Assembly (NCBI GenBank): GCA_945860265.1
Contig: CAMAQF010000006.1
Span: forward strand, 17,837 to 81,836
Direction: 5' to 3'
DNA: 64,000 nucleotides
DNA from: Emticicia agri
GTDB taxonomy: Bacteria > Bacteroidota > Bacteroidia > Cytophagales > Spirosomataceae
Positions 1 through 64,000 of this stretch are shown one piece after another. A program made the translations under genes and the position numbers. Numbering within the stretch: the stretch's first letter is position 1; each line of letters begins with the position of its first letter. The notes under the pieces are model-generated. The model was not told the DNA's origin. It saw nothing but the letters and a program-made list of their open reading frames with translations, and ran no database searches.

Positions 1-1084
1 CTACAAATCGAAGAAGAATAACAGGATTGAGGTAATTGATATCAAAACCTACTTGACGTTTTCCAAAAACAATACTTTCAAAGAGACCAATATTTAGATT
101 TCGACTAACATTAATGCTTAAATGATGCAATGAAAAGTATTTTGGTGGAAGTTGCTCGGTACCATCAACCGCCACCTGAATTTGTTTGTTTATCAGCTGG
201 GCAAATAAGTTCATGTATTGAAAACGCCCGATATTTGTCAGCACTTTTAGATGCAAATTTGGAGCAGAAAAATCAGACAAAATCATTGAACGAATACCCG
301 AACCAATGAAATTTTTGTCATGTCCAAACTGTATTTGTACACTTTTCAGGGCTTGAAATGTAATGTAACCTCTTGCCGAAAAGAAATCAGCTAAATACCT
401 GCTCGAATCAGCATCTGGGATTTTTGTAAAACCCTCATAGGGATTGGCTTTATACTGACGCCCATACTCTCTCACGTATTCAGGATAAAGCACCTGATTT
501 TCAGTAAACATCGAGTAGAAACCCATTTTTTTATTTAGTGTGCCACGTATTTCAATTCCACGCGTATTAATATAAGGCGTTTCTTTCGTTTGATTATCGT
601 TGGCAAATGAAAACTGGAATATCGGACTTACATGAATATCTAAGTCTTTGTTTTGAATACTATAAAAATCAGGTTTTTTTATGAAAAGGTGCTTCCATAT
701 TGCTTTTTTAGAATCACTTTGAGGAAGTTTGGCATCATCGAGCCACTCCCAGCTGTCGTTTTGTAGATATGCTAAATTGAAACGGTCGGTTTTTGTAAGT
801 TTGACTTTTTCTTCGGTTTCTAAATCGATAGATAGTTTTACCAAATCCTTTCTTCTTACTGGTTTTATGTTGGAATGAAGATTTAATAAACTGCCACTTT
901 TTATTTCGTATCTTTCGATTAAGTTTGAATAATCTTCGTTGAGTGGTGCAAAATTACTTTGAGCAAAACCGCTCAGTTGCCCTAAAAATAGAAGCAAAAC
1001 CAATAGACTGAATTCACAGAATCGGAGTGGGATATTTAGATAGCCGGCCGAAATATTAATGTATTTTATCAAACACAATCTCAT
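1..1084 (-). CDS. Capsule assembly Wzi / gliding RemB-like outer-membrane protein, partial (C-terminus outside window)
   Basis: Minus-strand open frame from ATG at 1084 to window edge; signal peptide then ...NKKMGFYSMFTENQVLYPEYVREYGRQYK...IQFGHDKNFIGSGIRSMILSDFSAP..., typical Wzi/RemB barrel text. Confidence 0.7.
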   Translation of the reverse strand, partial: MRLCLIKYINISAGYLNIPLRFCEFSLLVLLLFLGQLSGFAQSNFAPLNEDYSNLIERYEIKSGSLLNLHSNIKPVRRKDLVKLSIDLETEEKVKLTKTDRFNLAYLQNDSWEWLDDAKLPQSDSKKAIWKHLFIKKPDFYSIQNKDLDIHVSPIFQFSFANDNQTKETPYINTRGIEIRGTLNKKMGFYSMFTENQVLYPEYVREYGRQYKANPYEGFTKIPDADSSRYLADFFSARGYITFQALKSVQIQFGHDKNFIGSGIRSMILSDFSAPNLHLKVLTNIGRFQYMNLFAQLINKQIQVAVDGTEQLPPKYFSLHHLSINVSRNLNIGLFESIVFGKRQVGFDINYLNPVILLRFV

Positions 1085-1244
1085 TAAAATATGTTTTTTT
1101 TAATAGAAGCAGACTTTTTCTGTTTCTTCAAAGTGTAAAGTTATACTAAAATACAGATAATTTCGCATTATATGTAAATCATCAGTTAGATTTGTACATT
1201 AAATAGCGATTGGCTTTGACCAATGGCTTCAAGCTTCAATATAT

Positions 1245-2465
1245 ATGAAATCATTTACCATTCCAGAAATTTACAAAAGTAATATCATCGGTAAAATCAA
1301 AGAGGCTCGCCGAACAAAAGATAAACTAAAGAAAGATTTTACACCAACTGTGCTTGATTTTGGTTCGGTTAAAATTCTAATTGCTCGACATTTTGGCTTT
1401 TGTTATGGCGTAGAAAATGCCGTCGAGATTGCCTATAAAACTATTGCGGAAAATCAGGATAAACGAATCTTTTTCTTAAGCGAAATGATTCACAATCCTG
1501 ATGTAAATGCCGATTTGCTCTCGCAAGGAGTACAGTTTTTGATGGATACAAAGGGTAATCAGCTTATTGATTGGAAAGAACTAAAACCCGATGATGCAGT
1601 GGTTGTACCAGCATTTGGAACGACCATTGAAATTCAGCAGCAACTAGCCTCACTTGGCATCGACCCTTATAAATATGATACAACTTGCCCATTTGTTGAG
1701 AAAGTTTGGAATCGTGCGGGGCAAATCGGTGAGCGTGGATATAGCGTTGTATTACACGGTAAGCCCTCTCATGAAGAGACCCGTGCCACGTTTTCTCACA
1801 GTAAACAAAATGCCCCAACCATAGTCGTAAATGATATAAAAGAAGCCGAGCTTTTGGCAAAATACATTACTCGTGAGCTATCGAAAGAACAATTTTATAT
1901 AGATTTTGCTGGACAGTATACGGAAGGGTTTGACCCTGAACAAGATTTAGAGCGAATCGGAGTGGTGAACCAAACCACAATGTTGGCTTCTGATACACAA
2001 GGCATTGCCGATTATCTGAAAAAGATAATAGTGGAGCATCATAAGGCTCAACCTGCTGAAGTTGAGCGTTATTTTGCCAACAATCGTGATACACTTTGCT
2101 ATGCAACAAACGATAACCAAGAAGCAACTTACGCTTTGCTACAAAATGAGGCCGATTTGGCAGTAGTTGTAGGAGGGTACAACAGCTCAAATACCTCGCA
2201 TTTGGTTGAGCTCTGCGAAGAAAAGCTAACAACGTTTTTTATCCAATCGCATGAGAGTATTTTAGATAAAAATCTGATAAAAAGTTATGATTTGCATAAA
2301 AAACAAGAAATAATTAACTATTTCTTGGCAGAGAAAGAAAAACCTAATATAATGCTCACTTGTGGAGCATCTTGTCCTGATGCAGTTATGGAAGCAGTTT
2401 TGTTGAAAATTTTATCATTTTTTAACACAACAAAAGAAATAGATGAACTCATTTTGGCGTTGTAA
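1245..2465 (+). CDS. ispH: 4-hydroxy-3-methylbut-2-enyl diphosphate reductase (IspH/LytB)
   Basis: ARHFGFCYGVENAVEIAY, TTCPFVEKVW, VVVGGYNSSNTSHL, TCGASCPDAVMEAV motifs. Confidence 0.96.
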   Translation: MKSFTIPEIYKSNIIGKIKEARRTKDKLKKDFTPTVLDFGSVKILIARHFGFCYGVENAVEIAYKTIAENQDKRIFFLSEMIHNPDVNADLLSQGVQFLMDTKGNQLIDWKELKPDDAVVVPAFGTTIEIQQQLASLGIDPYKYDTTCPFVEKVWNRAGQIGERGYSVVLHGKPSHEETRATFSHSKQNAPTIVVNDIKEAELLAKYITRELSKEQFYIDFAGQYTEGFDPEQDLERIGVVNQTTMLASDTQGIADYLKKIIVEHHKAQPAEVERYFANNRDTLCYATNDNQEATYALLQNEADLAVVVGGYNSSNTSHLVELCEEKLTTFFIQSHESILDKNLIKSYDLHKKQEIINYFLAEKEKPNIMLTCGASCPDAVMEAVLLKILSFFNTTKEIDELILAL

Positions 2466-2611
2466 AAATATAGCCAATAAAGATTATACGTAAGAAAATG
2501 ATATATTAATAAATATCTTAAATAATCTTAGGATTATACAAAAATTTATTTATATATTTACATAATATTTTTCACATAAGCCATCAGTTCATTATAAAAA
2601 ATAGATGTTCT

Positions 2612-2821
2612 ATGAAGATGATTGAATATGTAAAACTGATTTTAGTAAAAGTCAGTTTTGAGAAAGAATTGTTTGAAAAAGAATTAAAAAAAGGCCTTAA
2701 ACTATTATCATTCAAGGAAATTCGAGAACTAAAGAAATGGTGCTACGAGCGTTTCGGAAATATTTACCGAGGAATTCTTAATCGTACATTTCGTAAAACT
2801 CAAGTTACAGTTAGTACTTAA
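2612..2821 (+). CDS. Small hypothetical protein
   Basis: 69-aa ORF, followed by hairpin 2832-2851. Confidence 0.45.
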   Translation: MKMIEYVKLILVKVSFEKELFEKELKKGLKLLSFKEIRELKKWCYERFGNIYRGILNRTFRKTQVTVST

Positions 2822-3151
2822 ATAATGAAGGCCTTCGACCTAAATCGAAGGGAGTTTGTTTATTTAGCGATTGCCTAAAAAAAATAAAGCAGAGTGAAAA
2901 TCTCCCTGCTAATTCTTTAAATTACTAACCTAAACAAAACTATATGAAATTTTCAAAAATAATATACTAAATACTGGAACAAGAAACATTAGATTCGTTA
3001 TTAAAGACGGTTTGAAGCCGATATAAAATACTAATTATCAAACGTTTATATCATTTCAATTTGTCTGTGAATTACGCCTAAACCTAATAGTTTTTAAAAA
3101 CTATTAAAATCAATCATTTTTACCTTTATATCTTATAAATCGTACTAAAAA

Positions 3152-3340
3152 TTAAGCTGCAATTAAGAAATTCTCCTTGGATATATTATCCGAAATTTTA
3201 TCAAAATCATCACTTTCAAAGGCATCATCGTAAGAATCTTCCTCGGTGTCTTCATATAATCGCTCCTCGTTGAGTCCGTTCGTGGTTCTAATGGTGTATT
3301 TCCAATTAGTTTGGTTTAATATGAATTTACTCTTAAACAT
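3152..3340 (-). CDS. Small acidic hypothetical protein
   Basis: 62-aa ORF, biased composition, no recognised family. Confidence 0.35.
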   Translation of the reverse strand: MFKSKFILNQTNWKYTIRTTNGLNEERLYEDTEEDSYDDAFESDDFDKISDNISKENFLIAA

Positions 3341-3533
3341 TAATTTTTATTTATTTTGTTTTTTTTTATTATACAAATGTCGTATTGTATTATGAACTAA
3401 AAATTGTGTCATTGTTAATAAATCGTAAATAAAGGTTTGACTTTTGGGCTTAGTAAACTTTACCTTTTCTTAATATTCTGATAAAATTTTCCTAACATCT
3501 GCAACCTAAATTTGTTAATTAATAAATATTTAG

Positions 3534-3914
3534 ATGCAATCATCTCTTCCATCTCATCAAAATCATTTTCAAAATTTGCTAGCTTTAGCAGTTTTTATGA
3601 TGATTATCTGCTACTATGCCTTCAACGGTATTCCAAAAAGTGAGAATCTTTTGATACAAGATTTGCCTGAAGAAAACAAAACTGTAGTTTTGGAATCCAA
3701 AATTAGTAGGCTGCGTGCTGCCGTACTAATGGATGCTGATGTTGTTGAAATAAACGGAAGTTTATACGCTACGGAAAATGCTTTGGAAGATATGATTGGT
3801 GCAAAAAAAACTAAAGTAGCTATTTTGAAGATTCACGAAAAACTAATAGCGGGAGATAGAAAAACCGCATTAAAGTTGATTAATCAATTGCCAACTTTAC
3901 TGTTTTTGAAGTAG
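3534..3914 (+). CDS. Hypothetical membrane-anchored protein
   Basis: 126-aa ORF with an N-terminal hydrophobic segment. Confidence 0.5.
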   Translation: MQSSLPSHQNHFQNLLALAVFMMIICYYAFNGIPKSENLLIQDLPEENKTVVLESKISRLRAAVLMDADVVEINGSLYATENALEDMIGAKKTKVAILKIHEKLIAGDRKTALKLINQLPTLLFLK

Positions 3915-4193
3915 AAAAATCTCCTCAATTTTGCCTCATAGTTTGTTCAATAGCATTGAAAATTAAATTATTTATAGACTAAAAGATTTTGGCTCTTCAA
4001 ACAAATTCGACTTTAGAAAAAGCTGCTTTAAAAGTGTTATTTAGCCGTGTAATCGTCGATTATTTTTCATTCAAAAGTTTCAAATCTATACAATATTTCA
4101 TTTTACGGTGTAAGCTAGGAAAAATGTGTTAGTTTGTCAAGATTACGATTTTCTTTATGACATGATGTTTTAGGTAGCCCTTTTTATTCGCCT

Positions 4194-4949
4194 CTAACTA
4201 TCCAACCATGCTTTAAAATCGTTTACACGCTCTCGACTTACTACGTTGTCATCGCCTTGTAATAACTTTATCGTTGTCGAAAGTCTGCTGTTAAAATAGG
4301 TATTTACTTTTTCAATGGCTTTAATATGAAGAATTATTTTTCGGTTGATTCGAAAAAAGTCATTGGGCGAAACTGCTTCTTCAAGTTGGTCGAGCGTATA
4401 ATCAATTGCGTAGCGGCTACCTTTATTTGTTACCAAAAACGACAAACTTTCTTGGGTTTCGAAATGGTGAATTTCGTTGGTTTGAATAATGTTGATACTT
4501 TGGCCGAGTTTTACTAGAAACCGAGTTTTATATTGCTTATTAAGTTGTTTATATGCAGTTGTGATATTTTCGATTATTCGTTGATCGGTAAGTTGTTGTT
4601 GTTTTTTGAATTTTTCCAGTGCAAACTTTAAATCATTTTGTGAAATTGGTTTTAATAGTTAATCAATGCCATTTTGCTTAAAGGCTTGAATGGCGTAATT
4701 GTCATAAGCAGTAGTAAAAATAATAGGAATATCTATTTTGGTTTTAGGAAAAATATCGAAGCTGTTGCCATCTGCGAGGCGGATATCTAGAAAAAGTAAA
4801 TCAGCTTGTAGTCCTTCATTGAATGCTTTAGAAGTTGCTTTTACCGAATCAAAGTAATTAATTACCTTAATGTCTTTGTCTATACGATGCAGTAACAAAC
4901 TCAAGTGCTCGGCGGATAATTTTTCGTCTTCTACAATTACTGCGTTCAT
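4194..4949 (-). pseudogene. LytTR-family response regulator interrupted by one in-frame TAA (4659-4661)
   Basis: Receiver (AVIVEDEKLSAEHL...DLLFLDIRL) and LytTR domain (VSPNDFFRINRKIILH) are in the same frame (756 nt = 252 codons); the stop replaces a residue in GID-x-LLKPI. Confidence 0.85.
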
Positions 4950-5983
4950 TTTTTTTTGATTAATGGCAAAATTACTGTAAATTTTTTTTCGGTATGGATT
5001 ATTTCTATTTGATCATCAATAAAAAACTGATATCGAAGTTTCATGTTTTTTAAACCAGTCCGAGAACTTTCCGATTTGTCACTTCTTGGTTGTGTAGGAT
5101 TGCTAACAATTAAACGATTATTTTCTGTGAAAATCGATACTTTCAAGGGATTGGCATTTGAGGTTTCGTTGTGCTGAATCGTATTTTCTGCCAACATTTG
5201 TAGGCACATGGGGGGCAAATAGCTATTTTCACTTTCATCAATTCGAATATCAAAGGTAATATTTTCTCCGAAACGTATTTTTAACAAATAAATATAATGG
5301 GCTAAAAAGTCCAATTCTTCTTGCAAGCTTACCAATTCAGCATTCTTGTTATCTAATACATAGCGATATACTTTTGATAATTCATTGATAAAATCGACAG
5401 CTTTGTCTTGATTTTGATAAACCAACGAGCTCAAAACACTTAGATTATTAAATAAAAAGTGCGGATTAAGTTGATTTTTGAGGTTTTGTAATTGAGCATT
5501 GGCACTTTCGGCTTTGTACTTTTCAACCTCTATTAAACTCTGTTTCCATGCTTTAAAAAACTGATAGCCAATATCAATTGCTAAGACTGCAATGGTAACA
5601 AAAGTGGCAGGAATAAGCACTTGACGCATTTTTGGATTCATTAAATCATATTTTCCTGATTTCAAAAAATGAATGACAAACATCAAGAGATATAACAAAA
5701 ATAGGCTGTAAATCAATAATGATAATAACTGAGCAATGACTCGTTTTTTAGGCAAAGTTGCCCAAGAATATTTTTGACCTAACCAAGTATCAATCCTCAG
5801 ATTTCCTTCTAAAATGATAACTGTGGCAATGATTATTGTTATAAAAACATCATCAAAAAAAGGCTCACTTTTAAAAAATAGAGGTTTAAATAGGCTTGAA
5901 ATGACCAAGCCTATACCGAACATATACAAAAATCTATTCTTTCTATCCACCATTTTTGAAATTTGGGTATTAAAATTATTCAA
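4946..5983 (-). CDS. LytS-type sensor histidine kinase (His_kinase family)
   Basis: QLKNQLNPHFLFNNLSVLSSLV...LPPMCLQMLAENTIQHN; overlaps the regulator by 4 nt. Confidence 0.92.
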   Translation of the reverse strand: MNNFNTQISKMVDRKNRFLYMFGIGLVISSLFKPLFFKSEPFFDDVFITIIIATVIILEGNLRIDTWLGQKYSWATLPKKRVIAQLLSLLIYSLFLLYLLMFVIHFLKSGKYDLMNPKMRQVLIPATFVTIAVLAIDIGYQFFKAWKQSLIEVEKYKAESANAQLQNLKNQLNPHFLFNNLSVLSSLVYQNQDKAVDFINELSKVYRYVLDNKNAELVSLQEELDFLAHYIYLLKIRFGENITFDIRIDESENSYLPPMCLQMLAENTIQHNETSNANPLKVSIFTENNRLIVSNPTQPRSDKSESSRTGLKNMKLRYQFFIDDQIEIIHTEKKFTVILPLIKKK

Positions 5984-6986
5984 TTTTCTTTCTCAATAAA
6001 ACCAAATTGTCGAGTTTGAGATTTGACGACCAAATAAAATTAGCGTCTTTTGAGGAGTTATCAAAAACATCAGCAAAGTTGGTATAAGATGATTTGTTTT
6101 CGACTCCAACAGTGCTGTTTGAAAAAGTAGTTGCCGCAGGCCAGTTTGAATCGTCATAGGAGGTATTGAACCAATTGGTTGGTGCTGCCCAATGAATACC
6201 ATAACTGTTAGAAGCTCCAACTGATGTGTTACAGCTCGAAGATAAACGATTATTTCCACTTTCAGAAAGGCAAGCTAAATCTGAAATAGGAGAAATATAA
6301 TAAGTTTGAGCTTTCCAAGTGTTATCGGTGATTCCAACGATACTTCCTGAAGCATTTTTGATGAGCATTACAAAACCACCATCGCCAATATAGTTGGTCG
6401 AACTACCTTGTTTTTCTGTTCCCAATCCAAGGTTTTCTTCCCAATCCAAGCATTTAACAGCTACCGTAAAAGGTTTTTTGGCTTTAAAACGGACAATACA
6501 AGAGTTAAAATCTGTGTATGGAACAGGGTCTTTGCCAACGGGAATGCCATTGATGTACATTTCAAAATAATTATCTCCGAAAATATAGGCGGTAAAAACC
6601 TCTCCATCAGCATCCACAGTTACAATATTACTGCTCAAAAGTGCCGCCGTGGCAGCAGTACTATTGGCATAAGTATGCCCCGAAACGTAAGAATTGTATA
6701 AATCAGAAGCAAATGGAAAGGCTGTATTTGTAAAATTGACATCGGCTGGCAATGCCCACGTTTTGTTATCGGTTGAAGTAATTGTTCCCATAGCCGCTAC
6801 TCGAACCCCAGAAGGAAATAAATTGGCAGTTGTTGTAGTTCCTGCCCCTTGGGTTACAGAACCAGTGCCTGTATATGGGTTATTCGTAATTGTTACGGTA
6901 TCCGTACAAGCAATCAATGCCGTTACAAATGATAGCGTAATAAACTTTGATACCTGAGATTTGTGCATATTTTTTAATTTTTTCAA
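5976..6986 (-). CDS. Secreted lipoprotein of unknown function
   Basis: 336-aa ORF with lipobox-like signal (FVTALIAC); upstream of and overlapping the kinase. Confidence 0.75.
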   Translation of the reverse strand: MKKLKNMHKSQVSKFITLSFVTALIACTDTVTITNNPYTGTGSVTQGAGTTTTANLFPSGVRVAAMGTITSTDNKTWALPADVNFTNTAFPFASDLYNSYVSGHTYANSTAATAALLSSNIVTVDADGEVFTAYIFGDNYFEMYINGIPVGKDPVPYTDFNSCIVRFKAKKPFTVAVKCLDWEENLGLGTEKQGSSTNYIGDGGFVMLIKNASGSIVGITDNTWKAQTYYISPISDLACLSESGNNRLSSSCNTSVGASNSYGIHWAAPTNWFNTSYDDSNWPAATTFSNSTVGVENKSSYTNFADVFDNSSKDANFIWSSNLKLDNLVLLRKKIE

Positions 6987-6995
6987 ATGAAATTC

Positions 6996-9395
6996 TTAAA
7001 ACTGTATTTTATATACCACATTCGGAAATAAACCAAGCTGATAACTCGTTTGAATTGATTTACTTCCACCATTATATGATTGAGAAAATATATTTTTATG
7101 ATTCGTCACGTTTTGAATATCCAAAGAGACAGTTTGTGATAATTTTCGTTTAGCACTGTTTATTGTATAGCCAGCCTTTAAATCCATTCTGAAATAATTG
7201 TCGTAAAAGGCGGCATAAGCATTGCTTGTTAGCACTTCACGCCCCACCAAATTGGAAGCTGTTAAGTCAACTGGAGTGTAAGCTCTTCCACCAGCATTGG
7301 TGTATTTGAAATCTAAACTAAATTTGTTTCTATTCCCAATAGCCCATTCTTTTCCGGCCAAAAGATTTAAAACATATTTGCCATTGAATGCGGTATTATG
7401 TTCAACTCCGTCGCTACCTTTGTATTTTTAATCGTATAAAGAAGAGGTAAACAAGGTATAAAATCCTTTACTGAAAAACTTTTCGATGGTGAGTTCTATT
7501 CCATAATTACGTCCAGTGCCAGCATTGGATAAATTGTCTTCCAAATCTGTCCTGAAACTTGCTCCGGTATTCAGCATCGAATAGGTGCTTGAAAAAGTAT
7601 TTACTGGCACATCATAAAGATACTGATAATACGCTTCTGCTTTCAAACGCCAATCTTTAAAAGGTTGTAAATCGTAGCCCAACACAAAATGATGGCTTTT
7701 GGTAAAATCTAAATTTTTGTTAATATAAGAATAAGTGGCATCGGTTTTTTGGCTTTGCAGAAAATAAACATTGATGGGCTGCATTTGGGCATGAAGTCCA
7801 TAACCAAAACTAAAAGTACTATTAGGTGACAAGTTATATTTTGAGCCTAAACGAGGTTCGAGAGCAGTAGATTTATTCAAGAAAAAATGCTGAGAATGTA
7901 GCCCTGCATTCAAGGTCAATTTATCGCTGAAACTATATTTGGCGTGGGCATAAACTTGGGCTAAGTTGGTATAGCTGTCGTAATCCCAGATTTGTTTCCA
8001 GTCGGCGTTGATATTTTGTTTGGTTCGATAAAAAAGATTCAAGCCTATCAGCTCATCTTGCACACCGATTTTAACAAATAATTTTGAAATGATTTTTGCA
8101 TTGTAACTTGTCGAAAAATTATAGCCTGTTTTGGCTACATTGTTTTCTTCTTTTGAATAATATTCGTTGGTAGCACGGTCGCTGCCATAATTTATTTGGT
8201 CGGTACTCGAATAATTCAGCCCAACCGTTGAACTTAAATATGCGTTTTTATTCAGTTGTTTGAAATGATTTACGCCAACGATGCTGATATTACTACTTAA
8301 ATCATTACCGTCTTTTCCCCCGTATAAAGAGCCAGTATTTCCACCAGCAATACTAATGCTACTCGAAGCCAAAATACCAAACATCGAAAATTTTCCCAAT
8401 TTTGTATTCCCGCTGTTCAATTTGAATGATAAATCTGAATAGCTCGGTGTAGCATTTGTGCCAATATCAACCCCAACTGCTTGAGCTACACTTGCCAAAG
8501 CATATCGATAACCAACTAAGTATGATGAACCTTTTGCTTTATTTATTGGGCCTTCGGTGGTTGCTTCTAATCCTGTGATTACCCCTGCTTGAACCGTGGT
8601 TTCTCTTTTTTGTGAATTTCCATTTCTAAAACCCAAATCGAAAACTCCCGAAATCGCATTGCCGTATTCGGAAGGCCAAGCCGAGGTAAAGAAATCTGAA
8701 CTTTTTAAAAGATTCGTATTTAAAGCACTCACGGCACCGCCCGTAGTTCCTACCGATGCAAAATGATTAGGATTGGTCACATTCATGCCATCAATTCGCC
8801 ATAAAACTCCTACGGGCGAATTGCCTCTGATTACGATGTCATTTCTACTATCATCGGGGGCACTCACGCCCGCAAAATTGGCCGCCAAACGAGCAGGGTC
8901 GCTTCTGCCACCTGCATAACGATTTACCTCTTCCATCGAAAAAGTTCTGGCACTGATACTTGCCAATTTGTTAACGGTATTGGCCTTATTGGAGGCTTTT
9001 ACAACAACTTCGTTGAGTAACCTCAAATCTTCTTCCATTGTTAAGTCCAATATTACTTCCTTTCCAGAAGTAACGACTATATTGGGAATGAGTACATCTT
9101 TGTACCCAACAAAAGAGATTTTGATTTCGTAGCGATTTGGAGTTAGGCCAGTAAGTATATAATGCCCGCTCGCATCGGTTTGTGTTCCTTTAATAGTAGC
9201 ATTATTTACGATTTGAACTGAAGCACCAATGATAGGACTTTGAGAAAACTTATCAAGGATATTTCCTCTAATATTTTGTTTGTTGTTTTGGGCAAAAGAT
9301 AAATTTGCAAATAGCAGTGAAAAGATTAAATGTAGGTATTTCATTCGACAATATATTAGTTCGGTGATAAAACTAATATTTTTATTTAATTTCAA
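6996..9395 (-). pseudogene. TonB-dependent receptor with carboxypeptidase-regulatory-like domain, interrupted by in-frame TAA at 7428
   Basis: ORFs 7428-9395 and 6996-7361 are in the same frame (2400 nt); SLYD*KYKGSDGVEHNTAFNGKYVLNLLAGKEW spans the stop; ATG near 9344 is the likelier start. Confidence 0.88.
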
Positions 9396-9558
9396 AAAAC
9401 ACCAAACCTTTGAGTTGTAGAAATACTTAGTTGAGTTGTATAAACAATGGGTTATAATTTAAAAAGTGGTGTTATTCGGAAAGCAAAATATAAGCAAAAC
9501 CCGACTTAATGGGCATAATTTTAGTGCTTTTGGTGATAAGATATTTGGTCGAACACTT

Positions 9559-9579
9559 TATAATCCTTAAAGGATTATA
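9559..9579. repeat. Perfect 10-bp inverted repeat TATAATCCTT-A-AAGGATTATA
   Basis: Direct reading. Confidence 0.7.
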
Positions 9580-9673
9580 ATATGATTATAATGAACCCTT
9601 TCTGGGTGTTGATAAACAAACTACTGAAGTTAAGTCCAAATTAATGCTTAGTTGTTTTATATTTTTTTATTTA

Positions 9674-10039
9674 TCATTCCCATTCTTGGAATCTGATACC
9701 AAGTTGCCTATCTGCGATTGCAAATTCTTTTGCACCCCAAGGTCTTACTGTAACTTTATTAAGATTTGGGTGAAGTAGATGAGGATGAGATGATGCTATT
9801 GTTTCATATACTTCTTCAATATTATTTGTCACAAGTCTTAATTCCGGATTATGCTCTTTAGCTAATTGGTCATCTTGAAAAAGCATAACGCTTATCCCAT
9901 CTTTTTTTAGTACGCAATAAGGTTGTGAAGTATTCAAGTCTTTATGTTCAATTGAAAATTGTAGGCAATCCACAAATAATTTCAAACCGTCCGAAAGATT
10001 TGTATAAAATACACTGAGAACTAATTTTGTAAAAGTCAT
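9674..10039 (-). CDS. VOC (glyoxalase/bleomycin-resistance-like) family protein
   Basis: 121 aa, bVOC-like pattern with PWGAKEFAIADRQLGIRFQEWE. Confidence 0.75.
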   Translation of the reverse strand: MTFTKLVLSVFYTNLSDGLKLFVDCLQFSIEHKDLNTSQPYCVLKKDGISVMLFQDDQLAKEHNPELRLVTNNIEEVYETIASSHPHLLHPNLNKVTVRPWGAKEFAIADRQLGIRFQEWE

Positions 10040-10312
10040 ATTCTTTTATTTGAGGTGACATTAACAATAATCAGATTTATCTATTTTAGAACAATATCGC
10101 CCTGCAATGACCGCCAAGGAATAGGTATTACTGCAAATGTGGAATTTATTGCATGTCTAGACCGAAAATGTATTTCAATAAAAAATAAAAGTTCAAGCAC
10201 AAAAACAACTGTCCATTGGTAATTCGTCCACCGAAACCGCTGCTGTTCGTGAGTTACAGCCAATAATAACAAGGTATAGACAAACTTGCAGCATCACAGA
10301 TGTTGAGCAGTC

Positions 10313-11074
10313 TTAGTTCCTTTTAATTTTACCGTCCTCTATCAATATTCTTTTCTCTTGCTTTAAAACTTCTAGTGTTGCATTAGGGTCATTCGCAGTA
10401 CCAATTTCATTTATATACACAAGGTAAGTGTATGCATTGTTTTTGAAAGTTATTGATTGATTACCGCCACTTCCCTCAAATTCTCTAACCCCATTTTCTA
10501 TTATTACGTCTGGTTCACTTTTTGGATTTTTGATTTTCCAAGCTGCATACCTATAAATACCTTCAACCTTTTCGTCAATTCTTATTTTGTAGTTCTTTGT
10601 AAAAATCAAATAAGTCGGCTTTTGAAAGTCTTGAAGAGATGTTGGTAATTGATTTTTGTCAGCCTGAATTGCATTAGCCAGTAATTGTTTTTCTTTAGTC
10701 GATTGATAGTTAACAGAAATAATTTTTCCGTCATCGCCAATCCAAATATTTCCATCGTCAAACATAATTCCACGCCAGCCAACCCTAGACCAATCGTTTA
10801 TCTTTGACTTTATGACTTTATCCAAAAACTCTTTGTCAAAGATGTCGTCAAAGCGTTTGATAAAATCATTTTTATCTGGCACATCTTTTAATGGGTATTC
10901 TTTCTTTAAAGGATAATATATGAAGTCTGCAATTTTTGTCTTGTTTTTTGTCTTAAAGGTATTAATTAGTTTTTGGATGGATTGAATTTGATCTTTCTTT
11001 AGTTCACTTTCCTGTCCTAGTGCAATTGTCGATGTTGCGATAATAACTGTTAAAAAAATAAAAATTGACTTCAT
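10313..11074 (-). CDS. Secreted hypothetical protein
   Basis: 253 aa with signal peptide. Confidence 0.7.
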   Translation of the reverse strand: MKSIFIFLTVIIATSTIALGQESELKKDQIQSIQKLINTFKTKNKTKIADFIYYPLKKEYPLKDVPDKNDFIKRFDDIFDKEFLDKVIKSKINDWSRVGWRGIMFDDGNIWIGDDGKIISVNYQSTKEKQLLANAIQADKNQLPTSLQDFQKPTYLIFTKNYKIRIDEKVEGIYRYAAWKIKNPKSEPDVIIENGVREFEGSGGNQSITFKNNAYTYLVYINEIGTANDPNATLEVLKQEKRILIEDGKIKRN

Positions 11075-12130
11075 AATTATTCTTGTAAAATATTAAAAAT
11101 TTCAAATGTTTTTTAGGATTACTGTTCATTTGTATTCGAATGACCAGATTTAGTACCTACTTTTACCTCAATTTTGGAAACAATTTATTAGGCAAAGATT
11201 AATTGTAATTATCGTCCTTCAATTTTTTCTTATAAAACTACATTTTTTATTATTTTTTCAGCAAGCTCATTTCCCCAATTCATAATTTTCCCCAATTCAA
11301 ATTTTTTTTATTTTTTCTTTTAACAAAAGCTGCATGAAGAATTCCTTTTAAATGTATACAAATTTTCAAACTATTTTCATCATTCGCAAGTTCTCTGTGT
11401 CAAAATTTTGAAAGTTCTGCTTTGTAAATGCTTTTTTAAAAACATCGTCTGCCATAATTGTTGAAATTGTTTCAAAGTCCTCTCAATGTTTGGTGAAATA
11501 AAGCTATTTGTCCAAACGAGTTTTTAATTCATTTTTTGTCTGCTTGAAATCTGGCCTTTAAAGTTAAATAAAAGTTAGTTTCTAGAAAAAAACACGCTAT
11601 TTTGGTTTTTAAGTATTATGTAATGTTCCGCTTTATTTTTTATACGTTAATTTTCGTAATCGTCAAAAGTAAAATCTTAAATTCCGATGTAATAAACAGA
11701 TTTTAAATTGCAGATCCATTCTACTTTTTATCCCTTTTTACGAATTAACCGTTCAATCAAGACCTTTTGTACGAGACCAAGATGGAATTAGACCGTCAAA
11801 CTCAAACATCTAAAAATTACCTTAAAACTATAAATTCATTTACTTCATTCAAATCATAAAATTTTGCGGATGAATGTCTTTAGGTAAATAATCATTTAAT
11901 AAATTCAATTTATCACTTACTGGTTTTTTTTGCTCGTTTTTTATTTTTTGGTCAGGCAGCGTTTCGCTAGGCTACGTCCAATTTAATGCTTTGTTCTTAA
12001 TCATGGTGTTCTTAGATTAGCCCAATTTGCAGAGGCCAAGCCCCCTCGGGTCTCGTGCCGAAGAACCGAAGGGAACGAGAGCCAGAGTATTTGAAGATTT
12101 TTCTGGACTTAAATGGTGTTTTACCATCAA

Positions 12131-12661
12131 TTAATCAATTAGCATTACATTTATACTGTCAGTAATGGTACGATAATTTGGTGAAAAATGCTGAACATTT
12201 TTAATAATTTCATTGTATTGTTCTTTAGTTCCGCTTCCCTGCACATCAAAGTTAAATTCAATTTTATCAAATCCAATAGGAGCAGCTGCATCTACATTTA
12301 AAAAACCTCTTAAATTCAAGGCTCCTTTAATGGTTAATTTTACACTGTCTAACTTAATATCTTTGGTGGAAGCCGCTACCACAAAACCGACCATCATACA
12401 TCCTGCCATACCTCCTAGCAAATAGTCTTGTGGGGTTGGGAAACTATTGCTTCCGAGCAACTCATTCGGTTCGTCTATGGTGAAGTCGAAATTTTTGACA
12501 ACTTCAGTAGATCCTATTTGTTGGTTATGGGTTGATACTCGTGTTTTAGTGCCACCAAGCCATTCTGCTGTAATTCCATAAGCAGAAATAGCTTCTTCTT
12601 TTTGTTTCGTGATCAGCTCAATGTATTGAGCTAATCCATCTAAATTTATTCCGTTTAACAT
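12131..12661 (-). CDS. OsmC-like protein
   Basis: GITAEWLGGTKTRVST...DEPNELLGSNSFPTPQDYLLGGMAGCMMVGFV; start at MLNGINLD preferred over ORF start 12727. Confidence 0.85.
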   Translation of the reverse strand: MLNGINLDGLAQYIELITKQKEEAISAYGITAEWLGGTKTRVSTHNQQIGSTEVVKNFDFTIDEPNELLGSNSFPTPQDYLLGGMAGCMMVGFVVAASTKDIKLDSVKLTIKGALNLRGFLNVDAAAPIGFDKIEFNFDVQGSGTKEQYNEIIKNVQHFSPNYRTITDSINVMLID

Positions 12662-12684
12662 TTTATATTTTTTTAAGTGTTTCT

Positions 12685-13071
12685 TTATTTCTTTAATTTG
12701 TAGCCTACTCCAAATCCTAACTGCCAACTTCCATTTTGAGTATTTGTCTTAGTTTTATAGTATAGAGGCAGCTGTAATGCAAATGATTTATAGTTATAAG
12801 TAAATCCAATTCCTAGACTCGGAGTTACTAATGAGTTCTTCGTAATTCCATTATCTTCTTTAAATCGAAGAGATGGTAAAACGCCAATCATCAAATCTGA
12901 TGAGCCCCTTTGTAGTTTTATTGCTGAACCTGTAAAATTTAAATAAGCTCCTTTGTCCACGTATCCGACTACAATAGTTCCATTAGATATAAGTGCACTC
13001 ACTTTAGTCTTTTGCGAAAACAATAAATTACTGCATAAAAGAAAAATAATAATGATCAATAATGATTTCAT
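12685..13071 (-). CDS. Hypothetical outer-membrane beta-barrel-like protein
   Basis: Signal peptide MKSLLIIIIFLLCSNLLFSQ; the ORF extension to 13110 runs into a terminator hairpin. Confidence 0.55.
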   Translation of the reverse strand: MKSLLIIIIFLLCSNLLFSQKTKVSALISNGTIVVGYVDKGAYLNFTGSAIKLQRGSSDLMIGVLPSLRFKEDNGITKNSLVTPSLGIGFTYNYKSFALQLPLYYKTKTNTQNGSWQLGFGVGYKLKK

Positions 13072-13083
13072 ATTTTTAAAGTC

Positions 13084-13126
13084 TAAAAAAATAGAGTGGA
13101 ATACATACAAAAAATTCCACTCTATT
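13084..13126 (-). terminator. Intrinsic terminator downstream of the DJ-1/PfpI gene
   Basis: Perfect 13-bp stem AATAGAGTGGAAT/ATTCCACTCTATT followed by a T run on the minus strand. Confidence 0.85.
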
Positions 13127-13133
13127 AAATCAC

Positions 13134-13910
13134 TTATTTTTTCAATCTATCTCTCAAAGCTTCTGCTAATGGTGCTGCAGATGCAGGGCTTTGACCTGTC
13201 ATTAATGCTCCATCTACTACTACATTTGGTGCCCAGTTGGTTACACTTTTGTAATTAGCTCCTCTTCTTTTTAGTTCTTGTTCTAATGAAAACAATAAAT
13301 GACGGTCTAATTCTATTTCTGCATCTTCAGAATCTTTAAATCCCGTAAGATTTAAACCCTCTACTAAATATTTTCCATTAGTTAATTTTACGTCTCTCAA
13401 AATGGCGGGTGCATGACAAACCATTGCTATTGGGCGACTTGATTCAAAATAATCACGGATTAATTTGATTAAATATTGGTCTGATGCCAAATCTGTTAGC
13501 AATCCGTAACCACCTGGTATAAATACTGCATCAAATGAGTTATAATCTACATTTCTTAATTTTCTTGTATGTTTTGCGGCAAATAAAGCTACAGGGTCTT
13601 TCAGAAACTTATCAGTGTATTGCGTAGTGAAAGGTATTTTCATACTGAATAAATCCACAGGAGCGTCTCCTCCGTTTGGTGAAGCTAATACTACCTCATA
13701 TCCTGCCTCGGTTAAGATATAATATGGTGCTGCCAATTCCGTAAACCAAGTTCCTGTTTGTTTACCACTTATACCCATATCATCATAAGATGTCATTACG
13801 AGTAATACTCTTTTTTGTTTGTTTATTTTATAAGAGGTATTTTGTGCATTGGCCAAAAAACCAATGGTTACTAATAAAGCTAATGCTACTGTTTTTAATA
13901 AATTTTTCAT
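13134..13910 (-). CDS. Type 1 glutamine amidotransferase domain (DJ-1/PfpI) protein, exported
   Basis: FDAVFIPGGYGLLTDL, IAMVCHAPAIL, VVVDGALMTGQSPASA. Confidence 0.9.
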   Translation of the reverse strand: MKNLLKTVALALLVTIGFLANAQNTSYKINKQKRVLLVMTSYDDMGISGKQTGTWFTELAAPYYILTEAGYEVVLASPNGGDAPVDLFSMKIPFTTQYTDKFLKDPVALFAAKHTRKLRNVDYNSFDAVFIPGGYGLLTDLASDQYLIKLIRDYFESSRPIAMVCHAPAILRDVKLTNGKYLVEGLNLTGFKDSEDAEIELDRHLLFSLEQELKRRGANYKSVTNWAPNVVVDGALMTGQSPASAAPLAEALRDRLKK

Positions 13911-13921
13911 TTTGATAAATT

Positions 13922-14242
13922 TTAATTGTTAATAAGATTGTTTAATTTTTCTGTTAAAAAAGCTTTTGTTTGAGCTCCATTTTGTTTTTCAACTAATTGT
14001 CCTTTTTTGAAATAGAATAAAGAAGGAATACTTCTGATATTAAAACTTTGAGACAACTCGGGACTTTTATCCACATTGACTTTGGCTATCACTGCTTTAT
14101 TGCTAAATTCAGCCGACAAAGTATCTAGTGTAGGACTAAATGATACACATGGTCCACACCAATCGGCATAAAAATCTACAAGTACAACATCATTTGTATT
14201 GATGGTTTCTTGAAAATTTGAGTTATTTAATTGTAATGTCAT
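13922..14242 (-). CDS. trxA: Thioredoxin
   Basis: DFYADWCGPCVSFSPTLDTLS. Confidence 0.93.
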   Translation of the reverse strand: MTLQLNNSNFQETINTNDVVLVDFYADWCGPCVSFSPTLDTLSAEFSNKAVIAKVNVDKSPELSQSFNIRSIPSLFYFKKGQLVEKQNGAQTKAFLTEKLNNLINN

Positions 14243-14263
14243 GATTTTTAGGTTTAATTTTTA

Positions 14264-15032
14264 TTAAATGGGTAAGTTTTCAGGCTTACCTTTTTTTGAT
14301 TTTTGATACTTAATTTTTTTTAAAACATCTCTTAAAGCTTCGGCTAATAGTGCTTCAGATGCTGGACTTTTACCTGTCATTATAAATCCATCTACTACTA
14401 CGTTTGATGCCAAGTTTTCAACACTTCTATGATTTGTACATCTTAATTGTAAATCTTGCTCTAACAAAAATGGTTAATGAACGTCTAATTCAATTTCTGC
14501 ATCTTTAAATCCTGTATGATTTAATCCTTCCACTAAATATTTGCCATTGGTTAATTTTCCATCTCTTAAAATTGCTGGTGCATGACAAACCATTGCTATC
14601 GGACGACCTGATTCAAAATAATCACGAATTAATTTGATTAAATATTGGTCTTAAGCTAAATCTGTCAGCAAACCATATCCACCAGTTATAAATACTGCAT
14701 CAAGGGTATTATGGTCAACATTCCTCCATTTTCTTGTATGTTTTGCCGCAAATAAAGCTACAGGGTCTATCAGAAACTTATCAGTGCATTGTGTCGTAAA
14801 GGTATTTTCATACTCAATAAATCCACAGCAGAGTCTCTTCCGTCTGGTGAAAATACTACATCATGTCCTACCTCTGTTAAGATTTAATATGGTGCAGCCA
14901 ATTCAGTGAACTATGTTCCAGTTTGCTTACCACTGATCCCTATATCGTCATAAGATGACATTACTAAAAGAACTCTTTTTTGCTTATTTATTTTGTAAGA
15001 AGCATTTGTTACAGTCTTTGATAAATTTTCAT
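14264..15032 (-). pseudogene. Decayed second copy of the DJ-1/PfpI gene
   Basis: Same order of motifs as 13134-13910 (VVVDGFIMTGKSPASE; CHAPAIL region near 14590) with stops and frameshifts throughout. Confidence 0.85.
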
Positions 15033-15073
15033 TTTTTTTAATTTTGATTGTTAATAATTGTTGATTTATTTAT

Positions 15074-15227
15074 TACTGCCATTACTGATCCATCAATGTC
15101 ACATATAAGCTCCCATTAACTATAGGTTTTCATTCGGTAATAAAAATGAAATAGTTTTGGCAATGTCTTTTGGTCTTCCTACTCTTACTGTCGAATCCTT
15201 ACAAGATTTTTTCAATAGATTTTCCAT
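15074..15227 (-). pseudogene. Short-chain dehydrogenase C-terminal remnant
   Basis: RVGRPKDIAKTISFLLPNEN*LMGAYM*..DGSVMAVI. Confidence 0.5.
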
Positions 15228-15289
15228 TTTCTTAGTCTTTTAAACTGTTACGTACCTAAGACGACACACCTAAAAAAAGATGCAAAAAA

Positions 15290-15392
15290 GTTCTATTATT
15301 TTTTTAATTATTCTCAAAATGCTTGTGTGAGTTGCAATTGAAGCAATAATTGCTCCTTCCGTATAGCCACTAAATTGTGAGCTACCCGATAG
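15290..15392 (-). pseudogene. C-terminal remnant of flavin amine-oxidase-like gene
   Basis: SSQFSGYTEGAIIASIATHTS; shares about 30 nt (TAGCTCACAATTTAGTGGCTATA) with the remnant at 24.27 kb. Confidence 0.4.
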
Positions 15393-15414
15393 TCCGCATT
15401 TGCAATGCTGGACT
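15391..15414. repeat. REP-like imperfect palindrome AGTCCGCATTTGCAATGCTGGACT
   Basis: Arms match the copy at 15516. Confidence 0.6.
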
Positions 15415-15515
15415 TTCTGAGCTGTTGGTTTGCAACTATCCATACTAACCTTAAAACCTATTGGCTGCTCGTTCATGTTTGGAATGGTCGCAGTGCAAAT
15501 GCTCCTATCTCTATA

Positions 15516-15539
15516 AGTCCAGCATCACAGATGCGGACT
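15516..15539. repeat. REP-like imperfect palindrome AGTCCAGCATCACAGATGCGGACT
   Basis: Same arms as 15391-15414. Confidence 0.6.
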
Positions 15540-15568
15540 AACTCGAGGACTAACGGGAGCGTTAAAGA

Positions 15569-15775
15569 TTAGGAATTAATCCCTAAATGTTTAGGGGGGT
15601 AAAGTGTAGAAATATCCACTTGATAAAATTTTGCGAGCTTTAATAATATATCAGCTTTTGGTTCGCTTTCGATGCGAGAATAACTACTTTGGTCAAGACC
15701 AATAGCATTGGCTACTTCAGCTTGTGATAAACCTTTTCGTAATCGGATATTGCGGCGTTTAGTACCGTAAGTCAT
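15569..15775 (-). CDS. XRE-family HTH transcriptional regulator
   Basis: NIRLRKGLSQAEVANAIGLDQSSYSRIESEPKADILLKLAKFYQV. Confidence 0.9.
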   Translation of the reverse strand: MTYGTKRRNIRLRKGLSQAEVANAIGLDQSSYSRIESEPKADILLKLAKFYQVDISTLYPPKHLGINS

Positions 15776-15876
15776 AAATGATAGATTTGTCGGTTTTTGA
15801 TCTTTAAAGCATAAACTAAAACAATTTAATCAAAATCAAAAAGCATAAAAAGGCATTTATGTTGAACTACGAAAAA

Positions 15877-15915
15877 TTATGCAAAATTGCATAACGATTA
15901 TGCGTTTTTGCATAG
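15877..15915. promoter_or_regulatory. Two tandem palindromic operators TTATGC-N6-GCATA(A/G), centres 21 bp apart
   Basis: 15877-15894 TTATGCAAAATTGCATAA and 15898-15915 TTATGCGTTTTTGCATAG, in the divergent XRE/peptide intergenic region. Confidence 0.7.
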
Positions 15916-15961
15916 GAATTGATAATTTGACCCTGCACCTTAGTGAAGCCAAAACCCAAAA

Positions 15962-16228
15962 TTGCATGGTGCAATTTTTGTTAAACCCTTTGGCAACACT
16001 AAAACGATGGAAAGAATAACAAGTACAGCTTTTAGTAAGTTTGAAGGACGTGTGATTTCAAACACAAAATCAATTACTGGAGGTGCTGACAAATTCCTTA
16101 TGGGTTACAAGGATGGAAATCAAGATGTATGTATCTGGCAAAGACCAAATGGAAGCATTTATTATATGGATCCAATAGGAGGCAAACTTGAATGTCAAAA
16201 TGGTAAGTGGGTTGTTCATGAAAATTAG
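15962..16228 (+). CDS. Double-glycine-leader peptide (putative bacteriocin/RiPP precursor)
   Basis: GAIFVKPFGNTKTMERI...SITGG then a 43-aa Cys/aromatic-containing tail; N-terminal text matches precursors at 58.3 and 63.3 kb. Confidence 0.65.
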   Translation: MHGAIFVKPFGNTKTMERITSTAFSKFEGRVISNTKSITGGADKFLMGYKDGNQDVCIWQRPNGSIYYMDPIGGKLECQNGKWVVHEN

Positions 16229-16257
16229 AATGCCTGAAGCAATTATAACAAATAAGG

Positions 16258-16439
16258 TATGAAAAATACATCATCAATTGCTCAATTCATTAAAGAAAAC
16301 CGTAAGAATTTGAAAATTACGCAAGAAGAACTTGCTTTTAGCAGGGGTTGGGCTTCGTTTTGTGCGTGAATTAGAACAATGTAAGACTACTCTTAAACTT
16401 GATAAAGTGAACCAAGTGCTTGATTTATTTGGTAGTTAA
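16258..16439 (+). pseudogene. HipB-like antitoxin, frameshifted
   Basis: SIAQFIKENRKNLKITQEELA | frameshift | LAGVGLRFVRELEQCKTTLKLDKVNQVLDLFG*. Confidence 0.7.
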
Positions 16440-16467
16440 TTGGGCGTAATCAGAAAGTAGGTAGCCG

Positions 16468-16762
16468 ATGAGTAGGATTGGAAAAGTCTTTTATCAAACA
16501 GTCTTTGCTGGAATTATTTCAGAAGATGAAGATGGTTATCATTTTCAATATGATGCCCAATATCTAAATATGGCAAATGCACAAGCCATAAGTTTAACAA
16601 TACCACTACAAAACAAGCCATTAAATAGTAATATTCTCTTTCCGTTTTTTGATGGCCTTATTCCTGAAGGCTGGCTGATGGATATTGCCATTTAAAACTG
16701 GAAACTCAATCCATGTGAAAGTATTGGCTTATTGTTAGCAGTATGTAAAGATTGTGTAGGAG
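16468..16762 (+). pseudogene. HipA N-terminal / HipS-like subunit, premature stop and truncated at the rimO 3' end
   Basis: GKVFYQTVFAGIISEDEDGYHFQYD...LFPFFDGLIPEGWLMDIAI*NWKLNPCESIGLLLAVCKDCVGA. Confidence 0.75.
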
Positions 16763-16769
16763 CACTAAA

Positions 16770-18077
16770 TCAAATCAAATCGCCATACAAATCAAATTCT
16801 TCAGCATTATTGATTTTTACATTGGCAAAATCTCCCATTCTTACGTACTGAGAAGCTGGTACAAGTACCTCATTATCAACTTCTGGCGAGTCAAATTCTG
16901 TTCTTCCAATAAAATAACCTCCTTCTTTTCTATCAAATAAAACTTTGTAAGTATTACCAATTTTAGCTTGATTTAGTTCGGCCGAAATGCCTTGTTGAAG
17001 CTCCATAATAATATCGGTACGTTCTTGTTTTACTTCAGCAGGAATATCGTCAGGCAATGTAAACGAATGCGTATCGTCTTCGTGCGAATATTGGAAAACA
17101 CCCAATCTATCGAAACGCATTTTTTCTACAAAATGATACATTTCTTCAAAATGCTCTTCGGTTTCGCCTGGATGCCCCGCAATTAAGGTCGTTCGAATAG
17201 CAATCTCTGGTATTTTTTCACGAATGGTATTTATCAAGGCCTCAGTTTTTGGTCGGTCAATGCCACGACGCATGATTTTCAATATCTCTGACGAACCATG
17301 TTGCAGCGGCATATCGAGGTATTTACAAACGTTCGAGCGATTCTTAATCACATCTAAAATATCCATCGGAAAACCTGAAGGATAAGCATATTGCAGACGA
17401 ATCCAGTCAATGCCTTCAACGTCTGATAATTTATCAAGCAATTCAGCCAAATTTCTTTTCTTATAAATATCAAGACCATAATAAGTAAGGTCTTGAGCAA
17501 TTAGAATTAGTTCTTTTGTGCCTTTTTTTGCTAAATTTTGTGCTTGCAAAACCATCTCGTCCATTGGGCGGCTTATGTGTCCGCCACGCATTAGCGGAAT
17601 CGCACAGAAGCTACATGGGCGGTTACAACCTTCAGCAATTTTTAGGTAAGCATAGTGAGCGGGAGTAGTCAAAAGGCGTTCGCCAACTAACTCATGTTTA
17701 TAGTCGGCTTTTAGTGTTTTGAGCATTCTTGGTAGCTCATTAGTGCCAAACCACGCATCGACTGTCGGTATTTCGACCGAAAGTTCGTCTTTATAACGAT
17801 GTGATAAACAGCCAGTTACATAAACTTTATCAATAATTCCTGCATCTTTTGCATCAACATAACGCAAAATTGTATCGATAGATTCTTGCTTGGCATTATC
17901 AATAAAACCACAAGTATTAATGATAACAATATTGGCATCGTCTTTTTTCGATTCGTGTTCAACCTTAATGCCATTGCCTTTGAGTTGGGTATAGAGCACT
18001 TCCGAATCGACAATGTTTTTCGAGCAACCGAGTGTAACGATATTGATTTTATTTTTTACTATTCCTTTTGTTTTCAT
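16770..18077 (-). CDS. rimO: Ribosomal protein S12 methylthiotransferase RimO
   Basis: NIVTLGCSKNIVDSE, EGCNRPCSFCAIPLMRGGHISRP, TRAM-like C-terminus. Confidence 0.96.
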   Translation of the reverse strand: MKTKGIVKNKINIVTLGCSKNIVDSEVLYTQLKGNGIKVEHESKKDDANIVIINTCGFIDNAKQESIDTILRYVDAKDAGIIDKVYVTGCLSHRYKDELSVEIPTVDAWFGTNELPRMLKTLKADYKHELVGERLLTTPAHYAYLKIAEGCNRPCSFCAIPLMRGGHISRPMDEMVLQAQNLAKKGTKELILIAQDLTYYGLDIYKKRNLAELLDKLSDVEGIDWIRLQYAYPSGFPMDILDVIKNRSNVCKYLDMPLQHGSSEILKIMRRGIDRPKTEALINTIREKIPEIAIRTTLIAGHPGETEEHFEEMYHFVEKMRFDRLGVFQYSHEDDTHSFTLPDDIPAEVKQERTDIIMELQQGISAELNQAKIGNTYKVLFDRKEGGYFIGRTEFDSPEVDNEVLVPASQYVRMGDFANVKINNAEEFDLYGDLI

Positions 18078-18259
18078 AGTCCCTCCGAGCTACATTCGCC
18101 CCAGCCCCTCTCTATTAAGAAGGAGATTTATTTATTTTATTTTTTGTAAAGTTCGGCAAAAATACCTTGTTTTCCTATTCAAAAAGCTGGTTTTAAGTTG
18201 TTTTAGTGCAATTACGCCGAATCGCTTGGCAAGGTTTTATATATTGCATCAAAAAATGA

Positions 18260-18580
18260 ATCTATGGTTGAAAAAATGACTCGTTTGAAAGAAATACCAA
18301 AACTTAACCCTTCGCAGTTTGATGAATATCTTTTTGGAAATTGGAAACCCAAAGTTTCAAGTTTATATAGTTTTGAGAGGCTGTTTGCCCAAATATTTTC
18401 CGAAGCAGCTTTTTCAATATGCCAATACAATGCTTAAAAACAGGATTCTTTTCGGTACTCATTTTCCACTTATTACTCCCGAAAGATGGATGAAAATTTT
18501 TGAATAAGTTGGTTTCAAAGAAGAAGTAATACTGCTAATTTTGAAACAAAATGCGATTAGAATGTTGGGATTAAAGTAAA
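18260..18580 (+). pseudogene. Amidohydrolase-family C-terminal remnant
   Basis: YFPKQLFQYANTMLKNRILFGTHFPLITPERWMKIFE*VGFKEEVILLILKQNAIRMLGL. Confidence 0.55.
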
Positions 18581-18703
18581 ATTTTAGAATAAGTAGTTAA
18601 TCCCTTAGTTTCTGATTGTTTTTGTCTAATTATTATTTTATTTTGCATATTCTAATCATGTTTTAATTCAGAATTTTGTCTGAAAGTTATAATTGTATAT
18701 TTA

Positions 18704-19120
18704 ATGAAGATTATTATTATCGGTGGTGGAATTGTTGGATTGACTTCCACATTAAGCCTTCATAAAGTTGGATTCGAGTTTAAAGTATTTGAATCGGTCA
18801 AACAAATTAAACCTTTGGGCGTCAGTATCAACACACTTCCGCATTGTGTTCGTGTATTAACAAATTTGGATTAACTAGAAAAAATCGCTCATAATGCAAT
18901 CGAAACTAGTGATTCTGTCTATTTTAATAAATTTTGTCAACAATTTTGGACAGAATCACGCGGTCGTTTTGCTGGTTGTATTGAGGTAAAAGTTGTTTCA
19001 CCAACTAAGTGCTATTTTCGTGCCATATAAAAATTTTAAGCACCACAAGGCAAATACGAATAGATGAATATACCATTTTTATTTGTAAAGGCATCAGAAA
19101 TCCAAACAATGTCTCAATTC
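18704..19120 (+). pseudogene. FAD-dependent monooxygenase remnant
   Basis: MKIIIIGGGIVGLTSTLSLHKVGFEFKVFES...LGVSINTLPHCVRVLTNLD* with further stops. Confidence 0.7.
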
Positions 19121-19124
19121 AAGT

Positions 19125-20486
19125 TTGGAAAGTAAACTAAGCAAACCTTTTCTAACTTTAATATATTCAACCTCTAATACAAGAATAATGACTTTCAACC
19201 CTAAAGCTCTTATCGATAAAAATCCGATGACAGGCCTACAGTATTCTACCATTTTCATTTGTTTTCTGATGAATCTGCTCGATGGTATGGACGTATCCGT
19301 GATTTCTTACACTGCTCCCGCCATTGCCAAAGCGTGGGATATTTCTCCACAGGCTTTGGGTACAGTTTTTAGTGCTGGGCTATTCGGAATGACTATCGGG
19401 GCACTTTTTTTAGCTCCTTTTGCCGATAAAATCGGTCGAAAATCCATCATTCTCATCAGCGGAATCATTATGGGAGTTTGTATTTATCTTACGTCTTATG
19501 CTGCTTCTATTACTGAGTTGTTGATTTATCGTTTTTTAAGTGGACTTGGCATTGGAAGTATGTTGGCAAGTACGGCTTCACTTACTTCTGAGTACACTCC
19601 CAACAAAACTCGTGATTTTTGGGTAAGTTTTGTTGTTTCGGGTTATCCAGTTGGGGCTGTAATAGCGGGTTTAGTGGCTGCCAAAGTAATTCCGACTGAA
19701 GGTTGGCAACAATTGTTTCGTATTGCAGGCATAGCATCTATGTTTTCTGTGCCATTGATTCTGTTTTTTCTTTCGGAATCAATTGATTTTTATTTACGGA
19801 CTCAGCCCCAAAATGCCCTCGAAAAACTAAATAAGATTCTGGCCAAAATGAATATTCAGTCTTTAGAATCTTTACCAATAATTGATAAAATCAAGTCAAA
19901 ATTACCTGTTGGCCAATTGCTCAAAACCGACTTCAGAAAACCAACACTTCAGCTTTGGGCTGCCTTATTCATGGCATTTGCTGCTTTGTTTTTCCTTACG
20001 AGTTGGATTCCAAAATTGACAAAAGATGCAGGACTTTCGGAAAAATTAGCGATTTATTCATTAGCAGTCTTTAATATCGGGGCGTTTTTTGGAATTATTA
20101 CGCAAGGATATTTTTCTAGCAAATATGGATTAAAGAAAACTTTGGGCTTAATATTGGTTCTGACAGGTGTTTTGATGGCATCGTTTGGACTTTTTGTTGG
20201 TTCAGATGTTATCCTTCTTGTTTTGGCACTATTGGGCTTTGGTATTCAGGGTGGTTTCGTTGGGCTTTATGCACTTTCAGCCAGATTATATCCAACCGAA
20301 TTTCGCACAACTGGCGTGGGTTGGGCAATGGGAGCGGGGCGTTTGGGCGGAATCGTAGGTCCATTGATTGGTGGATTATTGATTGGAGCTGGTTTAGGTA
20401 TTGCTACCAACTTTCTCATATTTGCCGTTCCAGCACTTTTATCGGGGTTAATTACTGCAAAAATAGATTCAAAAGAAATTAGTTAA
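19125..20486 (+). CDS. MFS transporter, aromatic acid:H+ symporter (AAHS)-like
   Basis: LLDGMDVSVISYTAPAIAKAW...GMTIGALFLAPFADKIGRK; likely start MTFNPKAL at 19188. Confidence 0.88.
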   Translation: MESKLSKPFLTLIYSTSNTRIMTFNPKALIDKNPMTGLQYSTIFICFLMNLLDGMDVSVISYTAPAIAKAWDISPQALGTVFSAGLFGMTIGALFLAPFADKIGRKSIILISGIIMGVCIYLTSYAASITELLIYRFLSGLGIGSMLASTASLTSEYTPNKTRDFWVSFVVSGYPVGAVIAGLVAAKVIPTEGWQQLFRIAGIASMFSVPLILFFLSESIDFYLRTQPQNALEKLNKILAKMNIQSLESLPIIDKIKSKLPVGQLLKTDFRKPTLQLWAALFMAFAALFFLTSWIPKLTKDAGLSEKLAIYSLAVFNIGAFFGIITQGYFSSKYGLKKTLGLILVLTGVLMASFGLFVGSDVILLVLALLGFGIQGGFVGLYALSARLYPTEFRTTGVGWAMGAGRLGGIVGPLIGGLLIGAGLGIATNFLIFAVPALLSGLITAKIDSKEIS

Positions 20487-20762
20487 AGAAAACAATTTCA
20501 ATGGCGAAGGTTAATATGTCATTCTTACGGGATTCAAGTTAACTTTCTCCGTTGATTACTATTATCATTTCATCCCTTCGGGATTTGAGCCATTGTAATA
20601 ATCTTAAAAAGAAACTATCAAACTAAATACCGAAGGGATTAATTAATGAAGTTTTTTGCCCAAAAATAATTGTTTTCAAGTCATGAAATAGTCACATAGA
20701 ATATCAGATTTAAGAGCCGATCTCGTAGGTGTTTTACTACTTACAAACAAAGTAAAATAGAA

Positions 20763-21092
20763 TTGTATAAAGTGGGAAAAAGGCGAGATTTCTGCCGAAG
20801 AACTAAGAGCAACAGAAGATGCAGAGATTGCCAAAACTTAATAGGATTGGAAGCAATGGGCATGAAAGCCATTACCGATGGAGAGTTTCGCCGTGATTAT
20901 TTTCACCTCGATTTCTTGAAAGAATTGGCCAGAGTCAGCGTATCTGGGGCTATAGATGCCAATCCCAACGGCAAAGCCGCCGAAGATGGCTTTACTACAC
21001 CGATTTTGAGTGTAACAGGTAAACTCAAACACGTAAAAGACATTCAGGTAACGGATTTAAAATTTCTTAAAATGGTTGTTTCGCACACGTAA
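20763..21092 (+). pseudogene. MetE-like (cobalamin-independent methionine synthase family) N-terminal remnant
   Basis: KWEKGEISAEELRATEDAEIA (one frame) then LEAMGMKAITDGEFRRDYFHLDFLKEL (another). Confidence 0.65.
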
Positions 21093-21301
21093 AAAGTATC
21101 AATCCCTTCGCCGATGATGATGCTAGAATAAATCCAAATGGTGGGGCAATCGCTCTCGGTCATCCATTGGGCATGTCAGGAACTCGTATTATTCAATAGG
21201 CTGTTAATCAACTTGTTAGAGCCAACAAATGTTATGCTTTAGCCGCCATTTGCGTTGGTATGGGTATTGGATATGTAGTTATTATTGAGAATGTTTCTTA
21301 A
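21085..21301 (+). pseudogene. Thiolase (acetyl-CoA acyltransferase) C-terminal remnant
   Basis: [55 protein letters not shown]. Confidence 0.8.
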
Positions 21302-21340
21302 ATTCATAATAATTGTTTTTATTTTGGTTATAATATACAA

Positions 21341-21373
21341 AAAAGTCCCTCATTTTCAACGAGGGACTTTTTT
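21341..21373. terminator. Intrinsic terminator downstream of fusA
   Basis: AAAAGTCCCTC-ATTTTCAAC-GAGGGACTTTTTT. Confidence 0.85.
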
Positions 21374-21394
21374 ATTATAAAGGGAGTCGAAAGA

Positions 21395-23485
21395 CTATTC
21401 TTTTGTTTTCTTAATTACGCTGTCAGCAATGTTTTGCGGAACGATTTCGTAATGAGAGAAAGTCAAGTTGGCAGTTGCACGACCAGATGACATAGTTCGA
21501 AGGTCAGTTACGTAACCGAATAATTCAGACAAAGGCACATCGGCCTTGATTACTTGCGAACCAGCTTTTGTATCCATTCCTTTCATCATACCACGACGAC
21601 GGTTTAAGTCACCAGTGATAGGGCCTGTATATTCGTCTGGAGTCAAAACTTCTACTGCCATGATTGGTTCAAGAATTTTTGGGCCAGCATTACGAGCCGC
21701 TTCTTTGAAGCCCAAACGTCCAGCTAATTCAAAAGAGATTGAATCTGAATCGACATCGTGGTAAGAACCGTGGAACAAACGAACTTTCATTGAATCAACT
21801 GGGAAACCAGCCAATGGACCGTTTACCATTGCAGACTCAAATCCTTTTTGAACAGATGGGATAAATTCTTTTGGAATAATACCACCTACAATATTATTTA
21901 CAAATTCCAAACCAGGCTTGCCATCTTCACGAGGGCTGATTTCAAACGAAATGTCAGCAAATTTACCACGACCTCCCGATTGCTTTTTGTAAACTTCACG
22001 GTGTTCGTAAGATTTTGTGATTGTTTCTTTGTAAGCAACTTGCGGAGCTCCTTGGTTTACTTCTACTTTAAACTCACGACGCATACGGTCGATGATAATT
22101 TCAAGGTGAAGCTCACCCATACCACGCATGATAGTCTGACCTGTTTCTTCGTTAGTTTCAACAGTAAGGGTAGGGTCTTCTTCGATTAGCTTAGTGATAG
22201 CTTTAGAGAAATTATCTTGGTCAGCCGATTTCTTAGGCTCAATTGCATATCCGATAACTGGATCAGGGAATACCATCGATTCTAAAACAATAGGGTGTTT
22301 TTCGTCAGATAAAGTATCACCAGTTTTGATGTCTTTAAAACCAACTACTGCACCGATATCACCAGCACCTAATCTCGGGATTGAGTTTTGCTTGTTAGCG
22401 TGCATTTGGAAGATACGTGAGATACGCTCTTTGTTACCCGAACGATTGTTCAAAACATAAGAACCTGCATCCAAACCACCAGAATAAGCACGGATAAAAC
22501 ACAAACGGCCAACGTAAGGATCAGTTGCAATTTTAAACGCTAAAGCCGAAAATGGCTCACTTTCAGAAGGTTTACGTTTTTCTTCAGCACCAGTATCAGG
22601 GTTTGTTCCTACAACACCTTCTTTGTCCATCGGTGAAGGTAATAGAGCCATCACGTAGTCAAGCATTGTTTGAACACCTTTGTTTTTAAATGAAGAACCA
22701 CAAAGCATCGGAACAACTTTCATCGCAACAACTGCTGCACGAAGAGCGGCTAAAATTTCAGCCTCAGTGATTGAAGTTGGGTCTTCAAAATATTTTTCCA
22801 TCAAAGTGTCGTCAAATTCGGCAACAGCTTCAAGTAATTTTTCACGATATTCAGTTGCTTCTTCCAACATATCATCAGGAATTGGAATTTCGGTAAAAGT
22901 CATACCTTTATCATCTTCGTTCCAAACAATACCACGGAAGTTTACTAAATCAACAACACCCTTAAATTGGTCTTCTGCTCCAATTGGCAATTGTAATGCT
23001 ACAGCATGGCTGCCCAACATTTCTTTTACTTGCTTACACACGTTCAAGAAGTCAGCACCAGAGCGGTCCATTTTATTTACGAAGCCCAAACGAGCAACAT
23101 TATAGTTGTTAGCTAAACGCCAGTTAGTTTCAGATTGTGGCTCAACACCATCAACCGCACTAAATAAAAATACAAGACCGTCCAAAACACGCAACGAACG
23201 ATTTACCTCAACAGTAAAGTCAACGTGACCGGGTGTATCGATAATGTTGATATGGTATTTTTCACCACGGTAGTCCCAATCAACTGTTGTAGCTGCCGAA
23301 GTAATCGTGATACCGCGTTCCTGCTCTTGCTCCATCCAGTCCATCGTTGCTGCACCATCGTGTACCTCACCAATTTTGTGGCTTACACCAGCATAGTAAA
23401 GGATACGCTCAGTAGTGGTAGTCTTTCCCGCATCAATGTGGGCAGCAATACCAATATTTCTTGTGTACTTTAAATCACGTGCCAT
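21395..23485 (-). CDS. fusA: Elongation factor G
   Basis: [24 protein letters not shown], full-length EF-G. Confidence 0.98.
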
Positions 23486-23859
23486 TTTTTTGTTTTAAAT
23501 TATTTTTTGATTTTGTAAGTCTCTTGTAATGAAGTATTTAAATGTATGGTATAAAAACACTAATTTCGAATTAGGGTGCAAAGGTATGAGTTTTTTTCGG
23601 TTAAATCATTAGTTTTCTATAAAAATATTCCTAAATCGGAGAGTTTTTTGGCTATGATTTGTAGCCTTAAGAAAAAGATGACGTTTGACTCTAAAACTTC
23701 AACAAAAAAAGCCTAAGATTTGAGTTCCCTCAGCGTCTCCATAAGGCACGTAGGGGACTCCTTTAGGTGTAAATTGCTTATATTGGCTTAAGCTCCTAAA
23801 TTACTTATTGATATAATTATTTTTTCACCTTCTTTGCCACCGACGTTATATAAAATAAT

Positions 23860-24302
23860 GGAGCAAACACAAACTTGGATGATTGGTGCTGTAAAGTTTT
23901 CCGTTGAATACAAAAAAACCTTTTTGGAAAAAAGATGGCTTTTCATGAAGTGTTTACAGTCAATCAGGATTAGCCACAGAAATTTACGACCACAATAATT
24001 TTATAGAAACAAAATTTTGCACTTGAAGGATTTTTGAAAAATTCCGCTAACCATTATACTTTCAAAATGCGAAAAGAAAAAGTTATTGAAAAATTGATAC
24101 AATATTTTGATAATGAAGCACAAGACTTTGAAAGCTACAACGATAAAATTTGGAATGATAAATATATTCAGCCTAATAATGATGTTATTCTTCCCCCGCA
24201 TTTTAACAAAGGGCATTCTTTATTTTTGGGAAGTTATATAAATAATAAACTTTTTTTTACTGGCACTGAAGTTAGCTCACAATTTAGTGGCTATATGGAA
24301 GT
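23860..24302 (+). pseudogene. Flavin amine-oxidase-like gene remnant, cut by the IS3 element
   Basis: TWMIGAVKFSVEYKKTFL...; NKLFFTGTEVSSQFSGYME then abrupt loss of similarity. Confidence 0.55.
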
Positions 24303-24352
24303 GAGATTATTTAATTTTTCCGCACACAAAACTCTCTTAATTTTGTGTTCAA

Positions 24353-24640
24353 ATGGAAAAGACAATTATCAACAAAAAACGTCGCAAATACGATGAAAGT
24401 TTCAAGACGGAACTTTTAAAAATGGTTAAAACAGGTCGAAGTGTGGCCGAAGTTTCACGTACAATGGGTATAGGAGAAAATCTACTGTATAAATGGAAAT
24501 CTGTAGAGAAATCACAAGAAACGCCAGCAGAAACTCTTATTAACCTCGAAATAGAACAACTCCGTAAACAACTTCGACAAGTTGAAACAGAGCGAGATAT
24601 TTTAAAAAAAGCTTTGGTCATTTTCGGTCGGGGGACATAA
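24353..24640 (+). CDS. IS3-family transposase OrfA
   Basis: KRRKYDESFKTELLKMVKTGRSVAEVSRTMGIGENLLYKWK...LRQVETERDILKKALVIF. Confidence 0.9.
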   Translation: MEKTIINKKRRKYDESFKTELLKMVKTGRSVAEVSRTMGIGENLLYKWKSVEKSQETPAETLINLEIEQLRKQLRQVETERDILKKALVIFGRGT

Positions 24641-25460
24641 CAAAAACTTACAAAGTTATTGATTTACTATCATCAGAATACCCAATTAGACTGCTTTGCA
24701 TAGTTTTAAATGTATGTTTTAGTGTATTTTATGCGTGGAAACGCAAAGTAACATACGTTTTAAGTGAATCAAAGGCTGAATTATCTATTCAAGTAAAAGG
24801 AGTTTTTGAGGAACACCGCAGTCGTTACGGAGCAATCAGAATTAGTAAAGAATTGCAGGCAAGAGGGGTTGAAATTGGTCGCCACCAAACACAAACGTTG
24901 ATGAAAATGCAAGGTTTCAAGGCTATTCAGCCAAAAAGCTTTATACCAAAGACGACTAATTCCAATCATAATTTGGGTCGTAACCCTAACTTACTGTTAG
25001 ACAGAAACCCTCCAATAAAACCTAATGAGGTGTTTGTTGGAGATATTACCGCACGGGCGGCCCCGATACATTGCATTAGTAGATGGTTCTTGGCTTTATT
25101 TAGCAACTTGCGGGGCGGCCCGTGCCGCAAGATATGTTTAGTAGAAAGTTAGTAGGTTGGGATTTAGCCGATAATATGCGTAGTATCCTTATAATCAATG
25201 CCTTAAACAAAGCTATTTACAGATGAAACTTACCCAAAGGTTTGATAATTCATTCAGATGGTGGTGGGCAATACGCTTCAGAAGATTTTAGAAATTTGCT
25301 TAAAAAACATGAATTCTGTCAAAGTATGACCCGAAAAGATAACCACTATGATAATGCAATGGGTTAAAGCGACCGACGCTCGGTTTGTTCAGCAGATTCA
25401 AGGCGGAATTGATGCAAAAAGGGGCATTTCTTAATTTTGATGATGCTTACACTGAAATAT
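24640..25460 (+). pseudogene. IS3-family transposase OrfB (DDE), frameshifted by GC-rich micro-insertions and stops
   Basis: EEHRSRYGAIRISKELQARG...VGDIT[ins]...LVGWDLADNMR...GLIIHSDGGGQYASEDFRNLL...RKDNHYDNAMG. Confidence 0.88.
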
Positions 25461-25731
25461 TTTGTATATTCCTGCGAAACTGAGCCACCGATTGTAGGGA
25501 AAGTGAGCCACATGTGGATATCAAAAAAACTTGATTCATGGTTTTTAATAATTCCACTGACTGAATGATGACTGCTTCATTTATTTTAGAATTTAAGTTT
25601 TCAAACTTCCAAGTCGGTAAATCTGCTTTCAAATAATTATCAAAAGCATTTTAAGATTTGATAGCAAAAGTACTTAAAGCCAAAGATTTAAAAAAAGTTT
25701 TACGAGAAATTGACATGTGTTTAAGGGGTAT

Positions 25732-27927
25732 TTACAACTTTACACTTACACTTTTGCCTGAATAAACCCCTTGTGGTAAGTCTATTATTATCATCGTAGT
25801 ATTGCTTTTTTTATCAGGCAAGCATAAAAATCCTTTGCCTAAGGTCATGTAAATACTTGGCAAAGTGATGAGTATTTTGGCTAAACTTCGTGAAGGATCC
25901 GAAACGGTTACTGTCGTAATGTTCTCTCCCGTCATTTTTAACATAGCCATACCTTGGCTATCCATTTTTATTTTTTTATTTTTTGCAATCTGAAACTCTC
26001 CTGACTTATAAAAAGCCATCTGAATGATTCCGAGCTTCTTGTGTTTTACAGCTTGCAATTCTTCTGTATTAGAAATAATTTCAATATTTCTATTATTTGC
26101 ACTGCTTTCTTCCAATTCTTTTTCCGAACTATTGGGTACTACAATGTATTCATATCCTGGGCTTTGCTCTAGTTTTCTTTTGCCGTGAATATCTGTGTCG
26201 TTTATTTTATCGCCATGGTCAAACCACAATTTAAAAATATCTGTACTTACTAACTCTTTACTAATATTTTTTTGGTCTGTTATGTCTGACCATCTGCCGG
26301 TTTCGGTTTGATTCGAAACGTTGATGGTGGTTGGTTTTGGAAAAACATATCCTACTTTGTCTTGATACACCCATTTTACATTTTCAGCCACTCTATTGCC
26401 ATTTTTTAATACTTTTTTTTCTCCATTTTGCATTATACTTACTTCACTTTTAAGCAAAACCTGATTTATGGTTGTCACAATTGGCAAAGACTTTTTGGGT
26501 TTAATACCGGCACCCAAACAAACGTATTCTTTGTCAAAAAAGAACCACGATTTTTTTGCTTCAAGCAAATCATGTGGGCTTTTAAAATCAAAAGCTACTG
26601 CACCGTACAATTCATCTGTAACGGCACCCACAAAACTCGTTAGACCTTCTTTCTGAATCTCATTGGGGCTGGGCAGAGAAGGTTTTTGCATAATGGTGGT
26701 TCCAGATATCTTTTGCCAATCGTAAGCTGCCCAAATGTTTAAATATTCATCGCCCTTTAAAACCAAATAATTTGTGCCATCTGCTCTGTGATGAGTGGGT
26801 TTTCCGGGGCCGTTGTAAGGTTCCTCCATATTTCTATTTCGGGTAGAGAACATTCTTACGCTCGTATAAAACTCGGGTCTCTGAAAAACAAAATGCTCTG
26901 TTTGCCAGAAAAATTTTGCGAAAGATTGTGATGGTTTTGCTTCACCTTTTCTAAGACGAATAATTTCTTCTAATTCTTTTTTTCTATAATCTGTGCTAAG
27001 CAATAATCTTTCTATTTCTAAGATTTCTTGTGGTTTAAAAGTAGTTTTTTGAGTTATAGATCTATTTTTTACGGCCACATCTGAATAGATTCCATAGGTC
27101 TGTTGCTTGCAAATACCATCTAAATAATAATCTACCAATAAGTTTATTTTGTCTTTCGGAAATTGGTATTTAGTGCCATAAACATAAAAAGACCACTCTC
27201 CATAAGCATTTGCGAATTTTCCATATCCATAGGAATCTGTATTATTTACTCTGTCGGGACGATGATGAAAACTGAAATCATGTTGAATACCTCGCTGGCC
27301 TGTGGAGAATTTCATTTCTTCGGCAATAATTTTTATTATTTCATCAAATTCTAAATCCTTTCCTAAAAACAAAAAGTTTTTTGCTACTAGGCCAGCAATT
27401 ACTATTCTATCACCACTAGGCCTAGCCCCAGAAGCACTCATATTAGCTCTCTGAATCATGGGCTGTGCTTTTTCTACCATTTCTTTAGGTAAATCATTGC
27501 CAATTGCAAGCATGAGGTTTAATAGATTAGTTGGTGTGGTGATCTGATTATCGTGCCAATTTTCCCCTACAAAGTCGTTTTTTATCCAAAATTCTAAGCC
27601 TTTACCAATAGCAGATTTTACTTTATCACTCTGAAAGTAACTTGAAGAAGGGGTTTTATATGCTTTACCTAAATAGGCTAAATCACTCGTGTGTCGGCCA
27701 TGTGGAAAGCTCGCGGTACGGCTTAAGTCGGAATAATTTATATCTTTAAAACTTCCATCATCTTCGTTTATTTGAGATAAAATAAGGGCTACTTGTTGGT
27801 CGTTAGGTTTGTTTTTCATGAGCTCCGTCACCATCCGTTCTTTTATGAGGATGAGGTCTTTTGATTGAGCATGGCTTTCAGTAAAAAAGCTTAAAAGCAA
27901 AAATAGAAGGGTCATTGATTTTTTCAT
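25732..27927 (-). CDS. Polysaccharide lyase family 8 (chondroitin AC/hyaluronate/xanthan lyase-like)
   Basis: ENWHDNQITTPTNLLNLML, FSFHHRPDRVNNTDSYGYGKFANAYGEW, RADGTNYLVLKGDEY. Confidence 0.88.
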   Translation of the reverse strand: MKKSMTLLFLLLSFFTESHAQSKDLILIKERMVTELMKNKPNDQQVALILSQINEDDGSFKDINYSDLSRTASFPHGRHTSDLAYLGKAYKTPSSSYFQSDKVKSAIGKGLEFWIKNDFVGENWHDNQITTPTNLLNLMLAIGNDLPKEMVEKAQPMIQRANMSASGARPSGDRIVIAGLVAKNFLFLGKDLEFDEIIKIIAEEMKFSTGQRGIQHDFSFHHRPDRVNNTDSYGYGKFANAYGEWSFYVYGTKYQFPKDKINLLVDYYLDGICKQQTYGIYSDVAVKNRSITQKTTFKPQEILEIERLLLSTDYRKKELEEIIRLRKGEAKPSQSFAKFFWQTEHFVFQRPEFYTSVRMFSTRNRNMEEPYNGPGKPTHHRADGTNYLVLKGDEYLNIWAAYDWQKISGTTIMQKPSLPSPNEIQKEGLTSFVGAVTDELYGAVAFDFKSPHDLLEAKKSWFFFDKEYVCLGAGIKPKKSLPIVTTINQVLLKSEVSIMQNGEKKVLKNGNRVAENVKWVYQDKVGYVFPKPTTINVSNQTETGRWSDITDQKNISKELVSTDIFKLWFDHGDKINDTDIHGKRKLEQSPGYEYIVVPNSSEKELEESSANNRNIEIISNTEELQAVKHKKLGIIQMAFYKSGEFQIAKNKKIKMDSQGMAMLKMTGENITTVTVSDPSRSLAKILITLPSIYMTLGKGFLCLPDKKSNTTMIIIDLPQGVYSGKSVSVKL

Positions 27928-27968
27928 TTTATTTTGGGTTTGGCTAAGGAATATCGACAGTGAAAATT

Positions 27969-29753
27969 TTATTTATTGTAGGCTACAATTTGATTTTTCA
28001 ATTCAAGTACTTTTTTTAGTTCTTGGTAAGGCACATCTTGTACCGCACAGTTTTTCTCTATTGCTAACTTAGCAGCAGCACCAGCTGATTGTCCCAAAAC
28101 CATAAAAACAGGCTCCATGCGAATAGAACCGTAGGCTATATGACTACTTGATACACAAATTGGAACCAATAGGTTATTGCATTCCTGTTTTTTTGGAACT
28201 ATAGATCCATAAGAAATAGAATAAGGAGCCGGTGGTTTCACGCTTATATCTCCCTCATTTTGCACATAGCCCTCCGCAGTAATATACCTTTGAACGTTAT
28301 GAGAATCGATATTATAAGAGCCCATGCCTATTGATTTCGGAGTTTCTTTCTTTTTCAAAACATCATTTTCGGTAGTAATGTATTCTCCAATCATTCGTCT
28401 GGCCTCACGAACGTACAGCTGATGCGGCCAGTTATTATTATCAATAAATTCATCCTTCGCTAAACCATAAGTCGCCATTTTTACGCGAATATCTTCCGGC
28501 ACCCGCGGGTCGTTTGCTACAAACCACTGTAAGCCAGCTTGGTAGTCAAAGTGTTGTTTTATTATTTCTTTGCGGCGTTGGTAGGAGGCTTCTGGGTAGT
28601 CGTGATTCATTCCAATATTATCTGTACTTACTGCACCGTGATTGTTGGTGTCCGTTTTTTTGTTTGGAATATTGTCAAATTTATTAAACCAGCCCCTCCA
28701 TCCCGTGGCAAATTCTCTCAATAAAAGCTCATAGTTGTTGGCGTTATAGTTTTCGGGTTTAGGAAATGGCACCCTATTTTCAGGATGATTTGTCATGCAC
28801 ATTCTAAAACAATAGGCTTGGATTCTTTTATCTTCAGATCCGTAAATACCTGGAGGGTCATTAGAAATTAAGGGTAAAACACCACTATTTGAGTCATCAG
28901 GGATTCTATAACCCGAAATGTTTGTCTTAAAATGAAGAGGTTGATGATAGACTCCTGTTTGAACGCCGTTGAATTTTTCATTATACTGTGCCATACCTTC
29001 CCTGCCTACATGGTAGCTTATTCCTGCTGCTGCCATTAAATCGCCCTCATAGGTAGCATCTATAAATACCTTTCCTTTATATTCTTTGCCTGAAAGAGTT
29101 TTAATTGCAACTATTTTTTCTTTGTTTTTTATTACTCCTTTCTCTCTATTCAGCCATTCATCCCTAAAAACTCTGATTTTATTTTCTTTTATAAAATCTT
29201 CATAAATTTTTTCCGCCACATGCGGTTCAAAAATCCACATGGTTCGGTTTTTGCCATCAATGGCTATGGTACTTTGGCCTTTGTTTCCATATTCACTTTG
29301 TTTTTGCCAAAGCCAAGCGTCTGGCTTTTGATATGCTAACCAAACTCTGTGATAAAACTCCCGCGACAGTCCTCCAATCACTTCTTTATTCCCAGTGTCT
29401 GTATATCCCAATCCCCCTGCCGATAATCCGCCCAAATGTTTGTCAGGCGAAACGATTAAAGCTGTTTTTCCAGACCTAACAACTTCTACAGCAGCAATAA
29501 CCCCAGCTGAGGTTCCGCCATAAATAATCACATCGGCTTCATATTTTCCATTTTTAGCGGCTGAAAAGTTAGCATATTTAAAGTGTGGATTGTGAGCGGA
29601 AAACAAGGGTAAAATAAGTAAAATTAAAAATGCATAAAGAAATATTTTCATGTTTTTTTTGACTGAAATTATTAAAAACTTAATGATTTCCAAAATCCTT
29701 TGGAGGATTTTAATTTTATATTTCTTTGGTTTTTCTATTTCTATTAGTTTCAT
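27969..29753 (-). CDS. FAD-dependent oxidoreductase (FAD_oxidored type, common in PULs)
   Basis: ADVIIYGGTSAGVIAAVEVVRSGKTALIVSPDKHLGGLSAGGLGYTD. Confidence 0.9.
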   Translation of the reverse strand: MKLIEIEKPKKYKIKILQRILEIIKFLIISVKKNMKIFLYAFLILLILPLFSAHNPHFKYANFSAAKNGKYEADVIIYGGTSAGVIAAVEVVRSGKTALIVSPDKHLGGLSAGGLGYTDTGNKEVIGGLSREFYHRVWLAYQKPDAWLWQKQSEYGNKGQSTIAIDGKNRTMWIFEPHVAEKIYEDFIKENKIRVFRDEWLNREKGVIKNKEKIVAIKTLSGKEYKGKVFIDATYEGDLMAAAGISYHVGREGMAQYNEKFNGVQTGVYHQPLHFKTNISGYRIPDDSNSGVLPLISNDPPGIYGSEDKRIQAYCFRMCMTNHPENRVPFPKPENYNANNYELLLREFATGWRGWFNKFDNIPNKKTDTNNHGAVSTDNIGMNHDYPEASYQRRKEIIKQHFDYQAGLQWFVANDPRVPEDIRVKMATYGLAKDEFIDNNNWPHQLYVREARRMIGEYITTENDVLKKKETPKSIGMGSYNIDSHNVQRYITAEGYVQNEGDISVKPPAPYSISYGSIVPKKQECNNLLVPICVSSSHIAYGSIRMEPVFMVLGQSAGAAAKLAIEKNCAVQDVPYQELKKVLELKNQIVAYNK

Positions 29754-29796
29754 GGGTGTTCAAATAAATATTTAAAATTTCAACCTTTTCTTTATT

Positions 29797-30045
29797 TTAT
29801 ATTTCTTTGGCAATGGTCATTGGGCTTTTATTATAATATGCTTCTTTAACTTCGGGCAAGACTCCATTATCAAATAGGTAAACCATCATTTCTAAATGAT
29901 TTCTATTGATGCTTTCAATCATAGCACTAGTCAAAAACTCTGGGTGTTGAAAGTTTAAGTCAATACCTTTCGAAATATAATACCTAACTAAATCGAAATT
30001 ATTAGTTTCTACTCCAAGAAACATCTCTTTCCAATTGCCACCCAT
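29797..30045 (-). CDS. Small ankyrin-repeat-like protein
   Basis: 82 aa, FDLVRYYISKGIDLNFQ...YLFDNGVLPEV. Confidence 0.5.
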   Translation of the reverse strand: MGGNWKEMFLGVETNNFDLVRYYISKGIDLNFQHPEFLTSAMIESINRNHLEMMVYLFDNGVLPEVKEAYYNKSPMTIAKEI

Positions 30046-30265
30046 AGTAACTTACTTTTTTAATTATAAAAGATTTCTATTATTGCGTTATTAAAAGTAG
30101 TTATTAATTTATAGGGTTGAAAAAAAATGAGCAAAAAATTTTTTATTTAAAAATACAGGTCTCCGAGAAATTAAAATTATTAAAGACACGAATTAAAAAT
30201 ATGATTATTAAAAAATATACTATCAAAAAAAACATATATTTGATTTTAACTTTCAGCCTTAAGTA

Positions 30266-32827
30266 ATGAAAAAAATACAATTATTTCTACTATTTCAAGC
30301 ATCCTTTGGTATTGTTTATGCTCAAAACATGTTTAATGGTTGCCCCATCTTGAAGCATTACGACCAAAGCAAATTGTTGAATATTGCTCTACCAATGGGC
30401 GGAATCGGCACAGGAACGGTTTCTTTGGGGGGAAGAGGGGAACTCAAAGCTTGGCAAATTATGAACCGACCTGGCATGAACTACAGCACCGTAACAGCAG
30501 GCAACAACGCACCTTTTTTTTCTATTTATGTAAAACCTGAAAACAAAAAGGCCATAACTAAAGCTTTGATTGGGCCACTGCATCCAAGCGAGTATCAGCA
30601 TTACGAAGGACGGCCCGTAAACAACCACGGAATGCCTAGGTTTTCATCAGCATCTTTTGATGCTTCCTATCCTTTTGGGCAGGTTAACTTGAAGGATAAT
30701 CAAATGCCTGTATTAGTAAAAATCATAGGTTTTAATCCATTTATTCCCGGAAATGCCGATGCTAGTAGCATTCCTATGGCCGTACTAAAATATGAAGTCA
30801 CCAATCCTACAAGCACTACTGTGGAAGTTGCCGTTTGTGGTACCATGCGAAATTTTATCGGTCAAGATGGGAGCTCATTTCGAAAAGATTGGAAAGGCGA
30901 CATAATACCTACAGGAGCAAAAAAGAACTTAAACACATACAGAGAGGGACCTAATATCAGAGGTATTTTCATGAATTCATCGGGCGTACCCATTACAGAT
31001 CCAGCTTGGGGTACAATAGCTTTGTCAACCCCAGAAAATAAGTCTGTTAGCTACCGTCGTTCTTCTTCCAAAAATGATTGGGAAAATGCAACTTTAAGTT
31101 TTTGGGACGATTTTAGTGCGGACGGAATATTAATTGATAAGCCTGAATTGATAGATGATAACCCTATGGCGTCTTTAGCAATTAAAAAAGTTGTACCTGC
31201 CAAATCATCGCAAGTGTTTACATTTTATATTACTTGGCACTTTCCTAACCGCATGGATTGGAACAATGATAAAACCAATATAGTCGGTAATTTTTATACC
31301 AACCAATATCAAGATGCCTGGAATGTGCTAGAAAAAGAAGTAAAGAATATTCCTAAGTTAGAAAGTGAATCTCTGAAATTTGTAAAAGCCTTTACGCAAA
31401 CCACTGCTCCGAACTACGTAAAAGAAGCCGCTCTTTTTAATCTATCTACTCTTCGATCTCAGACCGTTTTTAGGATTCCGTCGGGTCATCTGATGGGCTG
31501 GGAGGGTGTAATGGACGAATTTGGGTCTTGTGCAGGCTCTTGTACACATGTGTGGAACTACGAAACAGCCACTTCATTTTTGTATGGTGAACTGGCCAAA
31601 ACCATGCGTGACGTAGAGTTTACCTACGGTACAAAAGAAAATGGCAAAATGAGGAATAGGGTGGAACTTCCATTGGAAAAAAACTTTACAACAGACCATG
31701 TAGCCGCTGCCGACGGACAAATGGGTACAATTATGCGGTTTTATAGAGATTGGATACTCTCGGGGGATAATGAATTTCTAAGAAAACATTGGCCAAAAGT
31801 AAAAGCTGCTATGTCCTACGCTTGGGTTGAAAAAGGCTGGGATGGAAACATGGATGGCGTGCAAGAAGGCAAACAACACAACACCATGGATGTAGATTAT
31901 TTTGGCCCTAATCCTCAAATGCAATTTTGGTATTTTGGGGCTTTGAGAGCATCTGAGAAAATGGCTATTGCTATGAAGGATCTACAATTTGCAAAAAAAT
32001 GTGAATCAATTTTCAAGAAAGGGAGCGAATGGGTAGATAACAACCTTTACAATGGAGAATATTACGAGCATAAAATTACCGACCCGCTTACTTTTCAATA
32101 CTTAGACATGAAAAACCCTGACCTTAAAATACCACCATATCAATTGGGTTCCGGTTGTTTGGTAGACCAGCTTGTGGGGCAATACATGGCTCATGTTTGC
32201 AATTTAGGCTATTTGGCAAAAAAAGAAAATGTGCAAAAAGCCCTGAATTCGGTGATGAAAAATAATTTTGTAAATGCATTTGGCAATTCATTCAATAACA
32301 TGCGATCGTATGGAATGGGCGATGAGTCGGGTTTGATTATGGCCAGTTGGCCAAAAGGAAGACTGGACGTTCCGTTTCCATATTTTGCAGAAACCATGAC
32401 GGGTTTTGAATACGCTGCCGCCATAGGAATGCTCTATGAAGGACAAATTGAAAACGGACTAAAATGTATCAAAAGTATACGTGACCGTTTCGATGGGGAA
32501 AAAAGAAATCCCTATGACGAGCCTGAATGTGGACATCATTATGCCAGAGCCATGGCTAGTTGGTCTTCCATTTTGGCCTTAAGTGGGTTTAAATACAATG
32601 CTAACGAAAAGTCGATGGAATTTACAGCTACTCCAGGAATGTATTTTTGGAGTAATGGATATGCTTGGGGAACTTGCAAAATAAAAGGGAATACGGCTAA
32701 TTTTACAGTTTTGCAGGGCAAAATAGAATTAAATAAATTTTCAATTCATGGAAAAGGACATAAAGTTTTACAAAATGAAAAGTTAAGTTATGGTGGCAAT
32801 AATACTATTTCCATTTTAGTAAAATGA
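30266..32827 (+). CDS. GH116-like / DUF608 glycoside hydrolase (GBA2-type beta-glucosidase family)
   Basis: NIALPMGGIGTGTVSLGGRGELKAWQIMNRPG...GSCTHVWNYETATSFLYGEL...EGKQHNTMDVDYFGPN. Confidence 0.85.
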   Translation: MKKIQLFLLFQASFGIVYAQNMFNGCPILKHYDQSKLLNIALPMGGIGTGTVSLGGRGELKAWQIMNRPGMNYSTVTAGNNAPFFSIYVKPENKKAITKALIGPLHPSEYQHYEGRPVNNHGMPRFSSASFDASYPFGQVNLKDNQMPVLVKIIGFNPFIPGNADASSIPMAVLKYEVTNPTSTTVEVAVCGTMRNFIGQDGSSFRKDWKGDIIPTGAKKNLNTYREGPNIRGIFMNSSGVPITDPAWGTIALSTPENKSVSYRRSSSKNDWENATLSFWDDFSADGILIDKPELIDDNPMASLAIKKVVPAKSSQVFTFYITWHFPNRMDWNNDKTNIVGNFYTNQYQDAWNVLEKEVKNIPKLESESLKFVKAFTQTTAPNYVKEAALFNLSTLRSQTVFRIPSGHLMGWEGVMDEFGSCAGSCTHVWNYETATSFLYGELAKTMRDVEFTYGTKENGKMRNRVELPLEKNFTTDHVAAADGQMGTIMRFYRDWILSGDNEFLRKHWPKVKAAMSYAWVEKGWDGNMDGVQEGKQHNTMDVDYFGPNPQMQFWYFGALRASEKMAIAMKDLQFAKKCESIFKKGSEWVDNNLYNGEYYEHKITDPLTFQYLDMKNPDLKIPPYQLGSGCLVDQLVGQYMAHVCNLGYLAKKENVQKALNSVMKNNFVNAFGNSFNNMRSYGMGDESGLIMASWPKGRLDVPFPYFAETMTGFEYAAAIGMLYEGQIENGLKCIKSIRDRFDGEKRNPYDEPECGHHYARAMASWSSILALSGFKYNANEKSMEFTATPGMYFWSNGYAWGTCKIKGNTANFTVLQGKIELNKFSIHGKGHKVLQNEKLSYGGNNTISILVK

Positions 32828-32877
32828 AATAAAAAATTTATTCAATATATAGCTTAAAACCTTAAAATATAATTTCA

Positions 32878-34488
32878 ATGAAGATTAATTTTTTTCTTTT
32901 CAAAACCATTTTAGTTTACTGCTGCATTTTTGTTTTTTGGGTAATTGATGGCAAGGCCCAAAGTATAAAAGATACGGCTTTTTCTGAAGCCATAAAAAAT
33001 GGACTTTTGGTAAACGAAGGCTTTAACCGAAGCATAAATTATGTGAATGCTTGGACACAAAAAGCCGACCCCAGCACGGGCTTGATTCCTCGTAATTTAA
33101 AAGATTCCTATTGGAATGCCTGGGATGCCGCCGCCGACAATTATCCATTCATGGTTTTGACAGCTTCTGTTCTAATGCCTTCGTATTTTAATAATACGGC
33201 ATTAGAAATGCTTAAAACTGAGCAAAAGATAACCTCGAGAATTGGAAAACTACCTGATACTTATTCTTTTGAAAAAAAAGGATTTTTAAACGAACAGCCC
33301 GACTCCAGCCAAATAGTTTTTGGAGCAGCCGAATATATGAAAGACGGATTAATCCCGTTGACGGAATGGTTGGGAAAAAGCCCATGGAGCGACAGAATGT
33401 TAGAAATATTGGATGATATACCTCGTATCACCAAGATGGTCAAAGAAGTGAAAGATAGCAAATTTGGAAAAAATGCGGTCGTAGAGGTCAATGGAGATTT
33501 ATTACAAGTGCTAACAAGAATGTATTGGTTTACTGGTAAAAAGGAATATTTGGATTGGGCGATAGAAATTGCAGATTATTATTTATGCACCGAAAGGTTG
33601 CCAACCAACCTAGATCGACTTCGAATTAGAGACCACGGATGTGAAATCATTTCAGGTTTGTGCGAAACTTATCTGACTACCTATTATGCTATGCCCCATA
33701 AAAAGAAACAATGGCAACCTTTCATCCACGAAATGTTAGACCGGATTTTGGAAGTAGGGAGAAATGTGGATGGGCTTTTTTACGATGAGATAAACCCGGT
33801 AACAGGAGAAATTCTTTCTAAACGGATAGCCGATAATTTTGGATATACATTTAACGCCTACTATTTTGTGAATCAAATTGATTCTAAACCCGAGTACCTC
33901 CAAGCCGTGAAAAAAGCTTTGAATACCTTAAACCAAAACTACCGAAATCATGACTGGGAGGGCAACGCTGACGGTTATGCCGATGCCATAGAGGGTACTT
34001 TGAATTTGTATAACAGAGAGCCAATACCTTCGGTAAAAGATTGGCTCGATAGTGAAATAAAAGTCCTATGGGGATTTCAGAAATCAGACGGAATTATTGA
34101 AGGCTGGCACGGAGACGGCAATTTTGCTAGAACTACCCTCATGTATTGCCTCTGGAAAACCCAAGGGATTGTTCCTGTTCCTTGGAACGACCAACTTCAG
34201 ATTGGAGCTGTAAATGATAAGGGTAAGTTAAAAATTGCTATTAGTTGTAAAACAGGTTGGGAAGGTATACTCAGATTTGATATTCCACGCTTCAGAGATT
34301 TTATGAACTTTCCTGTGGATTATCCGAGAATAAACCAATTTCAGCAATGGTACACGTTAGATACTTCTAAAAATTATTCTGTAAAAATAGGCAACCAAAA
34401 ACCTAAGAATAGTGAAGGGAAAATTCTTGCAAGTGGTTTGACCGTGAATATTAAGCCAAATGAAACCCTTTACATAACAATCAATTAG
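32878..34488 (+). CDS. Secreted (alpha/alpha) six-hairpin glycosidase-like protein
   Basis: 536 aa, signal peptide, toroid-like repeats, PUL context. Confidence 0.6.
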   Translation: MKINFFLFKTILVYCCIFVFWVIDGKAQSIKDTAFSEAIKNGLLVNEGFNRSINYVNAWTQKADPSTGLIPRNLKDSYWNAWDAAADNYPFMVLTASVLMPSYFNNTALEMLKTEQKITSRIGKLPDTYSFEKKGFLNEQPDSSQIVFGAAEYMKDGLIPLTEWLGKSPWSDRMLEILDDIPRITKMVKEVKDSKFGKNAVVEVNGDLLQVLTRMYWFTGKKEYLDWAIEIADYYLCTERLPTNLDRLRIRDHGCEIISGLCETYLTTYYAMPHKKKQWQPFIHEMLDRILEVGRNVDGLFYDEINPVTGEILSKRIADNFGYTFNAYYFVNQIDSKPEYLQAVKKALNTLNQNYRNHDWEGNADGYADAIEGTLNLYNREPIPSVKDWLDSEIKVLWGFQKSDGIIEGWHGDGNFARTTLMYCLWKTQGIVPVPWNDQLQIGAVNDKGKLKIAISCKTGWEGILRFDIPRFRDFMNFPVDYPRINQFQQWYTLDTSKNYSVKIGNQKPKNSEGKILASGLTVNIKPNETLYITIN

Positions 34489-34499
34489 ATTAAAAAAAG

Positions 34500-35726
34500 A
34501 TGAAAAATTTAGTTTTAGTTTTAAATTTAATAGCAACCTTAACATCTTGCATGCAAAATCAAAAAAATGAGACATCAAGCATTTTCTATAAAAAAGGAAG
34601 TTTTGGATATGACCTCCATTTTCTAAAAACACACCACAAAGATTTGTTGGTTTTAGAGGATGATCACTCAGATGCCCAAATAATAGTACTACCTGCCTAC
34701 CAAGGAAGGGTAATGACAAGTACGGTAGATGGAAACGAAGGGACAAGTTTTGGCTGGGTAAACCACGAGCTGATTGCAAGTGGAAAATCCTCTGAACACA
34801 TTAGCCCTTTTGGAGGAGAAGAACGGTTTTGGTTAGGACCAGAAGGAGGTCAGTTTTCTATTTATTTCAAAAAAGGTGTAGATTTTACTTTCGACAACTG
34901 GTTTGTTCCCAAGGAAATTGATTCGGAATCGTTTAAATTAACTTCCGTTTCAAAAAAAGAAGCCAACTTCGAAAAGGAAATGTTGCTAGAAAACTACTCG
35001 GGAAATAAATTTGATCTAAAAGTAAACCGAAACATAAAACTACTTGACAAAGCAAGTATTGAAAAATTCCTTGACTTTAAACTTCCCAATGCCGCAAAAG
35101 TTGTAGGCTTTAGGTCGGAAAACATAGTGACTAATCAAGGCATAACAAAATGGGATAAAAATTCTGGAATGCTATCTATTTGGATTTTAAGCATGCTCAA
35201 TGCCGACGAGAAAACTACCGTTGCTATTCCCTATAAACAAGGCGACGATTCGATTTTAGGTAAGATTGTGACAGACGATTATTTTGGCAAAGTGCCTGGT
35301 GAAAGGCTGAAAATTAATGAGGGGCTGTTGCTGTTTAAAGCCGACAGTAAATATCGTGCTAAAATTGGTGTTTCTCCAAAGCGTGCTCTTCCCTTGGTGG
35401 CAAGTTATGATGCACTCCATGGCGTTTTGACGTTTGCTAGTTTCACTCTTCCAAAAAACAAATTGGACTATGTAAATTCTATGTGGAAAATTCAAGAAAA
35501 GCCATTTGATGGAGATGCCATTAATGCCTACAACGATGGCCTAAATCAGGGCAAACAGCTTGGGAAGTTTTATGAAATTGAAAGTTCATCTCCTGCGGCC
35601 GAATTGGCTCCTGGAGAATCCATAGAGCATTCACATTCAACCATCCACATAAAAGGTAGTCGCAATGATTTAAATAAGATTTCTTTAAAACTATTGGGTG
35701 TTAGCATTGATGCTATTCAAATATAA
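34500..35726 (+). CDS. Lipoprotein, DUF6786-like
   Basis: ATLTSC lipobox; QIIVLPAYQGRVMTSTVDGNEGTSFGWVN...FGGEERFWLGPEGGQFSIYF. Confidence 0.65.
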   Translation: MKNLVLVLNLIATLTSCMQNQKNETSSIFYKKGSFGYDLHFLKTHHKDLLVLEDDHSDAQIIVLPAYQGRVMTSTVDGNEGTSFGWVNHELIASGKSSEHISPFGGEERFWLGPEGGQFSIYFKKGVDFTFDNWFVPKEIDSESFKLTSVSKKEANFEKEMLLENYSGNKFDLKVNRNIKLLDKASIEKFLDFKLPNAAKVVGFRSENIVTNQGITKWDKNSGMLSIWILSMLNADEKTTVAIPYKQGDDSILGKIVTDDYFGKVPGERLKINEGLLLFKADSKYRAKIGVSPKRALPLVASYDALHGVLTFASFTLPKNKLDYVNSMWKIQEKPFDGDAINAYNDGLNQGKQLGKFYEIESSSPAAELAPGESIEHSHSTIHIKGSRNDLNKISLKLLGVSIDAIQI

Positions 35727-36498
35727 AAATTTCTCCATCTGTATTACCTTAAATGTGACAAGCCAGAAAGGCTATTTTAAATATTTTCCAGGTATGCTGT
35801 ATATCTCCATCGTATGTGCGAAAAGCTATTTTTACCCGCAGAAATAGTGTTTTATATTAGAAAGCAAAAAAAGTTTATTAGGTAAAATACTCTTTATTTT
35901 ACTTCAATCAAAGACCGAAATACACCCTTGTGAAGGTCGGTGCCTTTGCGTAGCATGGGTTTTTTATGACTAAATTAAGCTGTGTAAACAGGAATCCAGT
36001 AGGGCCGGCATTGTCTTAAAAGAAAAAGAATATTTGAATAGTTTTGTACCAATTATGATAGAACACTGATTGGTCAGTTAGTATTTATATTTTGTGATTT
36101 GGATTAAAAATCCTCAAAATCTAGCTTCGACATCGGGAAGATATTGAAGAGCGAAGAACCAAAGGCTTTTAGAAAAGCCACTACCAGCTTTAAATAATTA
36201 AAATAGTTTTCTATAAATAGCCTTGAAATTATTGGATAGTAGTCGATCATTGTTTAAAATTAACATGACTAGTCAACAAGGAAATTAAATCCAATAATAA
36301 AAACATTATTTATCAAAATAGTATTAATAAAAGGTAAAATCACATTAGTAATAGTAATATCAAAAACGTATTTTTGTTTAAATAATTCCATGAAAAGTGC
36401 AATTTTATCATTAACGACCTAAATGTTACGTTAAAAGAAGAATTCTTTAAATCTAAAACCTAATTTGTTATTTAAACCTTTTAATTTTTTTTAAACGT

Positions 36499-39400
36499 AT
36501 GAAAAAAAATCAACGAGTAAGTCAATTACTTACCATTTTTTTTGGGATTGCTTTACTTTCACTACAACATTCCTTTGGTGCTGTATTCATTAAAGTTAAT
36601 GGTGAAGTAAAAGAAACTTCCGGCGAACCCATGGTGGGTGTTAGTGTGCAGATAAAAGGTACCACCAAAGGAACCAATACCGATATTAACGGGAAGTTTT
36701 CTATCGAAGTGCCGGACGGTGATGCAGTATTGGCATTTTCATTTATTGGTTATGAACCCCAAGAAATTAGGGTGGGCAATCAAAGTTTTATTAAAGTGTC
36801 TTTGAATGTGGACAGTAAAGCACTTCAAGAGGTGGTAGTGGTAGGATATGGAACCCAGCAAAAAGTAAATCTTACAGGTGCTGTTGGAGTAGCCACTTCA
36901 GAAAGAATTCAAAGTCGTCCGATTGCTAACACAGGGGAAGGTCTTCAAGGAGTTATTCCAAATCTAAATGTAAACGTTAGAAATGGTGATCCATCACAGT
37001 CTCCAACATTTAATATTAGAGGTTTTCAGTCTATCAATGGAGGAGCTCCTTTGATTTTGGTGGATAACGTTCCTATGGATATCAATCGAATCAATCCGAA
37101 TGATATAAAAAGTGTATCTGTTCTAAAAGATGCTTCGGCCGCTGCTGTTTATGGTGCTAGGGCTGCATTTGGAGTTATTTTGATTGAAACCAAATCTGGC
37201 TCAGCAGGTAAAGTTCAAGTAAATGTAAGTTCTCAGGTATCTTTGGCAAAGCCTATTTTTAATATGGACGTTGTAACAGATCCTTATGAATTTGTATTGG
37301 CAAGAAACAAAGCAAACATTCGTACTAGTGGTGTACCTTCTTTCGATGATAATATGGTTCAAGGCACCAAAAAATGGTCAGAGAATCCAACCGCTGAAAA
37401 CGCATGGGGTGTTTTTAATGGCAATTTGCGTTATTATGGTAACAACAACTACCAAGACCAAATAATGACAGATTTTGCACCTACTCATCAGCATGATGTT
37501 TCGGTGTCTGGAGGTTCAGAAAAAAGCAGTTATTATCTTTCTTTGGGTCATTTAAGTAAAGATGGTTATATTAAGCCTGCCAATAATGAGAAGTTTAAGC
37601 GTTACAATTTAATGATGAAAGCCGATTTTAAAATTAATAAATGGCTTACTTTAAACGAAAAAGTTATTTTTAATCAGCAAAACAGCGATAAACCTCACTT
37701 TTATAATTGGGACGTAAATATAAATACACTAGCTCGTGTTAATCCTACTCAACCCATCCAGTTTCCAGATTTACCATTCTATCAAGTACAAGGAGATAAA
37801 GAACAATATGCTCCTTTAGTAGGAAAATATTTTGACGGTACAAACTGGTTTCCGTATCTTTTAGATGGTGGCCGCGAGACCTTCACGAATAATGATCTTT
37901 GGCTTACACAAGGTTTAACTTTAACACCCCTAAATGGTTTAAAAGTTATTGGTTCTTATTCTCATAATGCATTCAATAGAGAATACAAAGACGTACAAAG
38001 TAAAGTGGATGTAGTTTCTACTGACCTTAGAAACCCAAAACCAATTAGCAACGGATTCAGTGGAGACGACTGGGTAAGAAATGAAAGCAGAGTAAATAGG
38101 TATAATGTTTTAAATATTTATGGAGATTATTCTTTTCCGTTTCTACCAAAGAAACACGCTTTAAACCTTCTAGCAGGTTATAACCAAGAAGCTGCCAATT
38201 TTAGGTATTCAGGAGCACGTGCCCGTGGATTAATTACACCTTTGATTCCAAACATCGGTGCCACTATAGGTACTCAGGAAACATTTGGTGCGGAGGAGCA
38301 TTTTTCATTGCGTGGTGCTTTCTATAGATTAGGATATAATTTTAATGAGCGATACTTGTTAGAATTCAATGGACGATATGACGGATCCTCTCGTTTTCCT
38401 AAAGAAACTAGGTTTGGATTTTTCCCATCGGTGTCGGCAGGCTGGAGAATAAGCGAAGAGTCGTTTATGAAAGACGTTTCTTGGCTTTCTAATTTAAAGT
38501 TAAGAGCTTCTTATGGAACTTTAGGAAATCAAACACTTAGAGACGGCGGGGTAGAGCAATATTATCCTTACATCGCTACTTTTGGAGCTGGACGTGCTCC
38601 CTATCAATTTGGATCGGGAATGATTCCTTTAGTTGCAGCTCCAGGTTTGGTGAGCCCGGGCCTTACTTGGGAAACTGTAGTTTCTCAAAATATCGGCCTA
38701 GACTTTTCGCTTTTGAACAATAGATTGGATGCTTCATTTGATTTATATGCTAGAGATACCAAAAATATGTTGATGAATGTGGCATACCCAGATTTGTTAG
38801 GAACAAATGCCCCTAAAGAAAACGCAGCCGATTTACGCACAAAAGGATGGGAAGCCAGTGTAACTTGGAAAGACAGCAAAGGCAAAAACTTTAGTTATGA
38901 TGTAACTATTGCTTTAGCCGATGCCACTGCCACCATTACTAAGTTTACAAACCCTACAGGAGCCATTAACAATACCTTTAGAGTAGGGCAAAAGCTTGGA
39001 GAGATTTGGGGATTTGAAACGGTTGGTATCTTTCAAACTGCAGACGAAGTAAGTTTAGCCGCAAATCAATCAAGATTAGGAAATAACTGGAGGGCGGGAG
39101 ATATTCAATATGCAGATTTGAACGGAGATAAAATCATTAGTTATGGAGCCAATACAGTAGGAGACCCAGGAGATCGTAAAATCATTGGAAACTCTACTCC
39201 TAGGTACACCTTTGGTTTAAACAGTAGTGTAAGATGGAAAAATTTTCATGCAAACGTCTTTTTTCAAGGCATTGGTAGCCAAGACTTTTGGCCATCTGAT
39301 GGAAACTGGACTTGGTTTTTCCCTTTCAACGCGGGTCACGTGGAGCGTTATTATCTTACAGACACTTGGACAGAAGAAAACAGAGATGCTTACTTCCCAG

Positions 39401-39684
39401 CTGCCCACGTTTCTACCAACGATGGAAAAAACAAAATTCAACAGTCTCGTTATTTACAAAATGCAGGTTACATACGTTTGAAAAACTTACGATTTGGGTA
39501 TGATTTGCCAAATGTTGTTTCAAAGAAAATTGCTATGAACAATGTGCAGGTGTTTGTGGTAGGAGCCAATCTTTGGGAGTTTACTACCCTTAGAAAGCCT
39601 CTTGATCCTGAAGCCATTCAAAGTGGAGCAATTGAGTACCCTATGCAAAGGTTGTTTACCTTTGGTATTAACCTATCTTTATAA
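36499..39684 (+). CDS. SusC/RagA-family TonB-linked outer-membrane protein
   Basis: CarboxypepD_reg domain, EVVVVGYGTQQKVNLTGAVG, FNIRGFQSINGGAPLILVDNVPMD. Confidence 0.97.
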   Translation: MKKNQRVSQLLTIFFGIALLSLQHSFGAVFIKVNGEVKETSGEPMVGVSVQIKGTTKGTNTDINGKFSIEVPDGDAVLAFSFIGYEPQEIRVGNQSFIKVSLNVDSKALQEVVVVGYGTQQKVNLTGAVGVATSERIQSRPIANTGEGLQGVIPNLNVNVRNGDPSQSPTFNIRGFQSINGGAPLILVDNVPMDINRINPNDIKSVSVLKDASAAAVYGARAAFGVILIETKSGSAGKVQVNVSSQVSLAKPIFNMDVVTDPYEFVLARNKANIRTSGVPSFDDNMVQGTKKWSENPTAENAWGVFNGNLRYYGNNNYQDQIMTDFAPTHQHDVSVSGGSEKSSYYLSLGHLSKDGYIKPANNEKFKRYNLMMKADFKINKWLTLNEKVIFNQQNSDKPHFYNWDVNINTLARVNPTQPIQFPDLPFYQVQGDKEQYAPLVGKYFDGTNWFPYLLDGGRETFTNNDLWLTQGLTLTPLNGLKVIGSYSHNAFNREYKDVQSKVDVVSTDLRNPKPISNGFSGDDWVRNESRVNRYNVLNIYGDYSFPFLPKKHALNLLAGYNQEAANFRYSGARARGLITPLIPNIGATIGTQETFGAEEHFSLRGAFYRLGYNFNERYLLEFNGRYDGSSRFPKETRFGFFPSVSAGWRISEESFMKDVSWLSNLKLRASYGTLGNQTLRDGGVEQYYPYIATFGAGRAPYQFGSGMIPLVAAPGLVSPGLTWETVVSQNIGLDFSLLNNRLDASFDLYARDTKNMLMNVAYPDLLGTNAPKENAADLRTKGWEASVTWKDSKGKNFSYDVTIALADATATITKFTNPTGAINNTFRVGQKLGEIWGFETVGIFQTADEVSLAANQSRLGNNWRAGDIQYADLNGDKIISYGANTVGDPGDRKIIGNSTPRYTFGLNSSVRWKNFHANVFFQGIGSQDFWPSDGNWTWFFPFNAGHVERYYLTDTWTEENRDAYFPAAHVSTNDGKNKIQQSRYLQNAGYIRLKNLRFGYDLPNVVSKKIAMNNVQVFVVGANLWEFTTLRKPLDPEAIQSGAIEYPMQRLFTFGINLSL

Positions 39685-39702
39685 TCTTAAACGTAATATT
39701 CA

Positions 39703-41472
39703 ATGAAAAATATACTAATTGCATTTTTACTGATACTTTTTTTTAGCTCCAGTTGTAACGATGACTTTTTGGAGCGAATTCCATTAGATTCTATTACCTC
39801 TGAAACTTTTTGGAATACTGAAAGCGACCTTACGGTGTACAACAATAGCTTTTATAACTTGGCTAGAAACGACCAAAATGTGCCTATTATGATGGGTCAT
39901 GACGAAGGTTTCAATAGCAACTTTTTAAGTATTTGGTACTTAGATGAAATGAGCGACAATGCCACTTCTGTTCATCCTCGTCATAATTTTTATGCACAAA
40001 TAAGGGCAGGAAAGCACATAGCCACGGTGAGTCCTGACAACTACGGTTATCGCGGCTGGAACTTCGTAAGAGCCTTAAATATTGGCCTTGCCAACTATGG
40101 TAAGGCAAAAATTGCCGATGCCATTCGTAACAGATATATTGGAGAAGCTCGTCTTTTTAGAGGATGGTTTTACGCCGATAAGGTGAGTAAGTACGGTGAT
40201 GTACCTTATGTTGAAAAAGAATTAAATACAGAGTCAGAAGAGCTTTTTGCTGCAAGAATGCCCCGGGTTCAAGCAATGGACAAAATTTTTGACGATTTAG
40301 CTTTTGCAGCCAAAAACTTGCCAGATAACTGGGGCGATGGAGGTGCACCTGGGCGTTTAAATCGTTGGTGTGCATTGTTGGTTCAGGCAAGAGTGTGTCT
40401 ATTCGAAGGAACTTGGAGGAAATATCATGGAATAGCCGGTGGGGACAAATTTTTACAAACTGCCGCTAGTGCTTCTAAAGAGCTGATTGACAGAGGACCG
40501 TATCGGATTTTTAATACGGGTAATCCAAACACAGACTATAATTCGTACATGAGGGCTCTAAACGTTTCTGGTAATCCTGAAGTGATGTACTGGAGAAAAT
40601 ATACATTGGGAGTAATTACGAACCATGTTCAGAGTTACTTTGAATATCATGGTGGAGCTACAAGAGATTTTGTGGAGGATTATTTATGTACCGACGGACT
40701 TCCAGCAAGCCTTTCTCCTCTTTACAAAGGAGATAACAGTATAGAAGAATCATTTGAAAATAGAGACCCACGTATGCGTCAAACTATACTTCATCCGAGT
40801 GATGTGGCATTCTATAAATATCATTTAAGCGATGGGCGTGCGTATCCAAGACTAAATGGAATGGCCGGTGGTAGAATTTCAAATACTGGATATCATGTAA
40901 TTAAAAATTATAATGCAGACGATATGATTGGTAAAGCTTTCAATACTGCTGAGTCTCCTGCTATTACATTAAGATTTGCCGAAGCATTGTTAATCTATGC
41001 CGAGGTGCAAGCCGAAATGGGTAAAATTACACAAAGCGATTTAGATTTAACAATTAATAAACTCAGAGATAGGGTAAAAATGCCTCATCTAAAGTTGGAC
41101 AAAGTTCCTGTAGATCCGAGATATGCTGCAGATGGTGTTTCACCAATTTTAGCTGAAATCAGGAGAGAGAGAAGAATTGAGCTCTTTAACGAAGGTTTTC
41201 GTTACGATGATTTAAGAAGATGGAAACAAGGAGCTAAATTAAAGAAAAGAGCACTTGGGCTAGCCATGAATGCCTCACAAAAAACAAGGTACACGGGTTC
41301 AGTTGTTAAACTATACAAAGATCCTATTAGTGGAAAAGAATATTTGGAGCCATACGCAGGTTCAGACTTTGCCATTCCAGAGTTTGATGAGGCCAAACAT
41401 TATCTGTGGCCAATACCACTAAATTCATTGGCACAGAACCCAGCAATAAAGCAAAATCCGGGTTGGCAATAA
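39703..41472 (+). CDS. SusD/RagB-family nutrient-binding lipoprotein
   Basis: FSSSCNDDFLERIPLDSITSETFWNTESDL, RRERRIELFNEGFRYDDLRRW. Confidence 0.97.
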   Translation: MKNILIAFLLILFFSSSCNDDFLERIPLDSITSETFWNTESDLTVYNNSFYNLARNDQNVPIMMGHDEGFNSNFLSIWYLDEMSDNATSVHPRHNFYAQIRAGKHIATVSPDNYGYRGWNFVRALNIGLANYGKAKIADAIRNRYIGEARLFRGWFYADKVSKYGDVPYVEKELNTESEELFAARMPRVQAMDKIFDDLAFAAKNLPDNWGDGGAPGRLNRWCALLVQARVCLFEGTWRKYHGIAGGDKFLQTAASASKELIDRGPYRIFNTGNPNTDYNSYMRALNVSGNPEVMYWRKYTLGVITNHVQSYFEYHGGATRDFVEDYLCTDGLPASLSPLYKGDNSIEESFENRDPRMRQTILHPSDVAFYKYHLSDGRAYPRLNGMAGGRISNTGYHVIKNYNADDMIGKAFNTAESPAITLRFAEALLIYAEVQAEMGKITQSDLDLTINKLRDRVKMPHLKLDKVPVDPRYAADGVSPILAEIRRERRIELFNEGFRYDDLRRWKQGAKLKKRALGLAMNASQKTRYTGSVVKLYKDPISGKEYLEPYAGSDFAIPEFDEAKHYLWPIPLNSLAQNPAIKQNPGWQ

Positions 41473-41535
41473 AATAATTTTTTAAATGCTTTTTAGAGTA
41501 AGCTATGCAAACATGGCTTACTCTTTTTATAAAAA

Positions 41536-42741
41536 ATGAATCGAAAACAATTTGTAAATACCATAACTGGGACTTCTATTGGTTTTTTTCCTTTGAAATA
41601 CGAGGATAAAAACCTTCCTTCAGAATCCATGGCAATTGGTTCTGTAAAAATCAGGACAGTTAAACCCTATATTTTTAGTAATGCCCTTTATATAAAAATT
41701 GAAACAGATGCTGGCATTAATGGATGGGGAGAAGGAGACCATGAGAATACAAACATAATTGGTAAGTTCATAGAAGAAGTATTCAACCCTCTTTTGATTG
41801 GGGAAAATCCATTTGATTCGGAGTATTTATGGCATCAACTTTTTTTCGAGGGCTTTGAAAACGGAAGCACAGGAATAAATCCTGGAGCTTTGGCAGCTGT
41901 AGATAACGCTTTGTGGGATTTAAAAGGAAAACTAGCCTCATTACCCGTACATAAGCTATTGGGTTCGTCTAAATTGGAAAAAACAGCGGTTTATGGCTCA
42001 TACGGAAGGAGAAAAAAATCAGGTTTTAAAACTCCACAAGAAATGGCTACTGAGGGCATGAGGTTTGTAGAGCAAGGCTACAAAACTATTAAAGCCAGAA
42101 TGCAGCTTTATGATAGAGACAAAAACCCTCCTTTTTCTTTTACTTATGATTGCATAAAAGAAGTACGCAAAACTGTAGGAGAAGAAATTGAGCTTTTTGT
42201 TGATTTCAACAATGGGTACACCAGCGGTAAAGCCATAGAATTGGGATTGAAACTTTACGAGCATTTCAACATAAAGGCCATTGAAGAACCCGTTTCAAGC
42301 ATGAATTATCCTTCATTGAGAGAGGTTGTGGATGCTTTACCTTGTGAAATAAATGCGGGAGAACATGAGTACAACCGATGGCAGTTTCGTGAACTTATCA
42401 CAGTGGGCAATCCTGATTGTTTGAACTTGGACGTGATAAAATGTGCTGGGCTTTCTGAATGTAAAAAAATAGCAGGCATGGCTCATGCTTTTGACAAAGA
42501 AATAATGGTACATAACACTCGGCCCACTTTAGCCACTGCCGCAAGTTTAAATTTAATTTCTAGTATTTCAAACGCCGCAAAAGTTCAAGAGTTTTCGGGA
42601 ATGAGGCCAGATTTAGATCAAAATAAGCTATTTCTTAATTCATTAAAATTCGAAAATGGTTTTTTGTTTATTCCACAAAGTCCAGGCCTGGGTTTAGAAG
42701 TAGATGAAAAAGCCATGGAAAAATTTAAACTGAATCAGTAA
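41536..42741 (+). CDS. Enolase superfamily, mandelate racemase/muconate lactonizing enzyme-like (copy 1)
   Basis: GWGEGDHENTN, AAVDNALWDLKGKLASLPVHKLLG, FVDFNNGYT, AIEEPV, NAGEHE, HNTRPT. Confidence 0.88.
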   Translation: MNRKQFVNTITGTSIGFFPLKYEDKNLPSESMAIGSVKIRTVKPYIFSNALYIKIETDAGINGWGEGDHENTNIIGKFIEEVFNPLLIGENPFDSEYLWHQLFFEGFENGSTGINPGALAAVDNALWDLKGKLASLPVHKLLGSSKLEKTAVYGSYGRRKKSGFKTPQEMATEGMRFVEQGYKTIKARMQLYDRDKNPPFSFTYDCIKEVRKTVGEEIELFVDFNNGYTSGKAIELGLKLYEHFNIKAIEEPVSSMNYPSLREVVDALPCEINAGEHEYNRWQFRELITVGNPDCLNLDVIKCAGLSECKKIAGMAHAFDKEIMVHNTRPTLATAASLNLISSISNAAKVQEFSGMRPDLDQNKLFLNSLKFENGFLFIPQSPGLGLEVDEKAMEKFKLNQ

Positions 42742-42792
42742 ATTGAGCGTTTTTAGAATAAAATCTTTAGGTTATTTATTTCAAATAGTTTT

Positions 42793-43764
42793 ATGAATAA
42801 ATTTTGTTTAATTCTGTTCTTGTTTTTCTCATCTTTTTCAACATTCGCCCAAAAGCCAGAAATGTATTTTGGCGACTCAGAAATTGAGAATCGCCCATTT
42901 TCTAAAGATCCCTATGTGATTTTTTTTAACGGAAAATATTTCATGTATTATTCAGTGCCTGACGAATTTAAAAAAGAATGGTTTATAGGAATCGCCACAA
43001 GCTCGGACTTAATGAATTGGGATAAAATTGGAACCATAAAGGGTAAAAAAGGAAGCGTTGAAGAAAAAGGAATATGTGCTCCTTCGGCACTTATCAAGGA
43101 CGGAAATTTACATCTATTTTATCAAACCTATGGAAACGGAAAGCAGGATGCTATATGTCATGCTGTTTCTACCAATGGAATTGATTTTGAAAGAGACCCT
43201 ACAAACCCAATTTTTCGCCCAAAAATAAGCGACTGGTCATGTGGAAGGGCAATTGATGCCGAGGTTATAGCCTTCAAAAATCAATACTTTTTGTATTTCG
43301 CCACCCGTGACCCAGATTATAAAATTCAGCAACAAGGCGTGGCTGTGGCTTCTATAAATACCAATTTTGATAGAAATAGTTGGACAGAGATACCCAATAT
43401 GCCCATACTAAAACCCGAATTGGATTGGGAATTGAAATGTATCGAAGCCGCTTCTTGCATACAAAGAGGAAAACATTTGTATATGTTTTATGCGGGGGCT
43501 TACAATAACGATCCGCAGCAAATCGGGCTCGCAAAAAGCAAAGATGGAATAAATTGGAAGAGGGTATCAAATGAGCCATTTTTAAAAAATGGTGAAAAAG
43601 GGTCTTGGAATGAAAGCGAAAGTGGGCATCCAAATATTTTAAAAGCAGAAAATGGTAAATATTATCTTTTTTTTCAAGGAAACAACGACAAAGGGAAAAC
43701 ATGGTATTTATCAAATGTTGAAATAGGCTGGAACAAGAAAGGACCTTTTGTAATTAATAATTAA
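42793..43764 (+). CDS. Five-bladed beta-propeller glycosidase (GH43-like)
   Basis: RPFSKDPYVIFFNGKYFMYYS, IATSSDLMNWDKIG. Confidence 0.8.
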   Translation: MNKFCLILFLFFSSFSTFAQKPEMYFGDSEIENRPFSKDPYVIFFNGKYFMYYSVPDEFKKEWFIGIATSSDLMNWDKIGTIKGKKGSVEEKGICAPSALIKDGNLHLFYQTYGNGKQDAICHAVSTNGIDFERDPTNPIFRPKISDWSCGRAIDAEVIAFKNQYFLYFATRDPDYKIQQQGVAVASINTNFDRNSWTEIPNMPILKPELDWELKCIEAASCIQRGKHLYMFYAGAYNNDPQQIGLAKSKDGINWKRVSNEPFLKNGEKGSWNESESGHPNILKAENGKYYLFFQGNNDKGKTWYLSNVEIGWNKKGPFVINN

Positions 43765-43872
43765 AAACAGAATTGTATAAAAAAATATTAGTCTATTTCT
43801 TTTTAAAATCATTTGCTTTACTAAAATTCAAGTATACATAAGGATTTGTATTTTAGTAACTTATTAATAAAT

Positions 43873-45066
43873 ATGACTCGAAGTACATTTATAAAATCAT
43901 TAGCATTGACACCCTTAATTTCACGGCTGGGTGCTATACTTTCTTGCCAATTTATTGATTTGAAATCCCAAATAAATGAAAAAGTTACCATTGACAGCAT
44001 CGTTTTGTATAAATCCATGGGTCAGGTTTTTTTGGTAGTAGGAGCAAATGGGAAATTTGGAATTACACAGTGTAATGACAGAATGCCTCATTTAGTTTCT
44101 TTATTAAAAGGCTTAGTTGTATATCATTTTTTAGGTAATGATGCCAAGGACTTGCCTAAATTGGTAGATAATGCTTATAGACTTAATTCGAATTACAAAT
44201 ATGCTGGTATGCCTTTATGGAACTGCATCGGTTCAGTTGAGATAGCCTGCTGGGATTTACTTGGCAAAATTGCTCAAAAGCCAGTTTATCAATTATTAGG
44301 GAAACAAGTTCGATCAGACTATGGTGTTTACATTTCTGATTTTAATAGAGATGGGGATGTAGAAGAAATAGCCAATACTTTAAAAAGTAAATTAGAAATC
44401 ACTGGCGCCAAAGGGGTGAAAGTTAAGGTAGGTGGTCGAATGCAAAATACAAATGAAAATAAAGCTCAAACCCAAAAATATATACCTGCATTAAGAAAAA
44501 TTGTTGGAGATGATATAATCATTTATGCAGATGCAAATGGATCTTTTAACCAAAAAGAAGGAATAGAAACTGGTAGACTATTGGAGGATTATGGAGTGGA
44601 AATTTTTGAAGAGCCGTGTAATTTTGAAGACGAGGACGGAATTAGAGCTGTGACCAAAGCGTTGAAAAAGATTAAAATAGCTGGTGGTGAGCAAGATAGC
44701 AGTGTTTATAGATTCGAAAGACTTTCAAAAACCAATGTTTATGATATTTTACAACCGGATTTGTACTACAATGGTGGAATTCTCCGTACACTGCAAGTGG
44801 CAGAAATAGCCAAGGAATATAAAAAATTCATAGCACCGCATACGCCGAAAGCAGATCCAGTTATTGCTCCGTTTTGGCAGTTTGCAGCCATTACAGAAAA
44901 TCTTTACGGTTTGCAAGAATGTGTATATAATCCCAATGAAAAACCGAAAAATTGGTTTACTCCGTCTATAAAAATCATAAATGGAAAAATAAATATTCCG
45001 AATACTATTGGTCTAGGAATTGAATATGATAGTGGTATTTTTAAAAGTGCTGAAAAATTAATTTAA
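43873..45066 (+). CDS. Enolase superfamily, mandelate racemase-like (copy 2)
   Basis: EIACWDLLGKIAQKPVYQLLGKQVR, GVKVKVGG, YADANGS, FEEPCN, AGGEQDS, APHTPK. Confidence 0.88.
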   Translation: MTRSTFIKSLALTPLISRLGAILSCQFIDLKSQINEKVTIDSIVLYKSMGQVFLVVGANGKFGITQCNDRMPHLVSLLKGLVVYHFLGNDAKDLPKLVDNAYRLNSNYKYAGMPLWNCIGSVEIACWDLLGKIAQKPVYQLLGKQVRSDYGVYISDFNRDGDVEEIANTLKSKLEITGAKGVKVKVGGRMQNTNENKAQTQKYIPALRKIVGDDIIIYADANGSFNQKEGIETGRLLEDYGVEIFEEPCNFEDEDGIRAVTKALKKIKIAGGEQDSSVYRFERLSKTNVYDILQPDLYYNGGILRTLQVAEIAKEYKKFIAPHTPKADPVIAPFWQFAAITENLYGLQECVYNPNEKPKNWFTPSIKIINGKINIPNTIGLGIEYDSGIFKSAEKLI

Positions 45067-45079
45067 AATTTATAAAGCG

Positions 45080-46900
45080 ATGAAAAAAATTAGAATTTTG
45101 TTTTTGCTATTGTCTGTATTTCAAGGGTTTTCTCAAAATCTACCTGATCACCCAAGAATTTTATTACTACAAAATGAAGAATCAGGTATAAAAGAAAACC
45201 TAAACAAAGATAAAAATTGGGCTTTAATCCACCAGAACATTATGGAAGAAGCCAATCAAATAATTCCGCTTCCTACCCTTGAACGAATTCAAGTAGGAAG
45301 AAGACTTTTAGATAAATCAAGAGAGGCATTAAGGCGATTGTTTATTCTTTCTTATGCTTACAGAATGACCAATGGAAAAAAATATTTTGACAGATGTGAA
45401 GCAGAATTGCTTAAAATATCCCAGTTTTCAGACTGGAACCCAAGCCATTTTTTAGATGTCGCCGAAATGACCCTTGCAGTGTCAATTGCCTACGATTGGC
45501 TGTACAAAGACTTCTCAGAAACATCCCGAAAGCAAATTAAAGAGGCAATTCTTCAAAAAGGATTACTTCCTTCTATGGATGCTAAATATAATTCGTGGCT
45601 AAAGGCCAGCCACAACTGGAACCAAGTCTGTAACGCCGGAATGACCTACGGTGCATTGGCCACTTATGAAGATAATCCTACCTTGGCGATGGAAATCATC
45701 AATCGTGCAAAAAAATCTATAGAATTACCCTTAGAAGATTACAATCCTGATGGTGCATATCCTGAGGGTTTTGGCTATTGGGGCTATGGTACTAGTTTTC
45801 ATGTGCTTTTTTTAAGTGTATTACAAAAACTGTCTTTACTCGATAATGCTGTCAATGAAGGATTCAATAAAACCGCCTATTATTACCAGCAAATGTTAGG
45901 TTCCTCTGGTCAATCATTCAATTACTCGGATGCAGGCTCGGGCAGAGGAGGCTTAAGCCCAGCTATGTTTTGGTATGCCAATAAGCTTAAAGACAATAGT
46001 TTACTTTTTAACGAAAAAAAATACTTGATTGACAAAAAAATGGTTAACAATAGGATTTTACCTGCGGTTATGATTTGGGGAAATGGATTAAGTCTCGATA
46101 ATGTACCAAATCCGAATAGCAATGTTTTTGTTGGAGCAGGTAAAAGTCCGGTAGCCATGATGCGAACTTCCTGGACCGACGCTGATGCAATTTACTTAGG
46201 ATTAAAAGCAGGATCGGCAAATGTCAATCACGCCCACATGGATATTGGTTCTTTTGTGGTAGATGCTTTAGGCGAAAGATGGGGTTTAGATTTAGGAATG
46301 CAAAGCTATGAGTCTTTAGAATCTAAAGGTGTGGGTCTTTGGAATAAAACGCAAGACGGCCAAAGATGGGAAATACTTCGATACAATAACAGGTATCATA
46401 ATACATTGACTTTTGATGATGAGCTGCAGTTGGTTCAAGAAAATGCAGAGATTACCCAATCTACCACTGCTCCTAATTTTATGAGTGCTGTTACTGATTT
46501 AAGCAATATTTACAAAAACAAAATAAAAGAAGCGAAAAGAGGGGTAGCAATAATTGATAAAAATCTTGTAGTAATAAGAGACGAAATAATCAACAATGAA
46601 AAGCCTACTCGCATGCAATGGACCATGGTAACACCAGCGGAAGTTCAAATTTTAGATTATAATACGGTAGAACTTATTCAAAACGGTAAAAAAATGTACT
46701 TGCAGGTAGTCTCCAAAAATAAAATTAGCCTCAAAACATGGAGTACTGAACCCGTAAACTCTTATGATGAACCAAATACGGGAACAATCAGGATTGGTTT
46801 TGAATCAAACCTAGCGGCAAATGAAAAAAGTGAATTCAGTGTATTCTTGTCTACATCAAAGAAATCAAAGAAAATTAAATCGCTAAAAGAATGGAAATGA
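45080..46900 (+). CDS. Heparinase II/III-type polysaccharide lyase
   Basis: ASHNWNQVCNAGM, DGAYPEGFGYWGYGTSFHVLFL, NHAHMDIGSFVVDALGERWGLDLG. Confidence 0.85.
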   Translation: MKKIRILFLLLSVFQGFSQNLPDHPRILLLQNEESGIKENLNKDKNWALIHQNIMEEANQIIPLPTLERIQVGRRLLDKSREALRRLFILSYAYRMTNGKKYFDRCEAELLKISQFSDWNPSHFLDVAEMTLAVSIAYDWLYKDFSETSRKQIKEAILQKGLLPSMDAKYNSWLKASHNWNQVCNAGMTYGALATYEDNPTLAMEIINRAKKSIELPLEDYNPDGAYPEGFGYWGYGTSFHVLFLSVLQKLSLLDNAVNEGFNKTAYYYQQMLGSSGQSFNYSDAGSGRGGLSPAMFWYANKLKDNSLLFNEKKYLIDKKMVNNRILPAVMIWGNGLSLDNVPNPNSNVFVGAGKSPVAMMRTSWTDADAIYLGLKAGSANVNHAHMDIGSFVVDALGERWGLDLGMQSYESLESKGVGLWNKTQDGQRWEILRYNNRYHNTLTFDDELQLVQENAEITQSTTAPNFMSAVTDLSNIYKNKIKEAKRGVAIIDKNLVVIRDEIINNEKPTRMQWTMVTPAEVQILDYNTVELIQNGKKMYLQVVSKNKISLKTWSTEPVNSYDEPNTGTIRIGFESNLAANEKSEFSVFLSTSKKSKKIKSLKEWK

Positions 46901-48138
46901 GATGGATACCAATTTTAATATCAATTGCGATATTTGGTAAAGCTATAGGTCAATCTAAACCTAATTATGATGAACAAAAAGTTGGAGAATTTGAGTTGAT
47001 AAATTCTTTGAATATCGATGGAAAAACCATAAAAAATAGCAAAGACTGGGAAGCCAATAAAGCTTTTTGGATTGAGAAGTTTTCAGATAATGTTTACGGC
47101 AAAACTCCGAAAGAAGGGCCGAAAATACAATCTAAAGTTTTAGAATCTAAACTCGTGTTTGAAGGTAAAGCTACAAGAGAAAGGATAGAAATTAGTTTTC
47201 CAGAATACCCATCGGTTCAAAAAATAGAGATTCTAGTTTATAAACCTAGCAAGAGGCTTGAAAAATATAATCTAATTATGGGTTTAAATTTTCGCGGAAA
47301 TCATTCGATTACCGATGAATCAGATGTTCCGATAAACCAATATTGGGCTAGTAATGGCGACTTTAGTCAAAATCATAAGTTCATTGAAACAGGAAGAGGA
47401 TCTGAAAAACACAGGTGGCCGATACAATTGGCGATAGAAAACGATGCAATTTTAGCTACAGCCTACTATGGTGATATAGAACCCGATCACCCTGAAGGTT
47501 GGAAATCAGGCATGAGGTCGGTTTTGGGAGACATGAATGCTAAAGAAAATTGGGGAGCTGTTGGAGCCTGGGCTTGGGGAATGAGTCAGATGTTGGATGT
47601 TTTGATCGAAAAATATGAAGTTAACACTAAAAATATATTTTTAACCGGACATTCAAGAATTGGCAAAGCAGCATTATGGGCTGCGGTTCAGGACGCTCGA
47701 TTTACGCATATCAATTCTAATAATTCAGGAGAGGGCGGAGCCGCCTTATATAGCCGAAATTTCGGTGAAACCATCAACGACTTAAACCGAAGTTTTCCAC
47801 ATTGGTTTGCCAAAAAGTTCTCGGATTTTAATCATCAAGCCGAAAAACTAGGATTAGATAGCCATATATTAATCAGCCTGTTAGCACCTAGATCAATTTA
47901 TGTAGCAAGTGCCGCTGAAGACCTTTGGGCCGACCCAAAAGGAGAGTTTTTGGGATTAAAAAATGCTGAACCTATTTACAAACTTTACAATGTAAAAAGT
48001 GATTTGGCTTTCCCTAAAGTTGATTCGCCTATTCATGGAATTTTGTCCTACCATATCAGAAGTGGTAAACACGATATAAATCAATATGACTGGCAGCAGT
48101 ATTTCAAGTTTATGAATACCTATTTTTCAAAAAAATGA
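46891..48138 (+). CDS. CE15 glucuronoyl esterase-like
   Basis: WAWGMSQMLDVL, TGHSRIGKAALWAAVQDARF, NSGEGGAAL..RNFGETI. Confidence 0.9.
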   Translation: MEMRWIPILISIAIFGKAIGQSKPNYDEQKVGEFELINSLNIDGKTIKNSKDWEANKAFWIEKFSDNVYGKTPKEGPKIQSKVLESKLVFEGKATRERIEISFPEYPSVQKIEILVYKPSKRLEKYNLIMGLNFRGNHSITDESDVPINQYWASNGDFSQNHKFIETGRGSEKHRWPIQLAIENDAILATAYYGDIEPDHPEGWKSGMRSVLGDMNAKENWGAVGAWAWGMSQMLDVLIEKYEVNTKNIFLTGHSRIGKAALWAAVQDARFTHINSNNSGEGGAALYSRNFGETINDLNRSFPHWFAKKFSDFNHQAEKLGLDSHILISLLAPRSIYVASAAEDLWADPKGEFLGLKNAEPIYKLYNVKSDLAFPKVDSPIHGILSYHIRSGKHDINQYDWQQYFKFMNTYFSKK

Positions 48139-49583
48139 GGACTTTTAAAACCGTGCTTTTTTTGTTTGTATTTTCTTGCTTATCTGCTCAACAAACCACC
48201 ACTTTAAATACCAAAGACGATGGATTTAGGGGAATTTGGTATTTTATTGGCAAAACTAATAATGAATACGTTCATAAATATAGCGGTGGTTTAGGTACTT
48301 ATCCTGCCAATCATTATCCTTTTGCAATTTATTCGAAGGCCGCTGACAAAACATTTTTTTGCTATGGTGGAGCGTCTAAAGATTCAATTCCAAGTCTTCT
48401 ACACGAGGTTTCTTACTTTGACCATAAAACTAAAATGGTTTCAAGACCCACCATAATTTTGGATAAAAAAACTAACGACGCACACGATAACCCCGTGTTG
48501 AGCTTAGATGATGCCGGTTTTATTTGGCTTTTTTCCACCTCCCACGGTGTAGAAAGGCCATCCTATATTCACCGCAGTAAAAAACCTTTTGATATTTCAG
48601 CTTTTGAAAAAATTGACGCCACACGCATTTTAGAAAACCGCAAAGTCCCTTTTGATAACTATTCCTATTTTCAAGTATATCATCAAAAGAAGTATGGCTT
48701 TTTGGCATTAATGACCCACTATGAAAAGGGAATGCTTAAGTATGGAAAAAATAAGCTCAGAAGATCAATGGGGTTTGTAAGCAGCAAAGATGGGGAAGAG
48801 TGGTCGGAGATAAAAGATTTGGGAATAATCGAAGAGGGGCATTATCAAACAAGTGGAATAAAGGGTAATAAAATAGGCACAGCCTTTAATTTTCATCCAG
48901 ATACTGAAAAAGGAGCGGGGCTAGATTATAGAACAAATTTGTATTACTTGCAAACTACTGACTTTGGGAACACATGGAAAACTGCTCACAATAAACAGGT
49001 TAAAGTGCCAGTAAATGAAATTAAAAATGCTGCTCTAGTAAAAGATTACCAAAAAGAGGGATTAAACGTTTATATCAATGATGTAGCATTTGATGCAAAA
49101 AACAATCCCATAATTTTATATATAACCAGTAAAGGACCCGATCCTGGCCCTCAAAATGCCCCCTACACTTGGAATGTGGCTCATTTAAAAAATCAAAATT
49201 GGAAGTTTTATGAAATTACCACTTCTGACCATAATTATGATATGGGCTCGCTTTATGTGGAAGGAAATCTATGGAGGATTATAGCTCCAACCGAACCTTC
49301 TCCGCAAGCTTTTAATACGGGAGGCGAAATAGTTTTGTGGGAAAGTAGCAATGAGGGAAAAACTTGGATAAAATTGAAACAGTTAACAAAAAATAGTAGA
49401 TTTAACCATTCCTATCCCCGCAAACCTCTTTCCGCTCATTCCGATTTTTATGCTTTTTGGGCTGACGGCTACGGAAGAAAAGTGTCAGAGTCTAACTTAT
49501 ATTTTGCTGATTATAAAGGCCATGTGTATCAGTTGCCACAAAAAATGATAAGTGAATTTGAAAAACCTAAACTCATTAAATAA
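48135..49583 (+). CDS. BNR-4 repeat protein (PL-associated propeller)
   Basis: DDGFRGIWYFIGKTNNEYVHKYSGGLGTYPANHYPFAIYS...KKTNDAHDNPVLSLDDAGFIWLF. Confidence 0.82.
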   Translation: MRTFKTVLFLFVFSCLSAQQTTTLNTKDDGFRGIWYFIGKTNNEYVHKYSGGLGTYPANHYPFAIYSKAADKTFFCYGGASKDSIPSLLHEVSYFDHKTKMVSRPTIILDKKTNDAHDNPVLSLDDAGFIWLFSTSHGVERPSYIHRSKKPFDISAFEKIDATRILENRKVPFDNYSYFQVYHQKKYGFLALMTHYEKGMLKYGKNKLRRSMGFVSSKDGEEWSEIKDLGIIEEGHYQTSGIKGNKIGTAFNFHPDTEKGAGLDYRTNLYYLQTTDFGNTWKTAHNKQVKVPVNEIKNAALVKDYQKEGLNVYINDVAFDAKNNPIILYITSKGPDPGPQNAPYTWNVAHLKNQNWKFYEITTSDHNYDMGSLYVEGNLWRIIAPTEPSPQAFNTGGEIVLWESSNEGKTWIKLKQLTKNSRFNHSYPRKPLSAHSDFYAFWADGYGRKVSESNLYFADYKGHVYQLPQKMISEFEKPKLIK

Positions 49584-49599
49584 CCCTATTTGTATGAAA

Positions 49600-50075
49600 T
49601 CATTTAGAACCATCTTTAAAATCATCTTTTTTCAATGTATTGCATTTATATCTTGTTCCAAAAGCCTCTTCCATTCTGAGCCAAGTGGACTTCTCGAACA
49701 CCCATAAAGCATTATTTACAGATAAACCCAAATAATAATCTGCCGAATCTAATTTGCCCAGCTTTAAATACGAAATACCTATCCAAAAAGGATAACTATG
49801 ATCCATTGTTAGGTCGATTGGTCGTTTTTGATGGATAGCTTTTAAGTCTATTATTTTATTGGCGTAGTCTTTCATAAAAATACACTTCATAAACCCACGA
49901 TAGCCTAAATATCCAAGAGTATAGTATTCAACCGCTTTATTCAAAAACCTCATACCATCATAATATTTACCACTTTTGAAGTTCGGCATAGATTTTTGTT
50001 GACATAAACGTGTATTTTTTGGCTCTATTACTAAGGCTGAATCTAAGTACATTTGCCATTCAGCCGAATTATAAC
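49600..50075 (-). pseudogene. Truncated copy of the 58.7-59.5 kb TPR-like protein
   Basis: SYNSAEWQMYLDSALVIEPKNTRLCQQKSMPNFKSGKYYDGMRFLNKAVE matches 58705-59526; start and end are foreign. Confidence 0.85.
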
Positions 50076-50289
50076 TGCAGGATTCAAGTAACAAATGCAA
50101 CTTTATCAGCAGGCGAAAGTTGCTTAACAGCCTCAGCTAACTGCTGAAAAATGAAATTGAAATTTATACTATACACAACATTTATTTTTTATAAATCTAA
50201 TAAAAAACTAAGCACCAAAACAAAAATATTGAGAAAATAAATATCCTTTACTAACTACCAAAAACATGATGCAATAAATAGGAATGCCT

Positions 50290-50522
50290 GCCAGGTGCGA
50301 ACCTAACTGCCCACACCAATTACATTGCGGATGGTAGCAAAGCATTATGGGCGATGGTTTTCAATACAAAAGTTAAGTGAGGCAACACAAAAATGCAAAG
50401 AAGGGGTTTTTATTAGGTGCGAAAGGCAAGTTATCAGTGAGGCTGCCGAGAGTATTGGTTTTAAGATTTTAGCAGTAAAAGTACCTTTTAAGCAATTAGA
50501 AAAAGATGTACTGAAAGTCTAA
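50290..50522 (+). pseudogene. C39-peptidase domain fragment of a second bacteriocin ABC transporter
   Basis: LRMVAKHYGRWFSIQKLSEATQKCKEG...ISEAAESIGFKILAVKVPFKQLEKDV*. Confidence 0.75.
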
Positions 50523-50689
50523 TGCCCCTAGATAGACCAGTTACTTTCAAGAAAATATTCCGTATTTGTAAATATAATATGGATACATTCCTAACTATAC
50601 CACTTCAAACATTTCAAATGCCCTAGATAGATTGTCTCAGATTTTATCTGAAATTGAATTTTTTAATTCTATATTATGAAGTGCGTACT

Positions 50690-50985
50690 AATGACAAGGA
50701 ATTGATCCCTAAATGTTTATGTTAAGGCTGGGGGTGGGGGTAAAGTGCAGAAACATCCGCTTGATAATACTTAGCGAACATTATTTAATATGTTCGCTTT
50801 TGGTTCGCTCAAATCACTTTCGATATGAGAATAGGTGCTTTGGTCAAGACCAATAGCATTGGCTACTTCAGCTTTCGATAAACCTTTTTGTAATCGGATA
50901 TTGCGGAGTTTAGTACCGTAAGTCATAAATGATAGAATTTTAGGTTGTTGATCTCTAAAGCATATACTAAAACGATCTAAACAAG
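50690..50985 (-). pseudogene. Frameshifted copy of the XRE regulator at 15569
   Basis: MTYGTKLRNIRLQKGLSKAEVANAIGLDQSTYSHIESDLSEPKANIL then frameshift. Confidence 0.8.
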
Positions 50986-51000
50986 ATTTAAAAGCATAAA

Positions 51001-51231
51001 AAGGCATTTCGACCGAACTAAACCAAGCAAAAATCGGTAATACTTAAAAGGTTTTATTTGACAGAAAAGAAGGCGGTTATTTTATTGGAAGAACAGAATT
51101 TGACTCGCCAGAAGTTGATAATGAGGTACTTGTACCAGCTTCTCAGTACGTAAGAATGGGAGATTTTGCCAATGTAAAAATCAATAATGCTGAAGAATTT
51201 GATTTGTATAGCGATTTGGTTTGATTTAGTG
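51001..51231 (+). pseudogene. rimO 3' fragment, inverted relative to rimO at 16770
   Basis: GISTELNQAKIGNT*KVLFDRKEGGYFIGRTEFDSPEVDNEVLVPASQYVRMGDFANVKINNAEEFDLYSDLV* plus 9 nt of shared 3' flank. Confidence 0.93.
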
Positions 51232-52656
51232 CTGAACAAAAATCTTTCTGATTTGGTAAAATAATCTCTCAATTAATCTTAAATCTTCTGTAATAATTTC
51301 AGCAGAAGCAGTCATGCCTATTTTATAAGAAAGTTGTTTATTGAAGTTGGTTTTTAAGCCATTAGTCAATTTTACAGTAGCAATAAAAGCAGATGGCTGC
51401 CCCGTTGTATTATCCAAAGAGGGTAATTGAGCGATAGTGGCTATTTTTCCTTCTACTGCACCAAATTCTTCAAAAGGATATCCTTGAAATTTTACTAAAA
51501 TTTTTTGTCCTATTTTGACTTTACCAAAGTTAGTTTGTGGTATGCGTATTTCACCAAAAAATTCTTGATTTTGTGTGCCAACATATATTATTTCTGTACC
51601 GATATTTAGTATTTGTTTTTCTTGCAAAAGTCCCGAAAAATAGATGCTTCCATCGGTTGGGCTAATCAACAAATAGCGATTTTTCCAAGATTCTATTGCA
51701 CTCCGTAGCGTATTAAGATTTTGTTGAAAACTACCTTTTTGCTGTAAAGTAGTATTATCTAAGTCTAAAATTTGTGTTTTTTTTGTGTTTTTCAACGAAT
51801 TGTTGTTGATAATTGCATTTTCAATGTTTTTAAGCGGCAACTTTTTAGCCAACAGTTTACTTTCTTCACGATAAAACTCTAAGGGTGCAATTACTTTTTG
51901 ACTGAATAGTTTTTGATTCATTTGAAACTCTTTTTCGGCCAATTCCATATCTCTTTGATATATTTTGTATTGCTCTTCTAATTTACGATTTGTCCTTTCC
52001 AATTCTGTAATGTCAATTTCTAATAAATTGCGTCTTTTTTGATAAAACTTATCAGAAAAAAGTGTCGTAATTTGAACATAAACACCCTGAAAGTTTTGGA
52101 ATTGATTTTGTACTTCTCCAAGATTTTTAAATCCGTTTAAATCCACATTCCCGATTTGATTATATGCTTGCTTTTGAAGTAAATCATCTATTTCTATTAA
52201 TCGCTCTTCCAAAGCTAAAATCTCATCTGGTTTAGCAGTGCTTTCAATATAACCTAAAATCTCTCCTTTTTTTACTTTTTGGTTTTCTTTAACAGATAAT
52301 TCTTCAAGTCGTCCATCAACTTTTGCAATAATTGGTTTTGGTATATTTGCAGAAGTCAAACGAAACTCAGTATTTACAACCGTTGGATAATGTACAAACC
52401 AACTAATCGAAAATGCGGCAAACAGCACAAAGGATATAACCAACATTCCCCAACGAATTATCCATGAGGGGATTTCTTCTAAAAAATCTCTTACGGCTTC
52501 GGTTTGTATGTTTGAAGCATCGTTATCGTTTCTATTATACGAAAGTGCATAATCATCTTCATCATTAGGCATAGGAGTTTTGCCACCGAGTAAATCGGCG
52601 AGATTACTTTTCAGTAAAGCATTATTGACGATTATATTTCCTGAATCTTCAGACAT
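51226..52656 (-). CDS. HlyD-family membrane fusion protein (bacteriocin secretion)
   Basis: N-terminal TM, DGRLEELSVKENQKVKKGEILGYIES, coiled coil, SYKIGMTASAEIITEDLRLIERLF. Confidence 0.92.
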   Translation of the reverse strand: MSEDSGNIIVNNALLKSNLADLLGGKTPMPNDEDDYALSYNRNDNDASNIQTEAVRDFLEEIPSWIIRWGMLVISFVLFAAFSISWFVHYPTVVNTEFRLTSANIPKPIIAKVDGRLEELSVKENQKVKKGEILGYIESTAKPDEILALEERLIEIDDLLQKQAYNQIGNVDLNGFKNLGEVQNQFQNFQGVYVQITTLFSDKFYQKRRNLLEIDITELERTNRKLEEQYKIYQRDMELAEKEFQMNQKLFSQKVIAPLEFYREESKLLAKKLPLKNIENAIINNNSLKNTKKTQILDLDNTTLQQKGSFQQNLNTLRSAIESWKNRYLLISPTDGSIYFSGLLQEKQILNIGTEIIYVGTQNQEFFGEIRIPQTNFGKVKIGQKILVKFQGYPFEEFGAVEGKIATIAQLPSLDNTTGQPSAFIATVKLTNGLKTNFNKQLSYKIGMTASAEIITEDLRLIERLFYQIRKIFVQH

Positions 52657-52684
52657 TTGTTTTTTTCTTTGCAGTTAAAGAAAT

Positions 52685-54904
52685 TTAATTTCCTAATTCT
52701 AATTGATTTTTGACCAACGAATAATAATATCCTTGTTTGGTAACTAATTCACTATGTGTACCACTTTCAACGATTTCTCCTTTATTCAAGACAATAATTT
52801 GGTCAGCGTTTTTTACCGTACTTAACCGATGTGCTACCACTACGACGGTTCTTCGACCCGTCGAACCGCCTTTAAAAAAATCATCTAAATTTCGCATAAT
52901 AACAGCCTCATTATTAGCATCTAAAGCCGATGTTGCTTCATCAAAAAATAAAAATTCAGGGTTTTTATAAACCGCTCGTGCTATCAAAATACGTTGTTTT
53001 TGTCCGCCACTAATACCCATTCCACTTGAACCGATACGAGTATTCAAACCGCTCGGCAAAGCCTCTACGAATTCGATTATATTAGCTGTATGCAAGGCAT
53101 TTTCGAGTTTTTGACGATTTATTGAGCCATTTACATCTGATTCACTCACATTTCGAGCGATAGAATCGGCAAAAATATAACCTTCTTGCATTACTACGCC
53201 ACATTGACTACGCCAAAAATTATAGCTCATATTTTTGAGATTTGTATTGCCGACATAGATATTCCCATTTTGGGATTCATAATATTTAAGCAATAATTTT
53301 AATAGGGTTGTTTTGCCGCTACCACTTGCCCCAACTATTGCTGTAACTTTTCCTTGAGGAATTGTTAAGCTAATGTTTTTTAAAACCAATGCAGATGCAC
53401 TACTTCCATAACGAAAATCAATGTTTTCTAAGTGAATTGATTTATTGCTTGGTAGTTCGGCAATTAATAAATCATCTTTATTTTCTTCGTTGGTTTTATT
53501 ATGAATTTCAGATAAACGCTCAATACTCAATTTGGCATCTTGGTAGCTACGAATAAAAATGATAAAATTATTGATAGGCACATTCATTTGCCCAATTATA
53601 TACTGCACCGAAAGCATTGCTCCCAAAGTAATTTCGCCATTGATAACCGACCTTGCAGCAATATAGCTTATAAAAATATTTTTGACTTGATTAATGAAAT
53701 TTCCGCCTTCGTTTTGGGTTTGTGATAAGGCCAAACTACGAATATTTAATTTAAACAAACGTGCTTGAATCGCTTCCCACTCCCAGCGGCGGCGTTTTTC
53801 CGAACCATTCAATTTAATTTCCTGCATTCCGTTGATAAGCTGAATCGTACTACTTTGATTGCCCGATGCTTGGTCGAAATACAAATAATCAATTTTGGCT
53901 CGGCTGCTCAGAAATAATAACACCCAAGCCATATACAATGCAGAACCGACAAGAAAAACCCAAAACAGCAGTGGATTATAATAAAACAGAATTGCACCAA
54001 AAATGATCAAAGTAAAAGAAGAAAATAGTACATCTAAGGTTGTGGCAGATAAAAATGCTTGCACACGGTCGTGGTCACGAATACGTTGCAGAATATCGCC
54101 AGTAGTTTTGGAATCAAAAAACGCAATGGGCAGATTCATTAATTTCATCAAGAAATCTGACAACATTCGGAGGTTTACTCGGCTGGTGGTATGCAACAAA
54201 ATCCAAGAACGAATAATACCGATGCTTGATTGCGAAATAAAAAGCACTAATTGAGCAATCAGAATTAAGGAAACAAAGTCAATATTGCGAGTATTAATAC
54301 CAGTATCTACGATTTGTTGCGTAAGAAAAGGCAATGCCAACTGCAACATACTTGTTACAAAAAGCCCAATAAATAGTTGCGTAATATAACCTTTATATGG
54401 TCTGAAATAACGAAAAATAAAACCTGTTAAAGATTTTTTGACACCTTTTTGCTCCTTTTGTTCATAAAATAAAGGCGTAGGCTCAAACAATAGCAATACC
54501 CCCTCTGATTCAGAGCTTGGTTTCTTTTCTGGAATCCAACCTTTGATAAAATCTGCTTTTGTGTAAGTGATTAAACCATGTGCAGGGTCACCGATTATCA
54601 ACTTTTCTTTGTTAGCTTCATAAACAACTACATAATGGCGTTGTCGCCAATAGGCAATGCAAGGCAAAGGAATCTGTTCGGATAAAGTTTCATAAGTAAC
54701 ATTGAGAGCCAAAGAACTAAAACCTATTTTTTCTGCCGCATCAGCAAGGCCTCCGAGGGTTGTCCCATCTCCTGTTTGACTTGCTATTTCTCGCAAATAA
54801 TCTCCATCGTAAGATTTACCATGAAACTTACTAATCATACGTAAGCACGTAGGACCGCAGTCTTTTTGGTCATATTGGCGATAAAATGGGTATTTTTTAC
54901 TCAC
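52685..54904 (-). CDS. C39-peptidase-containing ABC transporter (bacteriocin/GG-leader exporter)
   Basis: YDQKDCGPTCLRMISKFHGK; GASGSGKTTLLKLLLKYY; ISGGQKQRILIARA. Confidence 0.96.
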   Translation of the reverse strand: MSKKYPFYRQYDQKDCGPTCLRMISKFHGKSYDGDYLREIASQTGDGTTLGGLADAAEKIGFSSLALNVTYETLSEQIPLPCIAYWRQRHYVVVYEANKEKLIIGDPAHGLITYTKADFIKGWIPEKKPSSESEGVLLLFEPTPLFYEQKEQKGVKKSLTGFIFRYFRPYKGYITQLFIGLFVTSMLQLALPFLTQQIVDTGINTRNIDFVSLILIAQLVLFISQSSIGIIRSWILLHTTSRVNLRMLSDFLMKLMNLPIAFFDSKTTGDILQRIRDHDRVQAFLSATTLDVLFSSFTLIIFGAILFYYNPLLFWVFLVGSALYMAWVLLFLSSRAKIDYLYFDQASGNQSSTIQLINGMQEIKLNGSEKRRRWEWEAIQARLFKLNIRSLALSQTQNEGGNFINQVKNIFISYIAARSVINGEITLGAMLSVQYIIGQMNVPINNFIIFIRSYQDAKLSIERLSEIHNKTNEENKDDLLIAELPSNKSIHLENIDFRYGSSASALVLKNISLTIPQGKVTAIVGASGSGKTTLLKLLLKYYESQNGNIYVGNTNLKNMSYNFWRSQCGVVMQEGYIFADSIARNVSESDVNGSINRQKLENALHTANIIEFVEALPSGLNTRIGSSGMGISGGQKQRILIARAVYKNPEFLFFDEATSALDANNEAVIMRNLDDFFKGGSTGRRTVVVVAHRLSTVKNADQIIVLNKGEIVESGTHSELVTKQGYYYSLVKNQLELGN

Positions 54905-54940
54905 AATCAGCTTTCCAATTAGTAGTCAAAGAATAATACT

Positions 54941-56104
54941 TTATTTTTCGTTGTTTATGAGTTCCCAAACTTTATCATTATAATTTGCTTTTGTGAATCC
55001 TGTCAGTTTTTCAAGCGATTTATAGTAATTCTCGTTGCCTTTTTCATAGGGTCCACAATTCAAGAATTCCCAAACACCATCGAAACCTTTTTCTTTTTCT
55101 ATTTTTTGGACGATTAACGCATTGACAACATAATCTACCATTAAATGCTTCTCTTGACTTTCTCCAAAATTTACTGGTTTGTCTTTGAAGTCTGCCCATT
55201 TTGCGTTTTTATCAGTAGCAACTTTTTCTTTAAATTGTTTAAAAATATCTTGCCAACTTATGCCCCAACTTCCACCATACAAATAGGCACAAGCCTCATC
55301 GATTGATTTATTTACTTTTCGTCTTGAAATAACCAAACTTAATCTATCATGCCATAAATCATGCGGGTCAAATTCATTGAAATTGGCACTATTGCTTCCT
55401 AAAACGATGAGTTTTTTATCGCCTACGGTTGAACTCAAATTGTTTTGAGGATAACCATTATAGTCTATTTTATAATCAACACCTATTAATTTTTGTAAGG
55501 CAACAAAATCTGAACATAAATAAAACTCACTTAATTTATTGACAGATTTTAGTTTTTTATCAAATTTTGTTGCCAATTTGTCAAACTCTTGTAATTTTTC
55601 TTTGTTGATAGAGTTTTGAAAACGAAAAATGTTATTACCAACTTTTTCAGTTTTCCAGTATTTTGTATTGCGAACCAACGGAGAAGAAAATAAAAAAGAA
55701 TTGTTTGTTTTATGAGCAATAAATTCAAAACTCCCTGCTAAAATTGGTGTTTTTTCATTGACACCGATGTACGAAACTTTGATTAAATACTTGCCATCTT
55801 CAATAGCTATGACATTTGTTAAGTAAGGTTTATAAAAGAAGTCATCTTTAAATCTACCGCTTTTCTCAATCCCATTTACTTCGTCAAGCTGAATAAACGT
55901 TTCTATTTTTTCTGCTGGAAAAACCAATATATTTTCTTCGTTTGGTTTTTGAGCTAAAATCAAAAATTCGTTGAGTGATGAAATGAGTTGTTTGCTTATT
56001 GTGCTATCTTGGGGTAAATAAATATTAGGACTTACTATCAATCGGCTTGTTTGAGCATAGACTACCGAACTTATTAGTAAAAACAAAAAGAGTAATTTTT
56101 TCAT
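54941..56104 (-). CDS. Exported gluzincin-like protein, module A (HDLWH in place of HExxH)
   Basis: Signal peptide; EFDPHDLWHDRLSLVISRRKVNKSIDEACAYLYGGSWG parallels HELIH...DEGIATFLGG of 62139-63260. Confidence 0.7.
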   Translation of the reverse strand: MKKLLFLFLLISSVVYAQTSRLIVSPNIYLPQDSTISKQLISSLNEFLILAQKPNEENILVFPAEKIETFIQLDEVNGIEKSGRFKDDFFYKPYLTNVIAIEDGKYLIKVSYIGVNEKTPILAGSFEFIAHKTNNSFLFSSPLVRNTKYWKTEKVGNNIFRFQNSINKEKLQEFDKLATKFDKKLKSVNKLSEFYLCSDFVALQKLIGVDYKIDYNGYPQNNLSSTVGDKKLIVLGSNSANFNEFDPHDLWHDRLSLVISRRKVNKSIDEACAYLYGGSWGISWQDIFKQFKEKVATDKNAKWADFKDKPVNFGESQEKHLMVDYVVNALIVQKIEKEKGFDGVWEFLNCGPYEKGNENYYKSLEKLTGFTKANYNDKVWELINNEK

Positions 56105-57267
56105 ACAAAAAGGGGTTTTTGAATTGGATTTAAGATTTGAAATAAGTTGTATTGAAAAGTATATGGTTGATTACTGTAATCGAATGAGGCTAATTCTTTG
56201 CCATATTCTTGAAATATTGTACTGAATCCTTCTGAAAACTGTTTATGATAAGCTAAACCTTCATCTGTCAAAATTTCAGTATTATTCATCAATTGAAGGT
56301 CTGAGTAAAATTTGCCCATATAAAAACCCATTCTTCCGAGTGCTTCGTGGCATTGTGTTTCATCAAATAAATTACCAGATTTTATCACTTTATCCAAAGA
56401 GTGTAAAATAGTTGTATAAGTAAATAAGCCATGAAAAGCCCCATAAACCCCTCTACTTTCTTGTGGATTTGGCGTGAAACCACTTAGAGGAGAATCTTTG
56501 GCTACTTTCAAAAACTTATTGGTTTCAAGCGTAAGTACATTAAAAATGATATGCCCGCATTGGTGGGCAATATCATCTATGAAAAAGACAACTGATTTCT
56601 GCTTGTTTTCGATATTAAAGTAGGCTGTACCTTGTTGCATAATACCAGCAAAGGAGTTATGATTGGGACTACTGAAAACGACAAATTCACGAGTAAAATC
56701 TTCAATCAGCTTCCAAAAATCAGGTAAATTGTTTTGAAAAAATATGGTAGCTTCTGCTAATTGTGTTTGGTGTTTAGCCAAAGATTGTTCAACGGATTCA
56801 TCAAATATTACGCCATCTTGATAGCTCAAATGGTCGGTTGGGTGCAAACAAACACGAATATTGCTATTTTTGACGAATTGATTGGGGATAAGTTTCTGAG
56901 TAATTTCTTCATCAGAAAGTGTAAAAACTTCATAAGGATTTGCTCGAATATAGCCTAAATTTGGAAGATTAACCAAACCAAATAAATCAGCTTTGAGTGT
57001 TACTTCTGATGGGCGTTTTTCTTCTATAATATACCCAAGTAGCGTTTGTTCCAAAGAAATTTTGTTTTCTGAACCAATATCAGAAAGAAAATAACAGAAA
57101 CAGTTGGGTTCTAAAAATAGTGTATCATTTTCATAATCTAACAAATCAAAAAGTTGCTCGTTTTCTTGGTATATCGCCATTCGGATTGTGTCTGAAAGAG
57201 TTGCTTGATTGTTAAAAATCAAAGACTTATTGAGATTAAGTTTTAAAACAATTATCATTTTGTCCAA
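56101..57267 (-). CDS. Alpha-KG/HExxH-type peptide-modifying-enzyme-like protein, module A (HQCGH)
   Basis: VVFFIDDIAHQCGHIIFNVLTLE...ESRGVYGAFHGLFTYTTILHSLDK. Confidence 0.65.
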   Translation of the reverse strand: MDKMIIVLKLNLNKSLIFNNQATLSDTIRMAIYQENEQLFDLLDYENDTLFLEPNCFCYFLSDIGSENKISLEQTLLGYIIEEKRPSEVTLKADLFGLVNLPNLGYIRANPYEVFTLSDEEITQKLIPNQFVKNSNIRVCLHPTDHLSYQDGVIFDESVEQSLAKHQTQLAEATIFFQNNLPDFWKLIEDFTREFVVFSSPNHNSFAGIMQQGTAYFNIENKQKSVVFFIDDIAHQCGHIIFNVLTLETNKFLKVAKDSPLSGFTPNPQESRGVYGAFHGLFTYTTILHSLDKVIKSGNLFDETQCHEALGRMGFYMGKFYSDLQLMNNTEILTDEGLAYHKQFSEGFSTIFQEYGKELASFDYSNQPYTFQYNLFQILNPIQKPLFV

Positions 57268-57989
57268 GTAGAAACGATTAGCAGAATTAAATTGTATATT
57301 GAATGAAATAAAATAGAAAAAAAGATGTTATATTTTAATCTTACATATCCAAAGAATACACCTGTTATGATTTGAGGTAATAATAAAAATGGAATATAAT
57401 ATAGCATTTTAAGATTTAGGATATAGTTAAAGTTACTAAGATGAGGTAAAGCAAAAAATAGAACTGAAATATAAAATATCAATCTTGGTTTCATAGTCCA
57501 AAACAATAATAATTTATTTTTCTGATTATGAAACAGCGTTAACCCAATAAATACAGCCCCTCCTGAAAATAATGCGAATGCTATATTAAATATTAAATGG
57601 TCTTCTACTTCATACATTGAAGATTTTGTAAAATAACAACTAATATAATAAACCAAAAGTGTTATTACGATAGAGATATTAATAACTGAAAATTTTAATC
57701 CTAATCGATGTAATAATTCTTCAAAAGTAGGACTTAATACACATAACAAAATCACTTTATAGACAACATCCTTATTTTTGAGACTTAAAGTTAATAAGTT
57801 TGTTGGCTTTGTAATGTTAAAATAGTAAAAGAAAAAGAAGCTTACTATTATAGCAAATAAACTAAATAAGAATAATACAACAAGTAATAAAATACTTTTT
57901 TTTACTGTATCAAAACTATATTTCTTGTAATCTTTTTTTACAATACCGCTATTCAATAAATAAAAAAACTCCTTTAAAATGTTTATCAT
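57255..57989 (-). CDS. CPBP-family intramembrane protease, module A
   Basis: SPTFEELLHRLGLKFS (EExxxR), FALPHLSNF, FGYVRLKYNIFFSILFHSIYNLI; start MINILKEF chosen over ORF start 58136. Confidence 0.85.
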   Translation of the reverse strand: MINILKEFFYLLNSGIVKKDYKKYSFDTVKKSILLLVVLFLFSLFAIIVSFFFFYYFNITKPTNLLTLSLKNKDVVYKVILLCVLSPTFEELLHRLGLKFSVINISIVITLLVYYISCYFTKSSMYEVEDHLIFNIAFALFSGGAVFIGLTLFHNQKNKLLLFWTMKPRLIFYISVLFFALPHLSNFNYILNLKMLYYIPFLLLPQIITGVFFGYVRLKYNIFFSILFHSIYNLILLIVSTWTK

Positions 57990-58250
57990 TGTAATTCTTT
58001 TATGCAATAAGAATAAAACAGTTATGGATTTTTTTCGCTTTTTAACAAACTTAAAAACGAATGAGACTTGGCTAAAATCATGTTTAATTGAAAAAATATC
58101 TATTAGCCCATAAGCAAAAAACTTCCTGTAAATCACTTATAATAAACATTTTATAAAAAACTAAATTTGCCTAATGAATGTCTAATATCTATGCATATCA
58201 TGATAGTTTTTAGAATACATAAGAAATAGTATTTCATTTTGAATATCTAA

Positions 58251-58285
58251 AATTTGTTGAACCATTATTTTTAGTCCAACAAATT
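58251..58285. promoter_or_regulatory. Hairpin between precursor A and downstream genes (weak terminator/attenuator candidate)
   Basis: AATTTGTTG...CAACAAATT, 9-bp perfect stem. Confidence 0.45.
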
Positions 58286-58298
58286 TTTTAAATTATTA

Positions 58299-58541
58299 TC
58301 ATTTACTAGTATACGAACCATAAGAATCATTCGCATATGTTGAATGTGTGAAAGCGTGTTTTACTTCCGACCAAAAATGACACCAATCAAAATCTCCACC
58401 ACTAATGTTTTCTAAATTTTGAGTTACTTGCTCTGCTTTCTGAGCCTTCAACTCTTCTAATGATAGTCTTTTCATTGTTTTTGTACCGAAAGGATTTATA
58501 GCCACAGCACCGTTGCTGTTGTTTGTTTTTCGGTGCTGCAA
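58299..58541 (-). CDS. GG-leader precursor peptide A
   Basis: GAVAINPFGTKTMKRLSLEELKAQKAEQVTQNLENISGG / DFDWCHFWSEVKHAFTHSTYANDSYGSYTSK; alternative start ATG 58475. Confidence 0.85.
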   Translation of the reverse strand: MQHRKTNNSNGAVAINPFGTKTMKRLSLEELKAQKAEQVTQNLENISGGDFDWCHFWSEVKHAFTHSTYANDSYGSYTSK

Positions 58542-58655
58542 TTTGGGCTACTTTTGCAAATTTAGCACGATTATATGATAGATATATTATAATTATTTCA
58601 ATATATTTTATAATTATTACTTATAAAATACTTATATTTACCGTATAATAATTTT
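58420..58655 (-). repeat. Direct repeat (leader plus promoter), copy A; partner 63440-63665
   Basis: Near-identical text from the leader through about 120 nt upstream of the start codon. Confidence 0.85.
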
Positions 58656-58704
58656 AAAGGGGTTTAAGAAGAAATCTAATACAAATAAAATCTTCGCTTT
58701 TTCA

Positions 58705-59526
58705 TCAAAGTTTTTCTAAAATTTCATCAACTTCAAAAGTAGTAATCTGATAAGGATAATTGGCATAAGATTCATTATCTTCATTCATTCGATAGCCATT
58801 TGCTATATTTGCTTTTGCTTGAACTAATAATGCTTTTGCTTCTTCTTTTTGGTTTATTTGTAGTAAAACCATTGCTTTATAGTACTCAACATCTGGAAAA
58901 TGTGAGTTTTGAGCCATAGCATTTTCAAAGTATGATAAGGCCTCTTTATATTTTTTTTGCTTGAATTTTGTCAGTCCCCAATAAAACCAATCCACATAAT
59001 GGACTGCTTCTTTGCCTTTTAGTAAAGCATTATTGATAGATAAACCTAAATAATAATCTGCCGAATCTAATTTATTTAACTTTAAATACGAAATACCTAT
59101 CCAAAAAGGATAACTATGGTCCATTGTTTGGTCGATTGGGCGTTTTTTATATATAGCTTTCAAATCTATGATTGCATTGCCATAATCTTTCATAAAAACG
59201 CACTTCATAAAACCACGATAGCCTAAATATGCCAGTGTATCTAACTCAACTGCTTTATTCAGAAACCTCATACCATCATAATATTTGCCACTTTTGAAGT
59301 TAGGCATTGATTTCTGTTGCCATAAACGTGTATTTTTAGGCTCTATTGCTAAGGCTGAATCTAAGTACATTTGCCATTCAGCCGAATTGTAGCTGAATGT
59401 ATGCCAATATTCTTTTGTAATGTATTTTTCTTTTTTTGCTTTCAAAATACTATCATTTTGAGCAAAAGAAGAAAATATCATCAACAAGAGTGTACAACTA
59501 AGGCACAATTTCTGTAACTTTTCCAT
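58705..59526 (-). CDS. TPR-like secreted protein
   Basis: Start MEKLQKLCLSC; repeated WYWGLTKFKQKKYKEALSYFENAMAQNSHFPD-type units. Confidence 0.75.
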   Translation of the reverse strand: MEKLQKLCLSCTLLLMIFSSFAQNDSILKAKKEKYITKEYWHTFSYNSAEWQMYLDSALAIEPKNTRLWQQKSMPNFKSGKYYDGMRFLNKAVELDTLAYLGYRGFMKCVFMKDYGNAIIDLKAIYKKRPIDQTMDHSYPFWIGISYLKLNKLDSADYYLGLSINNALLKGKEAVHYVDWFYWGLTKFKQKKYKEALSYFENAMAQNSHFPDVEYYKAMVLLQINQKEEAKALLVQAKANIANGYRMNEDNESYANYPYQITTFEVDEILEKL

Positions 59527-59932
59527 ACTCAATTTTGAAAGTAAAGTAGGTATAGTAATCAAATTTTCGACTTTCATAAGTTCCTATTTTCCAGTTTTCT
59601 AAGGTTTTGACAAAAGTTAATAAAGCTTCAATATATTTTTCTTCAAAGTTTATTTGTTTGTAACTATTATCAATTTGATAGATTTCAAAATTCCCTGTTT
59701 GCCCTTTACAGTTCACCACGAAACGAATTGTAATAAAGCCATTCATTTGCTTTGGTTGATAAGTCAATGTTCGATTTACTTCCTCTGTTAGTTTTTCGGA
59801 AGAAAGAGGATATTTTGTATTAAAAGAATAATATTGAGGTTTCCATTTATCAGTAAAAGCATTATCACACAACTTGAAGGACTCTTGCTGTGCAATACTA
59901 ATTATTGGAAAGAGAAAAAAGATAAGTTTCAT
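59498..59932 (-). CDS. TonB C-terminal-like secreted protein
   Basis: PKQMNGFITIRFVVNCKGQTGNFEIYQIDNSYK, lacks an N-terminal TM anchor domain. Confidence 0.6.
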   Translation of the reverse strand: MKLIFFLFPIISIAQQESFKLCDNAFTDKWKPQYYSFNTKYPLSSEKLTEEVNRTLTYQPKQMNGFITIRFVVNCKGQTGNFEIYQIDNSYKQINFEEKYIEALLTFVKTLENWKIGTYESRKFDYYTYFTFKIEYGKVTEIVP

Positions 59933-60669
59933 TTTATATAATCTAAAAATGCAGGTATAAATGCCACCATATTTAACAAAGAATGCGATAGAACAGAATA
60001 AAAAATACCATATTTCAATCTTATGTAACCAAATACAATTCCATAGATGGTTTGTGGTAATGTTATCAATGGCATAAGTAGCAACGTTTTGAAGTTGAGT
60101 TCAAAATTAAAATAATGAAATACTCCAAATAAAAAGACTGAAAAATAAAAAACTTGTTTGCGATGATTTGACCAAAAATCAGTCAAAAAACTGTCTGTTT
60201 TTTGTGAAAATGTGAGAATAAATAAGGTAACTATTCCGAAAAGTAAAGCAATTAATATATTAGTAAAATAACTATTCATTGATTTGAAATACTCCGAAAT
60301 AGAAAAATGAATTATTATCAAGAAAAAATAACTTAAACAAGATGTCATTATTGAAAAATTAATTCGAGAATATTTTAATCCTAATCTAAATCCTAATTCT
60401 TCAATTAGCGGAATATAAAATATGTAAGAAATAATACTGAATATAGCCCCATTTGATACAATAAACTCATTTGTACGATTAATTGGATATGGGATATTCA
60501 ATACTTTTAGAAGACAAACACTAACGATAATTGTAGTTACAGAAGTAATTAATGATAATAACAAAGTACAAACAATTTCATTAATTTTAACTTTTAATGA
60601 AATGTTACTTTTTTCAACATACCCTTTTGAAAATAATATTTTTATATTTTGAACATAGACTCCTATCAT
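59929..60669 (-). CDS. CPBP-family intramembrane protease, module B
   Basis: IPLIEELGFRLGLKYSR, FGVFHYFNF, FGYIRLKYGIFYSVLSHSLLNMV. Confidence 0.85.
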   Translation of the reverse strand: MIGVYVQNIKILFSKGYVEKSNISLKVKINEIVCTLLLSLITSVTTIIVSVCLLKVLNIPYPINRTNEFIVSNGAIFSIISYIFYIPLIEELGFRLGLKYSRINFSIMTSCLSYFFLIIIHFSISEYFKSMNSYFTNILIALLFGIVTLFILTFSQKTDSFLTDFWSNHRKQVFYFSVFLFGVFHYFNFELNFKTLLLMPLITLPQTIYGIVFGYIRLKYGIFYSVLSHSLLNMVAFIPAFLDYIK

Positions 60670-60721
60670 AAACTTAATTGAGAAATTGTTAAAAAAGTCT
60701 TACAAAATATTAATGTTTATT

Positions 60722-60949
60722 CTAAAAGGTTCTGCATCTGAGTGGGTACTCATGCGTCAGTTCAGGAGTAGCATAATGCCCCATGTTATGAATAGTTCCG
60801 TTGGCGGTTACTAAAATTCCCGATGAACTTTTACCCAAAGCATTTTGTGCTTTTTGTAGAATGCCCAAAGCTTTCTGATAATTAACGTTGGTTTGGGCAA
60901 TACCTGCTGTAAAAGACAAGAAAAAGAATAGTGATAAGAAAAATTTCAT
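60722..60949 (-). CDS. Short exported protein, probably a truncated N-terminal gene fragment
   Basis: Signal peptide then QKALGILQKAQNALGKSSSGILVTANGTIHNMGHYATPELTHEYPLRCRTF*. Confidence 0.45.
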   Translation of the reverse strand: MKFFLSLFFFLSFTAGIAQTNVNYQKALGILQKAQNALGKSSSGILVTANGTIHNMGHYATPELTHEYPLRCRTF

Positions 60950-60955
60950 GTTATT

Positions 60956-62122
60956 TTATTTGAGAGGGTTTATTGCTTGAAATAGTTTGTAGTTAAATAA
61001 ATATGGTTGGTTTTTGTAATCCAACGAGAATAATAATGACCTGTATTTTTTTTTGATTTTCTTGTATCCACTCAAAAACATTTCATAAAACTCAAATCCT
61101 TGGTTTGTTAAGATTCGCTTATCGTTCATATGTTCCAAATCTTTCTGGAATTTGTCCATATAGAAACCTAATCTACCGATTGCTTCATGCTTTTCATTTT
61201 CATGAAAAATGCTATTATCTAAACATTTATCCAAAGAGTGTAAAATGGTAGTGTAGGTAAATAGCCCATGAAAAGCACCATAGACTGTTCTGCTCTCTCC
61301 ATCAATATAAGTAAATTCTTTAAGCGGTGATTCTTTATGAACTTTTAGAAAGTTTTCAACTTTTAAGGTTAAAGCATGGTATATTACATGACCACACTGA
61401 TGGGCAATATCATCCACGAAAAACAATTTTTTTCTCGTTTCGTTAGCTACATTAATAAAGCCTACTCCATAATAAGAAAGTGCCGCCATTGAGTATTGAG
61501 TTTCACTATTAAAAACAACCAACTCTCGGCATGTTGTTTTTAATAATCTAAGAAAATCTGGCGTTACATTTTGAAAAATACTTGCCGTATTATCAATGAT
61601 TCTCTGGTACTTTATTGCAGTATCTTGCACAGTTTCAACAAAAGTTGTCTCAAACCGTTGAGTTATTAAGTCTGTTGGGTGTAAACACAACCTTATTTTA
61701 GTTGATTCAACATAAATGTTAGGAATAATTGGCATGGTTCCGCTCTTTGTAATAGCCTCTTTATCTTTTATTTTATACAAAATTCCCTGAGAATTAGGTT
61801 CTATTTTTAGGTAACCGATATTTGGAAGATTAACCATTCCAAATTTATCTGATTCAATAATTATTTGTTCGGGTTTTGACTCACCGCTTATATAACCATA
61901 AACAGCTAGTTCTAATGAAACTTTATTTTTATAGTTTTTATTTCCGCTGAAATAATGGAATAGAGTTGGTTCTAAAAAGATATTATCGTCATCATAAATT
62001 AATTTCTGAAAAAGGGATGGGTTTTCTTTATAGAAAGCTAAACGAATCATATCTGACAATTCTTGTTGGTTTTGAACAACCAAATTTTCATCAATCAAGA
62101 AATCTAAAACGTGTATCATCAT
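60956..62122 (-). CDS. Alpha-KG/HExxH-type peptide-modifying-enzyme-like protein, module B (HQCGH)
   Basis: LFFVDDIAHQCGHVIYHALTLK...ESRTVYGAFHGLFTYTTILHSLDK. Confidence 0.65.
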   Translation of the reverse strand: MMIHVLDFLIDENLVVQNQQELSDMIRLAFYKENPSLFQKLIYDDDNIFLEPTLFHYFSGNKNYKNKVSLELAVYGYISGESKPEQIIIESDKFGMVNLPNIGYLKIEPNSQGILYKIKDKEAITKSGTMPIIPNIYVESTKIRLCLHPTDLITQRFETTFVETVQDTAIKYQRIIDNTASIFQNVTPDFLRLLKTTCRELVVFNSETQYSMAALSYYGVGFINVANETRKKLFFVDDIAHQCGHVIYHALTLKVENFLKVHKESPLKEFTYIDGESRTVYGAFHGLFTYTTILHSLDKCLDNSIFHENEKHEAIGRLGFYMDKFQKDLEHMNDKRILTNQGFEFYEMFLSGYKKIKKKYRSLLFSLDYKNQPYLFNYKLFQAINPLK

Positions 62123-62138
62123 TTGGATTAGTATTACT

Positions 62139-63260
62139 TTATTTGTAAAAACTTAATTCTTTTTTTATGTAATCATTCATATTTTCTTTTTTCACTAAGA
62201 GTAATTTTTCAATTATTCTGTAAATATACTCGTCTTCTTGTCCTGAATTAAGTACTTTATCAATTCCTAAAATCCCATGCTTTTCATAAATTTTTTTACA
62301 TAATAACCCCGCAATTGCATAATCAACATTCGTAGTTTTTTTAATTGGTGTATGATTTTGTAAGTCTAAAAGATTCTGAAAGTCTATTGACTGACTCTTG
62401 ATTTCGGCGTTCAGATTCGACAAATGCCATTCAAGAGGTTTGCCCAAACTACCGCCAAGAAAAGTGGCTATTCCCTCATCCCAAAAGGAATGATATTTTT
62501 TTAAATACTTTTGTGATGTATATAAATGTATCAATTCATGTGGATATGAAAACCTTTTATTTCCTGCAAAAATTCTTTTATTATGAACATCCGTTATAGA
62601 GGCATCTTCATTTCTATCAAAAAAGGTTAAATGATAATCAAACCCTCTAATTTCTTGAATCTCTTTAAAGTTATTACACACATAATAATCAAAATTGTTT
62701 AATTGTATCCCAAACCAAATATTGAAAGATTCAATTTTTTGTCTCATTTCCAATATTTCTAATGTGTCAACTTGTATATTTGGGGCAGATATGTAGTGAA
62801 TTTTATCAATTGTTTTTTTATTCCATTTTAATGTATTCGCCCTCAATGAAGATAATATTTTGAATTGCTTACTATGTTCATCTTTTTCTAAGTAGAAATT
62901 GTATATGCCAGTAAATTCAGATTTAATACTCATAAACGCAACTTTTACTCGCGTCAAACCCTCAAACTCATCAATAAAAATAAGTGTTGGTTTATAATAA
63001 AAATAATCTTGATAGTATTCGCTGTTTTGCAATGATACTATTTCGATATCAATAAAGTTATTAACTGTATCTTTTGAACTCCAATTTTGTTTCCAACTTT
63101 TATTTTGGATTTTATTATTGAAATAACTATCTATACATTTTATTACTTCTGTATAATCACTGTTATTTTTGTAAGGGGTATTCAAAGACAGTACACTATT
63201 CTCTTTTTGAGAAATACATTTGGTTGTGAAAAGACAAAATATTACTAAAAATTTGTTCAT
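62139..63260 (-). CDS. Exported gluzincin-like metallopeptidase, module B (intact HELIH...E)
   Basis: FSYPHELIHLYTSQKYLKKYHSFWDEGIATFLGGSLG. Confidence 0.75.
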   Translation of the reverse strand: MNKFLVIFCLFTTKCISQKENSVLSLNTPYKNNSDYTEVIKCIDSYFNNKIQNKSWKQNWSSKDTVNNFIDIEIVSLQNSEYYQDYFYYKPTLIFIDEFEGLTRVKVAFMSIKSEFTGIYNFYLEKDEHSKQFKILSSLRANTLKWNKKTIDKIHYISAPNIQVDTLEILEMRQKIESFNIWFGIQLNNFDYYVCNNFKEIQEIRGFDYHLTFFDRNEDASITDVHNKRIFAGNKRFSYPHELIHLYTSQKYLKKYHSFWDEGIATFLGGSLGKPLEWHLSNLNAEIKSQSIDFQNLLDLQNHTPIKKTTNVDYAIAGLLCKKIYEKHGILGIDKVLNSGQEDEYIYRIIEKLLLVKKENMNDYIKKELSFYK

Positions 63261-63277
63261 AATTAAAAAAATTAAAA

Positions 63278-63303
63278 GTCGCTGAGTTAAATTACTCAGC
63301 GAC
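63278..63303 (-). terminator. Hairpin between precursor B and downstream genes
   Basis: GTCGCTGAGT...ACTCAGCGAC 10-bp perfect stem followed by a T-rich tract on the minus strand. Confidence 0.75.
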
Positions 63304-63313
63304 CCATAAAGTT

Positions 63314-63544
63314 TTACTGCTTACTAAACTTTGTCCTAGTCGCGTCGGAAGGCATAACTGTACTTGGCTTACCATAACCATTATGACAATATTCTTCTGT
63401 TCCGCCTTTGATTGCTTCCAAGTTCATAATTTGACTTGTTGAATTTGCCTTCAACTCTTCTAATGATAATCTTTTCATTGTTTTTGTACCGAAAGGATTT
63501 ATAGCCACAGCACCGTTGCTGTTGTTTGTTTTTCGGTGATGCAA
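63314..63544 (-). CDS. GG-leader precursor peptide B
   Basis: GAVAINPFGTKTMKRLSLEELKANSTSQIMNLEAIKGG / TEEYCHNGYGKPSTVMPSDATRTKFSKQ; alternative start ATG 63478. Confidence 0.85.
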   Translation of the reverse strand: MHHRKTNNSNGAVAINPFGTKTMKRLSLEELKANSTSQIMNLEAIKGGTEEYCHNGYGKPSTVMPSDATRTKFSKQ

Positions 63545-63665
63545 TTTGGGCTACTTTTGCAAATATAGCACGATTATATGCTGCTTATATTATAATTATT
63601 TCAATATATTTTATAATTATTACTTATAAAACACTTATATTTTACTTATAATAATTTTATTGAGG
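63440..63665 (-). repeat. Direct repeat (leader plus promoter), copy B
   Basis: See copy A at 58420-58655. Confidence 0.85.
63622..63650. promoter_or_regulatory. Three ACTTATA repeats spaced exactly 11 bp
   Basis: ACTTATA at 63622, 63633 and 63644; copy A has them at 58619 and 58630, with a degenerate third at 58641. Confidence 0.65.
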
Positions 63666-63727
63666 TTTGGTTGTAAATAAGAGAAAGATTTATAATCTTG
63701 CAAATCAAAATCTATGCTGTAACTTTT

Positions 63728-64000
63728 ATGAACAATCTTCTTGCTGATAATATACGAACCAAACGCCTCGAACGAGGCTATAAACAAGAAGTCTTAGCAT
63801 TCGAATGTAACATGACACAAGCCAATATTTCACATATCGAAAATAGAAAATCAAATCCCTCTGAAGAAGATATAGAAAAGATAGCTAAGGTTTTGGATAT
63901 AAGGCCCGAAGAACTTAAATATGGTGTAAAAGAAATAAAAATTGAACATCATAATCACCCAAATTCTACAAATCCAAATCAAATCAACAATGGCGTAGCA
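63728..64000 (+). CDS. XRE-family regulator, partial (runs off window)
   Basis: MNNLLADNIRTKRLERGYKQEVLAFECNMTQANISHIENRKSNPSEEDIEKIAKVLDI. Confidence 0.85.
   Translation, partial: MNNLLADNIRTKRLERGYKQEVLAFECNMTQANISHIENRKSNPSEEDIEKIAKVLDIRPEELKYGVKEIKIEHHNHPNSTNPNQINNGVA

Follow-up and report, generated by a model that had tools for sequence, protein, structure and literature searches.

Gene content of the locus and its relatives

The window analysed in this study, a 64,000-nucleotide stretch of the Emticicia agri genome, carries on its minus strand two genes for enzymes with an HQxxH motif, together with genes for two precursor peptides, a peptidase C39-ABC exporter (PCAT), an HlyD-type adaptor and accessory proteins (Table 1). 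Both enzyme ORFs read DDIAHQCGH(I/V)I and share an ESR block, ESR(G/T)VYGAFHGLFTYTTILHSLDK (ESRxVYGAFHGLFTYTTILHSLDK), as was stated in the preliminary description of this DNA, which recognised the enzymes but noticed neither the precursors nor the Cys-His motif in them. Judging from the sequence, copy 2 probably starts at the ATG at 57258, which overlaps the upstream stop, rather than at the TTG at 57267. The gene of the HDLWH accessory protein overlaps the end of copy 2. No HQxxH copy beyond these two was found in the source genome, and an Rfam search gave no match.

Table 1. Features of the locus, in window positions
Feature	Position	Strand	Details
HlyD-type adaptor	51226..52656	-	HlyD_3 1.8e-11
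PCAT (peptidase C39 + ABC exporter)	52685..54904	-	Pfam Peptidase_C39 7.6e-33, ABC_membrane, ABC_tran; cleavage after GG and export predicted
Second accessory protein	54941..56104	-	Signal-like N-terminus, HDLWH for HExxH; from sequence, no family match
HQxxH enzyme copy 2	56101..57267	-	388-aa ORF from TTG; 385 aa from probable ATG start 57258
Third invariant His (AFHGLF), copy 2	56431..56433	-	Aligned with His of canonical xxHA(L/A/I)F
HQCGH motif, copy 2	56551..56565	-	CAC CAA TGC GGG CAT; Gln codon CAA 56562-56560
CPBP/Rce1-like intramembrane protein 2	57255..58136	-	PF02517 0.00046, NF052640 9e-10; flanked by precursor A and enzyme copy 2
Precursor A	58299..58475	-	Leader MKRLSLEELKA...NISGG; core DFDWCHFWSEVKH...; Cys codon 58382-58380, His codon 58379-58377
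TPR-like protein (58705-59577) and 144-aa protein (59498-59932)	58705..59932	-	Recur with HQ clusters
CPBP/Rce1-like intramembrane protein 1	59929..60669	-	PF02517 6e-7, NF052640 2e-14
Remnant (75 aa) of secreted metallo-beta-lactamase (MBL)-fold hydrolase	60722..60949	-	Matches N-terminus of ~490-aa MBL-fold proteins
HQxxH enzyme copy 1	60956..62122	-	ORF, 388 aa
Third His codon, copy 1	61268-61270	-	
HQCGH motif, copy 1	61388..61402	-	CAT CAG TGT GGT CAT; Gln codon CAG 61399-61397
Accessory protein	62139..63260	-	N-terminal signal-like sequence, zincin-like HELIH; from sequence, no Pfam/NCBIfam match
Precursor B	63314..63478	-	Leader MKRLSLEELKA...AIKGG; core TEEYCHNGYGK...; Cys codon 63388-63386, His codon 63385-63383

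When 223 genomes from the family of the host were searched with a profile of both window enzymes, 20 had relatives, Emticicia and Dyadobacter among them, and more were found in the order and class of the host; coverage beyond Bacteroidota consisted of plasmids only. One relative, L030, comes from the alphaproteobacterium Pseudorhodobacter and was identified by a weak protein match (7e-5) plus motif and context. The genes recurring in 19 loci encode a GG-leader peptide, a CPBP or zincin-like accessory protein, the HQ enzyme, a secreted MBL-fold protein, PCAT and HlyD. PCAT is kept beside the HQ enzymes in relatives, CPBP/Rce1-like protein 2 recurs in many of them, homologues of the HELIH accessory protein adjoin HQ enzymes in L045, L048 and L051-L053, and the ~490-aa MBL-fold proteins sit between HQ enzyme and PCAT. 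Precursors were present in nearly all loci, the exceptions lying at contig ends. The smallest loci (e.g. L044) hold little beyond precursor, enzyme and PCAT, and in the core gene set the HQ enzyme is the only candidate modifier.

The combination of GG leader and C39 exporter in one cluster, found in the window with the precursors at 58299 and 63314, resembles that of the Bacteroidota double-Gly RiPP precursors (TIGR04149). Unlike these, the window-type precursors fall below the cut-off of the model (best E 0.089) and have a conserved Cys-His core motif, and no radical SAM gene was seen among the recurring cluster genes. This type of cluster is widespread and apparently undescribed.

Conservation and family placement of the HQxxH enzymes

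Copies 1 and 2 are 46% identical overall and use different codons for the Gln (CAG and CAA, respectively), indicating that the residue was retained despite divergence of the DNA. In an alignment across homologues, a comparison proposed in the preliminary description, Gln236 was present in 23 of 24 sequences, and in 27 of 29 once L030 and L101-L104 were added; the remaining two, with Glu, come from species closely related to each other. The earlier views that the conserved HQCGH is not a chance mutation and that it marks a functional subfamily with Gln were thus borne out, HQxxH being a subfamily trait. Motif variants in the aligned set were HQCGH, HQCSH, HQCAH, HQTGH and HQFGH, and the five added enzymes have HQCGH (L104), HQAGH (L030), HQGSH (L102), HQGAH (L103) and HEGSH (L101). 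Both motif His and the His of AFHG are present in all 29 homologues. His235, His239, His279, Thr283 and Arg312 were invariant in the 24 aligned sequences, the three His and Arg312 remaining so down to 25-30% identity. This pattern bears on the possibility that the HQxxH proteins are catalytically dead precursor binders, serving as chaperone, partner or immunity protein. Loss of the motif Glu and of one conserved Arg would agree with such a role, but besides the invariant residues, the Gln is itself conserved, Glu occurs in a lineage nested within that clade, and the clusters have no other modifying enzyme in common, making a dead relative improbable.

A tree was constructed from 30 domains, 25 of the HQ group and five canonical HExxH, with the root and long branches uncertain. 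All Gln rows lay together to one side of a branch with good support, and the sole Glu row (L072) was nested within the Gln clade, with an HQCAH enzyme as its sister (98/99); two changes therefore suffice. A switch between Glu and Gln amounts to one nucleotide (GAA/CAA). Copy 2 was the sister of an Emticicia enzyme with 77% identity; as the two window copies belong to different lineages, a recent tandem duplication was ruled out.

The aKG-HExxH peptide oxygenases (TIGR04267 / IPR026337) were recognised only recently, and known members are ChlH (8s5f), SjiH (22ob), PflC/PosC, BpmH/BipH and PesO. Kinship of the window enzymes to this family, as proposed beforehand, was supported by predicted fold, by profile comparison and, weakly, by TIGR04267 itself. 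Against TIGR04267 (NCBIfam mod_HExxH; cut-off 40 bits), copy 1 scored 11.2 bits (E 0.28) and copy 2 gave no match, with a Pantoea protein as control at 91.8 bits; 9 of 24 relatives matched at E<=0.01 (best 5.7e-9), neither window protein among them. The same model gave no match at 1e-5 across 297 Bacteroidota genomes, where controls were likewise silent. No Pfam family was found for either enzyme, and searching PDB sequences directly, with either the HQ enzymes or profiles built from them, brought up nothing relevant. The link to ChlH by sequence was reached through a bridging plasmid family. Copy 2 is matched at 6e-8 by the same Pantoea protein, a plasmid-encoded HECGH protein whose annotation reads HEXXH peptide modification protein, and profile-profile comparison of the HQ group (A3) with the Pantoea-group canonical HExxH enzymes (A4) gave E=2.9e-14, aligning HQCGH with HE[CS][GA]H (HECGH/HESAH) and AFHGLF with FHALF/YHAAF. 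The A4 profile matches ChlH at 2e-16 (HEHRH, DLRPPSGLLHAIF), so that via the bridging family the three invariant His align with HEHRH and LLHAIF of ChlH. The window proteins themselves remain far below the TIGR04267 cut-off.

AlphaFold2 models (pLDDT 92.8 for copy 2 and 92.1 for copy 1) were compared with known structures using Foldseek. Copy 2 matched 8s5f (ChlH) at 6e-11 and 22ob (SjiH) at 3e-9, and copy 1 matched 22ob at 2.5e-9 and 8s5f at 1e-8. These were the only PDB matches below 0.001 for both models; the 8s5f match had a probability of 1.00 and TM of 0.53-0.67, and the next unrelated match had E>=0.1. Because of the profile-profile match and the fold matches to ChlH and SjiH only, the HQxxH enzymes are best placed, by sequence and predicted fold, beside the aKG-HExxH peptide oxygenases as their sister subfamily, and are probably not proteases. 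They share with the family the two motif His, a RiPP gene neighbourhood and, in part, the C-terminal block, where D-x-R is followed by x-H-(A/G)-x-(F/Y). The term sister subfamily is used in preference to members since the window copies have HQxxH for the defining HExxH and score below 40 bits; their GG-leader Cys-His precursors and export by a C39 transporter are a further difference. The likeness to the C-terminal mod_HExxH block that had been noted holds in part: canonical RxDxRP has two Arg, whereas the Pro and first Arg are absent from the HQ group, which retains [ED]xR and the His; in L072/L073 the other Arg is missing as well. With these residues missing, aKG binding could be altered or lost. 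In SjiH the position of the third His is occupied by Gln, and the AFHG His therefore need not be a ligand.

In zincin metallopeptidases, the Glu of HExxH acts as the general base. The HQxxH enzymes resemble these in having H-x-x-x-H on a helix, but the catalytic Glu is Gln in both copies and the fold matches no protease significantly. Replacing that base by Gln would disfavour hydrolysis, and it is reasonable to suppose, as the preliminary description did, that the substitution speaks against protease chemistry. Proteolysis by a zincin, or oxidative backbone cleavage, trimming the precursor at Cys-His would accord with the zincin-like fold of the family and with the activity of its relative PflC, which cleaves the peptide backbone oxidatively, and hydrolytically without the leader (PMC12636437; PMC13060819). 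The general base is replaced in 27 of 29 homologues, however, the clusters already include a C39 peptidase, and cutting at positions 5-6 would lose the greater part of the core or yield only a very short peptide; trimming by these enzymes is very improbable.

Precursor peptides and the Cys-His motif

The window precursors are of the form GG-DFDW-CH (A) and GG-TEEY-CH (B). Cys-His was found at core positions 5-6 (GG-X4-CH) in 32 of 34 precursors, comprising 27 of the 29 first tabulated and five later ones, and the two exceptions, both from L071, end in DCHE. Other core positions in the first 29 precursors were poorly conserved (best 10/29, none above 40%). A single core His is present in 16 of 29 precursors, and a single core Cys in 12 of 29. 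Some cores contain additional Cys and His. The leader search matched this locus alone in 17 of 18 genomes and gave no match in the remaining one. Non-GG small proteins with ACH were found upstream of the HQ enzymes in L104 (Bacteroidota) and L030, matching each other at E=6e-14; thus two unrelated types of precursor share Cys-His beside an HQ enzyme. Other reasons for conservation of the pair could be a role in recognition of the leader, binding of metal by the product, or formation of a disulfide.

Independent support for Cys-His as the target comes from neighbouring methyltransferases. A CARME-type gene (carnosine His N-methyltransferase family) lies inside the cluster in L071, L075 and L076 and is the sole CARME copy in each of these genomes; none was found in eight other genomes tested. 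Each core of L075 has one His, which is that of the motif. The cluster methyltransferase matches both CARME and the model of the OvoA C-terminal mercaptohistidine methyltransferase (best 4.5e-9, below cut-off), and since these families are similar, no more than a preference for His can be read from it.

The same evidence bears on a second chemistry, in which the enzymes would be aKG-independent, thiol-dependent iron oxygenases in which the Cys thiolate of the substrate binds to a three-His Fe(II) site, leading either to a Cys-His C-S bond or to oxidation of the thiol. EgtB has a three-His triad (PMC13426267), which the three invariant His may parallel; the adjacent Cys and His of the motif find a precedent in the thiohistidine chemistry of the EgtB/OvoA sulfoxide synthases (ergothioneine/ovothiol), and three relatives of the window cluster have the OvoA-C-like methyltransferase. 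Nevertheless, the fold is that of aKG-dependent ChlH and is unrelated to EgtB/OvoA by the searches run, the substrate here would be a ribosomal peptide, and the window genome is without a CARME gene. We consider this chemistry unlikely, and slightly more doubtful its narrower form, that three-His iron oxygenases join the adjacent Cys and His side chains into a thiohistidine resembling ovothiol but ribosomal in origin, which some lineages would N-methylate. If true, this would make for a new class of RiPPs, and the joining of Cys and His by HQxxH enzymes would be a reaction new to this fold.

Proposed function and significance

Given the subfamily, the predicted fold, the invariant residues, the gene context and the conserved Cys-His, the reading we hold probable is that of a sister subfamily in which a leader-guided mononuclear metal site oxidises Cys-His at core positions 5-6, the product being secreted by C39/HlyD. 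The precursor leader would guide the peptide to the HQxxH enzyme, where the two HQxxH His, probably with the invariant AFHG His, would form the metal site, presumably with Fe as the metal and aKG as the co-substrate. The exporter C39 domain would then cut after Gly-Gly and, with HlyD, secrete a short modified peptide. The change from Glu to Gln probably removes the general base of the zincins, hydrolysis being a side activity in PflC, and would leave oxidation only. ChlH hydroxylates His and Asp (PMC12636437), and other aKG-HExxH members hydroxylate Gln, Phe and Pro (PMC12636437; PMC13060819). His beta-hydroxylation is considered the single most likely reaction, at somewhat less than an even chance, with a Cys-His C-S bond much less likely and other oxidations making up the rest.

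In the open literature searched, we found no report of HQxxH in RiPPs, of this subfamily or of this precursor type, and no account of the role of the HExxH Glu in the aKG-HExxH oxygenases. New in this study is the conserved cluster of precursor, enzyme, C39-ABC exporter and HlyD with Cys-His cores. A natural subfamily with conserved Gln and a nested Glu lineage offers a ready test of the role of that Glu, and of the way hydrolysis and oxidation are kept apart within a zincin-like fold. What the HQxxH subfamily defines is, apparently, an undescribed class of RiPPs, and its predicted target is precise, the conserved Cys-His pair.

Precursor upstream DNA and flanking elements

The regions upstream of the genes for precursors A and B (GG-leader peptides) were identical at 160/170 bases, in contrast to the enzymes linked to the two precursors, which share only 46% protein identity. 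This similarity perhaps arose by recent copying or conversion, and the regions are predicted to contain a common promoter/5' UTR; an Rfam search returned no match. The terminator-like stem that follows precursor B may keep expression of the precursor higher than that of the enzymes. HTH/XRE-like regulator genes recurrently adjoined precursors, in the window and in relatives.

Features of the window and of relatives' loci (L-numbers)
Feature	Location	Strand	Remark
Upstream of precursor A gene	window 58476-58645	-	170 bases
Upstream of precursor B gene	window 63479-63648	-	170 bases
Terminator-like stem	window 63276-63305	-	strong, 12 pairs; between precursor B and next gene
HTH/XRE-like regulator	window 63698-64000	+
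HTH/XRE-like regulator	L042 533-805	-
HTH/XRE-like regulator	L046 11618-11884	+
HTH/XRE-like regulator	L049 13376-13765	+
Truncated MBL-fold hydrolase remnant	window 60722-60949	-
Decayed-looking copy of TPR-like protein of 58705-59577	window 49600-50100	-	sequence
Resemblance to part of C39 peptidase domain	window 50325-50522	+	sequence
Enzyme or PCAT gene	L046 9151-10291		two frames
Enzyme or PCAT gene	L043 5919-8123		two frames
Enzyme or PCAT gene	L051 7178-9382		two frames
CmoA-like gene	L075 5382-6065		adjoins CARME-like methyltransferase
CmoA-like gene	L076 11301-12008		adjoins CARME-like methyltransferase
CmoA-like gene	L101 5628-6368		adjoins CARME-like methyltransferase

Remnants and split genes

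The secreted MBL-fold hydrolase was intact in most relatives, with only a remnant in the window, where the resemblances to the TPR-like protein and the C39 peptidase domain suggest additional cluster debris. In some genomes the enzyme or PCAT (C39-ABC exporter) gene was split between two frames, possibly reflecting cluster decay.

CmoA-like genes of relatives

TIGR00740 (carboxy-SAM synthase) matched the CmoA-like genes down to 2e-47, yet below cut-off. Their pairing with CARME-like (carnosine His N-methyltransferase family) genes in relatives of the cluster could represent carboxymethylation of a RiPP.
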